Assembly (NCBI GenBank): GCA_938031185.1
Contig: CALHGX010000020.1
Location: 1 to 64,000 of the forward strand
DNA from: an uncultured bacterium
GTDB taxonomy: Bacteria; Verrucomicrobiota; Kiritimatiellia; CAIKKV01; CALHGX01
DNA: 64,000 nt
Reading direction: 5' to 3'
In this document: one piece after another, positions 1 through 64,000 of the stretch
How the letters are laid out: every line of letters begins with the position of its first letter
Numbering within the stretch: position 1 is the stretch's first letter
Made by a program: the position numbers and the translations under genes
The notes under the pieces: model-generated
What the model was told of the DNA's origin: nothing
The model's input: the letters and a program-made list of their open reading frames with translations, nothing else
Databases searched by the model: none

Positions 1-3000
1 GCGTCGAACACGGCCGCTGGCTCCGCCTGACCGCCGATCCGGCGCGCGTCTTGTCCGCCACGGACGCCCGCCCGGTCTGGCGGGAACTGTACGACCGCAT
101 GACCGAGAGCATCGAAGAGAATCTCGACGGTTTCTTCGATCGTCTCCCCCCCGCCCCGTTCGCAGAAATAGACACGGCGCACGGCGGCGTCGAGGCCCTG
201 CGGGAGGCGAACCGAACCCTCGGACTGGCCTTAAGCGAGGAGGAAATCGCCTACCTGCGCGATGCGTTCCGCGATCTCGGCCGCAATCCCACCGACGTGG
301 AGCTGGTCATGTTCGGCCAGGTCAATTCCGAACACTGCCGACACAAAATCTTCCGTGCCGAATGGGTCATCAACGGCCGGCTCATGCCTCACTCGCTCTT
401 CGACATGATCCGGCACACCCACAAGACTCATCCCGGCGGGACGCTGCTCGCCTACGAGGATAATGCCGCCGTGATCGAGGGCTTCACGGCGGACGCCTTC
501 GAGACGGAGCCGTCCACGCGCCGGTACATCTATCGCACCACGCCGCTTGATCTGCTGCTGAAGGTCGAAACACACAATCATCCCACCGCCATATCGCCTT
601 ATCCGGGTGCCGCCACCGGCGTCGGCGGCGAAATCCGGGACGAAACGGCCACCGGCATCGGCGGCCGGTCCGTGGCGGGATTGTCTGCGTTCATGGTTTC
701 GCACTTGCGCATTCCCGGCCTTGAAATGCCTTGGGAAACACCGGAACCGCCCCCGCCTGACCGGCTGGCCAGCGCGCTCGAGATCATGATCGAAGGGCCC
801 ATCGGCGGGGCGCGTTTCGGGAACGAATTCGGTCGGCCCCAGTTGGCCGGCATTTTCAAATGCCTCGAAATCCGCCATCAAGGCCGGTACTACGGCTACC
901 ACAAGCCCGTCATGCTGGCAGGGGGCATGGGCTGGCTGCACCGCATCCACCACCGTAAGCAACCCATTCGTCCCGGTGACTGCATCGTGCAGATCGGCGG
1001 CCCGGCCCTGCGCATCGGCTTGGGCGGCGGCGCCGCCTCCTCCATGGCCAGCGGCGACAACGCCGAGAACCTAGACTTTGATTCCGTGCAGCGCGACAAC
1101 GCCGAAATGCAGCGGCGCTGCCAGGAGGTGGTGAACGCCTGCGCCGCACTGGGCGACCGGAACCCCATCCTCAGCATCCACGACGTGGGTGCCGGCGGTC
1201 TCTCAAATGCCTGCCCGGAATTGGTGGCGGAAACAGGCGGGCGTTTTTGGCTGCGCCGCATCCCAAACGAAGAGCCGTCCATGAGCCCCATGGAAATCTG
1301 GTGCTGCGAGGCCCAGGAGCGATACGTCCTGGCCGTGCCCCGCGACCGTTTGGACGAGTTCATGGCCCTGTGCCGCCGCGAGCGGTGCCCGGCCGCCTGG
1401 ATTGGCGAGGCCACCGGCGACCACCGACTCACGCTTGAGGACGAGCACTTCGGCAACCGCCCGATTGATATCGAAGTGCAGACCATCCTGGGCCGCCCAC
1501 CGCGCATGCGGCGCTCCGTTTCCACCACCAGCGTGTCGCCCGTCCCCCTCCGGTTGGATGGCGTGTCCCTGGAAGAGGCTGCGGAACGGGTGCTCCGATT
1601 CCCCGCTGTGGCCAACAAGACCTTCCTCATCACCATTGCCGACCGATCCGTGACCGGCCTCGTGGCGCGCGACCAGATGGTGGGCCCATACCAGACGCCG
1701 GTTGCCGACGTCGCCGTCACCGCCTTGAGCTATCATGGCTTCCACGGCCAGGCCATGGCGATGGGCGAACGAACCGCCCTGGCCCTGATATCCGCGCCGG
1801 CTTCAGGTCGGATGGCCGTGGCCGAAGCGTTCACCAATATCGCCGCGGCGGCCATCGGGCCCATCGGGCGCGTGAAACTCTCCGCGAACTGGATGTGCGC
1901 CTGCGGGGAACCTGACCAGGATGCCGCGCTCTACGAAACCGTGCGCGCCGTAGCCATGGACCTTTGCCCCCGAATCGGTGTGTCCATCCCCGTCGGCAAG
2001 GATTCCCTCTCCATGCGCACAATATGGACCGTCGAGGGCCGCGAAGAAAAGATGATCGCGCCGCTGACGTTGATCATCAGCGCTTTCGCGCCGGTCGAGG
2101 ACATCCGCAAGACGGTCACGCCGGATCTCAAACCCGTGGATGGCACCCGCCTCTTGCTGCTGGACCTCGGCGCCGGGAAGAACCGGTTGGGTGGTTCGAC
2201 CCTGGCGCAGGTGTACAGACAAGTGGGAGACCTCCCGCCAGATTTGGACGAGCCCGAGTGGTTGGTGGCCTTTTTCACTGCCATTCAAGAGCTGATACGC
2301 GAAGGCCTCCTCCTCGCCTATCACGATCGCTCCGATGGCGGCCTTTTCGTCACGCTCGCCGAAATGGCTTTCGCCGGCCGCTGCGGAATGTCCGTAGCCA
2401 TGGATGGATGCGGCCCCGCCCCCCTTGCTTCGCTGTTCGCCGAAGAACTTGGCGCGGTTCTTCAGGTCCATGCGGCGGCGGCGCCCCGTGTGATGGATGT
2501 TCTCGCCCGACATGGGCTCGCGCAACTTGCCGTGGCTCTCGGATGTACGACACACGAACGCGTGCTGGAAATCAGCCATAACGGGCATGTGATTTTCCGC
2601 AAGCCCGTTTCAGCGCTCAAGCAGGTCTGGTCCGAATTGACCCGCGAGATGCAGAGCCGGCGCGATCATCCGACCTGCGCCGCACAGGAGTTTGAGATGA
2701 TCGGCGACGAAACGGATCCGGGGCTTTCAATGCGCCCGACCTATGATCCCGACGAGGTTTTCCACATCGCCGGCACCCGTCCTCGTGTGGCCATTCTTCG
2801 AGAACAGGGCGTTAACGGACACGTGGAAATGGCCGCGGCCTTCGAGGCCGCGGGGTTCGAGGCGCTGGATGTTCACATGACCGACCTCCTGACCGGCCAA
2901 GCGGACCTGAACGATGTCCAGGGATTGGTGGCCTGCGGCGGTTTCTCTTATGGCGACGTGCTCGGCGCCGGGTCGGGTTGGGCTCTGAGCATTCTTTACA

Positions 3001-3554
3001 ACGAACGACTGCGCGATGCTTTCCGCGCCTTCTTTGCGCGGCCCGACACCTTCAGTCTCGGCGTCTGCAACGGGTGTCAGATGCTCGCGCAGATCAAGGA
3101 GCTCATTCCCGGCGCGGAAGCTTGGCCGCGCTTCACGCGGAACATCTCTGAACAATTCGAAGCCCGTTACGTCCTCGTGGAAGTGCAACCCTCGCCGTCC
3201 ATCCTGCTGGCTAACATGGCCGGCTCAAGGCTAGGCATCGCCGTGGCCCACGGCGAGGGATTCGCGAATTTCGCCGAGGCCGGATCGCTCGAAACGGCGC
3301 GCTCGCGCAACCTGATTGCGCTGCGCTACGTGGACCACCATGGCCGGCCAACGGAGCGTTATCCGCTCAACCCGAACGGCTCGCCGGAAGGTATCACTGC
3401 GCTAACCAACACCGATGGGCGAGCGACTGTTATGATGCCCCACCCCGAGCGCGGTTTTCGCGCCGTCCAAATGTCGCATCGCCCGGCGAACTGGCCCTGG
3501 GAAGCAGGGCCATGGCTTCGCATGTTTCAAAACGCCCGGCGCTTCGTGGGATGA
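1..3554 (+). CDS. purL: Phosphoribosylformylglycinamidine synthase, 5' end outside window
   Basis: Large single-chain FGAM synthase, which makes FGAM from FGAR, glutamine and ATP in de novo purine synthesis. The frame is open to the left edge, so the true start lies outside the window and the TTG at 51 is not the start. About 1,184 codons are visible; the family has about 1,300 residues, so roughly 100 N-terminal residues are missing. The synthetase part shows [17 protein letters not shown] near base 560. The C-terminal third is a class I glutamine amidotransferase with its nucleophile Cys in GVCNGCQML (about 3060-3086) and a PHPERGFR motif near the end. It ends 22 bp before the end of the converging FmdB-type gene. 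The identification is firm. Confidence 0.96.
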
Positions 3555-3576
3555 GCGCACAACAGGGGCCGACCGC

Positions 3577-3801
3577 TCAAAGGCCGCCGCTGTATGGGCA
3601 GGAACCGCTGGAACACGTGCTACATCGTTCCGGCGAAGGTTGGTGATATCCACCGCCTGCCCCCACACTAAACGTCGACAATGCCTTTTCCAACTTCTTT
3701 GAGCCGCACGTCGGACACTGCCGCGGCGCGTCGTTCTCGCTGCGTATCAGCCGCTCGACTCGCCCGCCGCACTCACGGCACTCATACTCAAAAATCGGCA
3801 T
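3577..3801 (-). CDS. FmdB-family putative zinc ribbon protein
   Basis: Small protein of 74 residues starting MPIFEYECRECGG, with two CxxC pairs (CREC and CPTC) that form a zinc ribbon, then a Gly/Ser/Cys-rich tail. This matches the FmdB/regulatory-protein zinc ribbon family, whose function is unknown. The start at 3801 is chosen over an upstream in-frame start because AAGGAGG (3816-3810) precedes it by 8 nt and homologues begin MPIYEY/MPIFEY. It lies 84 bp downstream of the HU gene on the same strand and may be cotranscribed with it. Confidence 0.85.
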   Translation of the reverse strand: MPIFEYECRECGGRVERLIRSENDAPRQCPTCGSKKLEKALSTFSVGAGGGYHQPSPERCSTCSSGSCPYSGGL

Positions 3802-3885
3802 GGCGAAAACCTCCTTCGATCCACAAAAAGCACAGAGGCCGCGCCCTCGCAAGCCGCGGCCCCCGCACTACAGACGCCTCACAGA

Positions 3886-4161
3886 TCAGCCGAGTACGGC
3901 TTCCTTGCACGCTTTCGCAACGCGGAACTTCACGACCTTTTTGGCCGGAATCTTGATGGTTTCGCCCGTCGCCGGGTTGCGTCCCATGCGAGCAGCGCGC
4001 TTCACCAGCACCAGCTTGCCCAGGCCGGGAATCATGAACCCGTCTTTGGCGTTCTTGTACGCCATGCTCACCAGCGTTTCAAGCACCACGCCCGCCTGCT
4101 TTTTGCTGATTTCCGCCGACTCTGCAAGCTTCGCCACAATCTGACTCTTGGTGACCGCCAT
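3886..4161 (-). CDS. HU-family DNA-binding protein
   Basis: Histone-like HU/IHF protein of 91 residues (MAVTKSQIVAKLAE...). The arm region has the family motif GRNPATGE followed by a basic segment, and length and motif order are standard for HU. These proteins bend and compact DNA as dimers. The ATG at 4161 is preceded by a GGGAGG-type ribosome site. A sigma-70-like promoter is proposed just upstream. A second, modified HU with zinc ribbons is encoded at 33105. Confidence 0.93.
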   Translation of the reverse strand: MAVTKSQIVAKLAESAEISKKQAGVVLETLVSMAYKNAKDGFMIPGLGKLVLVKRAARMGRNPATGETIKIPAKKVVKFRVAKACKEAVLG

Positions 4162-4226
4162 GCTGTGAGACCTCCCTGTTGTGTTGTGGGACCGGCGAAC
4201 CCCCATGGCCCGCCTCCTATCCGCGC

Positions 4227-4254
4227 ACTATAGCAATGCCCCGTTGCATTGCAA
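4227..4254 (-). promoter_or_regulatory. Putative sigma-70 promoter of the HU gene
   Basis: On the minus strand TTGCAA (4254-4249) and TATAGT (4232-4227) are separated by 16 bp, about 65 bp upstream of the HU start. The spacer lies inside a GCAATG...CATTGC inverted repeat (4233-4252), which could also be an operator. This is inference from hexamer match and spacing only. Confidence 0.4.
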
Positions 4255-4295
4255 CATCTTCTTGAAAAAAAGCCCTGCTTCCGTCCTTGACATCG

Positions 4296-5471
4296 TCAGG
4301 CTTTGGGAAAAAGCCTCCTCGCGCCCGAAGACGCGCGGACCAGCATCGCCTCACAGGAGCGCCCAAACGCCCGGCGATAGGCCTCCACAAGTTGCTCCTG
4401 GACATCCGCAGCCGCGTCTTCTGTCGTCAACGCCACGATCCCTCCGCCAAATCCGCCTCCGGACAACCTCGCGCCCAGCACAGCCGGAAGCTTTCCCGCC
4501 GCTTCGACCAGGACATCCAATTCGGCGCAGGAGTTTTCGAACAGCAGACGGGAACTCTCGTGCGAAGCGAACATCAGCCGCCCGAACTCGCGCAACCGCT
4601 TCGACTCCAGGAACGCCGCTCCGCGAAGCACCCGCTCGTTCTCACCGATCACATGCGCCGCCCGCCGGGCCGTTATGGGCTCCAGCCGTTCGGCCCATCG
4701 GTCCCATTCTCCGGTTGACACATCCCTCAATGAACGAACTGGATGCGGCAGCCATTCCGCAAAACAGCGCGCCGCCTCCTCGCAACGCGCCCTCCGCTCG
4801 TTGTATTCGGATTCCACCAATCGGTGCTTGACGCCGGTATTGCACACGACAAGGCATGCGGCGGCGTCCAACGGAACGGGGCGCACGGTCAAGTGCCGGA
4901 AATCGGTCATCACAAGCGCCCCTTGCCGCCCATGCAAACTGGTGATTTGATCCAGCAAGCCGCAGCGGACTCCGGCAAAATCATGTTCCGCCGCCTGGCC
5001 GATACGCGCCAACTCCAGCGGATCAAGATCAAGCCCCATCAGCCCGCCGAGCGCCAGCCCCGCGCTCATCTCCAAGGCCGCAGAACTGGACAACCCCGCC
5101 CCGAGCGGTACGTCGCCTGAAAACATGCCCATAAAACCCTCTCGCACCGGCCGGCGTTCGCGCAGTTTGAACCATACTCCCTTGACGTAATTGGCCCAAG
5201 GCGCGCGGTGGTCAGGCGCCGGCGCGAAAGACGGGAAAGACACCTCCTCCGGGATATCCGCTGCCACAAGGCGGCATTCGGAATCCGGCGCGGAAGACGC
5301 CAGAAAAAAAGTTCCGCGGTCCATCGCCGCCGAAAGCACGTAGCCCTCGTTGTAGTCGGTGTGGTTTCCCAATACCTCCACTCGACCAGGGGCATAGGCT
5401 CCGCATTCGGGCGCCCGCCCAAACCGCGCGGCAAACCGGCGTTTCAACTCTTCCAGCAATTTTTCATTCAT
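4296..5471 (-). CDS. galK: Galactokinase
   Basis: GHMP-family galactokinase of 391 residues, which phosphorylates galactose to galactose-1-phosphate in the Leloir pathway. It shows the galactokinase signature GRVEVLGNHTDYNEG near the N-terminus, the ATP loop PLGAGLSSSAALE and the C-terminal SGGGFGGG motif. The start at 5471 (MNEKLLEELKRRF) has AGGGA upstream; the longer open frame is not needed. It lies 84 bp behind the guanine deaminase-like gene. An aldose 1-epimerase and a GH4 alpha-galactosidase further along the window fit a galactoside-using pathway. Confidence 0.93.
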   Translation of the reverse strand: MNEKLLEELKRRFAARFGRAPECGAYAPGRVEVLGNHTDYNEGYVLSAAMDRGTFFLASSAPDSECRLVAADIPEEVSFPSFAPAPDHRAPWANYVKGVWFKLRERRPVREGFMGMFSGDVPLGAGLSSSAALEMSAGLALGGLMGLDLDPLELARIGQAAEHDFAGVRCGLLDQITSLHGRQGALVMTDFRHLTVRPVPLDAAACLVVCNTGVKHRLVESEYNERRARCEEAARCFAEWLPHPVRSLRDVSTGEWDRWAERLEPITARRAAHVIGENERVLRGAAFLESKRLREFGRLMFASHESSRLLFENSCAELDVLVEAAGKLPAVLGARLSGGGFGGGIVALTTEDAAADVQEQLVEAYRRAFGRSCEAMLVRASSGARRLFPKA

Positions 5472-5555
5472 TCTTGCTTCCCTGTCGGCATCACACGGAC
5501 CATCGGCATGAACCGCTGCGCTCCCTTGCCGATCCGCCAGCCCGCCCATCTGGTT

Positions 5556-8297
<2,742 letters not shown>

Positions 8298-8319
8298 AAT
8301 CCCTCCTGCTCCTTTCTTC

Positions 8320-8985
8320 TCATCCGATCCACAGTTCCACCCGCAGGCAGCGCCGCACCGCCAAGCCGGCGGTGACGGTGGAGGGTCGTTCGAGCAGCGC
8401 CCGAATCACCGCGTGTTTTCCCTCGCCCGCCGCCAGAATGGTCACGCGCTCGACTCGCGCCAGAAGGGACGCCGTCACGGAAACACGATCCCCATATCGC
8501 TCGTGCCGCGTCGCCATGGCCCACGCCCCCCCGCCCGCCTCGACGTCGGCTGCGGAGAAAAGCGAGGCTGTATGCCCATCCGCACCCAGCCCCAACCATC
8601 CGAGCGAGATGCGCCCGCCCTGGCGAAAGAACGCCTCAATCCGCTCGCTGTAGTCGCGCGCAGCCTTTTCCGGCGGTTGGCGCGTGTCCACCCGAAGGAC
8701 CCGCTCTGGTGGAATGCCAAGCGCGTCCAACATGGCTTGCGCATTATGGCAATTGTTTTCGGGCGACGCCAGCGGAACCATGCGTTCATCGCTGAAAAGC
8801 ACATGAGAGGCCGCAGCCGCGCGGCAGCCCCTTGCCGCCACGGCCGCATAGATGGGCTGCGGCGTGCGTCCGCCCGAAAGCATGACGGCAAACGGCGTAT
8901 CGCTCTCGGCACAAACCGCGTCCAGCAAATCATCCGCGGCGGCGCGCACGAATTCCTCGCGGGTTTTGAACCGTCGCTCGTTCAT
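8320..8985 (-). CDS. pgl: 6-phosphogluconolactonase
   Basis: DevB/SOL-type 6-phosphogluconolactonase of 221 residues, which hydrolyses the product of glucose-6-phosphate dehydrogenase. The N-terminal phosphate-binding part has FAVMLSGGRTPQPIY, and FSDERMVP and LGLGADGHTASLF are the family's conserved segments. The start at 8985 (MNERRFKTREEF) follows the zwf stop by 8 bp and has an AGTAGGCG-like ribosome site; the longer open frame overlaps zwf and is rejected. With zwf it forms the oxidative pentose phosphate entry that makes NADPH. Confidence 0.9.
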   Translation of the reverse strand: MNERRFKTREEFVRAAADDLLDAVCAESDTPFAVMLSGGRTPQPIYAAVAARGCRAAAASHVLFSDERMVPLASPENNCHNAQAMLDALGIPPERVLRVDTRQPPEKAARDYSERIEAFFRQGGRISLGWLGLGADGHTASLFSAADVEAGGGAWAMATRHERYGDRVSVTASLLARVERVTILAAGEGKHAVIRALLERPSTVTAGLAVRRCLRVELWIG

Positions 8986-8993
8986 TCTTGCGC

Positions 8994-10505
8994 CTACTCT
9001 AGCGGAATGCCGTGTCGGTTCGCCAGACGCCGCGCGAAGTCGGGTATGGGCGTCCCGAAGGAATATACTTCCGGCTGCCCCCCGCCCTCGTCCCACGCCT
9101 GCAAAAGGGGCGTGAACACATCCCAGGCAGCCGCCAGTTCATCGGCGCGAATGAAGAGACTGCGATCGCCGGCAATCACATCCAACAGCAGCCGCTCATA
9201 CGCGTCGGGAATAACCTCTTTGAAGGCCGCCCGGTATTTCAAGTCCAGCGTGGTGGGCTGCACCGTCATTCGAAGGCCCGGCGCCTTGTTGAGCATGCGC
9301 AGTTCAATGGCCTCATCGGGTTGTATGCGAATGATCAGCTCGTTGCCAAGCCAGCCAGACGGCCTCTCCACCAAACCAAACGGCGTCTCACGAAAACGAA
9401 TGCGCAGTTCGTTGACGTTTTTATCAAGTGCCTTGCCGGCAAAAAGAAAGAATGGCACCCCCTCCCACCGATCATTTCGAACGCGTAACGCCACGGCCGC
9501 GCTGGTGGGCGTCCTCGAATGGGGCGCCACCTTCTCCTCCTCAAGATAGCCCCGTTGGCGCCGCCCGTTCATTTCCCCGGCCCCATACTGCCCGAAGGCG
9601 GCCTCCGCTGGGGTCACTGGCGCCACCGCTCGCAAGAGTCGCACCTTTTCATCCCGCACCGCGTTGGCGTCGGCCCGCGCCGGCGGTTCCATGGCCGCCA
9701 GCGCGAGAATCTGCAGGAGGTGGTTCTGCATGACGTCACGCACAATGCCGTTCTCGTCAAAATATCCGCCACGTCCTTCCACGCCGATGGCCTCCTTCCA
9801 GGTCAGCAGCACGTGCGAAACGTGCTCCCGATTCCACAACGGCTCGAAAAGGCGGTTGCCAAAACGCAGGACCATCAGATTCTGCACCGCTTCCTTGCCG
9901 AGGTAGTGGTCAATCCGATAAACCTCATCCTCCTGAAATACCTGGCCGACATCGCGCACAAGCCGATCCGACGACGCGCGGTCGCGGCCGAAGGGCTTTT
10001 CCACCACCACCCTGGACCAACCCGCCTTCGCTCCGCACGAGACGAGCCCCGCGGCGCCGAGCCCCCGCATGACGTCCAGATAAACCGCGGGCGGCAAGGC
10101 CAGATAGTAGAGGCGATTGGCGGCAGGTTCTCGTTCGAAAATTTTCATCTCCTGATAGAGATCGAGGAAACCGTCAGGACCGTCATAGCCCCCCCGGACG
10201 TAGTGACAGCGGGACAGAAAATCCTGTATATGCTTCCCGCAACACGAAGCCGGCGTGTAACGGCACGTCAAACGGCGCGCGACATGCTCCCGAAAAGCGC
10301 CGAGCTCAAACTCCGTTCTGGCGTACCCGAACACATGAAACGGCTCAGGGATCAATCCCTGGCAGTAGAGCGCGAAAAGAGCCGGATAAATCTTGCGTTG
10401 CGCCAAATCCCCCGACGCGCCAATCACCACAATGGAAAGCGGCCAACCGCGCAAGCCATCCCCGGCGGACCGCCGCATGCCCGCTGCGGGTGCCGCCATG
10501 GTCAT
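8994..10505 (-). CDS. zwf: Glucose-6-phosphate 1-dehydrogenase
   Basis: Glucose-6-phosphate dehydrogenase of 503 residues. It has an N-terminal NADP-binding segment VVIGASGDLAQRK and the active-site signature RIDHYLGKE. ATG at 10505 overlaps the dsbD stop as ATGA, with GGAG upstream. Placing zwf and pgl directly behind antioxidant reductases and DsbD suggests that the operon also supplies reducing power; this is inference from gene order. Confidence 0.95.
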   Translation of the reverse strand: MTMAAPAAGMRRSAGDGLRGWPLSIVVIGASGDLAQRKIYPALFALYCQGLIPEPFHVFGYARTEFELGAFREHVARRLTCRYTPASCCGKHIQDFLSRCHYVRGGYDGPDGFLDLYQEMKIFEREPAANRLYYLALPPAVYLDVMRGLGAAGLVSCGAKAGWSRVVVEKPFGRDRASSDRLVRDVGQVFQEDEVYRIDHYLGKEAVQNLMVLRFGNRLFEPLWNREHVSHVLLTWKEAIGVEGRGGYFDENGIVRDVMQNHLLQILALAAMEPPARADANAVRDEKVRLLRAVAPVTPAEAAFGQYGAGEMNGRRQRGYLEEEKVAPHSRTPTSAAVALRVRNDRWEGVPFFLFAGKALDKNVNELRIRFRETPFGLVERPSGWLGNELIIRIQPDEAIELRMLNKAPGLRMTVQPTTLDLKYRAAFKEVIPDAYERLLLDVIAGDRSLFIRADELAAAWDVFTPLLQAWDEGGGQPEVYSFGTPIPDFARRLANRHGIPLE

Positions 10506-12124
10506 TTTGGCTCCAATATCAGGTAGGTAGGCAATCCTCTGACATCGTAGTAATCGAGCAGCTCACGAGCCGGTGATTCCTCCGGCCGCTCCGCTTGGAA
10601 TTTGACCACTCGATAGCGGCCAAGACGACTTCGCACCTCCGCCGCCCGGAAGGTGGTCGCTTCCATAGCCTCGCAGTTCTTGCACCATGTGGCCCAGAAA
10701 TCAACAAACACAGGCCGTCTTGCCTCTTGCGCATCACGAAGCGTCTCCATCCAATCGGCCTCCGTCGCGACCCATCTTGCCTGCTCATCCCCTCGAAGGA
10801 CCGAACCGCCGGACCGAACCGGTCCCCGCCACATGCGAAAGGCAACCGAACCATAGTACAACGCCAGCGCAAGAATGAGCACACCCATGACCTGTTTCAC
10901 GCGGACCATCCAACGGCCGGGCTTGGGCAGAAGGCTCAAGCCGGCGCCGGCCAGCGGCCAGGGCAAGGCCATGCCGACGCCCAGCAAAAAGGGCAGCACC
11001 GCCGCCCAGCGGATGCCCTGCGCATACAGCGCACCACCCAGCGTCAGCACCGCCAGCACCACCGGTGCCACGCAGGCGCCAGCCAGCAGCGCGAATAACG
11101 CGCCCATGAGGGCTGCCGGCAAGTAGGCGCCGGCGCGCGACGTGCCGTGGACCGCCGCTTGAAAACGTGACAAGTCAAGACGTACGCCGACGTCGAACAT
11201 TGCCAAACCCATCAGCGCAAAGATCACGGCCACAGCGGCATTGAACAGGGGCGAGGCGTTCAGGGAGCCGAACCGTGCGCCCGTCAGCACCGCCAGCCAG
11301 CCGAGCGAACCATACACTGCGGCAATGCTCAACCCATAGACCGTTCCCAAGCGAAAACCTCTTCCCGTTGACTGCGCTTTGGCTCCCGCGCCAAGCATCG
11401 CCAGGTTGATCGGAATCATCGGCAGCACACAGGGCGTGAGATTCAGGGCCAGGCCGCCGAGCAATATCAGCAGCCCGGTCCAGAACAGCCCGAACCGCTC
11501 GAAAAACACGGATGGATCGTCGAAAAATGCCTGTGCCCGTTCACGCCAGGCTCCAGACGCCGTTGTCACTCCGTTCTCCACTCGATCCAGAAAGGCGAGG
11601 AAAGAACGGGTGTTGAGATAACCCGCGGCGCGTCCAGCCACGCGGAAACCGGACGCTGCCTCTCGCCAGTCGTGAACCGCCGTCCTTTCTTTTGCTTCCT
11701 CCGCGGGCGTCGCTCCCCCGTCCACCCGCATTTCGACCGTCATCGGCAGAAAGCAGGTATTCTCGTTGCAACCCTGCAGGCGCGCCCGCAGCATCATCTC
11801 TTCCCTGGGGGATGCGCCGGCGGAAAACCGAAGCGTGATCTCGTTTGTAAACACCCGCTCCGTTCCGCCCGAAAAGGCATCTGCGATTTGCGCCGGTTCC
11901 GGCGCCTCAAGTAAACGCCATTCGCCTTCTCCGATTCGCTCAACGCGCACCGAATCGGCGTATAGATAGTGTCCGGCGGGAAAAGATAACGTGACCGCCA
12001 CCTCGAACAGCCCGTTGGCGTTCGCCCCAACGGCACGCGCCGAAACAGCAAAAGGCTGATTCCGCGCATGGGCCTCCGTTGTAAACACCCATGCGATCGC
12101 CACCACTATGGCCAAATGTTTCAT
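10502..12124 (-). CDS. dsbD: DsbD-type thiol:disulfide interchange protein
   Basis: Inner-membrane electron carrier of 540 residues, in the usual three parts. There is a signal peptide (MKHLAIVVAIAWVF), then a periplasmic alpha-like domain with the Cys pair CNENTC. The membrane core of about eight helices has Cys in LTPCVLPMIPIN and GACVAPVV. The C-terminal thioredoxin domain has WCKNC. It moves electrons from cytoplasmic thioredoxin to periplasmic disulfide acceptors. The start overlaps the previous stop (ATGA, 12124-12121). Context suggests a role in periplasmic thiol repair during oxidative stress. Confidence 0.92.
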   Translation of the reverse strand: MKHLAIVVAIAWVFTTEAHARNQPFAVSARAVGANANGLFEVAVTLSFPAGHYLYADSVRVERIGEGEWRLLEAPEPAQIADAFSGGTERVFTNEITLRFSAGASPREEMMLRARLQGCNENTCFLPMTVEMRVDGGATPAEEAKERTAVHDWREAASGFRVAGRAAGYLNTRSFLAFLDRVENGVTTASGAWRERAQAFFDDPSVFFERFGLFWTGLLILLGGLALNLTPCVLPMIPINLAMLGAGAKAQSTGRGFRLGTVYGLSIAAVYGSLGWLAVLTGARFGSLNASPLFNAAVAVIFALMGLAMFDVGVRLDLSRFQAAVHGTSRAGAYLPAALMGALFALLAGACVAPVVLAVLTLGGALYAQGIRWAAVLPFLLGVGMALPWPLAGAGLSLLPKPGRWMVRVKQVMGVLILALALYYGSVAFRMWRGPVRSGGSVLRGDEQARWVATEADWMETLRDAQEARRPVFVDFWATWCKNCEAMEATTFRAAEVRSRLGRYRVVKFQAERPEESPARELLDYYDVRGLPTYLILEPK

Positions 12125-12504
12125 GATGTTCCCGTCCAGGCCCGCGGTCGCTCCTGGGGCTGTTTGGGCCACTTTTTTATGATATCAATAACTTCACGCA
12201 CAAAGGCGCATTCGCAGCGCACCGGACAGCGCTCCAGCCGGGACGGATGCAAGCAGTGACCGGGGCACTCGGGCCTTCCCGCCATCCGTTCCTCGAATAT
12301 CGGCCCTTCGTAGAGATCGAAGAACCCCCCGGCTTCGATGGAAAACGTTGTATGACAGCCCGCCCGCTCATGCGTGAAAAGGAAAAGGCCTGCCCGCAAG
12401 TCTACGAAATGCACCTGATAACCGCTCAGGACGATCTCCGGATCGCTCAACAACTCGTCCCTCGTGCGCCATGAACGGCGGCAACCCGTGCATTTCTTGA
12501 ACAA
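12121..12504 (-). CDS. Conserved hypothetical protein, 127 aa, TTG start
   Basis: Unrecognised soluble protein. It has an N-terminal zinc-ribbon-like CTGC, a central segment (GYQVHFVDLRAGLFLFTH) that reads like a beta-rich core, and a C-terminal Cys cluster (CPGHC, CPVRCEC). The annotated start is TTG at 12504, because GGGGAGG ends 5 nt upstream; no nearby ATG or GTG has a ribosome site. It overlaps dsbD by 4 nt, so it is translationally coupled to a thiol-handling membrane protein. Metal or redox binding is plausible from the cysteines but not shown. Confidence 0.65.
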   Translation of the reverse strand: MFKKCTGCRRSWRTRDELLSDPEIVLSGYQVHFVDLRAGLFLFTHERAGCHTTFSIEAGGFFDLYEGPIFEERMAGRPECPGHCLHPSRLERCPVRCECAFVREVIDIIKKWPKQPQERPRAWTGTS

Positions 12505-12519
12505 CGCGACCTCCCCACA

Positions 12520-12553
12520 CGGCGACGGGCGGCCTTGCCGCCGCCCGTCGCCG
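12520..12553 (-). other. Strong intercistronic hairpin between ferritin and the 127-aa gene
   Basis: A perfect 14-bp inverted repeat (CGGCGACGGGCGGC and its complement) with a 6-nt loop lies just upstream of the next gene's ribosome site. There is no U-run, so it is not a standard terminator. It could be an RNA-processing or stability element, or a partial attenuator that lowers expression of genes beyond ferritin. The inverted repeat is seen directly; its function is inference. Confidence 0.55.
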
Positions 12554-12582
12554 ACACCGATCACACGGTACGCAGGAGAACC

Positions 12583-13077
12583 TCAGTCAGCCTTCCGCTG
12601 CCCCAGCCCGCGGTCAATCGCCAGCAACACGCCCGGCGAACGTTCCGCCATCTTGATCTGGCCTAGAATCTCGGCCGCAGACGCCTCTTCCTCCACCTGT
12701 TCAGTGACAAACCATTGAATCAGGATCTCGGAGGCGTAGTCCTTCTCCGCCTTGGCCAGGGTCATCAGATCGTGAATGCAAGACGTTACGAATTTCTCGT
12801 GTTTGAGGGTTTCTTCAAACACCGAAGCCAGCGACTTGAACTCCGTCGGTGGCTTCTGGATCGCCGCCAATTCCACCGTGGCGCCCTGATCCAGTAAGTA
12901 GCGGAAGAACTTCATCGCATGCCCGTTTTCCTCCTGCGCCTGCACCGCCATCCAGGTTCCGGCCCCCTTGTACCCCTGCAATTCGGCCCATGCCGACATT
13001 GCAAGGTAGAGATAGGATGAATACAACTCGCGGTTGATTTGCTCGTTGATCGCCTTCTGCATTTTCTTGCTGATCAT
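12583..13077 (-). CDS. ftnA: Ferritin (non-haem iron storage)
   Basis: Ferritin-like four-helix protein of 164 residues. Ferroxidase-type residues are visible in NRELYSSYLYLAMSAW and EENGHAMKFF, with later acidic helices. It oxidises and stores iron, limiting Fenton chemistry. The start at 13077 (MISKKMQKAINEQ) matches family N-termini; the longer frame runs back into the superoxide reductase gene. AGAGGCG precedes it. It belongs to the oxygen-defence operon. Confidence 0.93.
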   Translation of the reverse strand: MISKKMQKAINEQINRELYSSYLYLAMSAWAELQGYKGAGTWMAVQAQEENGHAMKFFRYLLDQGATVELAAIQKPPTEFKSLASVFEETLKHEKFVTSCIHDLMTLAKAEKDYASEILIQWFVTEQVEEEASAAEILGQIKMAERSPGVLLAIDRGLGQRKAD

Positions 13078-13121
13078 GTCCGCCTCTTTTTTCTGTTGCT
13101 TCGTCGCCCGTTCCGCGTCCG

Positions 13122-13499
13122 TCACGCTTTCCATAAGCCGTGCAGGTTGCAGTGCTCGCGCGCCACCAGCGACTGGGCTGCGACGCCTGCAAACAGCGCC
13201 GTCGGCGCCATGCCCGGCTTCAGATACTCTCGCAACACGCGGCCGTCGGCCAACAGTTCGATCCACTCGATGTAGTGCTTTTCTTCCATTGGATGGGCTA
13301 CGCTGCCCACCGTGACGTTCACACCTTGTGCCGTGCGCTCAATCACGGGCACATGTTTTTCCTTGGCCGCATCCGTGGTGTTTTCCGTCAACCGCTTCAT
13401 TGGTTTGCCGCAACACGCCAGTTCGCCCGCGCCCTCGCGCAAAACTTCCACCATGTTGCCGCACACCTCACAACGGTACACTTCATATCGTTTCGTCAC
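13122..13499 (-). CDS. dfx: Desulfoferrodoxin (2Fe superoxide reductase)
   Basis: Class I superoxide reductase of 125 residues, which reduces superoxide to peroxide without making oxygen and is typical of anaerobes. The N-terminal desulforedoxin-like iron centre is CEVC plus the later adjacent pair CC. The catalytic iron site uses His in EKHVPVIE and [13 protein letters not shown] and Cys/His in [14 protein letters not shown] lies about 9 nt upstream of the ATG. Rubredoxin, encoded two genes upstream, is its usual electron donor. Confidence 0.96.
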
Positions 13500-13555
13500 G
13501 CTTCACTCCCTTCATGCCGGGCGCCATCCGCCCATTCTGCGACGCTATTTCCCCA

Positions 13556-14134
13556 TCACCAATTCTCCCCCAACAGCTCAAAATACGCCTGTGGATGAGC
13601 GCAGGCAGGACAAGCGCCCGGCGCCTCCGCCCCCTCGTGGACATAGCCGCAGTTGCGGCACCGCCATTTGACCGATTTCTGCCGTTTGAACACCCGGCCG
13701 GCCTCGACATTTTCCGCCAGTTCTTTGTAACGCTTTTCGTGCTGCTTCTCAGCCACGGCAATGGCCTCGAACACCCGAGCCACATCCTCGAATCCTTCCC
13801 GGCGGGCCGTCGTCGCAAAATCCGGATACATCGTACCCCACTCGTACAACTCACCGGCCGCCGAAGCCTTGAGGTTTTCGAGTGTGGTGCCCGTCATTCC
13901 AGCGGGAAATGTGCCTTGGATGGTGGCTTCGCCGCCTTGCAGCAGTTTCCAGAAGCGATGCGCGTGTTCGCGTTCCTGATTCGCGGTCTCCTCGAACACG
14001 TCGGCAATCTGCATGAAACCTTCCTTCCGGGCCTGCCCGGCGAAGAAGCTGTAGCGATTGCGCGCCTGCGATTCCCCCGCGAAAGCCGTCAACACGTTTT
14101 TCTCCGTCTGCGTTCCCTTCATCTTCTTGCTCAC
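13556..14134 (-). CDS. rbr: Rubrerythrin, GTG start
   Basis: Peroxide-reducing diiron protein of 192 residues with an N-terminal erythrin domain (LTAFAGESQARNRY, ETANQEREHAHRFW) and a C-terminal rubredoxin domain (CRNCGYVHEG, CPACAHP). The start is GTG at 14134: AAGGAGGAGG lies 8 nt upstream, and the protein then begins VSKKMKG, matching the N-terminal length of Desulfovibrio rubrerythrin. The ATG at 14122 is too far from the ribosome site. It takes electrons from rubredoxin and clears the peroxide made by superoxide reductase. Confidence 0.96.
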   Translation of the reverse strand: MSKKMKGTQTEKNVLTAFAGESQARNRYSFFAGQARKEGFMQIADVFEETANQEREHAHRFWKLLQGGEATIQGTFPAGMTGTTLENLKASAAGELYEWGTMYPDFATTARREGFEDVARVFEAIAVAEKQHEKRYKELAENVEAGRVFKRQKSVKWRCRNCGYVHEGAEAPGACPACAHPQAYFELLGENW

Positions 14135-14162
14135 CGCTTCAACCTCCTCCTTCGCTGCTCCT

Positions 14163-14318
14163 TCATTCGGGAGAAAAATCCCCCTTGCCCACACCGCATT
14201 CCGGACAAACCCAATCGTCCGGCAAATCCTCGAACGCCGTTCCAGGCGGAATGTTCGCATCGGGATCGCCCGCCGCCGGATCGTACACGTATCCGCACAC
14301 GTTGCAAACGTACTTCAC
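14163..14318 (-). CDS. rub: Rubredoxin
   Basis: Small electron carrier of 51 residues ([14 protein letters not shown]...). Both CxxCG iron ligand pairs (CNVCG and CPECG) and the DLPDDWVCP segment of rubredoxins are present. GTG at 14318 is preferred because GGAGG lies 5 nt upstream and family members begin MxKYxC. An ATG at 14330 would add MEGA but has no ribosome site. It likely donates electrons to rubrerythrin and superoxide reductase in the same operon. Confidence 0.93.
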
Positions 14319-14332
14319 TGCGCCCTCCATGG

Positions 14333-14839
14333 TTACGGGATCTGTTCCATCGCCGCCCCGCTCGGCTTGTGTTTTCCAATCAACTGCCGCAGGTGCACGA
14401 CATAGGCCGCCGCACCGCCCGGTCGATAACCGGTTTCCGCGAGCTTCCGGCCCATCGCGTCCAGAATCAGCACGGTCGGAAAGCCGCGAACATCGTATTC
14501 CATGGCCAGCCGTTCGTTCTGTTTCTGGAGCGGTTCCGGCGACTCTTTCCGGCGGGGGAAATCGGCCGAAAACAGCACCAGATTCGTCGCCGCATACTGC
14601 TGGAATTCCGGCTGAGAAAATACTTCCTTGTTGAGCCGTATGCACCATCCGCACCAGTCCGAACCTTCAAACCGTGCCAGAATGGGGCGTGAGGTTTCTT
14701 TGGCCTTAGTCAGCGCCTCTTGAAAACTCAACAGCCACATTCCTTCCGTGGTCGCCGCCTCCAGCGTAGCGTCCTGACTCCATCCATTACCCCCCCCCAT
14801 CGTCAATGCAAGCACCACCAAAAAGATGAGTCGCTTCAT
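14333..14839 (-). CDS. Secreted thioredoxin-family protein
   Basis: Exported thioredoxin-fold protein of 168 residues. It has a signal peptide ([16 protein letters not shown]), an active site in [10 protein letters not shown], and the cis-proline segment [15 protein letters not shown]-type proteins of this family are periplasmic disulfide reductases or isomerases. It would be a natural acceptor of electrons from DsbD at the other end of the operon. AAGGAAG precedes the ATG at 14839. The substrate is unknown. Confidence 0.85.
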
Positions 14840-14877
14840 GGTTGCCACTTCCTTACTCCCGCTACACGATTGGCCGG

Positions 14878-15081
14878 CTATTCCACCCATCGGCCCTGCA
14901 TCCGGTGCGCCTCCCGCTCCTGTTCCGCTTGACGCCGTATACGGTGGGAGGAATCCAGTACCAGTCCGAATAGCGCCAAGCAGCCTTCGTCTGGACTATC
15001 GGCCATCCCATCGTCCGCCAACTTCGCCAACGTCTCCGCCAGCTGCAGAGACCGAACAATGTGCCGCGCTGGATTGCCCAC
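14878..15081 (-). CDS. Conserved-looking small protein, 67 aa, first gene of the oxygen-defence operon
   Basis: Unrecognised helical protein (VGNPARHIVRSLQLAETLAKL..., ending RMQGRWVE), with a charged C-terminal half (RQAEQEREAHRMQ). The start is GTG at 15081, with GGAGG ending 6 nt upstream; a TTG 15 nt earlier lacks a site. It is the promoter-proximal gene, 38 bp before the thioredoxin gene and about 105 nt downstream of the predicted sigma-54 start point. No signal peptide or membrane segment is seen. Being first in the operon suggests a stoichiometric or regulatory role, but this is inference. Confidence 0.65.
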   Translation of the reverse strand: MGNPARHIVRSLQLAETLAKLADDGMADSPDEGCLALFGLVLDSSHRIRRQAEQEREAHRMQGRWVE

Positions 15082-15198
15082 AAGGCACCTCCACAATAGC
15101 CATCTTTTTCAGTCAAGACAACATAAAAAAGCCCAAAAAACACCCTCCGAAAAAACATTCCCCGCAGAATTCAACACGACGCACCGCCGAAATCGTGC

Positions 15199-15213
15199 GC
15201 AGGTTGCGTGCCA
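15199..15213 (-). promoter_or_regulatory. Sigma-54 (-24/-12) promoter of the oxygen-defence operon
   Basis: Minus-strand TGGCACGCAACCTGC: all seven positions of the -24 block TGGCACG, and the invariant GG and GC separated by exactly 10 bp. Transcription should start near 15187, leaving a leader of about 105 nt before the first gene. An enhancer-binding protein gene lies immediately upstream on the same strand, which supports the call. It was identified by eye against the known RpoN consensus. Confidence 0.72.
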
Positions 15214-15321
15214 TGATGAGCAAAAACGTGTTTCTATTATAACGTATTGTTAGAGAACGGAGTACACGAATCGCCACGACATCAGCCAAGATGCTTGTTG
15301 CGTGTGTCACCACAAGCCAAG

Positions 15322-15349
15322 GTGTGTCATTGATGATTCAATGGCACAC
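15322..15349. promoter_or_regulatory. 28-bp palindrome, probable upstream activator sequence
   Basis: Arms GTGTGTCATTGA and TCAATGGCACAC are separated by 4 bp; 11 of 12 positions are complementary. The centre is about 150 bp upstream of the predicted start of transcription, the normal distance for an NtrC-type enhancer. A direct copy of the half-site GTGTGTCA begins exactly 20 bp before it (15302). It probably binds the Fis-type HTH of the activator encoded at 15470-17254. The repeat is seen directly; the binding protein is inferred. Confidence 0.65.
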
Positions 15350-15469
15350 TCAACCCGAATCCTTTGATGGGCGAGAGCGAGGACTATGAAAGCCAAAGGG
15401 TCGCGCTTGCAGACTCCGGCCTGGCTCGTTCAAGCAGCGAATGACATGGCGCGGCGCCGGGGCGCCACT

Positions 15470-17254
15470 TCATCGAAGGCTCGGGTGCGCCGCCAGAAAA
15501 CGGTACAACGTGGCTCGTGACACGCCCAATGCCCGGGCCGCACGGACCCGATTTCCACTGCAGGACTGGAGCGCTTCCCGCACCGCCGCTTCGTCCAAAC
15601 GTCGCGGTCCTTCCCTCCCCATTCCTGCGGCCAGCATGGCCTGGCCCGCCGGTGCTGACTGCGTCTCCACGGCTCTTCGCAACGCCACGGGCGGGAGATG
15701 CTCCGGCTTAATCACCGCGCCCTTGCACTTGATGAGCGCAAATTGAATCCAATTCTGAAGCTCGCGAACATTTCCCGGCCATGAATAGGTGAGCAGAAAA
15801 TCCATGGCCTCGTCCGAAAACCGCATGCCTTCACGGCCGGTCTCCCGCGCCGCCCGTTCCAGGAAATGGCGGGCCAGCACAGGGATATCTGCGCGACGCT
15901 CGCGCAAGGGCGGAATGGTAATGGGAACCACGCTCAACCGATAGAACAGATCCTCGCGAAAACGGCCCGAGGCCATCTCCCGAGCTAGATCCTTGTTGGT
16001 GGCGCTGATCACCCGCACGTCCACGCGAATGGTGGTTTCACCGCCCACTCGTTCGAAACAGCCCTCCTGCAAAACGCGGAGGAGCTTTGTCTGCATGGCC
16101 GGGGAAATATCTCCAATTTCGTCGAGAAAAATTGTGCCGCCATCCGCCAGTTCAAAACGGCCTTTTTTGTCTCGCACAGCGCCTGTGAACGCCCCCTTCA
16201 CGTGGCCAAAAAGCTCGCTCTCCAACAACCCTTCCGGCAGGGCGCCACAATTTACCGGCACGAAGCGCCGGCTGGCACGGGGACCTTCGTTGTGCAAGGC
16301 CGCCGCGATGAGCTCCTTGCCCGTGCCGCTTTCCCCCTGGATCAGGATTGGCACCGCGGACTGCGCCAGGTCGGGGATGAGTTCGAACAGCGCCAGAATC
16401 TTTGGGTCTTTGCCGATGATGCCTGAAAAATGCTCCACTTCACCCAATCGTCTGGCCAGGCTGACTTCGCGCGTGACATCCCGAAAACACGCCACCACGC
16501 CCTGTTGCCGCCCCTCCGGATCGGCATACTCGCGCACCGTCATGGAAACCCGTCGGGGCTCCCCGTTCTTGGCGATCAGCTCGAAATCCTTCTCCGTGTT
16601 CAAGGGGAACGGAGCGCCATCCTCGCAGAAGGAACACTTGCCGCCGCAAAGCCCTCCCGGAAACACGTCATAGCAGTCCCGATTGAGCACTTCTTCGCGC
16701 GAATAGCCCGTTATCCGCTCGGCAGCCGCATTGAAATAGAAAATGCGCCGCCGCGTGTCATGGGCCAGCACTCCTTCAGAAATATTGTCCAACGCCAGCG
16801 CCACGTTCCGACCGGCACGAACCAGCGCATCGAGTATGCCGTGCTCCAGCAAGTCGCTCACCAGGCGCTTGACGGTATCGCGCACCTCCACAAAAACCCG
16901 CCATACTTCCTCTCGCTCGCCCAGCGCCTTGGCGGGATCAGGCAAGTGCCAATGGACCACGGGCAGATGGCCGGGCAACGGCGGGCAGGCCGCCTCGTCT
17001 TCCCGGAACATCGTAATCACCGCGTCCATGGTATGCGGCAGCGCTTGATCCAACGCCTTCGAGCGCTGCGCGGAGATATCCACGCCCGCTTCCCGCATCA
17101 CCTCCACGGTGAGCGGGTGGACAGGCCGTGGATCCAACCCCGCGCTGTAGGCTTCCACACGGCCCCCGCCCAGCGCCCGGCCGAATCCCTCCGCCATTTG
17201 GCTGCGGCACGAGTTGCCCACACATATGAACAAGACCTTGATCTTACGTTCCAT
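15470..17254 (-). CDS. Sigma-54 enhancer-binding protein with N-terminal ArsC/LMW-phosphatase and PAS domains
   Basis: Transcription activator of 594 residues. Residues 1-140 are a low-molecular-weight phosphatase/thioredoxin-coupled ArsC fold: the CX5R loop is C11-VGNSC-R17, the general acid lies in HLPDP (D106), and the ArsC-like CP is at C90, but the middle ArsC cysteine is Phe. Residues about 150-265 are a PAS domain with four clustered cysteines (C194, C203, C207, C210). Residues about 275-510 are the AAA+ domain with Walker A GESGTGKE and the sigma-54 contact loop GAFTGA (354-359). The C-terminus is a Fis-type HTH (GNRVRAARALGVSRATLYRFL). It lies directly upstream of a sigma-54 promoter and palindrome. 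The signal could be arsenate, phosphotyrosine or thiol oxidation; this is not decided by sequence. Confidence 0.9.
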   Translation of the reverse strand: MERKIKVLFICVGNSCRSQMAEGFGRALGGGRVEAYSAGLDPRPVHPLTVEVMREAGVDISAQRSKALDQALPHTMDAVITMFREDEAACPPLPGHLPVVHWHLPDPAKALGEREEVWRVFVEVRDTVKRLVSDLLEHGILDALVRAGRNVALALDNISEGVLAHDTRRRIFYFNAAAERITGYSREEVLNRDCYDVFPGGLCGGKCSFCEDGAPFPLNTEKDFELIAKNGEPRRVSMTVREYADPEGRQQGVVACFRDVTREVSLARRLGEVEHFSGIIGKDPKILALFELIPDLAQSAVPILIQGESGTGKELIAAALHNEGPRASRRFVPVNCGALPEGLLESELFGHVKGAFTGAVRDKKGRFELADGGTIFLDEIGDISPAMQTKLLRVLQEGCFERVGGETTIRVDVRVISATNKDLAREMASGRFREDLFYRLSVVPITIPPLRERRADIPVLARHFLERAARETGREGMRFSDEAMDFLLTYSWPGNVRELQNWIQFALIKCKGAVIKPEHLPPVALRRAVETQSAPAGQAMLAAGMGREGPRRLDEAAVREALQSCSGNRVRAARALGVSRATLYRFLAAHPSLR

Positions 17255-17323
17255 TTACTCTCCCCGACGCGCGTCCGCCAACACCCCGCCCATAAGACCA
17301 CGCTGCGCGAGACGAATCAAGTT

Positions 17324-18187
17324 CTACAACGACCTGGGCTGGGTTCGCCAACGGCGATGAATCCAAGTCCACTGGGCCGGATGGGCTCGAATCATGTCTT
17401 CGATCAGCCGGGTGTACTGCTGCGTGAACACCCGAATGGTTTCCGGCTTCCGGTCCGGCGGGGGCAAAACGGGAGGCAGAATACGAATCACATGCCGGCC
17501 GCCCTCGCGCAGCATGTACACGGGCACCACCGGCGCGCCGGACTGGGCCGAAAGATACGCCAAACCGGGCGTCGTGCAGGCGGGACGTCCGAAAAAGTCC
17601 ACGAAAATCCCCTCCGTATCAATCATGTTCTGATCGAGAATCACCCCCACGATCTCGTTGCGGCGCAACGCAGCCAGGCATAGCCGAAAGGAGTTGTGGG
17701 CCGGAACGAACTTGAGGCCGAATCGGGCCCGCGTGGTCATCCAGTACTCGTTGAGCGCCTTGTTCTTGATCTCCTTGGTGATGATCGTCGTCGGATAATT
17801 GAAATGAGGCGCTAATGTGCACAGCAAATCCCAATTGCCCATGTGGGCCGTTAACACCAAAACCCCCTTCCCCCCTGCCAACGCCTTCCTCAAATGTTCC
17901 TCGTTCTCTCGGGTCACATATTGATCAAAATACGCTTCGTCCGCATGCGGCAACCGCAGGATTTCCACCAGATTCATGCCCAGATTGGCGTACATGCGCC
18001 GAATCACACGTCGCCGCTCCTCCGCCGACAGCTCCGGAAGACTTCGCGCCAAAGCTTCCTCCGCTTCGCGACGGTGGTACCGAATCACAGAACCAAACAC
18101 CCACCCCATGCAGCGCCCCAACGCCAGAGCCCACCGCAGCGGCAGCATCGCCAGAAATCGCGAAATCGTTCTGAGCGCCCAAATCAT
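17324..18187 (-). CDS. Lipid A biosynthesis-type acyltransferase (LpxL/HtrB family)
   Basis: Membrane-associated acyltransferase of 287 residues that would add a secondary acyl chain to the lipid A precursor. It starts with a hydrophobic helix, has the catalytic HX4D motif in LTAHMGNWD, and the family segments ITKEIKNKALNEYW and GVILDQN. It indicates an LPS-containing outer membrane. GGAGAGAG precedes the ATG. It lies 69 bp upstream of the sigma-54 activator gene on the same strand and overlaps a possible 44-aa ORF by ATGA. Confidence 0.88.
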   Translation of the reverse strand: MIWALRTISRFLAMLPLRWALALGRCMGWVFGSVIRYHRREAEEALARSLPELSAEERRRVIRRMYANLGMNLVEILRLPHADEAYFDQYVTRENEEHLRKALAGGKGVLVLTAHMGNWDLLCTLAPHFNYPTTIITKEIKNKALNEYWMTTRARFGLKFVPAHNSFRLCLAALRRNEIVGVILDQNMIDTEGIFVDFFGRPACTTPGLAYLSAQSGAPVVPVYMLREGGRHVIRILPPVLPPPDRKPETIRVFTQQYTRLIEDMIRAHPAQWTWIHRRWRTQPRSL

Positions 18188-18318
18188 TCTTCTCTCTCCA
18201 TCTCGATCTCGGGAGGCTCAACGTACCCCATCGTCTCCAACAGGGTCAAGCCACCGACGTGGCCCATCTTCTGCCGCCGCGCCGTTTTATGCTTGCCCCG
18301 AGCGATCTCTTTCTTCAT
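18184..18318 (-). CDS. Possible small basic protein, 44 aa, coupled to the acyltransferase
   Basis: A short open frame starting MKKEIARGKHKTARRQK and ending PEIEMEREE overlaps the acyltransferase start by ATGA (18187-18184). The basic N-terminal and acidic C-terminal halves look protein-like. Against it: no ribosome site before the ATG, the length is within chance for this G+C, and the divergent epimerase gene starts only 32 bp away. No family is recognised. Confidence 0.4.
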   Translation of the reverse strand: MKKEIARGKHKTARRQKMGHVGGLTLLETMGYVEPPEIEMEREE

Positions 18319-18349
18319 ACAACGCCGCAAATCGAGCTTCCACGCCACC

Positions 18350-19285
18350 ATGGCTCACGAATTGCCAGACTCGCTGCGTTGCGAAACCATCCGCCGCCGA
18401 GGAACCCACGATCTCTACGCCGCCGTCGCCCCCCGCCTCGGCGCCACCATCATTTCCCTCCAAGTGGATGGACTCGAGTTCATCTGGTGGGACGAAGACA
18501 CTTTCCGATCCTCTGCCCGTTTTACCGGCGCATTCCACATGTTTCCGGCCCCTTGCCGACTCCGCAACGCCTCCTACGAGTTTGAAGGCCGCGCCGTCCG
18601 CCAAACCAAAGGTGGTAAACCGATCGTGATTCACGGCCTCATCCGCGACGAGGCATTCCAATGCGAGAACCACGGCGACTGTCTAAAGGCCCGAATCTCA
18701 ATCCGCCCCGGCCACCAGGTCTATGAGGGTTTCCCCTTCTGCTGCGATCTCGAACTGACTCACAAGCTCATCGAGAACGGCATTGAAATCCGTTTCGTCA
18801 TCCAAAACACAGATTGCCGCAACATCCCGTTCGGCTACGGCCTTCATCCTTTCTGGCGCATTCACGGACGCCGCGACGAAGTTTTTCTCCGCGTGCCCCA
18901 CCCCATGATGATGGATGCGAACGAACTGATTCCAACCGGTCCGGTCAGACCCGTGGCTGGCACGCCCTATGACCTGCGCGACTTCCGCTGCCTCGCCGAT
19001 CTCAACCTCGATACCGTGTACTGCCGGCCCGACCCCGGCGATCCAGTCGAAATTCGCTACCCCCCCATCGGCCGACGCCTGATTCTGACCGCAGGCGAAG
19101 CGTTCACCCACCTCGTCGTGTACACACCTCGGCAGCAGCCCTTCTTTTGCGTAGAACACCTGACCAGCGCCCCGAACGCGCAAAACCTCGCGGCAGAAGG
19201 GTTCGCTGAAAACGCCCACCTGCTTCTCGTCCCACCAGGCGGATGCCTCGAAAGCTGGATTCGCTATCAAATTGTTGACCTGTAA
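18350..19285 (+). CDS. Aldose 1-epimerase family protein
   Basis: Galactose mutarotase-like beta-sandwich protein of 311 residues. Recognisable segments are GATIISLQVDGLEFIWW at the N-terminus, the His-containing VIHGLIRDEAF, the second catalytic-type His in FGYGLHPFWRI, and the acidic C-terminal segment FFCVEHLTSAPNAQN. It interconverts sugar anomers and may act on galactose, glucose or a hexose phosphate. The ATG at 18350 is the only suitable start and has no clear ribosome site. A weak -24/-12-like match (TGGCCCATCTTCTGCC, 18260-18275) lies upstream and is not claimed. Its gene is followed convergently by melA. Confidence 0.83.
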   Translation: MAHELPDSLRCETIRRRGTHDLYAAVAPRLGATIISLQVDGLEFIWWDEDTFRSSARFTGAFHMFPAPCRLRNASYEFEGRAVRQTKGGKPIVIHGLIRDEAFQCENHGDCLKARISIRPGHQVYEGFPFCCDLELTHKLIENGIEIRFVIQNTDCRNIPFGYGLHPFWRIHGRRDEVFLRVPHPMMMDANELIPTGPVRPVAGTPYDLRDFRCLADLNLDTVYCRPDPGDPVEIRYPPIGRRLILTAGEAFTHLVVYTPRQQPFFCVEHLTSAPNAQNLAAEGFAENAHLLLVPPGGCLESWIRYQIVDL

Positions 19286-19539
19286 AAACTGCTCCCCTCG
19301 TAATGCTGATCGCAATCGCACTCAAACTCCTCATTTCAGGCCGCTCGCCGCTTCAGGCCCTTGCTTTCTCAGGAGCAGAGGGCGCATGAGCGCCACACCG
19401 CCAACAACACCCGAAGTTATTCAGAGACAGGCGGCGCTCCTAAAGCTGGGCTGACATGAGGAAACGCGGCAGACGACGCCGTCAGGAAGATGGCCAAGCC
19501 AAGCCCCGAATCTGACGTCGGCGGGCCGTGCCCCGATGA

Positions 19540-20955
19540 TTACCCGTTTCGGTACGTCGGCAAATACGCCCTGTGCGCCTCGATCAGGTCGTCGCACAAG
19601 GCGCGAATCTCGTCGAGCGTTAATTCGGCCGCCGCATGCGGATCCAGCATGGCAGCCTGATAAATCAGATCCCGCCGCTGCATCAGCGCCGCCTCGATCG
19701 TGAGAAGCTGCACATTGACATTGGTGCGATTCAACGCCGCGCACACCTCCGGCAGCCGCCCGACATGGCAAGGGGTAATGCCATTGCCGTCCACCAAGCA
19801 TGGCACCTCCACGCACGCTTCCGTCGGCAAATTACCGATCAAATCCTTATTAAGGACGTTACCGTGAATGCGCGCGGGTTGCCCCGTGACCACGGCCTCC
19901 ATGATGTAGCTGCCGTATTCATGCGTGCGCTGGTGCGCCAATGAAGGATTATGCACCAACTCCTCCGCCTGCCGCTTCCAGCCCTCGATCTGCTCCCGGC
20001 AGCGGCGGGGATATTCATCGAGCGGGATATTGTATGCGTCAATCAGTTCGGGATGGGTCCGCTTGATCCAATAAGGCATATACTCCGCGGAATGTTCGCT
20101 GGATTCCGTCACGTAGTAGCCCGTATAGCGCAGCATCGCCAACCGCACCAAATCACCGCATACGCGCAATTCGATGGGCCATTCCTTCCATGGAACACCG
20201 CGCTCCGCCCATTGCCGCGCTTCCTCGGCACAGGCTCGCCCGCCGCCGCGCTGCGCGACGGCGTCCAAGGACTCCGCCGCCCGCCGCCGGATTTCAGGAT
20301 AAAGATCCTCCTCGCCCGCCCTGATATTCAGTAACCAAGCCTGGTGGTTGATCCCCGCAATGTGCCAGCGCAACGGTCCAGCCATCTCCAATCCCAGCAT
20401 CCCGACCAGTGTGTCCGCGCATACCTGCACGCTATGGCACAACCCCACGGCGCGAACATGCGAGGCCCGAAGCAGCGCGCCAGTCACCATCGCCATAGGA
20501 TTGACATAGTTGAGAAACCAGGCATCAGGACACACGCGCTCCATGTCTCGCGCAATATCCAGCACCACAGGAATTGTCCGCAACGCGCGGAAGATGCCCC
20601 CGATCCCAAGCGTATCCCCAATCGTTTGCCGAAGCCCATATTTCTTTGGGATTTCAAAATCCACCACCGTCGCAGGCTCGTACCCCCCTACCTGAATGGC
20701 ATTGACCACAAAACTGGCGCCTTCAAGAGCGTCCCGTCGTGCGTCTTCGCCCAAATGCGCCGTGATGCGGCCCTTGCCATCGTGAAGGTTCTTGTTGAGT
20801 GTTTCGAGCATCCGCCGCGACTCTTCCAGCCGCTCGACATGGATGTCGTACAGTGCCAAATGAACGCCGTCGCGCAATGCCGGCGTGGACAAAACGTCGC
20901 CAAGAATGTTCTTCGCAAATATCGTGCTGCCAGCACCTAAAAAAGCGATTTTCAT
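19540..20955 (-). CDS. melA: Glycoside hydrolase family 4 alpha-galactosidase-like enzyme
   Basis: NAD- and metal-dependent glycosidase of 471 residues, MelA type. It has the N-terminal nucleotide-binding loop GAGSTIFAKN, the GH4 segments NAIQVGGYEP and LNYVNPMAM, the metal Cys in LCHSVQ, and GINHQAWLL. GH4 enzymes cleave by oxidation/elimination in the cytoplasm, so an uptake system elsewhere would import the disaccharide. AGGA lies 9 nt before the ATG. It is transcribed away from the large secreted hydrolase; with galK and the epimerase it fits alpha-galactoside use. Confidence 0.9.
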   Translation of the reverse strand: MKIAFLGAGSTIFAKNILGDVLSTPALRDGVHLALYDIHVERLEESRRMLETLNKNLHDGKGRITAHLGEDARRDALEGASFVVNAIQVGGYEPATVVDFEIPKKYGLRQTIGDTLGIGGIFRALRTIPVVLDIARDMERVCPDAWFLNYVNPMAMVTGALLRASHVRAVGLCHSVQVCADTLVGMLGLEMAGPLRWHIAGINHQAWLLNIRAGEEDLYPEIRRRAAESLDAVAQRGGGRACAEEARQWAERGVPWKEWPIELRVCGDLVRLAMLRYTGYYVTESSEHSAEYMPYWIKRTHPELIDAYNIPLDEYPRRCREQIEGWKRQAEELVHNPSLAHQRTHEYGSYIMEAVVTGQPARIHGNVLNKDLIGNLPTEACVEVPCLVDGNGITPCHVGRLPEVCAALNRTNVNVQLLTIEAALMQRRDLIYQAAMLDPHAAAELTLDEIRALCDDLIEAHRAYLPTYRNG

Positions 20956-21099
20956 CGGACCGATCCTTTCAATGTCGGAATATTGTCGTTATTGAATAGC
21001 GGCCAGCACGTCCAGCAAAAACCCTGCTGATGCCATGATGCAGTGCGCTGCAACGACTCGCTACTCGGTCCTTCCCGACAAAATGAAAACGCACTCCCG

Positions 21100-21115
21100 T
21101 GGCACGTCCCATGCT
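21100..21115 (+). promoter_or_regulatory. Candidate sigma-54 promoter of the large secreted hydrolase
   Basis: TGGCACGTCCCATGCT: a complete -24 block TGGCACG, GG and GC 10 bp apart, and ATGCT at -12. The predicted start point is near 21126. That places the earlier in-frame starts at 21035 and 21083 upstream of transcription and leaves a 20-odd nt leader to the ATG at 21149. It was found by eye; no enhancer site is recognised. Confidence 0.6.
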
Positions 21116-21148
21116 TTATCATCTCACAGCAAGATGAGGGCTGTCGGT

Positions 21149-24100
21149 ATGCTGCGGGAATCTACTCCCTTCCCCTTCTGGCAGATCAAAGCGGGGCTAC
21201 TGCTAACACTGGCCTGCCGGGTTGCAGCCCAGAACGTGGTTTCATATGACTTTGAGTCCGGCCAAGTGGGCGGTTTGAATATCCGTGGAGGCCAGGTTCA
21301 GGTCCAAACGGCCGCCGCCCGCTCCGGCCAATATGGCGTCCGCCTCGAAAACGGCGACCTCGGCTCCGATTGGATTCAGCTCCAATCTGGCGCCACTTAT
21401 AAGGTGCAGGCATGGATCCGCCTTGTCAGTGAAACAGGCTCTGACTGGGGAGGAATGCGGCTGGAACTGGTGGACGACCACTGGATCAGCCTGGCCCACT
21501 CCGGCGAAGTCGAAATAGCTCGCCACGGCACCCAATGGATCAAGTGGTCACTCCCCTTTGTGGCTTCCGACCGCGCCATTGCCATCCTCATCGGCTACTT
21601 TGGCGGCTCCGCCAAAACGCAGGTGGCCTACGTGGACGATATTGTAATTCGCGCGGTCAGTGGCTCGAACTCGCCCCCTGTCATCTATAACGTACTACTA
21701 ACGCCATCCAATGCCGTCGCTCCCACCTCTCAAACGTTCACGGTAGCGGCCGATGATCCGGACGGCGCGGTGGATCATATTGTCTGGGAATTTGGCGACG
21801 GCACACGGGCCTTCGGATGGGACGGACAACGCAATGTCAGCATACCCAGTGCCTATCAGGGCCGGATCACCGTCATTGATGAAGAGGGCGCCACGGCCAC
21901 CCGTGAATTTACCTGGTCCGCCACACGTGCAGGTTGGCCGCAGTTTGCCTCTTTGACGTTATCCCCCACTGGTCCCATCGTGACCAACGAAGAGATTACC
22001 ATTACGGGGCAACTGTCAAATGCGGTTGCTGTCGCCGTTTCATCAGACCGGGGATATTACCGCTACTATGCTTCGTCCAATCCCTGGCCCGTCCGGGTAC
22101 CGCTCCAACCCGGCTGGAACCTCCTGCTCATGCAAGTCCACGGAGCAACCGGCCAGGTCGGCATGGCCGAACACCTTGTGCGTCGCATCTTTCCAGGCCC
22201 CCTGGGGGTGCAATTTACCGGTTCCCTTCCGGCAACGGGCGAACGGTGGGAACCACTGCAAATCCTTTTCCACCTCCAGAACTGTTCCGCCACGCATCTT
22301 CAGTTTCCCTACGATCCGGCCCCGCCGGGTTTGCACTGGCTGGATGGGGTGACCGTAGACGCGGTCTTCCGCCACGAAAGCGATGCCCTGCGCGAATGGC
22401 GACGGCCCGCCTTCCTCTGGCAGCCATACGAGCGGGCATTTCGCGAAAACGAAGAATGGATGCATCCCACCGGTGCGCCAGTTTGGTGCGTGCGGTTCGC
22501 GCCCCCCCTCGACGGCCAATGGACCTACCGCATCGAGGTACAGCAAGCGGGCAGCTCCGCCCAAAGCGAATGGCAAACCTTCACCGTTTATCCGCCTACT
22601 TCACCACAAAACCGCGGCCCGGTTCGCGTTTCCACCCGAGATCCGCGCTACTTTGAATATGCGGACGGTTCCTACTTCACGGGAGGCGGGCATGGGTTCG
22701 GCGTCGGCGCGGAACAGTTCAGCTACGAAGCCGAAGACCTCTTCCAGCAAATGGGCCCCACCAATCAGTGCTTCTTCCGGTGGTGGATCGCCGGCATCAT
22801 TTGGGGCTCGGCGTGGCAGCCGTGGTCCTCCCGCACCATTTCGCATGAGGGCACGGTGCCAGCAACCGGCCTCACTTTGGATTCTGCCTTTGCCAATGGA
22901 TTGGCCGCTTGGCGACTCGATAGCAACAACCCCGTCCTGTTCCAGGGCTTCATGAGCGGCCATGCCGGCCTGATCCCGGGCCGAACCTATCGCGTGCGGG
23001 TCCGATGGCGAACAGAAGGCATTACAGGACCGCTCGTAACCAACTATCCCTACGGGCTTTGTCTGAAGTTTGTTAGCTGGCCTGAACCCGGTCAAACCTA
23101 TGCTCTGCCCGTCCTCGTGGGCCCGCAAGCCGGCGATTCGCCCTGGCACGTAGCCGCCGGAGAGTTTACGGCCACAACCCACCTCCTCCCCAATTTAGCT
23201 ATCATCTGGGAGAACGCAACAGGTGGCCGCGGCTACGTGGACGAAGTGGTTGTGGAAGAAAAACTCGGTGCCCATTCCTACGGCCCCAACCTGCTTCGTT
23301 CGCCCTTTGCCAACTCCCACCTCTATTTCGATCCACGCCGAGGCGCCTGTCTGGAGCATATACTCCAACGCGCCCAAGACTATGGCATGACCTTCCGCCT
23401 GAACATCGGCGAAAAGCAAGAATACCTTCTCAACCGCCTGTCTCCCCAGGGCCTGCCAGACCCTAGGGGAGAACACTACTTCGACGCCCAGCCCGGGCCA
23501 GTTCGCTTCCTGCATGGCGCCTATTGGCGACACCTGTTCGCCCGCTACGGGGCCTTCCGATCCGTGCACTCGTGGGAAACCGCTAACGAGGTGCCACCCG
23601 GCCCCGGGGCACCGTTCGCCTTGACCGCCGAATTGCAACGCGCAGCCGATGCGGACGGCAATCCCCACCCCGCCTGTATTTCCACTTGGGCCTCGCCGGC
23701 CGAAGCCGCCTGGAATTCTCCTGACGGACGCGCCATCTCGCATGTGGACTTCCACTGCTACGTCAACGCCACCGGCTGGATCGAACCCAAATCCGAATTG
23801 CAGCGCGATTCCGCCCGCTTCTTCCATGAGTATGACCTCGACGCCCGCCGCGCCTTCACCAATCGGCCCATCGTCTGGGGCGAAATGGGCATTGATGGCC
23901 TGTCCGGTTCCGACGACCAGGAAACCCGTTTGGCCGAGGATTTGGAAGGAATCTGGCTGCACAAAATTGTGTGGGCCCGTACCGGACCCGGTGGCGTTTA
24001 TCCTCTTTACTGGTACACCGACAACATCTTCAACCACCGCCTGCACGGCCTTTTCGGCCGATGGCGTCGTTTCATGGAGCCCATCCCCCTTACAAACGGC

Positions 24101-24826
24101 CGCTATCGTGACGCACATGCAACCGCGTCGGATTCCCGCATCCGCGTGCTCGGTCAGATAGACCTCGTCGCCGGTCGTGGCCACCTCTGGATTGACAATT
24201 CGCGCCACACCTGGCGCGCCGTCGTGGATGGGAGCAACGGCCCGCCTCTTGCCGGCACCATCACCTTGGTAATGGACCGCGCCAACGCGACGTATGACTG
24301 CGAATGGTTCAACCCTTACGCCGGAACAGTCTCGCATACGCAAACCCTTCTGTCGGCCTCAGACCAACGCTTGACGCTGACCGTGAGCAATCTCGCGCAG
24401 GATGTTGCCGTGCGAATCGCCCGACATCTAACGGTGGCTGAGCAGTGGCGCCTCGAACACTTCGAAACCACCGACAACACGGGCGCAGCAGCCGACCAGG
24501 CCGACCCAGACGAAGATGGCCGACCCAATTGGCAAGAACGCGCCTTCGGCACGTCGCCTCGCCACGCCGATCGCCCCTATTTTCGTTCCGGTTACGCGGG
24601 TACTCCGCCCCGCCTTACGTTGGATTACAAACGACGAGCACCCCCGCGCGACGTTTCTTTCTCTCACGCTGCAGCCGACGAGGTTCGCGGCCCATGGAGT
24701 GAAAGCGGCCTGACCATCGAGATGCTCGAAAGCAATGCCACGCAGGAAACCATTCGAGTGCGGGATGCTTTTCCTATGTCGGAGCAGGCACAGCGGTTCC
24801 TTCGCGTGCGCGTCACACCAAACTGA
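21149..24826 (+). CDS. Large secreted glycoside hydrolase-like protein
   Basis: Extracellular multidomain protein of 1,225 residues. A signal peptide (hydrophobic segment IKAGLLLTLACRVAAQ) is followed by a carbohydrate-binding-like jelly roll with a DDIVIR strand (about 30-180) and a PKD-like domain (TVAADDPDGAVDHIVWEFGD). A DUF5060-like module comes next, then a TIM-barrel region with candidate acid/base E814 in WETANEV and nucleophile E912 in VWGEMGIDG, as in clan GH-A (GH5-like). The tail carries the calcium-type motif DPDEDGRPNWQERAFG. The start at 21149 is preferred for its GAGGG site and the sigma-54 promoter upstream; 21134 and 21035 are alternatives. The substrate is unknown. Confidence 0.8.
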   Translation: MLRESTPFPFWQIKAGLLLTLACRVAAQNVVSYDFESGQVGGLNIRGGQVQVQTAAARSGQYGVRLENGDLGSDWIQLQSGATYKVQAWIRLVSETGSDWGGMRLELVDDHWISLAHSGEVEIARHGTQWIKWSLPFVASDRAIAILIGYFGGSAKTQVAYVDDIVIRAVSGSNSPPVIYNVLLTPSNAVAPTSQTFTVAADDPDGAVDHIVWEFGDGTRAFGWDGQRNVSIPSAYQGRITVIDEEGATATREFTWSATRAGWPQFASLTLSPTGPIVTNEEITITGQLSNAVAVAVSSDRGYYRYYASSNPWPVRVPLQPGWNLLLMQVHGATGQVGMAEHLVRRIFPGPLGVQFTGSLPATGERWEPLQILFHLQNCSATHLQFPYDPAPPGLHWLDGVTVDAVFRHESDALREWRRPAFLWQPYERAFRENEEWMHPTGAPVWCVRFAPPLDGQWTYRIEVQQAGSSAQSEWQTFTVYPPTSPQNRGPVRVSTRDPRYFEYADGSYFTGGGHGFGVGAEQFSYEAEDLFQQMGPTNQCFFRWWIAGIIWGSAWQPWSSRTISHEGTVPATGLTLDSAFANGLAAWRLDSNNPVLFQGFMSGHAGLIPGRTYRVRVRWRTEGITGPLVTNYPYGLCLKFVSWPEPGQTYALPVLVGPQAGDSPWHVAAGEFTATTHLLPNLAIIWENATGGRGYVDEVVVEEKLGAHSYGPNLLRSPFANSHLYFDPRRGACLEHILQRAQDYGMTFRLNIGEKQEYLLNRLSPQGLPDPRGEHYFDAQPGPVRFLHGAYWRHLFARYGAFRSVHSWETANEVPPGPGAPFALTAELQRAADADGNPHPACISTWASPAEAAWNSPDGRAISHVDFHCYVNATGWIEPKSELQRDSARFFHEYDLDARRAFTNRPIVWGEMGIDGLSGSDDQETRLAEDLEGIWLHKIVWARTGPGGVYPLYWYTDNIFNHRLHGLFGRWRRFMEPIPLTNGRYRDAHATASDSRIRVLGQIDLVAGRGHLWIDNSRHTWRAVVDGSNGPPLAGTITLVMDRANATYDCEWFNPYAGTVSHTQTLLSASDQRLTLTVSNLAQDVAVRIARHLTVAEQWRLEHFETTDNTGAAADQADPDEDGRPNWQERAFGTSPRHADRPYFRSGYAGTPPRLTLDYKRRAPPRDVSFSHAAADEVRGPWSESGLTIEMLESNATQETIRVRDAFPMSEQAQRFLRVRVTPN

Positions 24827-25171
24827 AGCGCCTCGCGTCCCCGCTGTTTCCATGGCCCGAAACAGGACGCCCACACTTTGGAATTGCACCCGAAGGCGAG
24901 GCTGCGCTGCATCATTGCCATTTGCACGGCGAAGCTGTGCCCAGCCGCCCACCCGCTCCCGCGATCCGTTCACATGATGACGACTTCGCAAAGCGTCGCC
25001 CTCCATCCGCGGCAAACAGCCGTTCTTACCCGTTTCTCGAGGGCGAGGCTTCGCTGAGCCGCTTATCTAATTCCAGATCGCCAGAGGCCCGCATGGGGAA
25101 CCGGCATCTTTATCCTCTTGCGAAACCGCCACGCCTTTTCCTATCCTCCGCCCGTGAAAACGCGCCGAACC
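24827..25171. other. 345-bp intergenic region without a gene
   Basis: No convincing coding frame or promoter is seen. It contains three short imperfect hairpin-like copies of a GGCGAGGCTNCGCTG theme (near 24894, 24931 and 25040), which could be a genome-specific palindromic repeat family. A genome-wide repeat count would be needed to tell. Confidence 0.3.
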
Positions 25172-25984
25172 ATGGAAACACGTATTGCATACCTGCGGCC
25201 CGGTCAAATCGCGGCCCGACTTCGCAAGGCGCCTGTTGTTTTCATTCCGATTGGCCCGCTGGAATGGCATGCGCCGCATTTGCCGCTTGGTGTGGATCCC
25301 CTCAATGCCGAACAGGTTGCTCTGGCCGTGTGTGAACGCATCGGAGGCGTGGTCTGGCCCACCCTGTTCTGGGGTACGGAGCGGGAACGGCCGCCGGCCG
25401 TCTTGGAGCATCTCGGCTTTCGGCGGGACGAATGGATTGTGGGCATGGATTTTCCAGGGAACGTCCTGCCCAGCGCCTACTGCCGAGAAGAAATTCTGGC
25501 CCTGCTTGTTCACGAAACGCTTCGCCTCGTCGCCCGCATGGGGGCAAAGGTGGCCGTCATCGTCAACGGTCACGGGGCAGTGAACCACAATGAAACCCTC
25601 AAACGCCTGGCGGCGGAACGCAACCACGAAGGCGTTTTACATGTCCACCTCCGCATGGCCATGCCGCGGCAGAAAATCGAGGACGGATCCATCGCTCACG
25701 CGGGTTCCGATGAAACCAGTCTTATGCTCCACTATGCGCCGGAAACCGTGCGGCTGCGCGAGTTGCCGCCGCCGCGCCGGCGCATGCGCTACCGCGATTT
25801 TTCCATTGTGGACGGGCCGGGGTTCGACGGCAAAGGACACCCGGACCGCATCGTGGAGGACGACCCGAGAACCAAGTCTTCTTCCGCTCACGGTCGAGCC
25901 ATTTTCGAGACCACTGTGAAGGAATTGACCGACGAGGTGCGCGCTTTGCTTAAAACCATTCACAACCGGGGAGAGCGTTCATGA
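25172..25984 (+). CDS. Creatininase-family amidohydrolase
   Basis: Protein of 270 residues in the creatininase/formamide amidohydrolase fold. Metal-binding segments are clear: PLEWHAPHLPLGVD (Glu, His and Asp ligands), NGHGAVNHNE and HAGSDETSL. Members hydrolyse cyclic or linear amides such as creatinine or formamidopyrimidines; the substrate here is unknown. The ATG at 25172 gives the family N-terminus. It overlaps the next gene by ATGA, so function is probably linked to the DegT aminotransferase and an amino-sugar or amide metabolite. Confidence 0.85.
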   Translation: METRIAYLRPGQIAARLRKAPVVFIPIGPLEWHAPHLPLGVDPLNAEQVALAVCERIGGVVWPTLFWGTERERPPAVLEHLGFRRDEWIVGMDFPGNVLPSAYCREEILALLVHETLRLVARMGAKVAVIVNGHGAVNHNETLKRLAAERNHEGVLHVHLRMAMPRQKIEDGSIAHAGSDETSLMLHYAPETVRLRELPPPRRRMRYRDFSIVDGPGFDGKGHPDRIVEDDPRTKSSSAHGRAIFETTVKELTDEVRALLKTIHNRGERS

Positions 25985-27303
25985 GCCGTGCGAAAACCAA
26001 CAACCGCCAGAATGCGGAACTGCTCGCGATCGAAGGAGGAAAACCTGTCCGCAAACAACCGCTGCCGTGGGAATTGCCCGGCGCGCACTGGATGGGAGAA
26101 GAGGAAGCCCGGCTGACGGACCGCGTCCTTCAAGCCGGCAGCCCCTTCCGCTTCTATGGCCTCAAGCCTCAGCATATGACCGACAAACTTGAGGAACTGT
26201 TCCGCAAGAGGATCAACCGCCGGTATGCGCTGGGCGTCAACAGCGGCACTGCCGCTTTGAGCATCTCTTTGGGAGCCCTCGGCATCGGACCCGGGGACGA
26301 GGTGCTTCTGCCCGGTTACTTCTGGGTCAGTTGCGTCAGCGCCATCGTCCGGCTCGGCGCCATTCCCAAGCTCGTGGATATCGACGACACGTTTTGCATG
26401 TCGCCCGAGGACTTGCGGCAAAAAATCACGCCGCACAGCCGCGCCGTCTTGTTTGTGCACATGAGCGGCTGCACAGGCCACATTGACCAAGTCACAGCCA
26501 TCTGCCGCGAAAAGGGGCTAAAACTCGTGGAGGACGTGGCGCAGGCCAACGGAGCCACATTTAAAGGCAAGCCGCTGGGCTCGTTCGGCGACCTGGCCAT
26601 ATTCAGCTTCCAGCTCAACAAGAACATGAGCAGTGGCGAAGGTGGTCTGATTGTTTGCGATGACGAGCATCTGTACAAGCGCTGTTTCGCCATCCACGAT
26701 CTCGGTTACGCCCGCAACGCCGCCGGGCGGCTCGATCCGACGGACGAACGCTACCAGCTCTGGGGCATGGGCTGCCGCATGAGCGAAGTGACGGCAGCCG
26801 TGGCCCTGGCACAAGCCCGTAAGCTCGACCGAATTGTGCGTGCCATGCGAACCTCAAAATGGGCGATCCGCCGTGAACTGAAAAAAATCCCCGGCTTGCA
26901 GTTTCGCCGGATTCTCGACCCGGCGGGGGATAGCGGCCCATTTCTGATCACGATCTATCCCTCGGCGGACATCGCGCGGCGGTTCACGGATGCACTGCGG
27001 GCCGAAGGCATTCGCGGCGTCCCGGGCAGCACAGCCTGCCTCTACATGGAGGAGTGGGGCCTGCACTGGCATTTCAACGTGCCAAGCCTCACCCACCGTC
27101 GCAGCCTTTCCTCGGACGGGTGGCCGTGGACTCATCCCGCCAACGCCTTTGCCGCCGAGTATCGCTACGACCGCGGCACGCTCCCCATGTGCGACGACAT
27201 GGCGCGGCGCGGAGCCCTGCTGACGATAGCCTCCTGTCTGACGGCCAAAGACCGCCAAGAGATCGTTCAGGCTTTCCGCAAAGTGGCGGCTAAGATGCTG
27301 TGA
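25981..27303 (+). CDS. DegT/DnrJ/EryC1/StrS-family aminotransferase
   Basis: PLP-dependent sugar aminotransferase fold, 440 residues. It has GVNSGTAALSISLGALGIG, VEDVAQANGAT and the PLP-binding Lys in SFQLNKNMSSGEGG. These enzymes aminate keto sugars in nucleotide-sugar or cyclitol pathways. It starts by an ATGA overlap with the creatininase-family gene. A paralogue with the same layout is at 52199, and both carry the unusual HM(S/R)G and RILDPAGD/RLTDPAGD segments, so they belong to the same subgroup. No nucleotide-sugar partner genes are adjacent, so the substrate is open. Confidence 0.9.
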   Translation: MSRAKTNNRQNAELLAIEGGKPVRKQPLPWELPGAHWMGEEEARLTDRVLQAGSPFRFYGLKPQHMTDKLEELFRKRINRRYALGVNSGTAALSISLGALGIGPGDEVLLPGYFWVSCVSAIVRLGAIPKLVDIDDTFCMSPEDLRQKITPHSRAVLFVHMSGCTGHIDQVTAICREKGLKLVEDVAQANGATFKGKPLGSFGDLAIFSFQLNKNMSSGEGGLIVCDDEHLYKRCFAIHDLGYARNAAGRLDPTDERYQLWGMGCRMSEVTAAVALAQARKLDRIVRAMRTSKWAIRRELKKIPGLQFRRILDPAGDSGPFLITIYPSADIARRFTDALRAEGIRGVPGSTACLYMEEWGLHWHFNVPSLTHRRSLSSDGWPWTHPANAFAAEYRYDRGTLPMCDDMARRGALLTIASCLTAKDRQEIVQAFRKVAAKML

Positions 27304-27449
27304 CAGGCACGGCAGGACCTCTCCATCGGCCGCTTCATGCGTCGTGTCGGCCGCTCTTGAAGCAATCGAAGCAATGGGGATTCCGCCTTGACGGTTTGGC
27401 GTCTCCCGTGTTTCAGTGCGAGCCTCAAAAAGATATTCTTGCCTGACCC

Positions 27450-29921
27450 ATGCGGAACAGCACTAGATTCGCGCGGATTCCAACAGTTTTCCGCGGACTT
27501 TCGACCAGTTTCGGCCCTCTTGCGCCCTCAAGGATATTCTTTCTGGCCGCCGCCCTTCTCCTGCTCCTAAGCCTGCTGTTTCTTCCGCTGGACCACGAAT
27601 GGAGCAGCCGGGCGCGCATGGCGATGCGTTCGGCTGGCAGCGGATTCTGGATACAGGAGGCGCTTCGCATCGTCCGTCCTCTGGGCAAGGGGCTTGAGCT
27701 GACCGCTCTTGCCCTGCTGCTCGGCGGGATCAAGTATCGCCGTCGCGCCGCTCAAGCCTTGCTTGCCCTGCTTTTGAGCGCCGCATTCGTCTGGCCCATA
27801 AAGGTCGCCGTCAGCCGGCCGCGCCCCAATGGCGATGATCGGTTCTCCTTCCCCAGCGGCGACTCGGCTAGCATTGCCGCGTGGGCGGTGCCGTGGATGA
27901 TGCAATCCGCCCGCGCGGCCCCACCAGCCATCGGTTTGATCGCAGCGGTGTCCGCAGCAAGAACGCTTGATGGAAAACATTTTCCGGCGGACGTGATGGC
28001 CGGCGCGGCCCTTGGCTTGGCGGCCGGCGCGCTGGCCGCTTCATGGAAAGTCCGGGAGCGGCGCCTCCCGACAAGAAAAATCTGGCTTCTGGCCGCTTTT
28101 GCGTTGGTGCTGCTGCAACGAACGCTGCAGCTTCTACTGCAAAGCCGAAGCCCTCTGCTGCGCGATTTCCTCCTTGTCGTCGGTCCAGCCGCCTTGCTGC
28201 TGGGGTTGTCCGTCTTCATCCGTCCGGCGGCGCGCCGCTTTGTCCGCGCGACCCGCGATCCAGTCGTAACAAGCCGCGCCGCATACGGTGCGGTATTCCT
28301 CCTGTCTTTCCTAACGCTGGCCGCTTATTTCCTTGTGGCTGCCAGCTCGACCCTATGGGACCGAGACGAACCGCGCTTCGCCCGGGCCACGGTCGAAATG
28401 CTGCGTTCCGGCCAATACCTCTACCCAACGTTCAACGGCACGCTCCGCCCGGACAAACCCATTCTCGTCTACTGGCTGATGTCCCTCCCTATCCGATGGT
28501 TTGGGCAAACCGAACTGGCCTGCCGCTTCTTCGCCCCATTGGCCACTCTCGGAACTGGCTTGCTGACGGCGTTGCTCGGTCGCAGACTCATTGGCTCCTG
28601 GCTCGCCGGAGCGGCAGCCATGGGCCTGCTCATTTCCTCGCCGCTCATGGTGGTGAGCGGTACCGCCGCCACAACCGACGCTGTTCTGCTGTTCTTCGTA
28701 GCGGCAGCAGTCACCGCCTTTGCCATGACTTGTTCGGACGGATGGCGGCCAAGCCACGCTTTCCTGCTCGCCCTGTCGCTGGCGGGCGCGCTGCTGACGA
28801 AAGGCCCCGTTGGATTGATCCCCTTGCTGATCATGGGCGCCGTGCTGGCGCTCGCCCGCGCCCTACCCCAGCGCAAGACAGGCTTTCTGATCGGAACGAC
28901 GCTCGCCCTAATTGCCGCACTCGCGCTCTTTCTGGCTTGGGCCGTTCCTGCCAACCTCGCGACCGAAGGGCGCTTTTTCAATCTCGGCATCGGACGCCAT
29001 GTGGTTGCCCGCTCCCTCCGCCCCATGGAGGGACATGGGGGACGATTCTGGACAAGCCTGCCATACTACGTGCCGGTGGTGTGGCTGGCTTTCTTTCCGT
29101 GGACACTGTACTTGCCGGCCGCATGGTCCGCACTCGCCGGCCACCGCCTCGGACGGCCGGGCCTTACGCCTTTTCTCTGCGGATGGATGTTGGCGCCGCT
29201 GGCGCTGATGACCCTCGTCGCAACCAAGCTGCCGCACTATGTCTTGCCCGCATGGCCCGCGCTGGCACTCGCCGTGGCCGCGCTGCTGGAGGCCCATCGG
29301 CAGGGTGATCTCTCGGCGCGGGACCTCATCTGGATGCGCCGCGGGCTGTGGCTTTTCGTGCCGGCGGGGCTCTTGGTGGCCACCGCGCTGCTGATCGGTT
29401 CCTGGTTGGCGCCCATCCCGGGCGCGCGGGTCGCCGGCACCGGCATCGGCCTCCTCGTGCTGGCCATGACGTTGACCGTATGGCACGAGCACCGGCGGAG
29501 CCGCTGGTTCGCTGGCGCCGCCACGTTGTTCACCGGCATGCTGCTTCTCCAAATCGCCGTTTCGATGCACCTGCTGCCCGCGCTGGAACCCTTCAAGATA
29601 TCGCCCCGTTTGGCTCGCGCCGTGCGCGCCAAAACGCCTGCGTCCGTGCCCGTCAGCACCCGCAGTTATGGCGAGCCGAGCCTCAACTTCTACCTCGATC
29701 GCGGCCCGTTGGAGGTGCTACCATCCGACGAGGCCGTGGCGGCGTGGGCCCGGCGCCCCGGGCGTGGCGTGCTGATCATCCCTACCGGTCTGCTGCGGCA
29801 TCTTGAACGGCACTTTGGTTCATTCGGGCTGGAGCCTATCACTTCCGTTTACGGCTTCAACTACTCGCGGGGCGAATGGATCGAGATCGCCGCCATGCTG
29901 CGGAATCCAGAGGAACGATGA
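27450..29921 (+). CDS. PAP2-phosphatase / ArnT-type glycosyltransferase fusion
   Basis: Polytopic membrane protein of 823 residues. The N-terminal 230 residues are a PAP2 lipid-phosphatase core: KX6RP at K118-P126, PSGD at 135-138, and RX5HX3D at R171, H177, D181. The usual PSGH histidine is Asp. The rest is a GT39/ArnT-like transferase with the loop DRDEPRFA (about residue 305), many membrane helices and a soluble C-terminus. ArnT-type enzymes use undecaprenyl-phosphate-linked sugars, and PAP2 enzymes recycle undecaprenyl pyrophosphate, so the fusion may couple transfer with carrier recycling. No clear ribosome site precedes the ATG. It overlaps the next gene by ATGA. Confidence 0.85.
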   Translation: MRNSTRFARIPTVFRGLSTSFGPLAPSRIFFLAAALLLLLSLLFLPLDHEWSSRARMAMRSAGSGFWIQEALRIVRPLGKGLELTALALLLGGIKYRRRAAQALLALLLSAAFVWPIKVAVSRPRPNGDDRFSFPSGDSASIAAWAVPWMMQSARAAPPAIGLIAAVSAARTLDGKHFPADVMAGAALGLAAGALAASWKVRERRLPTRKIWLLAAFALVLLQRTLQLLLQSRSPLLRDFLLVVGPAALLLGLSVFIRPAARRFVRATRDPVVTSRAAYGAVFLLSFLTLAAYFLVAASSTLWDRDEPRFARATVEMLRSGQYLYPTFNGTLRPDKPILVYWLMSLPIRWFGQTELACRFFAPLATLGTGLLTALLGRRLIGSWLAGAAAMGLLISSPLMVVSGTAATTDAVLLFFVAAAVTAFAMTCSDGWRPSHAFLLALSLAGALLTKGPVGLIPLLIMGAVLALARALPQRKTGFLIGTTLALIAALALFLAWAVPANLATEGRFFNLGIGRHVVARSLRPMEGHGGRFWTSLPYYVPVVWLAFFPWTLYLPAAWSALAGHRLGRPGLTPFLCGWMLAPLALMTLVATKLPHYVLPAWPALALAVAALLEAHRQGDLSARDLIWMRRGLWLFVPAGLLVATALLIGSWLAPIPGARVAGTGIGLLVLAMTLTVWHEHRRSRWFAGAATLFTGMLLLQIAVSMHLLPALEPFKISPRLARAVRAKTPASVPVSTRSYGEPSLNFYLDRGPLEVLPSDEAVAAWARRPGRGVLIIPTGLLRHLERHFGSFGLEPITSVYGFNYSRGEWIEIAAMLRNPEER

Positions 29922-30700
29922 AAGACAACGGACCCCAAAAAAACGACTTCAGTCCAACTTCGCCGCCGCCCAGACTGTTCGACCGGCAGGACGCCGAAAC
30001 GATCGCGCTGGAAACCGAGGCGGCTGAGTCGCTGGGACGCGAGACGCACAAGTTCCTGCTCCTCGCGGTCGCTGTCGTGTGCTGCTTGGCCGCACTGCAT
30101 TTGACCCCCCTTCGCGAAACCGTGACGGATGTCCAGCATTGGAAAAACGCGCTGGATCGTTCCGGCCCCTGGGCACCGGCCGTCTTTTTCTTCGCCGCCG
30201 CCGTGCTGGTCGCCATCGGCGTGCCGCGCCTGTTTTTTTGCGGTGCGGGCGGCATGTTGTTCGGATTTAACGAGGGACTGGCGCTCTCGCATCTGGCGTC
30301 CGTGTGCGGATCTTACGCCGCTTTCGTGTTTGCCCGCTGGAGCGGTCGAACATGGGTCAGCAGGAAGGTGGCGCGAATGGAACGTCTTCGCGTACTACTT
30401 GAACATCATCCTTCCTCCCTTACCGTGTTCTTGGTTCGCCAGTTCCCGGTGGCGGGGCTGATCATGAACTTGATGCTAGCCATGACGCCGGTTCGGCATC
30501 GCCCCTTCCTGGTGGGAACCTTCTGGGGTCTGCTTCCCGCCGGCCTGGTCGTGACGCTGGTGGGCAGCGGCATCGGAAAGCACTCATTGGCGCATTCGCT
30601 CGGGCACGTCGCAGCGGCGCTCGCGTTGCTCGGCCTCCTGGCCGGAGGCGCGTGGGCATTGCGGCACCGCCTGACCCATCGCCCCCCTGCCGCCGCCTGA
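29918..30700 (+). CDS. TVP38/TMEM64 (VTT/DedA-like) membrane protein
   Basis: Integral membrane protein of 260 residues with a 45-residue acidic cytoplasmic N-terminus, then about six hydrophobic segments. The VTT core is visible as GVPRLFFCGAGGMLFGF, and FLVRQFPVAGLIMNLMLAMT follows. VTT/DedA proteins are linked to lipid scrambling and undecaprenyl-phosphate recycling, which suits its ATGA coupling to a PAP2-glycosyltransferase. It ends 35 bp before the end of the converging LptF/G gene. Confidence 0.83.
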   Translation: MKDNGPQKNDFSPTSPPPRLFDRQDAETIALETEAAESLGRETHKFLLLAVAVVCCLAALHLTPLRETVTDVQHWKNALDRSGPWAPAVFFFAAAVLVAIGVPRLFFCGAGGMLFGFNEGLALSHLASVCGSYAAFVFARWSGRTWVSRKVARMERLRVLLEHHPSSLTVFLVRQFPVAGLIMNLMLAMTPVRHRPFLVGTFWGLLPAGLVVTLVGSGIGKHSLAHSLGHVAAALALLGLLAGGAWALRHRLTHRPPAAA

Positions 30701-30735
30701 ACTTCCCGTGCCGTCGGTTGGTCCTGGTTCGGCGC

Positions 30736-31851
30736 TCATCTCAAGCGGACAAGCAGGCTGCCGCCCACGATCGCGAACAGCATGTTCGGCATCCATGCCG
30801 CCAGCCACGGCCAGAGCAGCTCTCGCTTGCCAAGCACCATGCCAAGCTGAACAAGAAAATAGAAGCCAAACAGCAGTGTCAAGGCGAACAAAACGCTGGC
30901 CAGTGCGCCCCAGCGCCGCGTGGTTGCCGCCGCCGGCAGGCTGAGCAGAACCATCACGAAACAGGACCAAGGCATCGCCAAGCGGGCCTGCAAATCCACC
31001 ATCCGCCGAGCCCGGTTCTGCCGCGATAGATTCGGCCGGTTCTTCAGGTATCGGTACATGTCCCACGAGGACAGGAAATCCATCTCCTGCAGTTCGTCCA
31101 GCAGGTCGCGCGGCGTCTCCGTCAGCTCAAGCCGTTCAACCGGCCTTTCTCCCGGGGGCGACATGCCGCCCAACGGTTCGCCCTGCGCGTCGTATTCCCG
31201 GACGCGAAAACCAACCAGCCACCATGTGCCGTCCAGCCACTGCGCCCAGTCCGCTTGCATCTCCCGCTCAAGCGAACCGTCCGGTCGGTCCTGCGTGATC
31301 TTCACGCCCGCCAGCCGCTCGGGATTTTCAGGATCGAACTCGTCAATCACCCAGTGCCGATGCGTTGCCGGGCTGTGAAAGACGTATCCCTCGATCACAC
31401 CCCGCGTCGGGCCACCGGACCTGGAAATCGCGCGCCGGTATTCCACCACCCATTTGGTGGCATGCGGTCCGATTGTTTCCTGCGCCACAAACGACGCGAT
31501 CGCCGCCACGCCCCCCACCGCAACCAAGGGAACCATCAGCCTTCGGAGACTCACCCCGCTAGCGCGCATGGCCGTCAACTCATTGTGACGCGCCAATTCC
31601 AGCAGCGTGAAAAGCGCGGCGAGCAGCAGGGCCACCGGCATGACCACAACCAGAAAGGGCACAAAACCGTTCACCGCGAACAGATAGTACAGGTAGAACA
31701 GCAGGGCCGTCGGCAGTGGGGTTTTTGCCTCGACAAAATCAGGGAAGCGATCGAACAAATCCAGCACAATGTACAGCAGGCAAAAACCCGCCACACAGTA
31801 GAACAGCGGGATCAGGTATTCGTTGAGGATGTGACGGTCTATAAGCTTCAT
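30736..31851 (-). CDS. LptF/LptG-family LPS export permease
   Basis: YjgP/YjgQ permease of 371 residues. It begins MKLIDRHILNEYLIPLFY and has three N-terminal membrane helices, a periplasmic beta-jellyroll (about 110-270) and three C-terminal helices. The cytoplasmic coupling-helix region ELARHNELTAMRASGVSLRR is typical. It is part of the ABC machine that extracts LPS from the inner membrane. It could be LptG or LptF; the partner is not adjacent. There is no strong ribosome site at the ATG. Confidence 0.9.
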   Translation of the reverse strand: MKLIDRHILNEYLIPLFYCVAGFCLLYIVLDLFDRFPDFVEAKTPLPTALLFYLYYLFAVNGFVPFLVVVMPVALLLAALFTLLELARHNELTAMRASGVSLRRLMVPLVAVGGVAAIASFVAQETIGPHATKWVVEYRRAISRSGGPTRGVIEGYVFHSPATHRHWVIDEFDPENPERLAGVKITQDRPDGSLEREMQADWAQWLDGTWWLVGFRVREYDAQGEPLGGMSPPGERPVERLELTETPRDLLDELQEMDFLSSWDMYRYLKNRPNLSRQNRARRMVDLQARLAMPWSCFVMVLLSLPAAATTRRWGALASVLFALTLLFGFYFLVQLGMVLGKRELLWPWLAAWMPNMLFAIVGGSLLVRLR

Positions 31852-31936
31852 GGCGCAATGAAGCCCACATTACGCCATGGCTTCCGGCCCGGTCAAGAAC
31901 GGCAACCCGCGCGTGATGGAGGCCGCGCCGTCCGCC

Positions 31937-32815
31937 TCAACCGCCGGTTTCTCCCGTTCCGGGAACCGCCGCCACCTCCCCTGCGAGATCCGCCTCATCC
32001 ATCCGCCGCGCGCCTTCAAGTATCAGACTCATGGTGCCAGCTTTGATCGTCGCGTCCCGCTCCGACGGCGAACCGCCCCGAAACCGAAACGACGCCCCCC
32101 CTTTGCGCAGCGCGCCGTAAACCCCTTCTTCTCCGGTCTTCTCTCCGCACACCGCATGGACGATGCGGCCGCCATCGAACGCCAGCGCGCTGATCAGCTC
32201 TTGCGCTTGATCCAGCACCTCCAGCGTGCCGGTCTTTCCCGCCGAATCAATCAACTGGATCACATCCGTCAACGCCAGAACGTCAAGACGGCCCGAGAAT
32301 CCGTCATCGGACCGCGCACGCCGAATAGCCTCTTCGGCCGCCCGGCGCATGTTCTCAAGCTCCTGACGCCGGTGCATGGTCTTGCGCACCGCGAAGCACA
32401 GCTCGCCCCCGTCGGTTAAGTCCAGGCGACTGACCGCCACTTCCACCGGCTGCATCAATCCATCGCGCCGGCGGCAGAACGCCTCCATGACGGCATGTCC
32501 TCCGCACTCCACCTGCTGCCGAATCCGGGCCAGAAGCGCCTCGCCGAGCCCCGGAATAATGTCCTCTATTGTCCGGCGCCGTAGCTCCATCCGTGAACAC
32601 CCTGTGATCTCCTCGGCACGGAGATTATGGTCCACCAGCCGCCCCTCGAAATCGGTAATGACCACGGCGTCGTATAGCCCATTTAACAGCCGTTCGTACA
32701 GATCGTCTCCCCTGGCCCTCTCCGGCGTTGGAGCAGTCGGCATTCGCACTTTCAAGTGTGGTGCGCTGCGGACGCGAAGCACGCTGCCCGGCGCTGCCTG
32801 GCCTTGTTGTTCCAT
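31937..32815 (-). CDS. PAS domain plus DUF4388 signalling protein
   Basis: Cytoplasmic protein of 292 residues. A PAS domain (about 40-150; YDAVVITDFEGRLVDHN) is followed by a short helical linker and a DUF4388 domain (about 175-280; FSGRLDVLALTDVIQLIDSAGKTG), a module seen with two-component, chemotaxis-like and polarity systems in delta-proteobacteria and PVC bacteria. There is no output domain. ATG at 32815 is chosen because a G-rich ribosome site (GGGGGG) lies 5 nt upstream; the longer frame begins with TTG. A candidate sigma-54 promoter lies about 90 bp upstream. Confidence 0.8.
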   Translation of the reverse strand: MEQQGQAAPGSVLRVRSAPHLKVRMPTAPTPERARGDDLYERLLNGLYDAVVITDFEGRLVDHNLRAEEITGCSRMELRRRTIEDIIPGLGEALLARIRQQVECGGHAVMEAFCRRRDGLMQPVEVAVSRLDLTDGGELCFAVRKTMHRRQELENMRRAAEEAIRRARSDDGFSGRLDVLALTDVIQLIDSAGKTGTLEVLDQAQELISALAFDGGRIVHAVCGEKTGEEGVYGALRKGGASFRFRGGSPSERDATIKAGTMSLILEGARRMDEADLAGEVAAVPGTGETGG

Positions 32816-32900
32816 GTATACCCCCCACAGCCTCAACTCATGGGATCAGAGGAACGACTTGCAAACAAACGACCGGAGATCCCGTTCTTTTGGATTCAAA

Positions 32901-32916
32901 AGCATATTACATGCCC
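32901..32916 (-). promoter_or_regulatory. Candidate sigma-54 promoter of the PAS-DUF4388 gene
   Basis: Minus-strand GGGCATGTAATATGCT: GG and GC 10 bp apart, GGCA kept, ATGCT at -12; the first T of the -24 block is G. The predicted start point is near 32890, about 75 nt before the ATG. It is the weakest of the six sigma-54 elements proposed here. Confidence 0.45.
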
Positions 32917-33037
32917 ACTGGCCTGCTGTCCACATGATACAATCAAAATGACGCCATCCCCCGATGTGCGGGCAAGACGGCCTCATCAACCGATTGTTTC
33001 CGCCCCTCCTTCCGCCGGATCAAAGCGCCGCCGTGTC

Positions 33038-33053
33038 TGGCATAAAACATGCT
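33038..33053 (+). promoter_or_regulatory. Candidate sigma-54 promoter of the HU-zinc ribbon gene
   Basis: TGGCATAAAACATGCT: TGGCA kept, GG and GC 10 bp apart, ATGCT at -12. The predicted start point is near 33064, about 40 nt before the ATG at 33105, with the ribosome site inside the leader. Confidence 0.5.
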
Positions 33054-33104
33054 ATGCGTACTTGCACAGGTTCTTTCACTTTTCGAGCAGAACGGAGAAC
33101 GATC

Positions 33105-33857
33105 ATGGAGCGAGGAATGACCAAACAACAACTGGTGGACGAATTGGCGAAGCAGGCTGGCATCAGCAAAGCGCGGTGCCTGAAGGTATTGGATGCTCTT
33201 GTGGAAACCGCCTGCCGAGAGGCCCCAAAGGGGTTCAACATCCCCGGCCTTTGTCATCTTGAGGTGGTGACAAGGAAAGGACGTATCGGCCGAAACCCGC
33301 GCACCGGCTCCAAACTGTGGATTGGTCCCCGCAAAGGCCTGAAGATCACACCGTTGAAGAAGGCTCGCGACAAAATCGCGCCATCCCACGAACACGTCGT
33401 GACGGTCATGGAAGAGGAATCCGCATCGGTACCGGCCTTCTCGCTCATCACCTTTTCTTGTACGGCCTGCGGCGTGGAAATCGAGGCATCAAGTGATCTG
33501 ATCGGCTCCAAGACCGCCTGTCCGGCATGCCAAGCACAAATCGTCGTTCCCGCCGAAACCTCTTCGGAACCCGCGTCGGTGCTGTTTCAATGCGCGGCAT
33601 GCAAGGCAGAAATCGAAGCGCCCGCTCATGCGATTGGTCAGCAGGTGCTATGTCCAGCCTGCGGCGCGCCGCTTCGCATCCCAACCCGTCAAACAGCGGA
33701 AACAGCCGCCACAAGCCTCGCTCAGAACTTCGATGGCGCCAGCAGCCGCACCATGCGTATCGAACTGCCGCCACAATCGGCCCCTGCCGCCCCCCCGCCG
33801 AGTGAGCGCAAGATTGTCATTCGGCGTTCCGCTTTGTCCGAATCCGCGGCAACTTGA
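33105..33857 (+). CDS. HU-family DNA-binding domain fused to two zinc ribbons
   Basis: Protein of 250 residues. Residues 5-95 are an HU fold with the arm motif GRNPRTGSK. Two near-identical zinc ribbons follow, with ligands C119/C122/C139/C142 and C163/C166/C183/C186. The C-terminus is low-complexity, proline-rich and basic (ERKIVIRRS). GGAG lies 7 nt before the ATG at 33105. The HU part would bend DNA; the ribbons may bind protein or RNA. It is divergent from the PAS-DUF4388 gene, with candidate sigma-54 promoters on both sides of the shared spacer. Confidence 0.85.
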   Translation: MERGMTKQQLVDELAKQAGISKARCLKVLDALVETACREAPKGFNIPGLCHLEVVTRKGRIGRNPRTGSKLWIGPRKGLKITPLKKARDKIAPSHEHVVTVMEEESASVPAFSLITFSCTACGVEIEASSDLIGSKTACPACQAQIVVPAETSSEPASVLFQCAACKAEIEAPAHAIGQQVLCPACGAPLRIPTRQTAETAATSLAQNFDGASSRTMRIELPPQSAPAAPPPSERKIVIRRSALSESAAT

Positions 33858-34062
33858 CCAGCGCAGTTTACCTCGCAGGCAGCGGCCGCGAAACGCTTCC
33901 TTTGGCCGCAGGTTCGCGCGTGGCCTGTGCTGCCGCCCTCTCAGGTACAAGCTTAAGGCCAACGCCCTCCGAATGGCTTCAGCCCGGCGCAACGGAAACG
34001 AGACGGAAAGACCGACGCGCCGTCCTAGCGTAGACGCTGCCTAGGAAACGCGCGGCCGACGC

Positions 34063-34539
34063 CTATCGAGATGCCGAAGACGATCCGAAGAGATGCCCCG
34101 GCCGCTGGCTCAAGACGAACGATGCGCCCGCGCCGTTCTCGACACCTTGCGGCGCACTCTGAAAAACTCGTTGCAACTCCTGCGCGGCCGGTGCGGCGTA
34201 CAACTTGACCAAGCCCACGTTCGCACTTGAGGTGAACACCACCACGAGCAGCAAATCGCCGCTCACTGCTCGAATAAAGATGCTCCGCCTCTCGCCTTGA
34301 TGGAACACCGCGCTGAACTCGTCTTCCCCCAACATTCGGGCCAGTTCCCGGCTGGCACCGAAGACGCCGGCACCTAACGCCGAAATAAGGAAGGGGTCTC
34401 GAGCGCCCGGCCCTTCCTGCGCCAGCACATACCCGCCGGAGTCGCACAAAAGGCATTCCTCCGCTTCGGCGCGCACCAGTAGATCAAGCAACACGCGCTT
34501 GACGGCTTTCAGGTCTTCCTCTCTTAGCGACGAATGCAC
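34063..34539 (-). CDS. mglB: Roadblock/LC7-domain protein, MglB-like
   Basis: Protein of 158 residues with one Roadblock/LC7 domain (about 10-125): AEECLLCDSGGYVLAQEG, a central ISALGAGVFGASRELARML helix, and FTSSANVGLVKLYAAPAAQEL. MglB proteins of this size act as GTPase-activating partners of MglA. The start is GTG at 34539 with AGGAG 8 nt upstream. It lies 60 bp behind mglA on the same strand. Identification as MglB rests on domain, size and neighbour. Confidence 0.78.
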   Translation of the reverse strand: MHSSLREEDLKAVKRVLLDLLVRAEAEECLLCDSGGYVLAQEGPGARDPFLISALGAGVFGASRELARMLGEDEFSAVFHQGERRSIFIRAVSGDLLLVVVFTSSANVGLVKLYAAPAAQELQRVFQSAPQGVENGAGASFVLSQRPGHLFGSSSASR

Positions 34540-34599
34540 CTCACACGCTCCTTTCGCACCGTTGGCCCCATGGCATCCCGGTTCGAGTTGCCCTTCTTT

Positions 34600-35235
34600 T
34601 CACACCAGCACCAGTTCCCTTTCCTTCGTTTCCCGCCGATTGTATGCCTTGACGAATCGGCTCAATACCATTCGCGCAATCATGTTCAGGCTCTCGAATA
34701 CCCCTTGCCCCTCCGTGGCCACCGCTTCATAACTTGGACGCCGCCCGCCCTCCTGCCGATTCAATAGGAACTCCATGTAATGAATAGGTGCAATGTTCGG
34801 CAAATCCCGTTTGTTGTACTGCAGCACATACGGAATCGTTTCGATTGAATCCCCTTGCAAAAGAAGGTTTTCCTTCAAATTCGCGAAACTCTCGACATTC
34901 TCCTGCATCTTCGACCACTGGCTGTCTGCCACAAAGACCACGCCATCCACCCCTCGCAACACCAAACGGCGCGTCAGGTTATACATGCTTTGTCCCGGTA
35001 CGGTGTAAACCTGAAAACGCGTCGTGTAGCCCTCAATCGCATCCGCCACCAAGGGCATAAAATCGAAAAAAAGCGTCCGATCCCCCGCCGTCGCCACCGA
35101 CGTCAAGTCGCCCCTTGCATCGGCCGATATCATGCGGTGCATGGTCTGAAGATTGGTTGTCTTGCCCCCCATGCCCGGTCCGTAGTACACAAGCTTCAGT
35201 TGAACTTGCCTGTTAGCAAAATTGACAAACGACAT
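34600..35235 (-). CDS. mglA: MglA-type Ras-like GTPase
   Basis: Small GTPase of 211 residues. The P-loop is GPGMGGKTTN, the switch II segment is TVPGQSMYNLTRRLVLRGVD and the base-specificity motif is NKRD. It starts MSFVNFANRQVQLKLVYYG as MglA proteins do. MglA-GTP sets cell polarity and controls gliding or type IV pili; in non-motile bacteria its role is less clear. A strong candidate sigma-54 promoter lies 73 bp upstream. Confidence 0.93.
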   Translation of the reverse strand: MSFVNFANRQVQLKLVYYGPGMGGKTTNLQTMHRMISADARGDLTSVATAGDRTLFFDFMPLVADAIEGYTTRFQVYTVPGQSMYNLTRRLVLRGVDGVVFVADSQWSKMQENVESFANLKENLLLQGDSIETIPYVLQYNKRDLPNIAPIHYMEFLLNRQEGGRRPSYEAVATEGQGVFESLNMIARMVLSRFVKAYNRRETKERELVLV

Positions 35236-35307
35236 GCCACACCTTTGAGAGAAAAACCAACGAACAACGGCTGCCTTCTTTCAATCAAAGTCTGTGCCTC
35301 TTCGTAG

Positions 35308-35323
35308 CAGTAATCGTGCCACG
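35308..35323 (-). promoter_or_regulatory. Candidate sigma-54 promoter of mglA-mglB
   Basis: Minus-strand TGGCACGATTACTGCT: complete -24 block TGGCACG, GG and GC 10 bp apart, CTGCT at -12. The predicted start point is near 35297, giving a leader of about 60 nt before mglA. Confidence 0.65.
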
Positions 35324-35424
35324 CCTGGCGGGCCACCCCCCGTCTTACTTCTGCCCTCAAATAGCCTACCCCATTGCGTGCCTGCTTCAGAGTCCTGCCT
35401 CATTCATTTCAAACCCAGCGACGT

Positions 35425-35440
35425 TGGCATGCATTCTGCT
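35425..35440 (+). promoter_or_regulatory. Candidate sigma-54 promoter of the HhH gene
   Basis: TGGCATGCATTCTGCT: six of seven -24 positions match, GG and GC are 10 bp apart, CTGCT at -12. The predicted start point is near 35451, about 46 nt before the ATG at 35497. It points away from the mglA promoter, making a divergent sigma-54 pair about 100 bp apart. A TTGACA at 35459-35464 has no matching -10. Confidence 0.55.
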
Positions 35441-35496
35441 TTCCTCTATCCTGCAATTTGACATTTGTTTTCATAAATAGAGAAAGGAACGTACTC

Positions 35497-36720
35497 ATGC
35501 AAGACACAATGCATAGAGGCACGCGACCCGGCCCTGTGAAGGCCGACGGCGTCACGCAGGCGCTGCATATGATTGAAGCGATTCGCGAGGCCTTGGGTGT
35601 CGAATCCGACTGGGTGCAGGTGCCTATCCGCGCCGTGCTTGCCAATCTGCCAGACCATTTGCGCGGGCCAGCTTGGAGCACGGCCTTCCCGGACGGGACC
35701 ATTGATCTGCCCAAAGAGGATTTGTTCCGACAGCTCGCCGCCGGAGCGGTTTCTTATCCATTGAGAGATTTGCTGCCGGATCTGCCGCCGCAATGGGTGG
35801 CCGATGTTCCCGAGGCCATGATCGCGCTCGATCTGCCAACGATAGTTCAGACCCTTCCGACGGACTGGATGGGCGGCTCAGCCAAAATGGCCGAGGACAT
35901 GGAAGAAGCGATGCGCATGCGGGATTATTTCGCTCCTGCCGCAGCGGCAGCCGATCCTGCATCTGCACAGCCATCGCCCCCTGCATCGCCGGCTCCCGCG
36001 CTTCCACGGCGCAAGAAGGCTCCTATTCCGGCGATCGTGCCCGGCCTATGGAACGGCGAGGAAACCGGTCCTGATGCGGCGGTCGCGGCGGTGGATATCA
36101 ACCGGGCCGGGATCGAGGAGCTTGTCCGCCTGCCCGGTGTGGGGCCAGCGCGTGCCGCCGCCATTGTGCGCGACCGCGAAACGCATGGGCGATTCAACGG
36201 TATTTACGATCTTACCCGGGTGCCGGGCATCGGGCGCCGTTTCTTCACGCGCATCACAGGCCTTTCGCTGCGAATCAAGGATCGGCGCGACCGCCATGAA
36301 CTGCTGAACGACCTTCTCGGCCTGCCGAAGGACGCCCGCCCCACCCTAGCTCAACTGACAACTCAAATAGCTGCCACGCTTGGCCTGGCCGGGGTTGTGA
36401 TGACGGGACGAGATGGCATTGCCCTCGCCTTCGCGGGTATGACGCCCGAGGAGGCAGGCCGCTTCGGAGCGTTGGTCCCCCAACTCTTCCGACGAACAGG
36501 CCGCTATTTGCGCCGCATGACCAAGGCGTCCGACACCCAGTGCCTCGCCCTTCCCATGGCTTCGCCCCCCTTGCTCTTGCTCGCCATGAACGAGTTCTTT
36601 CTCGTGGCGTCGTTGCCCGCCGATGCGAAGCTGGATCCGCTGCTGGAGAAAATGTTGCCGGTGGCAAAGGAATTGGACTGGCTGTTACGGCCACGCGCCG
36701 TGGCCCGTCCCTCTTGTTGA
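35497..36720 (+). CDS. Helix-hairpin-helix protein with Roadblock-like C-terminus
   Basis: Protein of 407 residues, not clearly recognised as a whole. The N-terminal part (about 20-135) holds a repeated pattern of short strands and LP-x-L segments. A Pro/Ala linker (about 145-195) follows. A ComEA-like HhH module (about 199-260) has INRAGIEELVRLPGVGPARA and VPGIGRRFF. The C-terminal 120 residues (LTTQIAATLGLAGVVMTGRDG, MNEFFLVASLP) read like a Roadblock/LC7 domain by pattern only. AGGA lies 8 nt before the ATG. It is transcribed divergently from mglAB, so a role with the MglA switch is plausible. Confidence 0.75.
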   Translation: MQDTMHRGTRPGPVKADGVTQALHMIEAIREALGVESDWVQVPIRAVLANLPDHLRGPAWSTAFPDGTIDLPKEDLFRQLAAGAVSYPLRDLLPDLPPQWVADVPEAMIALDLPTIVQTLPTDWMGGSAKMAEDMEEAMRMRDYFAPAAAAADPASAQPSPPASPAPALPRRKKAPIPAIVPGLWNGEETGPDAAVAAVDINRAGIEELVRLPGVGPARAAAIVRDRETHGRFNGIYDLTRVPGIGRRFFTRITGLSLRIKDRRDRHELLNDLLGLPKDARPTLAQLTTQIAATLGLAGVVMTGRDGIALAFAGMTPEEAGRFGALVPQLFRRTGRYLRRMTKASDTQCLALPMASPPLLLLAMNEFFLVASLPADAKLDPLLEKMLPVAKELDWLLRPRAVARPSC

Positions 36721-36750
36721 ACAAGGCAGCGAGCATTCAGCCGCGGTTTT

Positions 36751-37125
36751 TCAAGCGTCCGACGGAAGGTAGCGCTTGACGGTTTCGACCAGCGTGTCGA
36801 GCCCTTGATCTTTCACAATATAAGCCACGGCCCCCGCCCGCCGGGCATGTGTCTGAAGGATCTCGTGAGCATGAAGCGACAGCACAATCACCTTGGAATT
36901 CGGCGACGCTTTCAATATGCGCCGCATGGCCTCCAATCCGTTCAGAACAGGCAAGACCAGGTCCATCAGCACGATGTGCGGCTGATGGCGAACAGCCAAA
37001 TGCACTGCTTCCCGCCCCGTTCGCGTCTCCAAGCACAGCGCCCCTGGAAAAGACCGGACGATCTCTTCCCGAATGTGTCCGCGAAGCTCATCGTGGTCTT
37101 CTGCGATGAGAATGATCGGACCCAT
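36751..37125 (-). CDS. Single-domain response regulator
   Basis: Stand-alone receiver domain of 124 residues. The acidic pair is E9/D10, the phosphoacceptor is D55 in VLMDLVLP, and the switch Ser (VIVLS) and Lys (YIVKD) are in place. There is no output domain, so it acts by protein contact or phosphotransfer, as CheY- or FrzZ-like proteins do. It converges on the HhH gene with a 30-bp gap and shares a neighbourhood with mglAB. No histidine kinase is seen nearby. The 279 bp upstream of it (to nadB) hold no gene or clear promoter. Confidence 0.88.
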   Translation of the reverse strand: MGPIILIAEDHDELRGHIREEIVRSFPGALCLETRTGREAVHLAVRHQPHIVLMDLVLPVLNGLEAMRRILKASPNSKVIVLSLHAHEILQTHARRAGAVAYIVKDQGLDTLVETVKRYLPSDA

Positions 37126-37404
37126 TGCGCCTCCCGATACGACGCTCGTGATCAGATGAGAAGAAAGCTGTTCACTCAGTCAAAAAGAGGTCAACCCGGC
37201 CCCCACAACACCACCCCGCCGCTCGTTCCTTGGCAATACAGCCTGCCTTCTTTGGCATTGTAACGCCCTTCTTCCGTATGCCGTATGAACGATTTCTGAC
37301 GCAATCTAAACGGGAACCTAGCAAACCTTTCAAGCCGTTGCACGGGCTTTTTGCTTTGCGCAGAACGCGCATGTCTCCTGGCTGTCGGATTGAGGAGAGG
37401 CTGC

Positions 37405-39063
37405 TCACCACGCGCGCCATCCTGGCGGATCTTGAATGATGGTGTTCACACCCATGAGCGCATCCGAAGGTGCTGGGTAATCCAGCATGTTGTGCAACCC
37501 CCTACTCTCCTTACGGCTCAATGCGGACCGAATAATCAATTCTGCAACATCCGCGATGTTTCGCAGTTCCAGTATGTCGGAGGTGATGAGGTAATCCAGA
37601 TAGTATTGCCGGATTTCACAGCGCAGGTTCCTGATTCGGCGCTCAGCCCGCTCAAGACGTTTCACCGAACGAACGATCCCTACATAGTCCCACATGCAGG
37701 TTCGCACTTCATTCCAGTTGTGTTCGACCACGATCGCTTCGTCGCTGGGAACGGCCGCGCCGGATTCCCAGGGGGGAATCGCCAAGGACGGTGCGGCCCC
37801 TTCCCCTCGCGTCACAATCCCATCGGCCATGCGCCGGGCGCAAACCAACGCTTCCAGCAATGAATTGCTGGCCAGACGATTCGCTCCGTGCAGCCCCGTG
37901 CAGGCCGTTTCGCCGCAGGCATACAACCCCGGCATGGCCGTTCGTCCATCCACCCCCGCCTGCACCCCCCCGCAAAAATAATGCGCGGCGGGAACCACAG
38001 GAATCAAATCCTTCGACATGTCCAAGCCCAGCGACAGCAGTTTTGCGTAGATGTTCGGAAACCGCTTCTTCAAGTACCGCCGGGATCGGCCACGGATATC
38101 CAGATAAACGCACGGCGCCCCAGTCAGCTTCATCTCGTGATCAATTGCGCGGGCCACAATGTCCCTCGGAGCTAGTTCTCCACGCGCGTCGTACTTGCTC
38201 ATAAATGGCCGCCCATCGGCATGAACCAGCTTCGCGCCCTCCCCGCGCACCGCTTCGCTGATCAGAAACGACCGCGCTTCAGGATGAAAAAGGCAGGTAG
38301 GGTGAAACTGAATAAACTCCATGTTCTGTATCGGAAGCCCCGCGCGCCAGGCCATCGCCACGCCATCCCCCGTGGCAATGTCGGGATTCGTGGTGTAAAG
38401 ATAGACCTTTCCGCCGCCGCCGGTCGCCAAAATCGTCGCGCCCGAGCGAACGGCCAGCACTTCGTTGGTGTTTTCGTCCAAAATATACACGCCCACGCAG
38501 CGATTCTCGCGCCCGGCGCCGGCCTCCCCACAATCAGAACCGCGGGACGACAAACTGTCGATCCAACCCGTAGTGATCAAGTCAATCGCCATTGCGTGTT
38601 CCAGAAACGTGATTGCCGTCTCGGCTTGCGCCCGGCCTAGCAGCACGGACTCCACTTCGCGACCGGTGATGTCGCCGGCATGCAGTACGCGGCGCCGCGA
38701 GTGCCCGCCTTCGCGGCCCAAATCGTACCGAGGCCCCTCCCCGCCGCTCAGCCGCTCCGTAAATTCCACACCGTACGCTTCCAGTTCCGCAATGCTTTCA
38801 GGGCCCGCCGCCACGACCTCCCGCACCACTGCCTCGTCGCAAAGTCCAGCCCCCGCATCCAACGTGTCCTGCACATGCTGTTCGAAGCTGTCTTCCGACG
38901 CCATGACGCAGGCAATACCCCCCTGCGCGTAGTTGGTGTTGCTCTCCGCGCGAGCCTTCTTGGTCACCACCATCACCCGTCCATGGCGCGCCAGATGAAG
39001 CGCGGACATCAGCCCCGCAATGCCGCTGCCGATAACCAGATAGTCGGTGTCAAGCGTTCTCAT
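37405..39063 (-). CDS. nadB: L-aspartate oxidase
   Basis: FAD flavoprotein of 552 residues catalysing the first step of NAD synthesis, aspartate to iminoaspartate. It has the FAD-binding start YLVIGSGIAGLMSALHLA, SNTNYAQGGIACV, FIQFHPTCLF and the C-terminal ACGETACTGLHGANRLASN typical of the fumarate reductase/NadB family. The start at 39063 (MRTLDTDYLVIGSG) has a G-rich ribosome site; the 75-codon longer frame is rejected. In anaerobes the electron acceptor is usually fumarate. nadA and nadC are not adjacent. Confidence 0.93.
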   Translation of the reverse strand: MRTLDTDYLVIGSGIAGLMSALHLARHGRVMVVTKKARAESNTNYAQGGIACVMASEDSFEQHVQDTLDAGAGLCDEAVVREVVAAGPESIAELEAYGVEFTERLSGGEGPRYDLGREGGHSRRRVLHAGDITGREVESVLLGRAQAETAITFLEHAMAIDLITTGWIDSLSSRGSDCGEAGAGRENRCVGVYILDENTNEVLAVRSGATILATGGGGKVYLYTTNPDIATGDGVAMAWRAGLPIQNMEFIQFHPTCLFHPEARSFLISEAVRGEGAKLVHADGRPFMSKYDARGELAPRDIVARAIDHEMKLTGAPCVYLDIRGRSRRYLKKRFPNIYAKLLSLGLDMSKDLIPVVPAAHYFCGGVQAGVDGRTAMPGLYACGETACTGLHGANRLASNSLLEALVCARRMADGIVTRGEGAAPSLAIPPWESGAAVPSDEAIVVEHNWNEVRTCMWDYVGIVRSVKRLERAERRIRNLRCEIRQYYLDYLITSDILELRNIADVAELIIRSALSRKESRGLHNMLDYPAPSDALMGVNTIIQDPPGWRAW

Positions 39064-39212
39064 GTGATGAACCCCCTGCGCTGGGTTCACGATACGACGG
39101 CCTTTCGCCGCGGTCAATCCGGCGCCTCCACCCTCCCGCTCGACCGCCACAATTGGCGCTTCCCTGGTCGTGATTTCGCCCGATCGCCCCCGCCGTGCCT
39201 CTTCAGCACGGA

Positions 39213-39240
39213 TTGACAAAACCGCACGGCAACATAGCAT
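39213..39240 (+). promoter_or_regulatory. Putative sigma-70 promoter of gdhA
   Basis: TTGACA (39213-39218), 16 bp, TAGCAT (39235-39240). The predicted start point is near 39247, immediately before the ATG at 39248. The mRNA is therefore either leaderless or translated from the in-frame ATG at 39266 with a short leader; neither start has a ribosome site. Confidence 0.5.
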
Positions 39241-39247
39241 CACCGTT

Positions 39248-40516
39248 ATGCCTATCGCATCCGAGATGACCGCTTTCGACTCTGCCAAGGCGTTGTTCAG
39301 CCGTTATGCGGAGTCATTGCAATTGGAAAAGCGATACCCCGGCCGGCGCCTCCACGAACGGCTGACCTTGCCGGATCGCTCGGTCGAGTTTCGTTTGACC
39401 CTGCAGTTGGATCGCGGCGACACGCTCATAACCCAGGGATATCGGGTCCAATTCAACGACGATCGCGGTCCTTACAAGGGCGGCTTGCGTTTCCATCCTC
39501 TGGTGGATCTGGAGGAGGTCAAGGCGCTGGCGTTCTGGATGTATCTGAAGACCGCCGTTGTGGAAATCCCTTTCGGGGGCGCCAAGGGCGGCATTCGCGT
39601 GGACTACGAGAATCTGACTCTTGCGGAGAAGGAACGGCTGACCAAAAAATACGTCTTGGTGCTCGGCGACGAAATCGGCCCCGAGAAGGACATCCCCGCC
39701 CCTGACGTCAACACGGGTGAACGCGAAATGGCTTGGATTATGGACGCGTGGCGCATGCACCACGGCCGATACGAACGCGGCGTGGTCACCGGCAAGCCGG
39801 TTGCCGTGGGCGGCTCCCAAGGCCGAACGTCCGCCACCGGACGAGGCGTCTTCTTCTGCATTGAGGAGGCCGCCCGCGAAATGAAGCTGGACCTGGCTCA
39901 ATGCGCCGCTGCCGTTCAGGGCTTCGGCAATGTGGGCCGACATGCCGCGTTATTCCTCCACCAGGCCGGCGTCCGTGTGACGGCCGTCTCGGATGTTCAT
40001 GGCGCCATCCGCAACTCCCAGGGGCTGGACATTCCTGGGCTGATCCGCCATGTCCAAGAGGCCGGTCAGGTGGCCGGCTTTAAGGGTGGCGACTCGTTCG
40101 CTCGCGATGATCTCTTCTTTGAACCCGTGGACATCCTTGTGCCGGCAGCTTTGGAAAACGCTATCACGGCCGAGAGGGCTGAACGCATCCAAGCACGTCT
40201 CGTGGCGGAAGGCGCCAACGGCCCCACCACGCCGGATGCAATCGCTTTGTTGGGCGAAAAAGGCGTCACGGTAATCCCGGACATCCTCTGCAATGCCGGC
40301 GGCGTCACCGTCAGCTATTTCGAGTGGGTGCAGAACCGTCAGGAGTTCTATTGGAGCGCGGAACAAGTGGACCATGAGTTGCGCGCCGTGATGGTGCGGG
40401 CTTACCGGCAGGTCGCCGCAGAGGCAGCTTCTCAGCGCTGCACCCTGCGCGAAGCCGCTTATCGCCTCGCCATCGCACGGGTGGCTGACGCCGCCCATCG
40501 CCGCGGTGCGCAATAG
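39248..40516 (+). CDS. gdhA: Glutamate dehydrogenase
   Basis: Glu/Leu/Phe/Val dehydrogenase family enzyme of 422 residues, interconverting glutamate and 2-oxoglutarate plus ammonia. It has YKGGLRFHPLVDLEEVKALAFWM (in part), the catalytic Lys region TAVVEIPFGGAKGG, PDVNTGEREMAWI and the Rossmann loop AVQGFGNVGRHAA. ATG at 39248 is used here; 39266 (MTAFDSAKALF) is an equally good start given the promoter position. Coenzyme preference cannot be read safely. A nadB gene lies divergently. Confidence 0.92.
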   Translation: MPIASEMTAFDSAKALFSRYAESLQLEKRYPGRRLHERLTLPDRSVEFRLTLQLDRGDTLITQGYRVQFNDDRGPYKGGLRFHPLVDLEEVKALAFWMYLKTAVVEIPFGGAKGGIRVDYENLTLAEKERLTKKYVLVLGDEIGPEKDIPAPDVNTGEREMAWIMDAWRMHHGRYERGVVTGKPVAVGGSQGRTSATGRGVFFCIEEAAREMKLDLAQCAAAVQGFGNVGRHAALFLHQAGVRVTAVSDVHGAIRNSQGLDIPGLIRHVQEAGQVAGFKGGDSFARDDLFFEPVDILVPAALENAITAERAERIQARLVAEGANGPTTPDAIALLGEKGVTVIPDILCNAGGVTVSYFEWVQNRQEFYWSAEQVDHELRAVMVRAYRQVAAEAASQRCTLREAAYRLAIARVADAAHRRGAQ

Positions 40517-40538
40517 CTCTCATCGAAAACGAGGTGCC

Positions 40539-41477
40539 ATGAAAACCCGAATCTGGCCGTTCTTGCGCGTGATGGCCGCGATCGGAATGTGCGTGGAACC
40601 GTTGTTCGCCGAACAAGTGCGGGTGCTGTGCACCACGTTTCCGATCCATCAAATTACACGGAATGTCACGGCCGGACACATGGACACGAAGGTGGAGCTG
40701 CTGCTGCCCGCTTCACTGGGCTGTCCGCACCACTACGCGTTGACGCCGCAGGACTTGCAAAAGCTGGGGCGCGCTGACGTCCTGGTAGTGAACGGGCTCG
40801 GGCTGGAAGAGTTCCTTGGAGCGCCGGTGAAAGCCGCTAACCCTCGTTTGCTGATCGTGGACAGTTCCGTGGGCATCACAGGGCTGCTCCCGTATGCTAA
40901 CGATTGCTGCGCTCACAATCATAATGACGAGCACGCGCATGCGCCAGACGACAAAGGCGTGAACCCGCACCTTTTCGCCAGTCCGCGCCAAACGGCGCAG
41001 CTCGCTATGAACATCGCTGCAGGGCTCGCGAAAGCACGGCCGGACGGCGAGGCCATCTATTTTAAGAACGCTACTAACTATGCCGAACGCATGCACATGC
41101 TGGCCGACGAAATGGCCTCCATGGTGAAGACATTGAGCAACAACCGCATCGTTCAATCGCACGGCGCCCTCGACTATCTGGCCCGCGACATTGGGCTGGA
41201 GGTGGTCGCCAGCATGCAGCCGCACGGCCAGGAACCATCCGCAGCCGAAATGCTGGCTTTGATCAAGACCATCCGTGCGATGAAGGCTGGCGCCATACTC
41301 ACAGAACCGCAATACGCGACCGGCGTTGGGCAAACACTAGCCAAGGAAGTTGGCCTCCCCGTCGCCATGCTGGATCCCGGCGCGTCGGGACCGGAGGACG
41401 CCCCGCTGGACTACTACGAGAAGCTGATGCGGAAGAACCTGGAGACGCTGCGTGCAACACTTGGAGACCAGTCCTGA
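40539..41477 (+). CDS. znuA: Zinc ABC transporter, periplasmic binding protein
   Basis: Cluster A-I (TroA/ZnuA) metal-binding protein of 312 residues with a signal peptide (FLRVMAAIGMCVEPLFAEQ). Metal ligands are His in GCPHHYALTP and VNPHLFASP, a later His in IVQSHGALDYLAR, and an acidic ligand in the MLDPG segment. A His/Asp-rich loop (CCAHNHNDEHAHAPDD) between the first and second His is the mark of zinc rather than manganese transporters. GAGG precedes the ATG. It begins 22 bp after gdhA. Confidence 0.9.
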   Translation: MKTRIWPFLRVMAAIGMCVEPLFAEQVRVLCTTFPIHQITRNVTAGHMDTKVELLLPASLGCPHHYALTPQDLQKLGRADVLVVNGLGLEEFLGAPVKAANPRLLIVDSSVGITGLLPYANDCCAHNHNDEHAHAPDDKGVNPHLFASPRQTAQLAMNIAAGLAKARPDGEAIYFKNATNYAERMHMLADEMASMVKTLSNNRIVQSHGALDYLARDIGLEVVASMQPHGQEPSAAEMLALIKTIRAMKAGAILTEPQYATGVGQTLAKEVGLPVAMLDPGASGPEDAPLDYYEKLMRKNLETLRATLGDQS

Positions 41478-42282
41478 CCATTCGACCGTGAGCCCTTCGG
41501 CGAAGGCGGTCGTTTTTGAGCAGGTCAGCGTTCGGTTGAACAACGTTTCCATCCTGGAGGATGTGACGGCGACGGTTCCACGCGGCGAGATCACCGCCGT
41601 CGTCGGACCCAATGGGGCAGGGAAGACCACACTCTTGCTGGCGCTGCTGGGGCAGGTCCCATTCTCTGGCAATATCCGCACCGAAAGAGCTGCAGCCGGC
41701 CGTCCCTGCAACGTGGGCTACGTTCCGCAGCGGTTGCAGTTCGACCGCGGACTGCCAATAACGGTTTGCGACTTGCTGGTCATGGGGTGCCAACGAATTC
41801 CGCTATGGCTTGGGATACGTCGCGCCTGGCGCAGCCAGGCGCGGGAGTTGCTGGCGGCCGTCCGCGCAGAGCACCTCGAAAGAAGACGACTCGGCGTGCT
41901 CTCCGGAGGAGAGATCCAGCGGATCATGCTGGCGCTGGCCTTGGCCCAGACGCCGGATCTGCTCGTCCTCGATGAACCCGCAGGCGGCGTGGACATTCAG
42001 GGCGGCCAGATGTTTTGCGAGCTGCTCGAAAGGCTGCGCCGTGAGCGCGCTTTCACGCCGCTCATGGTCACCCACGACTTGGCCACCGTCACGCATCACG
42101 CCACACACGTCATCATGCTGAACCGCCGCGTCGTGGCCGAAGGGCCACCCCGCGCCGTTTTGACTCCTCAAAACCTCGGTGCCGTATTCGGTATGCATAT
42201 GGGCTTGGCGGATGCGCGCGCATTACCGGACGGCAGCTCGACTTGTACCTGCCCACAGTGCGGTGAAAAACGCCATGATTGA
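41452..42282 (+). CDS. znuC: Zinc ABC transporter, ATP-binding protein, GTG start
   Basis: ABC ATPase of 276 residues. Walker A is GPNGAGKTT, the signature is LSGGEIQR, Walker B is DLLVLDEPAGG and the H-loop is VTHDL. The extra C-terminal CTCPQCGEKRHD has a Cys/His pair that could sense or bind zinc. GTG at 41452 overlaps the end of znuA by 26 nt and has GGAG 7 nt upstream. Confidence 0.92.
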   Translation: MQHLETSPDHSTVSPSAKAVVFEQVSVRLNNVSILEDVTATVPRGEITAVVGPNGAGKTTLLLALLGQVPFSGNIRTERAAAGRPCNVGYVPQRLQFDRGLPITVCDLLVMGCQRIPLWLGIRRAWRSQARELLAAVRAEHLERRRLGVLSGGEIQRIMLALALAQTPDLLVLDEPAGGVDIQGGQMFCELLERLRRERAFTPLMVTHDLATVTHHATHVIMLNRRVVAEGPPRAVLTPQNLGAVFGMHMGLADARALPDGSSTCTCPQCGEKRHD

Positions 42283-43129
42283 CTTTTCGCCCATCCACGA
42301 TCTGCTGGGGCGGCTGTTGCCTTTCGAATGTCTTCAGGCCCGTTTCATGCAACAAGCCCTGCTGGGGCTTTTGCTCATCGCCCCAATGGCCGCCGCCATG
42401 GGCGTCCAAGTCGTGAATCTCCGCATGGCCTTTTTTGCCGACGCAATCAGTCATTCGGCCTTTGCGGGCGTGGCCTTGGGGCTGATCCTCGCCGTGGGCC
42501 CGCAGTGGACCATGCCGCTTTTTGGCCTGCTGGTGGGATTGGCCATTATGGCGCTCCAACGGCGCAGTACACTATCTACCGACGCGGTGATTGGCGTGGT
42601 CTTCGCGGCCGTGGTCGCTTTCGGACTCGCCATCGTCAGTCGCCAACCAAACATCGCGCGCGATCTCCAACGTTTTCTCTATGGGGACATCCTGACAATT
42701 GGAGATCACGGCATACGAAGTCTCGCCGCCCTGTTCGTGGCGGTGTTTGTCTTCCAAATCTGGGGATACAACCGTCTGCTGTACATTGGACTGAACCCTG
42801 TGGTGGCGCAGACTCATGGCGTGCAGGTGACGACTTACCAGTACGCTTTTGCTGGGCTAACTGCACTCGTGGTGATATTCTCGATCTGGGCGGTCGGAGT
42901 GCTGCTCGTAACGGCCTTGCTGATCGTTCCCGCCGCAGCCGCGCGCGGCTTCGCACGCTCCGCGGGTTCGACCTTCTGGTGGGCCATGCTGGTCAGCGTC
43001 ACCTCCGCCGTGGCAGGCTTGCTGATTTCCGCCCAACCGTGGGCCCGGACCGCCACAGGTCCAACGATCATTCTTTGCGCGTTCGGGTGGTTTCTTGTCA
43101 GCCAGCTTTACGCCGCCTTAAGGCAGTAA
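42275..43129 (+). CDS. znuB: Zinc ABC transporter, permease protein
   Basis: ABC-3 family permease of 284 residues with about eight hydrophobic segments. Conserved parts are FFADAISHSAFAGVALG and VGVLLVTALLIVPAAAAR. The start overlaps znuC by 8 nt, completing a tight znuACB operon that imports zinc when scarce. No Zur box was recognised upstream of znuA. Confidence 0.92.
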   Translation: MIDFSPIHDLLGRLLPFECLQARFMQQALLGLLLIAPMAAAMGVQVVNLRMAFFADAISHSAFAGVALGLILAVGPQWTMPLFGLLVGLAIMALQRRSTLSTDAVIGVVFAAVVAFGLAIVSRQPNIARDLQRFLYGDILTIGDHGIRSLAALFVAVFVFQIWGYNRLLYIGLNPVVAQTHGVQVTTYQYAFAGLTALVVIFSIWAVGVLLVTALLIVPAAAARGFARSAGSTFWWAMLVSVTSAVAGLLISAQPWARTATGPTIILCAFGWFLVSQLYAALRQ

Positions 43130-43159
43130 AACATGCCTCGTCCGATCATCTCGCAACGC

Positions 43160-43180
43160 AACGGCCGGACGCAGGCCGTT
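43160..43180 (+). terminator. Possible terminator hairpin after znuB
   Basis: Perfect 7-bp stem AACGGCC/GGCCGTT with a 7-nt loop, 30 bp downstream of the znuB stop. No T-run follows, so it may be a weak or Rho-assisted terminator. Confidence 0.3.
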
Positions 43181-43369
43181 ACACGCGTTTCCTTGCGCGT
43201 GTGTCATGCTTCTCAGAATTCATCTCCAGAATAGCGCTTTGCCGCGCAACAATGCCCCCTTAGGGCTTCAAAGCCAGTCTCAGCCCTTCGGTAGTGCACC
43301 CCGTTTTTTGGACAGGTAGCTAAGCCAAGATGTTGGCAGGATCGTGTCCAAGAAGACGGGGGTTGTGAG

Positions 43370-43648
43370 ATGGCAACGAAGAGGCGGAAGCATTCGGACG
43401 AATTCAAGGCGAAGGTGGCCCTGGAGGCGGTGAGAGGCGTTCGGACTTTGAGCGAGTTGAGTTCGATGTTCAAGGTCCACCCCACGGTGATCGCCCACTG
43501 GAAGCGGATGCTCGTCGAAGGAGCGGCGGGGGTGTTTGGGACAGGCAACGGCGGGTTGCCCAAGAGCGAGGAGGAGTTGACCGCGCCGCTGTATGAGCAG
43601 ATCGGCCGGCTGCAGATGGAGGTGGACTGGCTCAAAAAAAAGCTCTGA
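43370..43648 (+). CDS. IS3-family transposase OrfA
   Basis: HTH protein of 92 residues (MATKRRKHSDEFKAKVALEA...) that binds the element's ends; the HTH is in the first 60 residues and a short coiled coil (RLQMEVDWLKKKL) ends it. A run of eight A (43634-43641) with the slippery heptamer AAAAAAG lies just before the stop and would give the -1 frameshift to OrfB. The frame is intact, but the element cannot move by itself because OrfB is broken. Confidence 0.88.
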   Translation: MATKRRKHSDEFKAKVALEAVRGVRTLSELSSMFKVHPTVIAHWKRMLVEGAAGVFGTGNGGLPKSEEELTAPLYEQIGRLQMEVDWLKKKL

Positions 43649-44479
43649 GCCCGTCGGTGGAGGTCAAGCGCAGATGGATCGATCCGGAACATGGTGGGTT
43701 GTCGGTGGCGCGGCCGTGCGCGCTGGCGGGCCTGGCACGTTCCAGCGACTACTTCACGCCGACGGCGAGCGAGAGCGCCGAGAATCTGGCGCGGATGCGC
43801 AAGATCGACGAGCTGTATCTGGAGCGTCCGTTCTTCGGGTATCGGCGGATGGCCGGATGGTTGAGGGACCTGAAGTGGACGGTGAACGAGAAGCGGGTGT
43901 TGCGGCTGATGCGGTTGATGGGGCTGCAGGCGGTCGTGCCGGGGCCGTATACCAGCCGCCGAAGGTCTATCCGTACCTGCTGCGGGATCTGCGGATTGAG
44001 GCGCCGAACGAAGTCTGATGCGCGGATATCACCTACGGGCCGATGCGGCGGGGGTTCCTGTATCTGGTGGCGATCATGGACTGGTTCAGCCGCTACGTGC
44101 TGGCCTGGGATCTGTCCAACTCGCTGGAGACGGCGTTTGGCCTGGCGGCGCTGGATCGAGCGCTGGAACGAGGGGCGCCGGGAATCTTCAACACCGACCA
44201 GGGGTCGCAGTTCACCAGCGAGGAGTTCACGGCTCGGCTGGAGGCGGCGCAGGTGCGTATATCAGCATGGACGGCCGGGGCCGGGTGACGGACAACAACT
44301 TCATCGAGCGGTTGTGGCGCTCGGTCAAATACGAGGAGGTCTATCTGCGCGACTACGCCGACGGGGCGGAGGCGCGGCGCGGGCTGGAACGCTACTTCCG
44401 GTTCTACAACACCGAGCGCCGGCATCAAGCCCTGGGCCATCGGACGCCGAGGGAAGTTCACATGGCCCGAGCGGCCTGA
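43642..44479 (+). pseudogene. IS3-family transposase OrfB, broken
   Basis: DDE integrase-core transposase in pieces. The N-terminal part (VKRRWIDPEHGGLSVARPCAL to GLQAVVPGPYTSR) is in one frame to about 43960. It continues in a second frame (KVYPYLLRDLRIEAPNEV) to a TGA at 44016-44018, where the family has Trp. After the stop the same frame gives ADITYGPMRRGFLYLVAIMDWF to about 44260, and a further frameshift leads to SMDGRGRVTDNNFIERLWRS through 44479. Two frameshifts and one nonsense change mean it is inactive. Confidence 0.88.
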
Positions 44480-44610
44480 TCCGTTACCGCCACGGCATGG
44501 CCGGCGACGGGGCGGCGCGCCGCCCCCTAGGGGGCGGGGATAGGGACCAGACAAGGAGGTGGACAACCGAAAGAACATTAGCTTACTTTACCCGTAGAAC
44601 TGTCCAATCA

Positions 44611-45030
44611 ATGGGGAGCACCTCCGACCTCACGCTCGGCAACGGCCTCACCGCCGTCAGCACCTATGCCTTCAGCGGCTGCGTGAACCTTCGCTCCGTT
44701 GTCCTGGGCGACGGCATCGCGGACCTCGGCGCCTATGCCTTTCAGGGCTGCACCCGGCTGACGAACATCACGTTCGGGGCGGCGCTGAACACGTTCGAAG
44801 CCTCGGCCGTCGAGGGGGCCACCAACCTGGAGTCCATTGCGGTGGTCGCGGCCAATCCCCATTACAGCAGCGCCGACGGCGTGCTGTTCAATAAGGCGCA
44901 GACGATCCTCATGTTCTATCCGCCGGCCAAGACCGGCGCCTACGTTGTTCCCGACGGCGTGGTTTCCATCGCCGGCAGCGCCGCCCGGAACTGCAAGAAA
45001 ATGCTGGTGCGCTACACGAGGAGCAAATGA
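44611..45030 (+). pseudogene. Fragment of a BspA-type leucine-rich repeat protein
   Basis: About 130 residues of LRR_5/BspA repeats (TLGNGLTAVSTYAFSGCVNL, DGIADLGAYAFQGCTRL), starting at the right end of the IS element and ending after RNCKKMLVRYTRSK. Such proteins are normally long secreted surface proteins. The 5' part with signal peptide is absent on the other side of the IS element, so this is a remnant. Its ATG (44611) lies inside the IS inverted repeat. Confidence 0.75.
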
Positions 45031-45167
45031 ACCAGAAGGAGGATCAAGTGATGATTCTGGACCTTGGCCCTAACGAGAAGGAGGCGCGCGAAGCGGCCAC
45101 GGTTATCGGCCAACCTCTTCCCGCGCAGGACAGCGGTATCGTTGAGGGATGGCTGGGCAGATCGTGA
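45027..45167 (+). CDS. Possible small ORF, 46 aa
   Basis: Short frame MNQKEDQVMILDLGPNEKEA... ending EGWLGRS, overlapping the LRR remnant's stop by ATGA, with GAGGAG just upstream. The ribosome site and coupling favour translation, but the sequence resembles nothing known to me and the surroundings are gene debris. It could be the tail of a former gene. Confidence 0.35.
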   Translation: MNQKEDQVMILDLGPNEKEAREAATVIGQPLPAQDSGIVEGWLGRS

Positions 45168-45440
45168 CCCCTGTGGGGGTGGTAAGCGGGGGCATAATGA
45201 GCGAGGGCGTGGGAGAGGTCAAGCGGGAGCCATGAGGCGCTGGAGGGCAGGATGGAGGGCTCGCGCCGGCGGAGGATCTGCAAGGGGGAGAGCCAGTCCT
45301 TGTGGCGGTTGCGAGGGGGGGGCATTTGTCGCATACCACCCACAGTTTCGCCACAGGAAGGACACACTTTACCCGTCCGCTCCCACGCGCGAATTTGGAG
45401 CTCATTGCTCCCCCGCCGACATTCGTGTAGTCTTCGCCCG
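45168..45440. other. 273-bp intergenic region before hemA
   Basis: No sure gene. The minus strand reads KVCPSCGETVGG and then a proline/leucine-rich stretch, perhaps the remnant of a transposase zinc ribbon, but it is not recognisable enough to annotate. A small GGAGC/GCTCC hairpin lies at 45397-45411. No convincing -35/-10 pair or ribosome site is seen for hemA. Confidence 0.35.
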
Positions 45441-46961
45441 ATGCGCGAAATGCCGGCAAAGGCGTTGAACGATCCTGAGCGGCCGACGTCCATTTTGCCC
45501 GTGATCCTGCTGCTGGAGCAGAGGCCGTGCCTGGTGGTGGGCGCCGGCAAGGTGGCCTCGCGCAAGGCTCAACACCTGATCGAGGCAGGCGCCCGGGTGA
45601 CCATGATCGGCGAGCGCATCTCCGACTCGGCGCGGGAATGGCAGGCGCGGGGCGTCGCGCATTTAGTGGAGCGGTCGTTTCAAGATGGGGACGTGGCGGG
45701 TTATTTTCTGGTGTTTGCCGCCACGGACGATCCGGACGCGAATCGGCGCGTGCTGGAAGCCTGCCGACGCCGCGGCATTCTCTGCGGTTGCGTGGATTAC
45801 CACTGGCAAGATGGCGACCTGATCAGTCCGGCCGTATGGAGGACGGACGACCTCACGATCGCCGTCTCCTCCGGTGGTCGCTCCTGTCGGCGCTCACGGC
45901 TGGTCCGGGATAGCCTGGCGCGCCATCTGGCCGGCGTAAACACGGCCGATCTGCTGGTCGTGGGGACAAGTCATCAGAACATTCCGCTGCGGCGCCTGGA
46001 GAGCTTCAGCCTCGATGGACGTCTGGAAGACACTGGACGGTTGCTCAGGAGCGTCTGGGGCCTCCATGAGTTTCTGCTGCTAAACACTTGCAACCGCGTT
46101 GAATTGTGGGCGTTGGCTGCTGACGATGGGGACGTTCACGAGCTGCTGAAACGCGGCATGGGGCTCGGGCCCCTTGAACAGGGCGCTTTCTATGTGCAAC
46201 GCGGGTTCAAAGCTCTCGAACATACATCGCTACTGGCGGCCGGGCTGTTGTCTCAGACACCCGGTGAGAACCATATCGTGGCTCAGGTCAAGGAAGCCAT
46301 AGCAATGGCGGAACGCCTTGGTTGGTCGGGCAGCGCCATGCGGGAATGGATTTCAAATGTGCTTCACATATCGAAGGACATTCGTGCCGCTACCGCAGGC
46401 ATGGTTCAGAGCGAGGAGGTGGAGGATCTCGTCCTTCGCTTTCTGACCGACCAACGGCCCAACTTCCAGAACAATTGTGGAATGGTCATCGGAACCGGCA
46501 CGGTGGGGAGCCGTCTGGTGGAACGAATCGCGGCTCATCCCGGCGCCAGCCTTTTCTGGTGCTATCGCCGGCAGTCGCCCGAGCTTCGGCCGGAATGGAA
46601 TGGACGAGTGGCCGCGGTCAATTTCTCCGACATCGGCACGGCCCTGCATCGTTGCGAATACCTGGTCGCGGCGGCCGACGCAGCGGAGCCCATCCTGCGA
46701 CCACAACACGCCTCGATGCTGCCGAGGACACACGCCGTCCTGATCGTTGACGTCGGGATGCCGCGTAACGTGGCCCCCGAGCTGTCCGCTGCGGCCAAGG
46801 GCGTGCAACTGGTGGATCTTGAGGATCTCAAACGGTGGCAGGGCCCGGAATCCGGCGAACTCCGTCGGGCGCTCACGCTGGGGCGGACCATCGTTGGCGA
46901 ACATCGCGACTTGTATGACAAGAACGTCCAGAACGTTCAGCGTTGGCACGCGGGCGAGTAA
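45441..46961 (+). CDS. hemA: Fusion of Met8/CysG-type precorrin-2 dehydrogenase and glutamyl-tRNA reductase
   Basis: Protein of 506 residues joining two tetrapyrrole enzymes. Residues about 15-165 are the NAD-binding siroheme synthase N-domain (LVVGAGKVASRKAQ; catalytic-type Asp in FAATDDPDANRRV; SSGGRSCRRSRLVRDSL). Residues about 170-506 are glutamyl-tRNA reductase: VVGTSHQNIPLRRLESF, catalytic C217 in LLLNTCNRVELWA, GENHIVAQVKEA and VIGTGTVGSRLVERI. It makes glutamate-1-semialdehyde from glutamyl-tRNA; the front half would oxidise precorrin-2 to sirohydrochlorin. ATG at 45441 or 45450 is likely; neither has a clear ribosome site. First gene of the operon. Confidence 0.88.
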   Translation: MREMPAKALNDPERPTSILPVILLLEQRPCLVVGAGKVASRKAQHLIEAGARVTMIGERISDSAREWQARGVAHLVERSFQDGDVAGYFLVFAATDDPDANRRVLEACRRRGILCGCVDYHWQDGDLISPAVWRTDDLTIAVSSGGRSCRRSRLVRDSLARHLAGVNTADLLVVGTSHQNIPLRRLESFSLDGRLEDTGRLLRSVWGLHEFLLLNTCNRVELWALAADDGDVHELLKRGMGLGPLEQGAFYVQRGFKALEHTSLLAAGLLSQTPGENHIVAQVKEAIAMAERLGWSGSAMREWISNVLHISKDIRAATAGMVQSEEVEDLVLRFLTDQRPNFQNNCGMVIGTGTVGSRLVERIAAHPGASLFWCYRRQSPELRPEWNGRVAAVNFSDIGTALHRCEYLVAAADAAEPILRPQHASMLPRTHAVLIVDVGMPRNVAPELSAAAKGVQLVDLEDLKRWQGPESGELRRALTLGRTIVGEHRDLYDKNVQNVQRWHAGE

Positions 46962-49053
46962 CCTCGCTCAGATCCAGACGCGCCAAGTGGTCGAGCGTCT
47001 TCGTCGGATGCTGCCGGGCTGGGGCTTTGAGGTTGTGCCGCTTTCTTCGCCCGGCGATCGCGATCGCGCCATGGACCTGCGCGAAAGCCCCACCGATTTT
47101 TTTACGCGTGATCTGGACGAGGCGGTGATCCGGGGTGATCTGGACTTCGCCGTTCACAGCGCCAAGGACATGCCGGATCCCATGACGCCGGGACTGGACT
47201 GGTTCTGGCTTCCCTGGCGCGAGGATCCGCGCGACTGTCTTGTGCTGCCGGCGGGAAAGTCTCGCGCCGACATGCCGCCACGGCCGCGCATTGGCGTGAG
47301 CAGTGAAAGACGGGAGGCTTACTGCCGGCGCCGATTTCCCGACGCGCAAATCCTTCCGATCCGCGGCGACATTGAAGATCGGCTGGCGCAACTCGATGCG
47401 GGGCGGTTCGATGCGATTGTCATGGCCGGCGCCGCCCTGGTCCGCCTGGGCCTCGAATTCCGGATCTCCGAGTGGATGGCCCACGACGAGTTGCCCCCGC
47501 CGCCCGGCCAGGGTGCGCTGGGGCTTACGTTCCGAGCTGGAGACTCGCGCTTGCTCCGCCTCCGCGCACTGTTTGTTCGGCCCGTTGTGTTCGTCGGCGC
47601 GGGCGGTGGACGCGCGGGTTTGTGCACCGTGGAAGGCGTCGCGGAACTGGCCAACTGCGACGTGTGTCTCCACGATACGCTGATCGCCCCGGACCTGCTC
47701 GTCAATCTGCCGGCCGGCGCGGAGCGTATCAACGTCGGCAAACGCGCCGGGGACACGTCGCATGCGCAAGCCGAAACCTCCGAGCTGATTCTGAAATATG
47801 CTCGGCAAGGACGTCGTGTAGTGCGGTTGAAAGGCGGAGACCCGGGCATCTTCGGACGCCTGGCGGAAGAGATCGAGGCGCTGGAGGCCTTGCGGTTGCC
47901 GTTCCGGGTCGTCCCTGGTGTCAGCAGTCTGAACGCGGCCACCACCGGCACCGGGATGTTGCTCACCCGCCGCGGCGTGTCGCCTGGATTCTGCGCGATC
48001 ACCGCGCGAACAGCCCGGGAAGAGTCGGCCGACGTGTCGGCCTCCGCGCGAAGTCGTCTACCCGTTGTCTTCTTTATGGCAGGCGGCGCCGTCGGTCGCG
48101 TCACGGAACAGCTCCGGCGCGATGGATGGTCCGACGCCACGCCCGCCGCCGCGGTCATGGCGGCCGGCGCGGAAGAAGAAATCGTGGTGTCAGGCACCCT
48201 TACAGACTTGGCTTCGCAGATGAATAACATCGGCGACGAAGCGTCCCGTCTTCCTGTTCTGCTGATCTGCGGCGACGTGGCCGGCTACCGATTCCGACGG
48301 GATTCCGGGGCGTTACGCGGGAAGAGGGTCCTTCTCACGTTTAGCGCGGCGCTTGCCGACCAAGCCGCCCAACAAGTTCGCAATTACGGAGGGACCCCCA
48401 TCTGTCGGCCAATGATTCATCTCTCGCCGTGCCTGGAAGACCTTGCGTGGGTCCGCCGTCTGGCACAGTACGACTGGTGCGTGTTGACGTCGCCCGCGGC
48501 GGTCGACTGTCTGATGAACACGCTGCGCCAGACGAAGACCGATTTGCGCCAGCTGCCACGCCTTGTCGTTTCAGGACCCGAAACTGCGGCCCGACTCGAA
48601 GCCGCAGGACTTCAGGTCCATGCACAGCCGGCGGAGGCCTTCGGCGGCACGGGTTTGTTGGAATGGGCGCGGCACAATCTGAAGCCCGGCGATCGGGTGG
48701 TGCGTCTGCGGTCGGATCGGGCCGGGGCGGGCTTGGCACATTCGCTGAAGGAATTGGGGTTGCATGTGGATGACGTTGTGCTGTACCGAAATGAACCGCT
48801 GCGCCACAATCGCAAGCCGCAATTTGACATGGCGATATTCGCCAGCGGATCTGGCGTGGAATCACTGCTCGCACAGTGGGGACGAGAGGCGCTGGCAGGG
48901 AAAATTGTGGCCGCATTTCCGGGATCGGCCTGTGCGGCCTTGGAGAACGTCGGCATACCGATTGATGTGGTGGCCTCACAACCGGCAGTCGAGACATGTA
49001 TCGCAGACCTGGCCGTGCACGAAGTGCGTCGCTCCCTGGAGGAAGAAACATGA
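46915..49053 (+). CDS. HemC-like / uroporphyrinogen-III methyltransferase / HemD triple fusion
   Basis: Protein of 712 residues. Residues 1-222 are hydroxymethylbilane synthase domains 1-2: VGTRASNLAQIQTRQV, catalytic Asp in VHSAKDMP, the Arg pair in SSERREAY, RGDIEDRL and PPPPGQGALGL. Domain 3, with the dipyrromethane-anchoring Cys, is missing, and the GGKG loop is replaced by RESPTD. Residues about 223-465 are SUMT (VGKRAGDTSHAQ, RVVRLKGGDPGIFGR, VVPGVSSLNAA) with the altered first loop GAGGGRAGLCT. Residues about 467-712 are uroporphyrinogen-III synthase (GKRVLLTFSAA, VLTSPAAVDCL). It starts 47 nt inside hemA and overlaps hemB by ATGA. Confidence 0.85.
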   Translation: MTRTSRTFSVGTRASNLAQIQTRQVVERLRRMLPGWGFEVVPLSSPGDRDRAMDLRESPTDFFTRDLDEAVIRGDLDFAVHSAKDMPDPMTPGLDWFWLPWREDPRDCLVLPAGKSRADMPPRPRIGVSSERREAYCRRRFPDAQILPIRGDIEDRLAQLDAGRFDAIVMAGAALVRLGLEFRISEWMAHDELPPPPGQGALGLTFRAGDSRLLRLRALFVRPVVFVGAGGGRAGLCTVEGVAELANCDVCLHDTLIAPDLLVNLPAGAERINVGKRAGDTSHAQAETSELILKYARQGRRVVRLKGGDPGIFGRLAEEIEALEALRLPFRVVPGVSSLNAATTGTGMLLTRRGVSPGFCAITARTAREESADVSASARSRLPVVFFMAGGAVGRVTEQLRRDGWSDATPAAAVMAAGAEEEIVVSGTLTDLASQMNNIGDEASRLPVLLICGDVAGYRFRRDSGALRGKRVLLTFSAALADQAAQQVRNYGGTPICRPMIHLSPCLEDLAWVRRLAQYDWCVLTSPAAVDCLMNTLRQTKTDLRQLPRLVVSGPETAARLEAAGLQVHAQPAEAFGGTGLLEWARHNLKPGDRVVRLRSDRAGAGLAHSLKELGLHVDDVVLYRNEPLRHNRKPQFDMAIFASGSGVESLLAQWGREALAGKIVAAFPGSACAALENVGIPIDVVASQPAVETCIADLAVHEVRRSLEEET

Positions 49054-50054
49054 ACGGATATCCCGAAAGAAGAATGCGGCGGCTGAGGCAAACGCCACGT
49101 ATTCGTCGCATGATCGAGATGGAGCTGCCGGCTCCAGGCCACTTTCTTTGGCCCGTGTTCGTTGTTGAAGGCCAGGGAGTGAAACAACCGATTGAAGCCA
49201 TGCCGGGCCAGTTCCGATACAGCCCGGATGGGCTCATCGAAGCGCTCACCTCGGTGTCGGAGATGGGGATCGGCGGCGTACTTGTCTTCGGGGTCATCCC
49301 GGATGACCGAAAGGATGAGACCGGTCAACCGGCCTGCGATCCAGCAGGCGTCGTTCCACAAACCGTCCGTCTCATCCGCGAGCGTTTTCCCGATCTGGTT
49401 GTGTTTACGGACGTCTGCCTGTGCGCGTACACCAGCCACGGCCACTGCGGGCCCTTGGACCGGCGCGGCAATGTGCAGAACGATGCGGCTATCGCCCTCC
49501 TCTCCCGTATGGCAGTTGTCCATGCGGACGCGGGGGCAACCGGTGTCGCGCCGAGCGCCATGATGGATGGCCAGGTGCAGGCCCTACGCCAAGCGATGGA
49601 TGCCGCTGGACATGCCGAGACGTTGATCATGAGCTATTCGACAAAGTTTGCCTCGTCTTTCTATGGGCCATTTCGCGAAGCCGCCGCCTCGGCTCCAGCC
49701 CGAGGCGACCGTCGGAGTTATCAGGCGTCCTTCGCGGACCCGCGCCGGGCGCTGCTCGAATCCGCGCTGGACGAAGCGGAAGGCGCCGACATCCTGATGG
49801 TGAAACCCGCGCTGTGCTATCTGGACATCATCGCCCGCCTGCGCGAGCGGACCGATCTGCCGATCGCCGCCTACAATGTCAGCGGAGAATACTCGATGCT
49901 GATCGCAGCCGCCGACCGAGGCTGGGGCCATGCACATGAGATGGCAAAAGAATCCATCACGGCCATCGCGCGGGCCGGTGCGGACATCATCATTTCATAT
50001 TGGGCCAACCGCTACGAAGAGGTGGTCGGGGGGGCGATGAGACAAGCCAACTGA
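49050..50054 (+). CDS. hemB: Delta-aminolevulinic acid dehydratase (porphobilinogen synthase)
   Basis: HemB of 334 residues, condensing two 5-aminolevulinate molecules to porphobilinogen. The Cys-rich metal site DVCLCAYTSHGHCG marks the zinc-type enzyme. The two active-site lysines are in SYSTKFASSFYGPFREA and ILMVKPALCYLD, and AYNVSGEYSM follows. It starts by ATGA overlap with the triple-fusion gene. It follows hemA and hemC/D in a tight operon. Confidence 0.96.
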   Translation: MNGYPERRMRRLRQTPRIRRMIEMELPAPGHFLWPVFVVEGQGVKQPIEAMPGQFRYSPDGLIEALTSVSEMGIGGVLVFGVIPDDRKDETGQPACDPAGVVPQTVRLIRERFPDLVVFTDVCLCAYTSHGHCGPLDRRGNVQNDAAIALLSRMAVVHADAGATGVAPSAMMDGQVQALRQAMDAAGHAETLIMSYSTKFASSFYGPFREAAASAPARGDRRSYQASFADPRRALLESALDEAEGADILMVKPALCYLDIIARLRERTDLPIAAYNVSGEYSMLIAAADRGWGHAHEMAKESITAIARAGADIIISYWANRYEEVVGGAMRQAN

Positions 50055-50330
50055 AATCGTTTCAGGATCTGACGGTGTATCAGAAGCTCAAGACGGTTGA
50101 TTTGGAGGTCAACCATCAAAGCCTCCGTTCCCGACATTGGAGACATATGAGATGGGATCCCAGATGAGGGGGCCGTCCCATGCCATGCCGGCGATACTCG
50201 CGGAAGGCAGGGGAAGTCCGCCCACCAACATCTCCATCGAGGCTATGGACGGCGCCATGCAGGAGGCGCGGGAAACACAGCACCGCTTGGAGGTCGCAAA
50301 GGACAAGCGGCGCGTGACCGGGAAACGAGT
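50051..50330 (+). pseudogene. Remnant of a four-helix-bundle (23S rRNA IVP/Avd-like) protein gene
   Basis: Two frames together resemble the small four-helix-bundle family: LKSFQDLTVYQKLKTVDLEV in one frame (from about 50051), then FPTLETYEMGSQMRGPSHAM and PAILAEGRGS in another (from about 50121). A frameshift near 50120 breaks it and the C-terminal half is poorly conserved. It fills the hemB-hemL gap (465 bp), where no other gene is seen. The resemblance is by pattern only. Confidence 0.5.
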
Positions 50331-50519
50331 CGACAATTTCGCCGGCCGCCATGGCCAGTGCGGCCGGACATTGGAGAACCCCCATCAAGCGCTCAGCGGA
50401 TGGCAAGGAACGACTCGAACGGGCAGCGTCGTTCGGAAAGCGCACGCGGAATACGGTTCCGATTCGTGCGACTGGGATCACGTCGCCGCCATGATTCTCA
50501 TCGCCGGAATGGAGCTTCC

Positions 50520-51881
50520 ATGAGCTCGCTAACCCCTCCTCGTTCCCGCCTCCCGCCTCTCACCTGCCCCCCCCCACCCGTCCTCTCTTCAGCGGCACTG
50601 TTCGAACGCGCCCAACGCGTGATTCCGGGCGGTGTTAACAGCCCGGTTCGCTCGTTTCGAGCTGTCGGCGGAGAGCCCGTCTACATGGTCTCAGGAAATG
50701 GATCCCGACTTGTGACGGTCGAGGGGCGGGAGTTGATTGATTACTGTTGCTCCTGGGGCGCCTTGTTCTTTGGCCATGCCCGCGCGGAAATTGTGGAGGC
50801 GGTGGCGAAAGCCGCCCGCAACGGAACGAGTTTCGGGGCCAACACGGCGGCGGAAGTGGAGTTTGCGGAACAATTGACACGACTCGTGCCGGGCTTGGAA
50901 ATGGTTCGACTGGTCAACTCCGGCACGGAAGCCGTGATGACGGCCGTCCGACTGGCCAGAGGGTTCACCGGTCGCCCGAAGATACTCAAGTTCGCCGGTT
51001 GCTACCATGGCCATGCCGATACGGTGCTCGTACAAGCCGGAAGCGGCCTGCTCACGGGCGGCATCGCGGCATCAGGCGGTGTGCCACCCGCTCTGGCGTC
51101 GGAGGTGTTTGTAGCGCCGTACAATTCGCTTGAAGCCGTTTCCGGCCTCCTGCAGGAACACGGAGACGGGCTGGCCGCCATTCTCGTGGAGCCGGTGGCC
51201 GCGAATATGGGAGTGGTCTGTCCCACGTCCGGCTTCCTGGAGGGGTTGCGACAAGCGGCCAATCGGTGCGGAGCCCTGCTGATCTTCGACGAAGTGATCA
51301 CGGGATTCCGGTTCGGTCCCACCACGTTCGGAGCCATGCAGGGGGTGACACCAGACCTCGTGTGTCTGGGAAAAATCATCGGCGGCGGTTTGCCGCTGGG
51401 AGCCGTTGGGGGCCGCGCTGAGGTGATGAGATTCTTGGCGCCGCTCGGCCCTGTGTATCAGGCCGGCACGTTGAGCGGCAATCCGCTGGCCGTAGCGGCT
51501 GGATTGGCCACCCTGAAGTTGATTGAGGCGGAACGGCCCTATCAGCGCCTCGAGCAACTGGGCGAGCGCATGGCCAAGGGATTGCAGGACGCGGCCCGTG
51601 ACGTCGGCATTCCGCTGATCTGCCCGCGGGTGGGTGGAATGTTCACACCCTTCTTTCTTGGCGAACGGCCGAGCAGTCTCGACGAGGTGAAACAAGCAGA
51701 CACCGAGCGGTTCGCGACGTTCTTCCGCGGCATGTTGGCCGAAGGGGTCTATCTGCCTCCCGCGCAGTTTGAAGCCGGGTTCATCTCCGCCGCTCACTCC
51801 GAGCTGGACGTGGAAGCGTGTATTCACGCAGCACGGACGGCTCTTGCCGCATCCAAGACGCTTGGTTCGCGCGAAACATAA
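50520..51881 (+). CDS. hemL: Glutamate-1-semialdehyde 2,1-aminomutase
   Basis: PLP enzyme of 453 residues that makes 5-aminolevulinate from glutamate-1-semialdehyde, the step after HemA in the C5 pathway. It has RVIPGGVNSPVRSFRAVGG at the N-terminus, VNSGTEAVMTAVRLARGFTG, FDEVITGFRFG and the PLP Lys in CLGKIIGGGLPLGAVGG. The start at 50520 has GGAG 6 nt upstream. A proline-rich extension of about 20 residues precedes the usual N-terminus. Confidence 0.95.
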   Translation: MSSLTPPRSRLPPLTCPPPPVLSSAALFERAQRVIPGGVNSPVRSFRAVGGEPVYMVSGNGSRLVTVEGRELIDYCCSWGALFFGHARAEIVEAVAKAARNGTSFGANTAAEVEFAEQLTRLVPGLEMVRLVNSGTEAVMTAVRLARGFTGRPKILKFAGCYHGHADTVLVQAGSGLLTGGIAASGGVPPALASEVFVAPYNSLEAVSGLLQEHGDGLAAILVEPVAANMGVVCPTSGFLEGLRQAANRCGALLIFDEVITGFRFGPTTFGAMQGVTPDLVCLGKIIGGGLPLGAVGGRAEVMRFLAPLGPVYQAGTLSGNPLAVAAGLATLKLIEAERPYQRLEQLGERMAKGLQDAARDVGIPLICPRVGGMFTPFFLGERPSSLDEVKQADTERFATFFRGMLAEGVYLPPAQFEAGFISAAHSELDVEACIHAARTALAASKTLGSRET

Positions 51882-51995
51882 TCTTTCACGGCCCGCTGAA
51901 TAGGGATGGACATCCGCCAGATACTGCGTATCTTCGACAAGCAGTTTGTCCGCGCGGCCGCCTCTTGGGCCATCAAGAGAATAGGCAGATAACCC

Positions 51996-52163
51996 CTGGC
52001 GCTCGAGGGCGGTCCGGCGTGGCTGGAGATCAAAGGGCAAGGGAAACATCGCATGCGCAAGGGCGACGCATTCTATATTCCCGCGGGGTGCCGGCATCGC
52101 GCGCGCAATGCGGGCCGCCGGCCGCTGCGGTTGATCACCGTGGCCGCGCCGCCACGCTATTGA
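51996..52163 (+). pseudogene. 3' fragment of a cupin-domain gene
   Basis: About 55 codons reading LALEGGPAWLEIKGQGKHRM, RKGDAFYIPAGCRHRARN and LRLITVAAPPRY, then stop: the second half of a small cupin with its PxG and His. No cupin start or metal-binding first motif is found upstream, so the 5' half is lost. The rest of the 317-bp hemL-DegT gap holds no recognisable gene. Confidence 0.6.
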
Positions 52164-52198
52164 GTCTTGGAATAAAAACACATATCGGGAGGACACAC

Positions 52199-53542
52199 AT
52201 GAAAAAGGGAAAGGCAACGAACGATACGAAACTGGCGATCCATGGCGGGAAAAAGGCCGTTCCTCAGCTCGGCCCCTACCCCACCAAATTGGGCGCCGAT
52301 GAGCTTCTGGCGCTCATGGATTTGTGGGAAATGAGCCCAACCACGCACCGCGCGGTGCAGAAACTGATCCGAGGCGACCGCAAGCTGAAGGGCCCGCATC
52401 TGTTCCGCTACTACAACCCGAAGCCGAGCCGCGTCGCGTTGGCCGAGAAGGCCATGGCCGAGGCCATTGGCGTGCAGCAAGTTTTGGCCGTCAATTCCTG
52501 CACCTCGGCGCTCGTGGCCGCGATGCGGGCGCTGGGCATCGGCGCGGGCGACGAAGTCCTGGTGCCGGCCTACACGTTCTTCGCCACCGCGGCCACCGTG
52601 GTCGCTTCCAACGCCATCCCCGTGATCGTGGATGTGGATGACTCGCTCAATATGGATCCAAAGGCGGCTGAAAAGGCCATCACCCGCCGAACCAAGGCCA
52701 TCGTCCCCGTGCACATGCGCGGCGCCCCGGCCCAAATGGATGCGCTGCTCGACCTGGCCAAACGCAAGGGGCTGCCTCTAATCGAAGACGTGGCCCAGGC
52801 CTGCGGCGGTTCCTTCCATGGCAAGAAACTGGGCAGCCTCGGCACCATGGGCTGCTTTAGCTTCGACTACTACAAGATCATCAATTCCGGCGAAGGGGGG
52901 TTCATCACCACCGACGACGAGTGGCTCTATACTCGGGCGCAAAGCTGGCACGATACCGCCGCCTGCTGGCGTCCCAACCGGTTCGGCCGTGAGCAGCGTG
53001 AAGGCGAATTGTTCTGCGGCGAAAACTACCGCATGAGCGAACTGCAGGGCGCCGTCGCCCTGGCGCAGATTCAGAAACTGCCGCGCCTGATCGAGCAGTA
53101 TCGCCGCGCGTGCGCCGCCATTCGCAACGACATCGAATCCCGGCCGGGCCTGTCTTTCCGGCGGCTGACCGATCCGGCGGGCGACACCGGCTCCTGCCTT
53201 ATCTTCTTCCTGCCTGATGCCGATCGCACCCGCAATGTGCTCACCGCGCTGCAGGCGGAAGGCGTCCCGGCCGGCGGCGTCTACGACTCCAAAGTCCGCG
53301 ACTGGCATATCTTCACCTATTGGGATCACATCCTGGAGCGCAAGTCTGTCGCAGCCGACGGGTTGCCCTGGTCCGCCGTGCCGGCCAAACAACTGCCGAA
53401 ATACAGTCGTGACATGTGCCCCCGAACGCTTGACTGGCTGGGACGCTCCATCCATATCGAAATCAATCCTGACTACAGCGAGGAAGATTGTGCCCTGATT
53501 GCCCGAGGCATAAACAAGGTGTTGCGGGCGTATCTGCCTTGA
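52199..53542 (+). CDS. DegT/DnrJ/EryC1/StrS-family aminotransferase (second copy)
   Basis: PLP-dependent aminotransferase-fold protein of 447 residues. It has AVNSCTSALVAAMRALGIGAGDEV (in part), VPAYTFFATAATVV, IEDVAQACGGSFHG, and the PLP Lys in SFDYYKIINSGEGG. GGGAGG lies just before the ATG. It is a paralogue of the gene at 25981 and may aminate a keto-sugar or keto-cyclitol. It is followed by a hydroxypyruvate isomerase-like gene 33 bp downstream, suggesting a shared carbohydrate route. Confidence 0.9.
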   Translation: MKKGKATNDTKLAIHGGKKAVPQLGPYPTKLGADELLALMDLWEMSPTTHRAVQKLIRGDRKLKGPHLFRYYNPKPSRVALAEKAMAEAIGVQQVLAVNSCTSALVAAMRALGIGAGDEVLVPAYTFFATAATVVASNAIPVIVDVDDSLNMDPKAAEKAITRRTKAIVPVHMRGAPAQMDALLDLAKRKGLPLIEDVAQACGGSFHGKKLGSLGTMGCFSFDYYKIINSGEGGFITTDDEWLYTRAQSWHDTAACWRPNRFGREQREGELFCGENYRMSELQGAVALAQIQKLPRLIEQYRRACAAIRNDIESRPGLSFRRLTDPAGDTGSCLIFFLPDADRTRNVLTALQAEGVPAGGVYDSKVRDWHIFTYWDHILERKSVAADGLPWSAVPAKQLPKYSRDMCPRTLDWLGRSIHIEINPDYSEEDCALIARGINKVLRAYLP

Positions 53543-53575
53543 AGCGGCCGCCCATTGCAAAGGGAGGAACAAGAA

Positions 53576-54361
53576 ATGAAATTCGGACTGTGTATTGAAA
53601 TGGCCTTTAACCGCCTCCCCTTCGAGCAGCGCCTTGCCGAGGCGGCCAAAGCCGGTTTGGAGCATGTGGAAATGTGGTTCGCAGATGCCTCCTACAAGGG
53701 ATCACCACAGGATTTGGCCGCCATGGCCAAGCGCTATGGCGTTCAAATCACCAACACCGTCATCGCCGCGTCCGACGGCAGCATCGGCGGTGGGCTGACC
53801 GATCCGCGGCGACGTGAGGAATGGCTGGCGCGCGCACGGATGACCATCGAATTCAACAAGGCCGCCGGCATCCCCGCGACCATCGTCTGCACGGGCAACG
53901 TCGTTCCCGGCATGTCCGACGAGGCGATGTATGCCTCCGTGGTGGACGGATTGAAGGCCACCCTGCCGCTGGCGGAGAAGGCGGGCGTTACCCTGCTCCT
54001 CGAGCAGCTCAACACGCGCAAGGATCACGCCGGTTATTGGCTTTCTTCCAGCGACCGCTCCGCGGAAATCTGCCGGCGGATTGGCTCCCCCTATCTGCGG
54101 ATGCTGTTCGATTGCTACCACATGCAGATCATGGAAGGCGATTTGCTGACCCATATTCGGGCTCACCTGGACCTAATCGGCCACTTCCATTCGGCCGGCG
54201 TGCCGGGGCGACATGAGCTGTATGACGGCGAAGTGAACTACCGTTTCCTGGCTCGTGCGATCGAGGACTTGGGCTATAAGGGCGTGTTCAGCATGGAATA
54301 CGCGCCGACGATGGATCACGCGGAATCGGTTCGCAAAACCCTCGCCTATTTGAAGGATTGA
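53576..54361 (+). CDS. Hydroxypyruvate isomerase-like sugar isomerase/epimerase
   Basis: TIM-barrel protein of 261 residues of the xylose isomerase-like family, Hyi branch. Metal ligands are visible as Glu in LLLEQLNTRKDHAGYW, Asp in MLFDCYHMQIMEGD, the His of IGHFHSAGVPGRHEL, and Glu in FSMEYAPT. GGGAGG precedes the ATG at 53576. The exact substrate (hydroxypyruvate/tartronate semialdehyde or a ketose) is not decided by sequence. Confidence 0.85.
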   Translation: MKFGLCIEMAFNRLPFEQRLAEAAKAGLEHVEMWFADASYKGSPQDLAAMAKRYGVQITNTVIAASDGSIGGGLTDPRRREEWLARARMTIEFNKAAGIPATIVCTGNVVPGMSDEAMYASVVDGLKATLPLAEKAGVTLLLEQLNTRKDHAGYWLSSSDRSAEICRRIGSPYLRMLFDCYHMQIMEGDLLTHIRAHLDLIGHFHSAGVPGRHELYDGEVNYRFLARAIEDLGYKGVFSMEYAPTMDHAESVRKTLAYLKD

Positions 54362-54401
54362 ACGGCTCGCATTCAAATCAAGCCGAAAAAAAGAAGCGTC
54401 G

Positions 54402-55159
54402 ATGAGCGATCGAGTTGTGGCCTTCGGATGCCATCGGGATGATAGTTCATGGCCACAGGAACGCTGGCCCTTTTGGCCCGTGCCGGCTGGAAAGTGCGCA
54501 TTGCCACCATGACCGGCGGCGAGGTCGGCTCCGCCACACTGACCTCGCAGCAGATTCGCGAACAACGGCTCAAGGAAGCAGCGGCGGCCGCACGCGTGTT
54601 GAACGGGCATTATCACTGAGCGGGGAGCTCGGACCTGCCGGTGGAATACAACGATTTCTGCCGCCGCGCCACCACCCGCATCATCCGCGAAGCGGCTCCT
54701 TGATCGTCCTGGCGCCGCCAGTGGATTATCTGGTTGATACGAGGAAACTTCGCGGCTCGTATGCAACGCCGCCTGCATCGCCTCCGTGCCGCTGTTCGAC
54801 TGCGGCGTGCCGACCACGCCCACCAAGCGCTTCCCATATCTTTACTACTGGAATGCCATCAACCTAACCGATATTTTCGGCCGGCCACTTCCCATGCGCA
54901 TCGGCGTGGATGTGAGTGGCGTCATGGACGTCAAAGAGACCATGCTGAAGTGTCACGCCTCACAACGCGACTGGCTGCAGTATCTCGACAACTGAACGGG
55001 GACGCCTACACCGAGAACATGAAAGATCAGCCCCGCCGTCAAGGCGCCCTCTTCGGCCGCGAGTGGGGCGAATGCTTCATGCAGCACCTCGGCAACGGCC
55101 ATCCACAGGAAAACATCCTCAAAACCATTCTGGGCGACCTGCGCGTTGAATTCGCCTGA
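54402..55159 (+). pseudogene. Broken PIG-L-family deacetylase gene
   Basis: Pieces of a PIG-L/LmbE-type zinc deacetylase in changing frames. It begins MSDRVVAFGCHRDD (the family has HPDD), shifts frame to GTLALLARAGWKVRIATMTG and EQRLKEAAAAARVLNGHYH, meets a TGA at 54617-54619, then gives PLFDCGVPTTPTKRFPYLYY and IGVDVSGVMDVKETML in another frame to 54995. A final piece (HLGNGHPQENILKTILGDL) ends at 55159. Several frameshifts and a stop show that it is decayed. In intact relatives it would deacetylate an N-acetyl sugar. Confidence 0.7.
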
Positions 55160-55167
55160 ACCTTGCA

Positions 55168-57087
55168 TCAGGCCGTTGGGGGAGTTATTCGATCCGCCAA
55201 AGTGTCCAACAACCAGGAAATCCCGCGCTTCTGCTCCGGGTCACCGCCTCCGCCAATAGCCAGCAGAAAGCGGAAATCATCCGTCCATCGAACTAGTTTC
55301 ACCACCAGGCGCTGCGGCGCCCCGGTAAGAACGATTTGTCCCGCTTGTTCCTGACTGGTCCACTGGCGCATGCCGTCAGCGCAATAAATCTCCTTCCCGT
55401 CCAGCCAGACGCGGCAAGGGCCGCTACGACCAATCATTAGGTTGGCAGAACGCGGCCCCCCTTCCGTCAGACGGATGGTTCTGGTCAGATAGTAGCAAGC
55501 CTGCCCGCGAAATCCGCCCCACTGTTCCGTGTCAAGCAGGTCTTCTCCGGCCTCCAACAACATGGGACTTTCTGTCGCCAGCTCGCCCTGCAACAGTGCC
55601 TGTTCATCCAAGTAGGCATGATCAAGGTAAGCGTACTGGTTGTAGCTGTCACCAGCGCAACCCGGCACGCTCCACACCTGCGTCATTTTCCCGCCGCTGT
55701 TGTACGGACAAACCGGATACTTCTCTTTGTCCCACATGTGCCAGTATGGTCCGTAGAGCAGCCACTGTCTCGCGCCGCCCAGGCCGAACACCCGGCGAAG
55801 ACGCAGCCCATCCTTCCCCTCCCACACAACGCAGAAAAGATTCTTGTCGGGCAACCACTGCCCCCGCTCCTGCCGCCGCGCGGTGATGAACACCTCGGCG
55901 GCGCTTCGCGCCGCCACTTCCATAGCCCCGCCGCCGACCACCTCGGTCCCGGGCGCCGCTTCCACCACCAATCGGCCGCGCGCCGGCCCGTCGTGCGGAT
56001 TGCGAACAATGACCTGCGCCACCGTGGGGCGCTCGCTCCAGAGCACGGGGGCCTCGCGATACGCCACTTCCATAGAAAGAGTCGGCTCCGGCGGGGGGCG
56101 AACGGGCACAGACGGCGCGCCGGAAAACGACACTTCGCGGTTCCGTGTCGCGCTCATTTCCACACCGATGCGGCAGGTATCCTCTGCCAGCGAGGCCAAC
56201 GAGGCGCCATGGTGCCGCACCTTGATCGCGCACGTCAGGTTCCGCCCCATGCGGCCCACCCAGTCCCCGGGCAGTGCGGCCGTGCCGCCCATGACGCCCA
56301 GCAATGCGCCGGCGGTGGCCGCGGTGCAATCCGTGTCCCATCCGCTGGACACGCAAAGCCACATGGTTTTTTTAAAGTCGCCATGGCCCAGCAACAGGCC
56401 CATCAGCACAATCACGAAATTCGTGACGGCCTTGGAGGCGTCGCGATCGCCGTAATGCCGCATCAATATGCGCCACAGCCGTCGAGGATCCCGCTCCCGT
56501 TCACACAATGCCCGAACGCGCGCCACCACCCCATGAAGACGGCTCGCTGGCGAAACCACTGACAGGCCCGCGGCCAACACCTCGTTCAGATCCGCCGTCA
56601 CGAACGCTTGCGCGGCGGCCGCGGCGTTGAACATCTCGATTTCCACGCTCAAGCCGCCATGATCCAGTTCGCCATCCAGTCGGGCCATTTCCGCGGCAAG
56701 TGCCGGACATCCCGGCGCCACGAAGCCCCAGATCTCGCTTCGGATGGGACAACCCTCGGATTCGAAAAAGAAGCGATTGTTCCACACCCCCGACCACGGT
56801 GGCGCAATCCCCCGCTGGAGGTTATGCAAGAATTGGCCATACTCGCAGAAATTGTACCAGCAGCGGTCCTGCCAATATTCCGCCAGGTCCCGATGCGTAA
56901 GATAAAGTCCTCGTTCCTGCAACGCTTCGAGCCAGACCAACTGAATGTCCAGATCGTCGTTCGGATACAGCCTGTCAGGCCAGAGCTGCTCGATCGTCAG
57001 CTCGTGCCATTGTTTCTGGTTCTCCAGCACCGCGCCGACGATCCCGCCCAGTGATTTCCCCATCCATCCCGCCAGCGTCTTGTCCAA
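55168..57087 (-). CDS. ADP-ribosylglycohydrolase-family protein with C-terminal beta domains
   Basis: Protein of about 639 residues. The first 320 residues are the helical ADP-ribosylglycohydrolase fold with magnesium-binding acidic motifs YPNDDLDIQL and SSGWDTDCTAATAGALLG. The rest (about 330-635) is beta-rich and ends with a segment (GPCRVWLDGKEIYCADG) like the galactose-binding/PA14-type end domains of glycosidase-like proteins. The start is uncertain: the TTG at 57087 is the first codon able to start, yet the frame upstream reads AKTIAYNDY, which belongs to the family's N-terminus. The gene may be 5'-damaged or use an unusual start. Confidence 0.78.
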   Translation of the reverse strand: MDKTLAGWMGKSLGGIVGAVLENQKQWHELTIEQLWPDRLYPNDDLDIQLVWLEALQERGLYLTHRDLAEYWQDRCWYNFCEYGQFLHNLQRGIAPPWSGVWNNRFFFESEGCPIRSEIWGFVAPGCPALAAEMARLDGELDHGGLSVEIEMFNAAAAAQAFVTADLNEVLAAGLSVVSPASRLHGVVARVRALCERERDPRRLWRILMRHYGDRDASKAVTNFVIVLMGLLLGHGDFKKTMWLCVSSGWDTDCTAATAGALLGVMGGTAALPGDWVGRMGRNLTCAIKVRHHGASLASLAEDTCRIGVEMSATRNREVSFSGAPSVPVRPPPEPTLSMEVAYREAPVLWSERPTVAQVIVRNPHDGPARGRLVVEAAPGTEVVGGGAMEVAARSAAEVFITARRQERGQWLPDKNLFCVVWEGKDGLRLRRVFGLGGARQWLLYGPYWHMWDKEKYPVCPYNSGGKMTQVWSVPGCAGDSYNQYAYLDHAYLDEQALLQGELATESPMLLEAGEDLLDTEQWGGFRGQACYYLTRTIRLTEGGPRSANLMIGRSGPCRVWLDGKEIYCADGMRQWTSQEQAGQIVLTGAPQRLVVKLVRWTDDFRFLLAIGGGGDPEQKRGISWLLDTLADRITPPTA

Positions 57088-57228
57088 GTAGTCGTTGTAG
57101 GCAATGGTCTTTGCCCCATGCCCCGGAACGAATGCAGCAAGAACGGCTTGAACTTGTTCGCTTGAACTGGGTCGGCGAGGTTGGTAGAACGGACACGTCG
57201 GCGCGTTTCTTGCGCTGGCGGCTTCAGC

Positions 57229-58545
57229 ATGAGCATCTCATCTGAATCGGCGCATCTAATGGTCGAGAAAGGACCGGATCGGGGCCGCCGCATTGTGCTG
57301 CCGGAATCCGGCGCCCGCATTGGCCGCGCCTCGGCCAATGACGTCGTGCTGACAGACCCGGCCCTGTCCCGGTTCCACTGCCGAGTGTATTTCAAGCCCG
57401 ACGGCGGCCTCGCCGTCGCCGACCTTGGCAGCACCAACGACACCCTTGTGAACGGAAAGCCCGTGCAGGACATGCCGCTGCGAAACGGCGATGTGATTGC
57501 GATTGGCGAAACCGCGCTTCGGGTCATCCACGACCGACGCCTGCCGCCCGCCGGCGAACCGGCTGACGTATCCTCAACCGGTTCACCGACCGCCCGGAGC
57601 GGCCCGCCAGTAAAACGCAGACCGCATGTTCGACCGCCGATCGCAAGGGTTGCCGCCTGGAGCGTAGTCGGGCTCGCCCTGGCTCTCGCCGCGGCCGCCG
57701 TGCTGCTCAAGCAAACCGCCTTCTGGCCCTGGGGCGCACCGGTGAGTTCGATTGCGACGCTACCGGCAATCTTCATCGAGTACGAAAAGGTGCAAGCCAC
57801 AGCGTCCAACATCTTCCGCTACGCCGTCCGCCTTGAGGATCAGACGCTGGCGGTGCGCATTGACAGCTTGGCGGAGGCCCGTCAGGTGGCCCGGGAAAAA
57901 CGGGTGGACCGTGAGACGGTCCGCAAGCTCGGAGCGGCCATCGAACGCGCCGGTTTTTTCGACCTTCAGCCGACGTATGAAGGCGTGGCTCGCGACACAT
58001 TGGACGCCATGGATATCGAAGTCACCCTCGGAACGCGGACACACCGAAGCCGTGTCGCGAACCGCCTCGAACCGGAAGCCTTCGCGGAAGTTCGTGCCAT
58101 CATCGAGACGTACGCCCAGAACGAGCTTGGCCTGGCCGCCTTGGCGCTCTCCCCCGAGCAACTGGTCGAACGCGCGCGCGACGCGCTGCGGGCCGCGGAA
58201 AAGTTCTACGATGACCGCGAGGTGCGTTTCGGGAATCTCGCATCGGCCATCCGATCGTTCCAGGAATGCGTCTGGCATCTTGAGACCGTGGAACCCAAAC
58301 CGGATTTCCATCGCCGGGCTGTGGCGGGCATCGAGGACGCCAAAAGGGCATTGCAGGAAAAGTTCGAAGATCAGCAATTTCGGGCCGAACGGGCCATCAA
58401 GCTGCGCGACTGGACGGAATCGGCTCGCGCCTTGCGCACCATCTTGGATTTGATTCCCGATGCTGCCGACAGCCGTCATCAATGGGCGCGGGAGAAATTG
58501 CTCGACGTCGAGCGCCATGCGGATCGCAAGGGGTCCCGTTCATGA
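57229..58545 (+). CDS. FHA-domain membrane protein
   Basis: Protein of 438 residues. Residues about 10-95 are an FHA phosphothreonine-binding domain with GARIGRASANDVVL, the SRFHCRVYF strand and DLGSTNDTLVNG. A Pro-rich linker and one membrane helix (about 140-165; VVGLALALAAAAVLL) follow, then a soluble C-terminal half with helical TPR-like character (FGNLASAIRSFQECVWHLE). The FHA side is probably cytoplasmic. ATG 57229 is chosen; 57259 is possible. It overlaps the PEGA gene by ATGA. Typical FHA-PEGA pairs occur with Ser/Thr kinase signalling, but no kinase is present here. Confidence 0.82.
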   Translation: MSISSESAHLMVEKGPDRGRRIVLPESGARIGRASANDVVLTDPALSRFHCRVYFKPDGGLAVADLGSTNDTLVNGKPVQDMPLRNGDVIAIGETALRVIHDRRLPPAGEPADVSSTGSPTARSGPPVKRRPHVRPPIARVAAWSVVGLALALAAAAVLLKQTAFWPWGAPVSSIATLPAIFIEYEKVQATASNIFRYAVRLEDQTLAVRIDSLAEARQVAREKRVDRETVRKLGAAIERAGFFDLQPTYEGVARDTLDAMDIEVTLGTRTHRSRVANRLEPEAFAEVRAIIETYAQNELGLAALALSPEQLVERARDALRAAEKFYDDREVRFGNLASAIRSFQECVWHLETVEPKPDFHRRAVAGIEDAKRALQEKFEDQQFRAERAIKLRDWTESARALRTILDLIPDAADSRHQWAREKLLDVERHADRKGSRS

Positions 58546-59924
58546 ATCATGGCCCAAAGCACCCCGACCACCGGCTTGGCCTTGCCGCCGCCATCAGGCC
58601 GGCCATCCTGGCGATGGTCCTTGTTGCGACCGCCGGATGCGACCGCATCAGCTCCGAGCGGGCCGACTGGGGGCAGATCCGAGTGAACTCCTCCCCTTCC
58701 GGCGCATCGCTGTTCATCAATGGCCAGGCATGGGATGCCACCCCCACCACCGTTACCCGTCTGGCCTCCGGCGCCCATCTTCTGGAGTTGCGTAAGGAGG
58801 GATACCGAACGGCGCGCAGAACCGTCGTTTTGTTGCCGGGCCGGCGGGCCGCCGTGGATATCACCATGGAACCGCTGAATGCGCTGATCCTCGTCGAGTC
58901 CGTCCCGCCGAGCGCTGAAGTGGAAATCAACGGCAATTTCCGCGGCGTCACGCCCCTTCTGCTTACGGACGTCCCCCTTGGAACGCACCGTCTGCTGTTC
59001 CGCGCGCCAGGCTTCCAGCCCAAGACCATGGAAGTTTCGGCCATGGACCGAATTCCCCGGCGCGTGCAGGCGCTGCTGACATCGGACGCGGCGACTCTCT
59101 CTGTCGTCTCCACGCCCACGGGCGCCACCGTCTTCGTCAATGGCGCCCGGCAGGGAGAAACGCCCTGCACGGTGGATCGCGTCCCGGCAGGAGAAGCGAA
59201 TATTGAACTGACGCTGGAAGGCTTCTATCCACATAGAGAAAAAAGAGCTCTTCGCGCCGGCGATGCGCTTACCATTGATGTGGCGCTTCGTCCGCAGCCC
59301 TCCGTGGTCCGTGTCGTCTCCATACCGGACGGCGCACGGGTGTATCTGAACGACGAGTACGCCGGCGTGACGCCGATGGTGATATCCAACCTCCCCCCGG
59401 GTGCGCACCGTGTTCGCGCCGAGGCGAAAGGCCATGAACCGGCGGCCCGCACGGTCCGCGTCCCGCCCGCCGGCGCCATTACGGAGGAATTTCGCCTGAC
59501 CCGGAACAGCGGCACCCTCATTCTCGTCACCGAGCCGGCCGGGGTGGAGGTTTTCGTTGACGGCGAACGGCAGGGCGTGACCATTTCCGCCGTATCCGCC
59601 GTAGTGTCAGATCCTTTCGTGGTGGACTGGTTGCCGCGCGGGCCGCACACCGTTCAACTGGCGCGGACGGGTTACACGCATTCGCCCGTGCGCATCCAGA
59701 TTGAGTCCGGACAAGTTGTTAACCTCCACGAGAAGATGACGCGCCGGTTCATTCCCGACACCTTGGTTCGAACGGGGATTCAGCCTCAAGACGTAAGAAC
59801 AGGCGCCTTGATCCGCCAACACCCCAACGGCGATATTGTGCTGGAAACGGCGCCGGGCATCACCGTGACCATCCGAAAAGCCGAGATTCTCAGCATTGAG
59901 CCGTTGAGGGATGACGCGCCTTGA
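58542..59924 (+). CDS. PEGA-domain lipoprotein
   Basis: Protein of 460 residues with a lipoprotein signal (ILAMVLVATAGC, lipobox Cys at about residue 33). It then has about five PEGA-type beta repeats, each with a hairpin such as SSPSGASLFINGQ, STPTGATVFVNGARQGETP and SIPDGARVYLNDEYAGVTP. It should sit in the periplasm, anchored by lipid. It starts by ATGA overlap with the FHA protein, which would give a cytoplasmic sensor and an envelope partner. The 3' end overlaps the converging DUF192 gene by 35 bp. Confidence 0.85.
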   Translation: MNHGPKHPDHRLGLAAAIRPAILAMVLVATAGCDRISSERADWGQIRVNSSPSGASLFINGQAWDATPTTVTRLASGAHLLELRKEGYRTARRTVVLLPGRRAAVDITMEPLNALILVESVPPSAEVEINGNFRGVTPLLLTDVPLGTHRLLFRAPGFQPKTMEVSAMDRIPRRVQALLTSDAATLSVVSTPTGATVFVNGARQGETPCTVDRVPAGEANIELTLEGFYPHREKRALRAGDALTIDVALRPQPSVVRVVSIPDGARVYLNDEYAGVTPMVISNLPPGAHRVRAEAKGHEPAARTVRVPPAGAITEEFRLTRNSGTLILVTEPAGVEVFVDGERQGVTISAVSAVVSDPFVVDWLPRGPHTVQLARTGYTHSPVRIQIESGQVVNLHEKMTRRFIPDTLVRTGIQPQDVRTGALIRQHPNGDIVLETAPGITVTIRKAEILSIEPLRDDAP

Positions 59925-60285
59925 TCAATCGGGCGCCGACGGCTGCATGGCCCGGCAGAGAGCCTGCAGGCACTTCGAGCGCGCTTCGAACCCGCCAGCC
60001 GCCCCAGACCACCCGCCAAGGCCGAACGCTGCGCACCACCCTCAGCACACGGTCTCCGCCGCTTATGAAAACGATATCCAACGGAAAACGCATGAAACAC
60101 GTGTGCACACAGCGGCACGGTTCCAGCCAGAGCCCCTCGCCAGGTCCGACAACCGAGCGCCCCATCCAGCCGGCCAGCCGACGCCGGAAGGTTTCGGCTT
60201 TCTCGGTCGCAGCGCTCCATGTGGCGCCGTGTTCATCCATAACCACCCATCGGCGGCCGTCGGGAGTGGTACGCTCCTCTGTCAT
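59890..60285 (-). CDS. DUF192-family protein
   Basis: Protein of 131 residues. The conserved DUF192 core is visible: RLAGWMGRSVVGPGEGLWLEP, VHTCFMRFPLDIVFIS and SALEVPAGSL. Relatives are small, often exported proteins of unknown function; no signal peptide is evident here. It ends 35 bp inside the converging PEGA gene, and its start lies 6 bp after the DUF502 gene's stop, so the two are cotranscribed. Confidence 0.83.
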   Translation of the reverse strand: MTEERTTPDGRRWVVMDEHGATWSAATEKAETFRRRLAGWMGRSVVGPGEGLWLEPCRCVHTCFMRFPLDIVFISGGDRVLRVVRSVRPWRVVWGGWRVRSALEVPAGSLPGHAAVGARLIKARHPSTAQC

Positions 60286-60290
60286 CGCCG

Positions 60291-60962
60291 CTACGCCTTC
60301 GCAGGGGCGGCTGCCGCCTTGCCCGTCTCCTGTGACGGTCGCATGGCCACCGTCTCGGGAGAAATCACGCCGCCGGAAAACAGCATCTTGAGCCCGTCCT
60401 CTACGGAGAGATCGGTTTCCTCCACCTGCTCCGGCCGCGCCAGTTGGAGAAAACCGGTCGTGGGATTGGGCGCCGTCGGCACAAAAATCTTATAGTACCG
60501 TTCGCCGTCCGCCGAACGGATCGTGCCGGTGATGAAGGCCACCGTCTTCATCCCGGCGCGGGGAAATTCCACGAGCGCCACGCCGCGAAACGTGGATCGC
60601 CCCTGCGGAGAAAACGCGTCCACCACCTGTTTGGATGCGCTGTAGATGGTCCGCACCACGGGCACGCGCAGGATCAGGGCCTCCCCGAGCGCGAGCAATC
60701 GCCGCCCCATCACGTGCGCCGTGATGGCCCCTATCGCGTACACCAACAGCACAAACGCCGCCGCGGAGACCAACATCAGCCCCAGTTCCGAGAACCGCCA
60801 CGGCAGCAGCCGTACCAGGGGTTTGAGAAATCCGGCAATCATGAAGAAAATAATCCGGCTGATTCCGAAGGTAATGCCCAACGGCACCAGAATCAGCAGC
60901 CCCGAGAACAGCCGGTTCCGAATGTGATGCCCCCCGCTCTTCTTGCCTTCTTTCATCGTCAT
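60291..60962 (-). CDS. DUF502-family membrane protein
   Basis: Membrane protein of 223 residues with two hydrophobic segments (FSGLLILVPLGITFGISRII and LMLVSAAAFVLLVYAIGAIT). The DUF502 core follows: VPVVRTIYSASKQVVDAF and FITGTIR, then YKIFVPTAPNPTTGFL. Function is unknown. ATG at 60962 (MTMKEGKK) follows GGGAG by 10 nt; the longer frame upstream is not supported. Confidence 0.85.
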   Translation of the reverse strand: MTMKEGKKSGGHHIRNRLFSGLLILVPLGITFGISRIIFFMIAGFLKPLVRLLPWRFSELGLMLVSAAAFVLLVYAIGAITAHVMGRRLLALGEALILRVPVVRTIYSASKQVVDAFSPQGRSTFRGVALVEFPRAGMKTVAFITGTIRSADGERYYKIFVPTAPNPTTGFLQLARPEQVEETDLSVEDGLKMLFSGGVISPETVAMRPSQETGKAAAAPAKA

Positions 60963-61113
60963 GAGGTGTTGACTCCCGCTTTCCCCGCCGCCGGCCCGTT
61001 CGTTCGGCAAGCGGCATCCTTTGCTGGCGATCTTACTCCTTCGGGCCGCCATCGCAATAGCCAACCAGCGCTTCGGCGGCGAGCAAACCGGCGAAAGAAG
61101 AGACGCTTTGCGC

Positions 61114-61143
61114 TTGCGCCGGCTCGACGGGTTGCCCTATAAG
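61114..61143 (+). promoter_or_regulatory. Putative sigma-70 promoter of lemA
   Basis: TATAAG (61138-61143) is a good -10, with TTGCGC (61114-61119) 18 bp upstream as a poor -35. It lies about 58 bp before the lemA ATG. Confidence 0.3.
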
Positions 61144-61200
61144 TCTACAGGTAGAGGCGCGGGAGGCCGCGTCGTCCTTTTGATCTTGGGAGACTGTGCC

Positions 61201-61791
61201 ATGACACCCTGGATGGTCGTGCTGATCGTTCTCGCCGCCGTCGCGTTGCTGATGGTCGTCCTTTACAACAAACTGGTGACGCTGCGCAACCGCTTCAAGA
61301 ACGCGTTCGCCCAGATTGACGTGCAACTCAAGCGCCGCTATGACTTGATCCCCAACCTCGTCGAGACCGCCAAGGGCTATCTCCAACACGAGCGCGTCAC
61401 GCTGGAGGCGGTGATCCAGGCGCGCAACGCCGCCTACGCGGCCGGCCGGCGCGCCGCCGCCAATCCGGCCGATGCCGCAGCGGTCAAGCAGCTCCTGGGC
61501 GCCGAAAGCCAGCTCACCGGCGTGCTGGGCCGTCTTTTTGCCGTGGCCGAGGCCTATCCGGACCTCAAAGCCAACCAGACCATGATGCGCCTGATGGAGG
61601 AGCTGACCTCCACGGAAAACAAGGTCGCCTTCGCCCGCCAGGCGTACAACGACGCCGTCATGGCGTATAACACCGCCCGCGAGACCTTCCCCGCCGTGCT
61701 GCTAGCCGGGCCCATGGGGTTCGCCCCGGCACAACTTTTCGAAGTGGAGGCGCCTGCTGAACGGCAAGCGCCTAAAGTGTCGTTCCCTTAA
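61201..61791 (+). CDS. lemA: LemA family protein
   Basis: Protein of 196 residues with one N-terminal membrane helix (MVVLIVLAAVALLMVVLYN). The LemA core is clear: LVTLRNRFKNAFAQIDVQLK, RRYDLIPNLVETAKGYLQHE, LKANQTMMRLMEELTSTENK and ARQAYNDAVMAYN. The C-terminal ...F(P) segment is typical. LemA proteins are helical, with the C-terminus outside the cytoplasm; function is unknown. GGGAG lies 8 nt before the ATG. Confidence 0.93.
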   Translation: MTPWMVVLIVLAAVALLMVVLYNKLVTLRNRFKNAFAQIDVQLKRRYDLIPNLVETAKGYLQHERVTLEAVIQARNAAYAAGRRAAANPADAAAVKQLLGAESQLTGVLGRLFAVAEAYPDLKANQTMMRLMEELTSTENKVAFARQAYNDAVMAYNTARETFPAVLLAGPMGFAPAQLFEVEAPAERQAPKVSFP

Positions 61792-61886
61792 GCCCAGGAC
61801 ACACCGTTTCAAAAAAAGCTAGCTTGCTACGGCAGACGAAATCGCCGAGGTCAAACTTCCCCCGAGCCATCAGAGGAAAAAGTCAC

Positions 61887-62989
61887 GTGAAAGAACTGCC
61901 CCCTGGAGAAAGACTGGTTCGATGCTTGGTCGGAGAATCCGTGGATCGTGTGCCGTTCGGCGTCAATCTCGGGTGGATGCCTTGGACGGAGACCTTGAAC
62001 CGATGGCGAGCGGAAACGGGAAATCCTGCGCTCGATCCGGCTCGGGAGTTCGGTTACGACCTGTCCTTTGCGAGACCCGCCATTCATGCCGGCATATTCC
62101 CTCCCTATCCTCACCAGGTGCTGCGGGAGGAAGGCGATCTAATCGTCTGGCGCGACGAAAGGGGCATCACCATGCGAAACCGCCGGGATGGCAGTTCCAT
62201 GCCGGAGTCCTTGACTACCCCGTCAAGACCCCCGATGACTGGGAACGGCTCAAAGCCGAAAGGTTGAACCCCGAGACCGCAGGACGCATCGCGGAAGACT
62301 GGAAGGCCTTTCGCGCCCGCTTGCGCGCCACCGGCGAGGCCGTACAAGTCGGATGGTTCCCCTATGGCGTCTTTGGCATGCCGCGGGACCTGATGGGCGT
62401 CGAAGCCCTGTTGATCGGCTTCTACGAAACCCCCGACATGATCCGGGACATGATGCAGCATCTGACCACCCTGTGGATCCGGCTTTGGGAGCACGTCGCG
62501 GCGGAGGTTCGCATGGATCATATCCATATCTGGGAAGACATGTCGGGGCGGCAGGGCTCTCTGATTTCGCCGGCAATGGTCGAGGAATTCATGATGCCTT
62601 GTTACGACCGTATTGCCGATTTCGCCCGCGGCATCGGCGCGCGCGTGGTCTCCGTGGACACGGACGGCGACTGCAGCGAACTGGTGGCCATCATGACCCG
62701 CCATGGCGTCAATATGTTCTTCCCCTTCGAGGTGCAGGCGGGGAACGATATCCTCGATTACCGCCGGCGCTACCCGACGCTCGGCATCGAATGCGGCCTC
62801 GACAAGCGCGCGCTGGCGGCCTCCATTGAGGAGACGGACCGCGAAGTGGAGCGGGCCGGCGCCATGCTGCGCATGGGCCGCCAAGGGCCCGGCTTCGACC
62901 ATATGATCCCCCCCGATGTGCCATGGGAACGGTTTGCTCATGCGGCGCACCGCATCAAGGCGCTGTGCAACGAAGCAGGGCGCGAATAG
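61887..62989 (+). pseudogene. Uroporphyrinogen decarboxylase-family protein, frameshifted
   Basis: A URO-D-fold gene, probably of the methyltransferase-like branch rather than true HemE. Frame one (GTG at 61887, after GAGGAAAA) gives VKELPPGERLVRCLVGESVD through ITMRNRRDGSSMPE. Frame two continues VLDYPVKTPDDWERL to the stop at 62989, with DHIHIWEDMSGRQG and DTDGDCSELV. The switch lies between about 62199 and 62210, a one-base loss or equivalent. Everything else is intact, so this is either a very recent mutation or a sequence error. In some organisms such proteins demethylate methoxylated or methylated substrates. Confidence 0.72.
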
Positions 62990-63126
62990 GTCGCGGGCAA
63001 AAACAACCGTCAACAGGCCCGCTCATTTCCGTTCATTCGTGAACCGTTTTTATGCGGGTAAGCTTTTCTTCTTCCTTTAGGGTGCCGTTTTGGTATGTTC
63101 TCCAGCCGTTTTCGGACGCGACCATC

Positions 63127-63705
63127 ATGCAGTACGTTCTGCTGATTATTGGCGCAGTATTGGTGAACAATTTTGTGCTCACCCGCTTTTTGGGCATCTG
63201 CCCTTTCCTTGGGGTCTCCAAGGACATTCCGACCGCAGGCGGAATGGGCTTGGCTGTTCTCTTCGTCATGACCTGCGCCTCGGCGGTGACTTGGCTCCTG
63301 CGCGCAACGGTGCTGGAGCCCTTGGGCCTCCAGTATCTGCAAACCATCGCCTTCATCCTAGTCATTGCCACCTTTGTCCAATTTGTGGAGATCGCTCTCC
63401 GAAAGAGCGCTCCCGCCCTGCACAAGGCTCTCGGCATTTATCTTCCTCTGATTACCACCAATTGTGCGGTGCTGGGCGTGGCTGTGCTGAACGTCCAGAA
63501 GAAGTTCTCCTTCTTCCAAAGCGTGACGTTCGGCTTCGGCGCGGCGCTCGGCTTCGCGCTGGCCCTCCTCATCTTCGCAGGCATGCGCGAGCGCATTGAG
63601 CGCGCCCATCCGCCCGACGCGTTTCGCGGCGTAGCCATTGCGTTGGTTACGGCGGGCCTGCTGAGTCTTGCTTTCATGGGCTTTGCCGGTCTGGTCAAGA
63701 TGTGA
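63127..63705 (+). CDS. rnfA: Rnf electron transport complex subunit A
   Basis: Membrane subunit of 192 residues with six hydrophobic helices, of the RnfA/RnfE/NqrD/NqrE family. N-terminal [19 protein letters not shown] and central [14 protein letters not shown] carry the paired-helix Cys motifs. Rnf couples reduced ferredoxin to NAD reduction and ion pumping, and in some bacteria keeps SoxR or nitrogenase reduced. The ATG at 63127 is used; the upstream extension is not family-like. It is followed by rnfB, as in the rnfABCDGE order. Confidence 0.93.
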
Positions 63706-63713
63706 ACAGATCT

Positions 63714-64000
63714 ATGGGGCTCTGGATACCCATTCTTGTCATTGGCGGAACCGGCATCGTTTGCGGCGCGGTTCTTGCGGCAGCCTCCCGTTTCTTTGCT
63801 GTGCATGAGGACCCGCGGCTGGAGGCCCTCGCCGAGCTGCTGCCGGGCATCAACTGCGGCGCCTGCGGATTCGCCGGCTGTTCGGAATACGCCCGCGCCA
63901 TGCTGGAAAAAGGGATCCCTGTCAATCTCTGCAAGCCCGGCGGTCATGAGACGGTCTCGCGTGTGGCCTCGTTTTTGGGGGTGGAAGCGGTGGCGGGCGA
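63714..64000 (+). CDS. rnfB: Rnf electron transport complex subunit B, cut by window edge
   Basis: The first 95 codons of RnfB are visible: an N-terminal membrane helix (IPILVIGGTGIVCGAVLAAA), then the iron-sulfur binding segment LLPGINCGACGFAGCSEYA, which with a later Cys (NLCKPGG) forms the first 4Fe-4S site. RnfB accepts electrons from ferredoxin. It starts 8 bp after rnfA, and the frame runs off the right edge. Confidence 0.92.
   Translation, partial: MGLWIPILVIGGTGIVCGAVLAAASRFFAVHEDPRLEALAELLPGINCGACGFAGCSEYARAMLEKGIPVNLCKPGGHETVSRVASFLGVEAVAG

Follow-up and report, generated by a model that had tools for sequence, protein, structure and literature searches.

MglA and MglB form a well-studied bacterial front-rear polarity switch, which regulates pili in M. 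xanthus and sets the location of the type IV pilus in Myxococcus. How do cells coordinate the expression of this switch with that of the pilus machine? We addressed this question at a locus of an uncultured bacterium of the class Kiritimatiellia, starting from a stretch of 64,000 nucleotides (the window). Here mglA and a gene for an HhH-Roadblock protein diverge from a 261-bp gap (35236-35496) which, by its sequence, appears to be occupied by two back-to-back sigma-54-type promoters. We consider it likely that the sigma-54 type IV pilus regulon of this organism includes the MglA switch and that a working promoter pair co-expresses MglA and a second MglB-like partner. Class-wide sequence evidence, extended to Verrucomicrobia, suggests that switch and pilus machine share one sigma factor, and that a further Roadblock protein, fused to an HhH domain, is a partner of MglA.

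Two -24/-12 elements between mglA and the HhH-Roadblock gene

The mglA gene (34600..35235, minus strand) encodes a Ras-like GTPase of 211 aa that matches M. xanthus MglA (6h17) over residues 1-197 with an E value of 2.7e-63; Thr78 of the MglA family is present and invariant in alignment A1. Judged by this full-length similarity, Thr78 and the adjoining Roadblock gene, the GTPase is a member of the MglA family. The adjoining gene, mglB (34063..34539, minus strand), encodes a Roadblock/LC7 protein (Robl_LC7, E 4.6e-12) and starts 60 bp 3′ of mglA; the two genes probably share one transcript. On the other side of the gap lies the gene for the HhH-Roadblock protein (35497..36720, plus strand; 407 aa), with a ComEA-type HhH domain at residues ∼195–255 and a Roadblock domain at ∼280–400. 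Convergent with it is a gene for a single-domain response regulator (receiver; 36751..37125, minus strand), which has no upstream sigma-54 site with a score of at least 9 in the site list of the window.

Sigma-54 promoters carry GG at -24 and GC at -12, 10 bp apart, in a sequence near TGGCACG-N4-TTGC, and transcription starts ∼12 bp past the GC. The gap, flanked by the start codons of mglA (35235, minus) and of the HhH gene (35497, plus), contains TGGCACGATTACTGCT on the minus strand (35306..35321, read from 35321 to 35306) and TGGCATGCATTCTGCT on the plus strand (35425..35440), both of which match TGGCAYRNNNNYTGCW exactly. The distances to the start codons are 86 bp on the mglA side and 72 bp on the HhH side, and the spacing of the two divergent elements is 103 bp. 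With a sigma-54 matrix written by hand from the consensus (the general cut-off of 10 is our own choice) the two elements rank first and second among the sites of the window, the mglA element at the top. Both score at least 16, a value reached by 3 sites in the 64 kb compared to 0.65 expected from Markov simulations. The divergent sigma-54 pair that the first-pass annotation had placed between mglA and the HhH gene was thus confirmed in its coordinates and its orientation. The 2.47 Mb of the genome contain 11 exact matches to the pattern and 5 to its reversed control; with only 11 matches in total, the occurrence of two inside one 261-bp gap is not due to chance.

Linkage to type IV pilus genes and the candidate activator

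Besides the two in this gap, the 11 exact matches include one ahead of pilB and another ahead of the pilin gene; this pilin-gene element (TGGCATGCAGTCTGCT) shows one mismatch compared to the HhH-side element. Others precede dnaK, a gene for a predicted secreted protein (contig C2) and one for a large predicted enzyme (contig C75), and ∼3 of the 11 fall within apparent genes. The dnaK site (L152 site 1507, G000:C71:7506) scores 18.5 and is tied with C2:46583 as the best in the scored stretches of the own genome. The pilus cluster itself (contig C24) has the order site-pilB-pilC-PilR-like regulator-site-pilin, so that a gene for a PilR-like regulator of the NtrC family adjoins the sigma-54-headed pilin gene; the same is seen in most relatives in which we saw this region. 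At the pilT and pilM loci of this genome we found no convincing sigma-54 site at any gene start. As promoters of this type are also found at pilB and pilA, the tie of the mgl genes would extend to the whole type IV pilus regulon.

In some relatives the mgl and pil genes are joined directly. One genome (G021) carries the run site-mglA-mglB-pilB-pilC-site-pilin, and in G128 and G129 a site is followed by mglA-mglB-pilB. In G130 the HhH gene lies on one side of the pair and PAS-mglA-mglB-pilB-pilC on the other, the site preceding the PAS gene that heads the mglA run. We also surveyed the surroundings of pilC orthologues in 14 further genomes of the class (18 searched), in addition to the own genome and G021. 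A pilin gene was found beside pilC or pilR in 11 surveyed genomes and is preceded by a site in 9 of them, with scores of at least 15 and at most ∼125 bp ahead of the pilin motif. The two exceptions are G127 and G323; the latter has the mgl pair, no pilin-gene site and no PilR match there. Four genomes (G019, G332, G035 and G046) keep the pilin-gene site and have no mgl sites, so membership of the mgl genes in the regulon is optional. The list of genomes that have or lack the mgl–pilus link offers a ready comparison.

The machinery for such a regulon is encoded. RpoN is present in the genome (PF04552, E 8.5e-59) with an intact RpoN box, ARRTIAKYR, and in all six mglA-bearing relatives tested (6/6). 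There are ∼10 enhancer-binding proteins (10 strong PF00158 matches among 14 listed). We propose that RpoN-RNA polymerase would bind each -24/-12 element in the gap and that one enhancer-binding protein driven by ATP would open both promoters; the likeliest candidate is the PilR-like regulator whose gene sits between pilC and the pilin gene. Transcription would then run from both sites, one transcript giving MglA and MglB and the other the HhH-Roadblock protein. In this genome such promoters also precede pilB-pilC and the pilin gene, and induction would therefore be joint for the pilus motor, the fibre and the switch that determines pilus position. The pair would balance the GTPase against two MglB-like proteins and provide matched amounts when pili are made.

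We favour PilR as activator of mglA and the HhH gene from gene linkage and promoter type. The alternative that fares best keeps both promoters sigma-54-dependent and assigns them to another enhancer-binding protein, for example the PAS-type protein encoded at 15470-17254; the mgl genes would then answer to another signal than pilA. Such an activator could be drawn from the ∼10 enhancer-binding proteins, and the four genomes in which pilA retains its site and mgl is without both would fit it. It would also agree with the search for upstream enhancers: dyads and 6–8-mers upstream of 18 mglA-side sites, 15 HhH-side sites and the own pilA and pilB sites yielded no shared motif above shuffles, in particular none common to mgl and pilA or pilB, the commonest words being G+C-rich or pieces of the sigma-54 element itself. 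An enhancer site for PilR is therefore not assigned. However, in G021 and G130 mglA is linked to pilB-pilC behind one site, and both in the own genome and in most of the relatives seen the PilR-like gene is a neighbour of the pilin gene, which makes another activator possible but distinctly the less likely choice. The protein at 15470-17254 has PAS, AAA and Fis-type HTH domains, and its N-terminus appears, from the translation by eye, to contain a low-molecular-weight phosphatase/arsenate-reductase-like part.

Regulation of pilA by PilR and RpoN is established (passages of PMC2725144 and PMC6058289, and of PMC3546991 on PilR). In G. sulfurreducens a PilR-like gene lies just 5′ of the pilin gene, which has a -24/-12 promoter, according to a passage of PMC2725144. 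The locus described here resembles the PilR/RpoN-pilA systems of Geobacter sulfurreducens, Pseudomonas aeruginosa and Myxococcus xanthus in having a PilR-like gene and a -24/-12 pilin promoter; it differs in having promoters of this type at mglA-mglB and at the HhH-Roadblock gene as well. The term 'mgl' is absent from the main text of the paper on the G. sulfurreducens RpoN regulon. MglA stimulates pilus assembly and MglB is the GAP of MglA, as stated in passages of PMC9481161 (for pilus formation also PMC11580455). Like M. xanthus mglBA, the present locus combines an MglA GTPase with a Roadblock partner; in contrast, mglB is here downstream of mglA, a second, HhH-fused Roadblock gene is divergent and sigma-54 sites head both, whereas the divergent neighbour of M. 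xanthus mglBA is masABK (passage in PMC3546991). At the level of abstracts and passages, a literature search found no paper that links mglA to sigma-54 control.

Conservation of the pair in Kiritimatiellia and of a single element in Verrucomicrobia

A search for mglA in 345 genomes of the class gave 36 matches (4 weak, 2 fragments), of which 30 loci were examined, 28 with at least 150 bp upstream. The mglA-side site reaches a score of at least 10 at 18 of these 28 loci. At 21 loci the HhH gene diverges from mglA or from PAS-mglA: 15 carry both sites, 6 neither (G035, G019, G327, G046, G332 and G127) and none carries one alone. The first-pass annotation had suggested shared control of the two genes and had named conservation of the pair in relatives as a check, and loss of one element under the same gene order as evidence against it. 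Such a loss occurs at 0 of the 21 loci, and the both-or-neither pattern, 15 versus 6, supports the view that sigma-54 controls mglA and the HhH gene together. In control sliding windows of 500 bp a divergent pair was found in 7 of 3625; these windows overlap and the genomes are related, and on that ground a binomial value was not used. The pattern also bears on an improbable reading in which one element is a true promoter and the other a chance match or remnant: single mglA-side sites do exist in G021, G128 and G129, where no adjacent HhH gene was seen, but no single site occurs among the divergent HhH loci, and in the window both elements, not one, score at least 16.

The pair is spread over 10 families, and the MglA tree of the class has it in both of its deep branches. 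In this tree, in which G130 is still labelled 'nosite', the label needs 6 gains or losses (at least 5 by the starred branches), so the pair was lost or gained repeatedly. The gap between the -24 boxes ranges from ∼6 bp (L146, L147) up to ∼370 bp (L035). At L146 and L147 two identical sigma-54 elements form an inverted repeat upstream of mglA, and with the -24 boxes ∼6 bp apart two polymerases might exclude each other; the contig of L146 has both sites and stops short of the HhH gene, which places this locus outside the 21.

In order to be independent of the matrix we counted gapped 3-mers de novo. GGC-N8-TGC, a word with the sigma-54 spacing, shares first rank among the gapped words and occurs ahead of mglA at 18 of 28 loci of the class, compared to a best of at most 10 in shuffles and 4 of 77 in outgroup mglA upstream regions. 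In two of three close pairs of loci the core is 92% conserved compared to 64% and 48% in the flanks; in the third, with a badly aligned gap, the values are 54% and 40%. A reading with sigma-70 promoters for these genes, the elements being chance matches or a conserved signal of another kind, is hardly tenable: GG-N10-GC is common in G+C-rich DNA (29 sites at a score of at least 9 expected per window) and one weak sigma-70-like match overlaps the HhH-side element, but sigma-70 matches are at background level, and conservation in 10 families, de novo recovery of the motif and a better-kept core in two of three close pairs all argue against it.

In Verrucomicrobia the HhH-Roadblock gene lies immediately 5′ of mglA on the same strand. 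A GG-N10-GC element, mostly with TGGCG instead of TGGCA, was found near the start of 9 of 13 such HhH-mglA operons; shuffles of the 13 loci contain GGC-N8-TGC in at most 3. A wider scan, at a threshold score of at least 10, covered the 66 outgroup loci in which mglA is preceded by a Roadblock gene. Genes of the HhH type have sites at 9 loci (16 rows before length filtering; scores 10.7–14.1), those of the MglB-sized type at 4 loci (52 rows; scores 10.4–11.8). Because most of these Verrucomicrobia operons carry such an element, it is plausible that an ancestral sigma-54-headed HhH-mglA operon was later split into the divergent pair.

The HhH-Roadblock protein and a second candidate pair

Judged by profile matches and an AlphaFold model, the HhH protein combines a ComEA-type HhH domain with a C-terminal Roadblock (MglB-like) domain; both the HhH domain and the C-terminal domain (∼280–400) are predicted with confidence. 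The C-terminal domain aligns with M. xanthus MglB (6h5b; Z 11.8, rmsd 2.8, 117 aligned) and with Roadblock 3kye (Z 13.3, rmsd 3.0, 115 aligned), and a profile of the family C-terminus finds Roadblock 7f8f in the PDB (E 1.6e-7). These matches bear out the earlier description of the gene as Roadblock-like. Direct profile-profile comparison with MglB is modest (probability 79.5, E 1.5e-5), and Pfam Robl_LC7 at E 0.01 matches 7 of 15 family members, the window protein not being among them. The HhH domain aligns with ComEA of G. stearothermophilus (8dss; Z 10.1, rmsd 0.9, 65 aligned, 42% identity) and by itself passes TIGR00426. It is alike in ComEA; here, in contrast, it is fused to a Roadblock domain, and with 58 bits the protein stays below the cut-off of 152.35 of the full-length ComEA family TIGR01259 (NCBIfam). 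Residues 1–190 (35497-36090) match no Pfam family. In Verrucomicrobia homologues the N-terminal region of the family appears duplicated.

We infer that the HhH-Roadblock protein may act on MglA. A bolder and rather doubtful idea is that it would be a DNA-binding MglB-like regulator that ties MglA to DNA, either the nucleoid or incoming DNA, with the divergent promoter setting its dose relative to MglA/MglB during pilus building. The ancestral partner of MglA in the phylum would then be this protein, since Verrucomicrobia encode it directly before mglA in a sigma-54-headed operon.

A second, weaker divergent pair had been described at 32901-33053, and it is partly supported. The plus-strand element (TGGCATAAAACATGCT, 33038..33053), before a gene for an HU/IHF-like protein fused to zinc ribbons (33105..33857, plus strand; family match), scores 14.5. 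The minus-strand element (GGGCATGTAATATGCT, 32901..32916), before a PAS-DUF4388 gene (31937..32815, minus strand; family match), scores 10.4, which is near background as ∼18 sites with a score of at least 10 are expected by chance per window. The divergent PAS/HU-zinc-ribbon neighbourhood recurs in G030 (L185), with sites at 1787 (plus) and 1967 (minus) that are not divergent; in G327 both genes run in the same direction and no site was placed ahead of either start. From these arrangements the plus element is likely to be a real promoter element and the minus element remains unproven. A PAS-DUF4388 homologue lies directly 5′ of mglA on the same strand in G127, G128, G129 and G130.

Preceded by this good sigma-54-like site, the HU/IHF-zinc-ribbon gene is a neighbour of the mgl cluster. 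At RpoN promoters DNA is bent by IHF proteins (passage in PMC7962754), and for this reason the HU/IHF-zinc-ribbon protein might serve RpoN promoters here.
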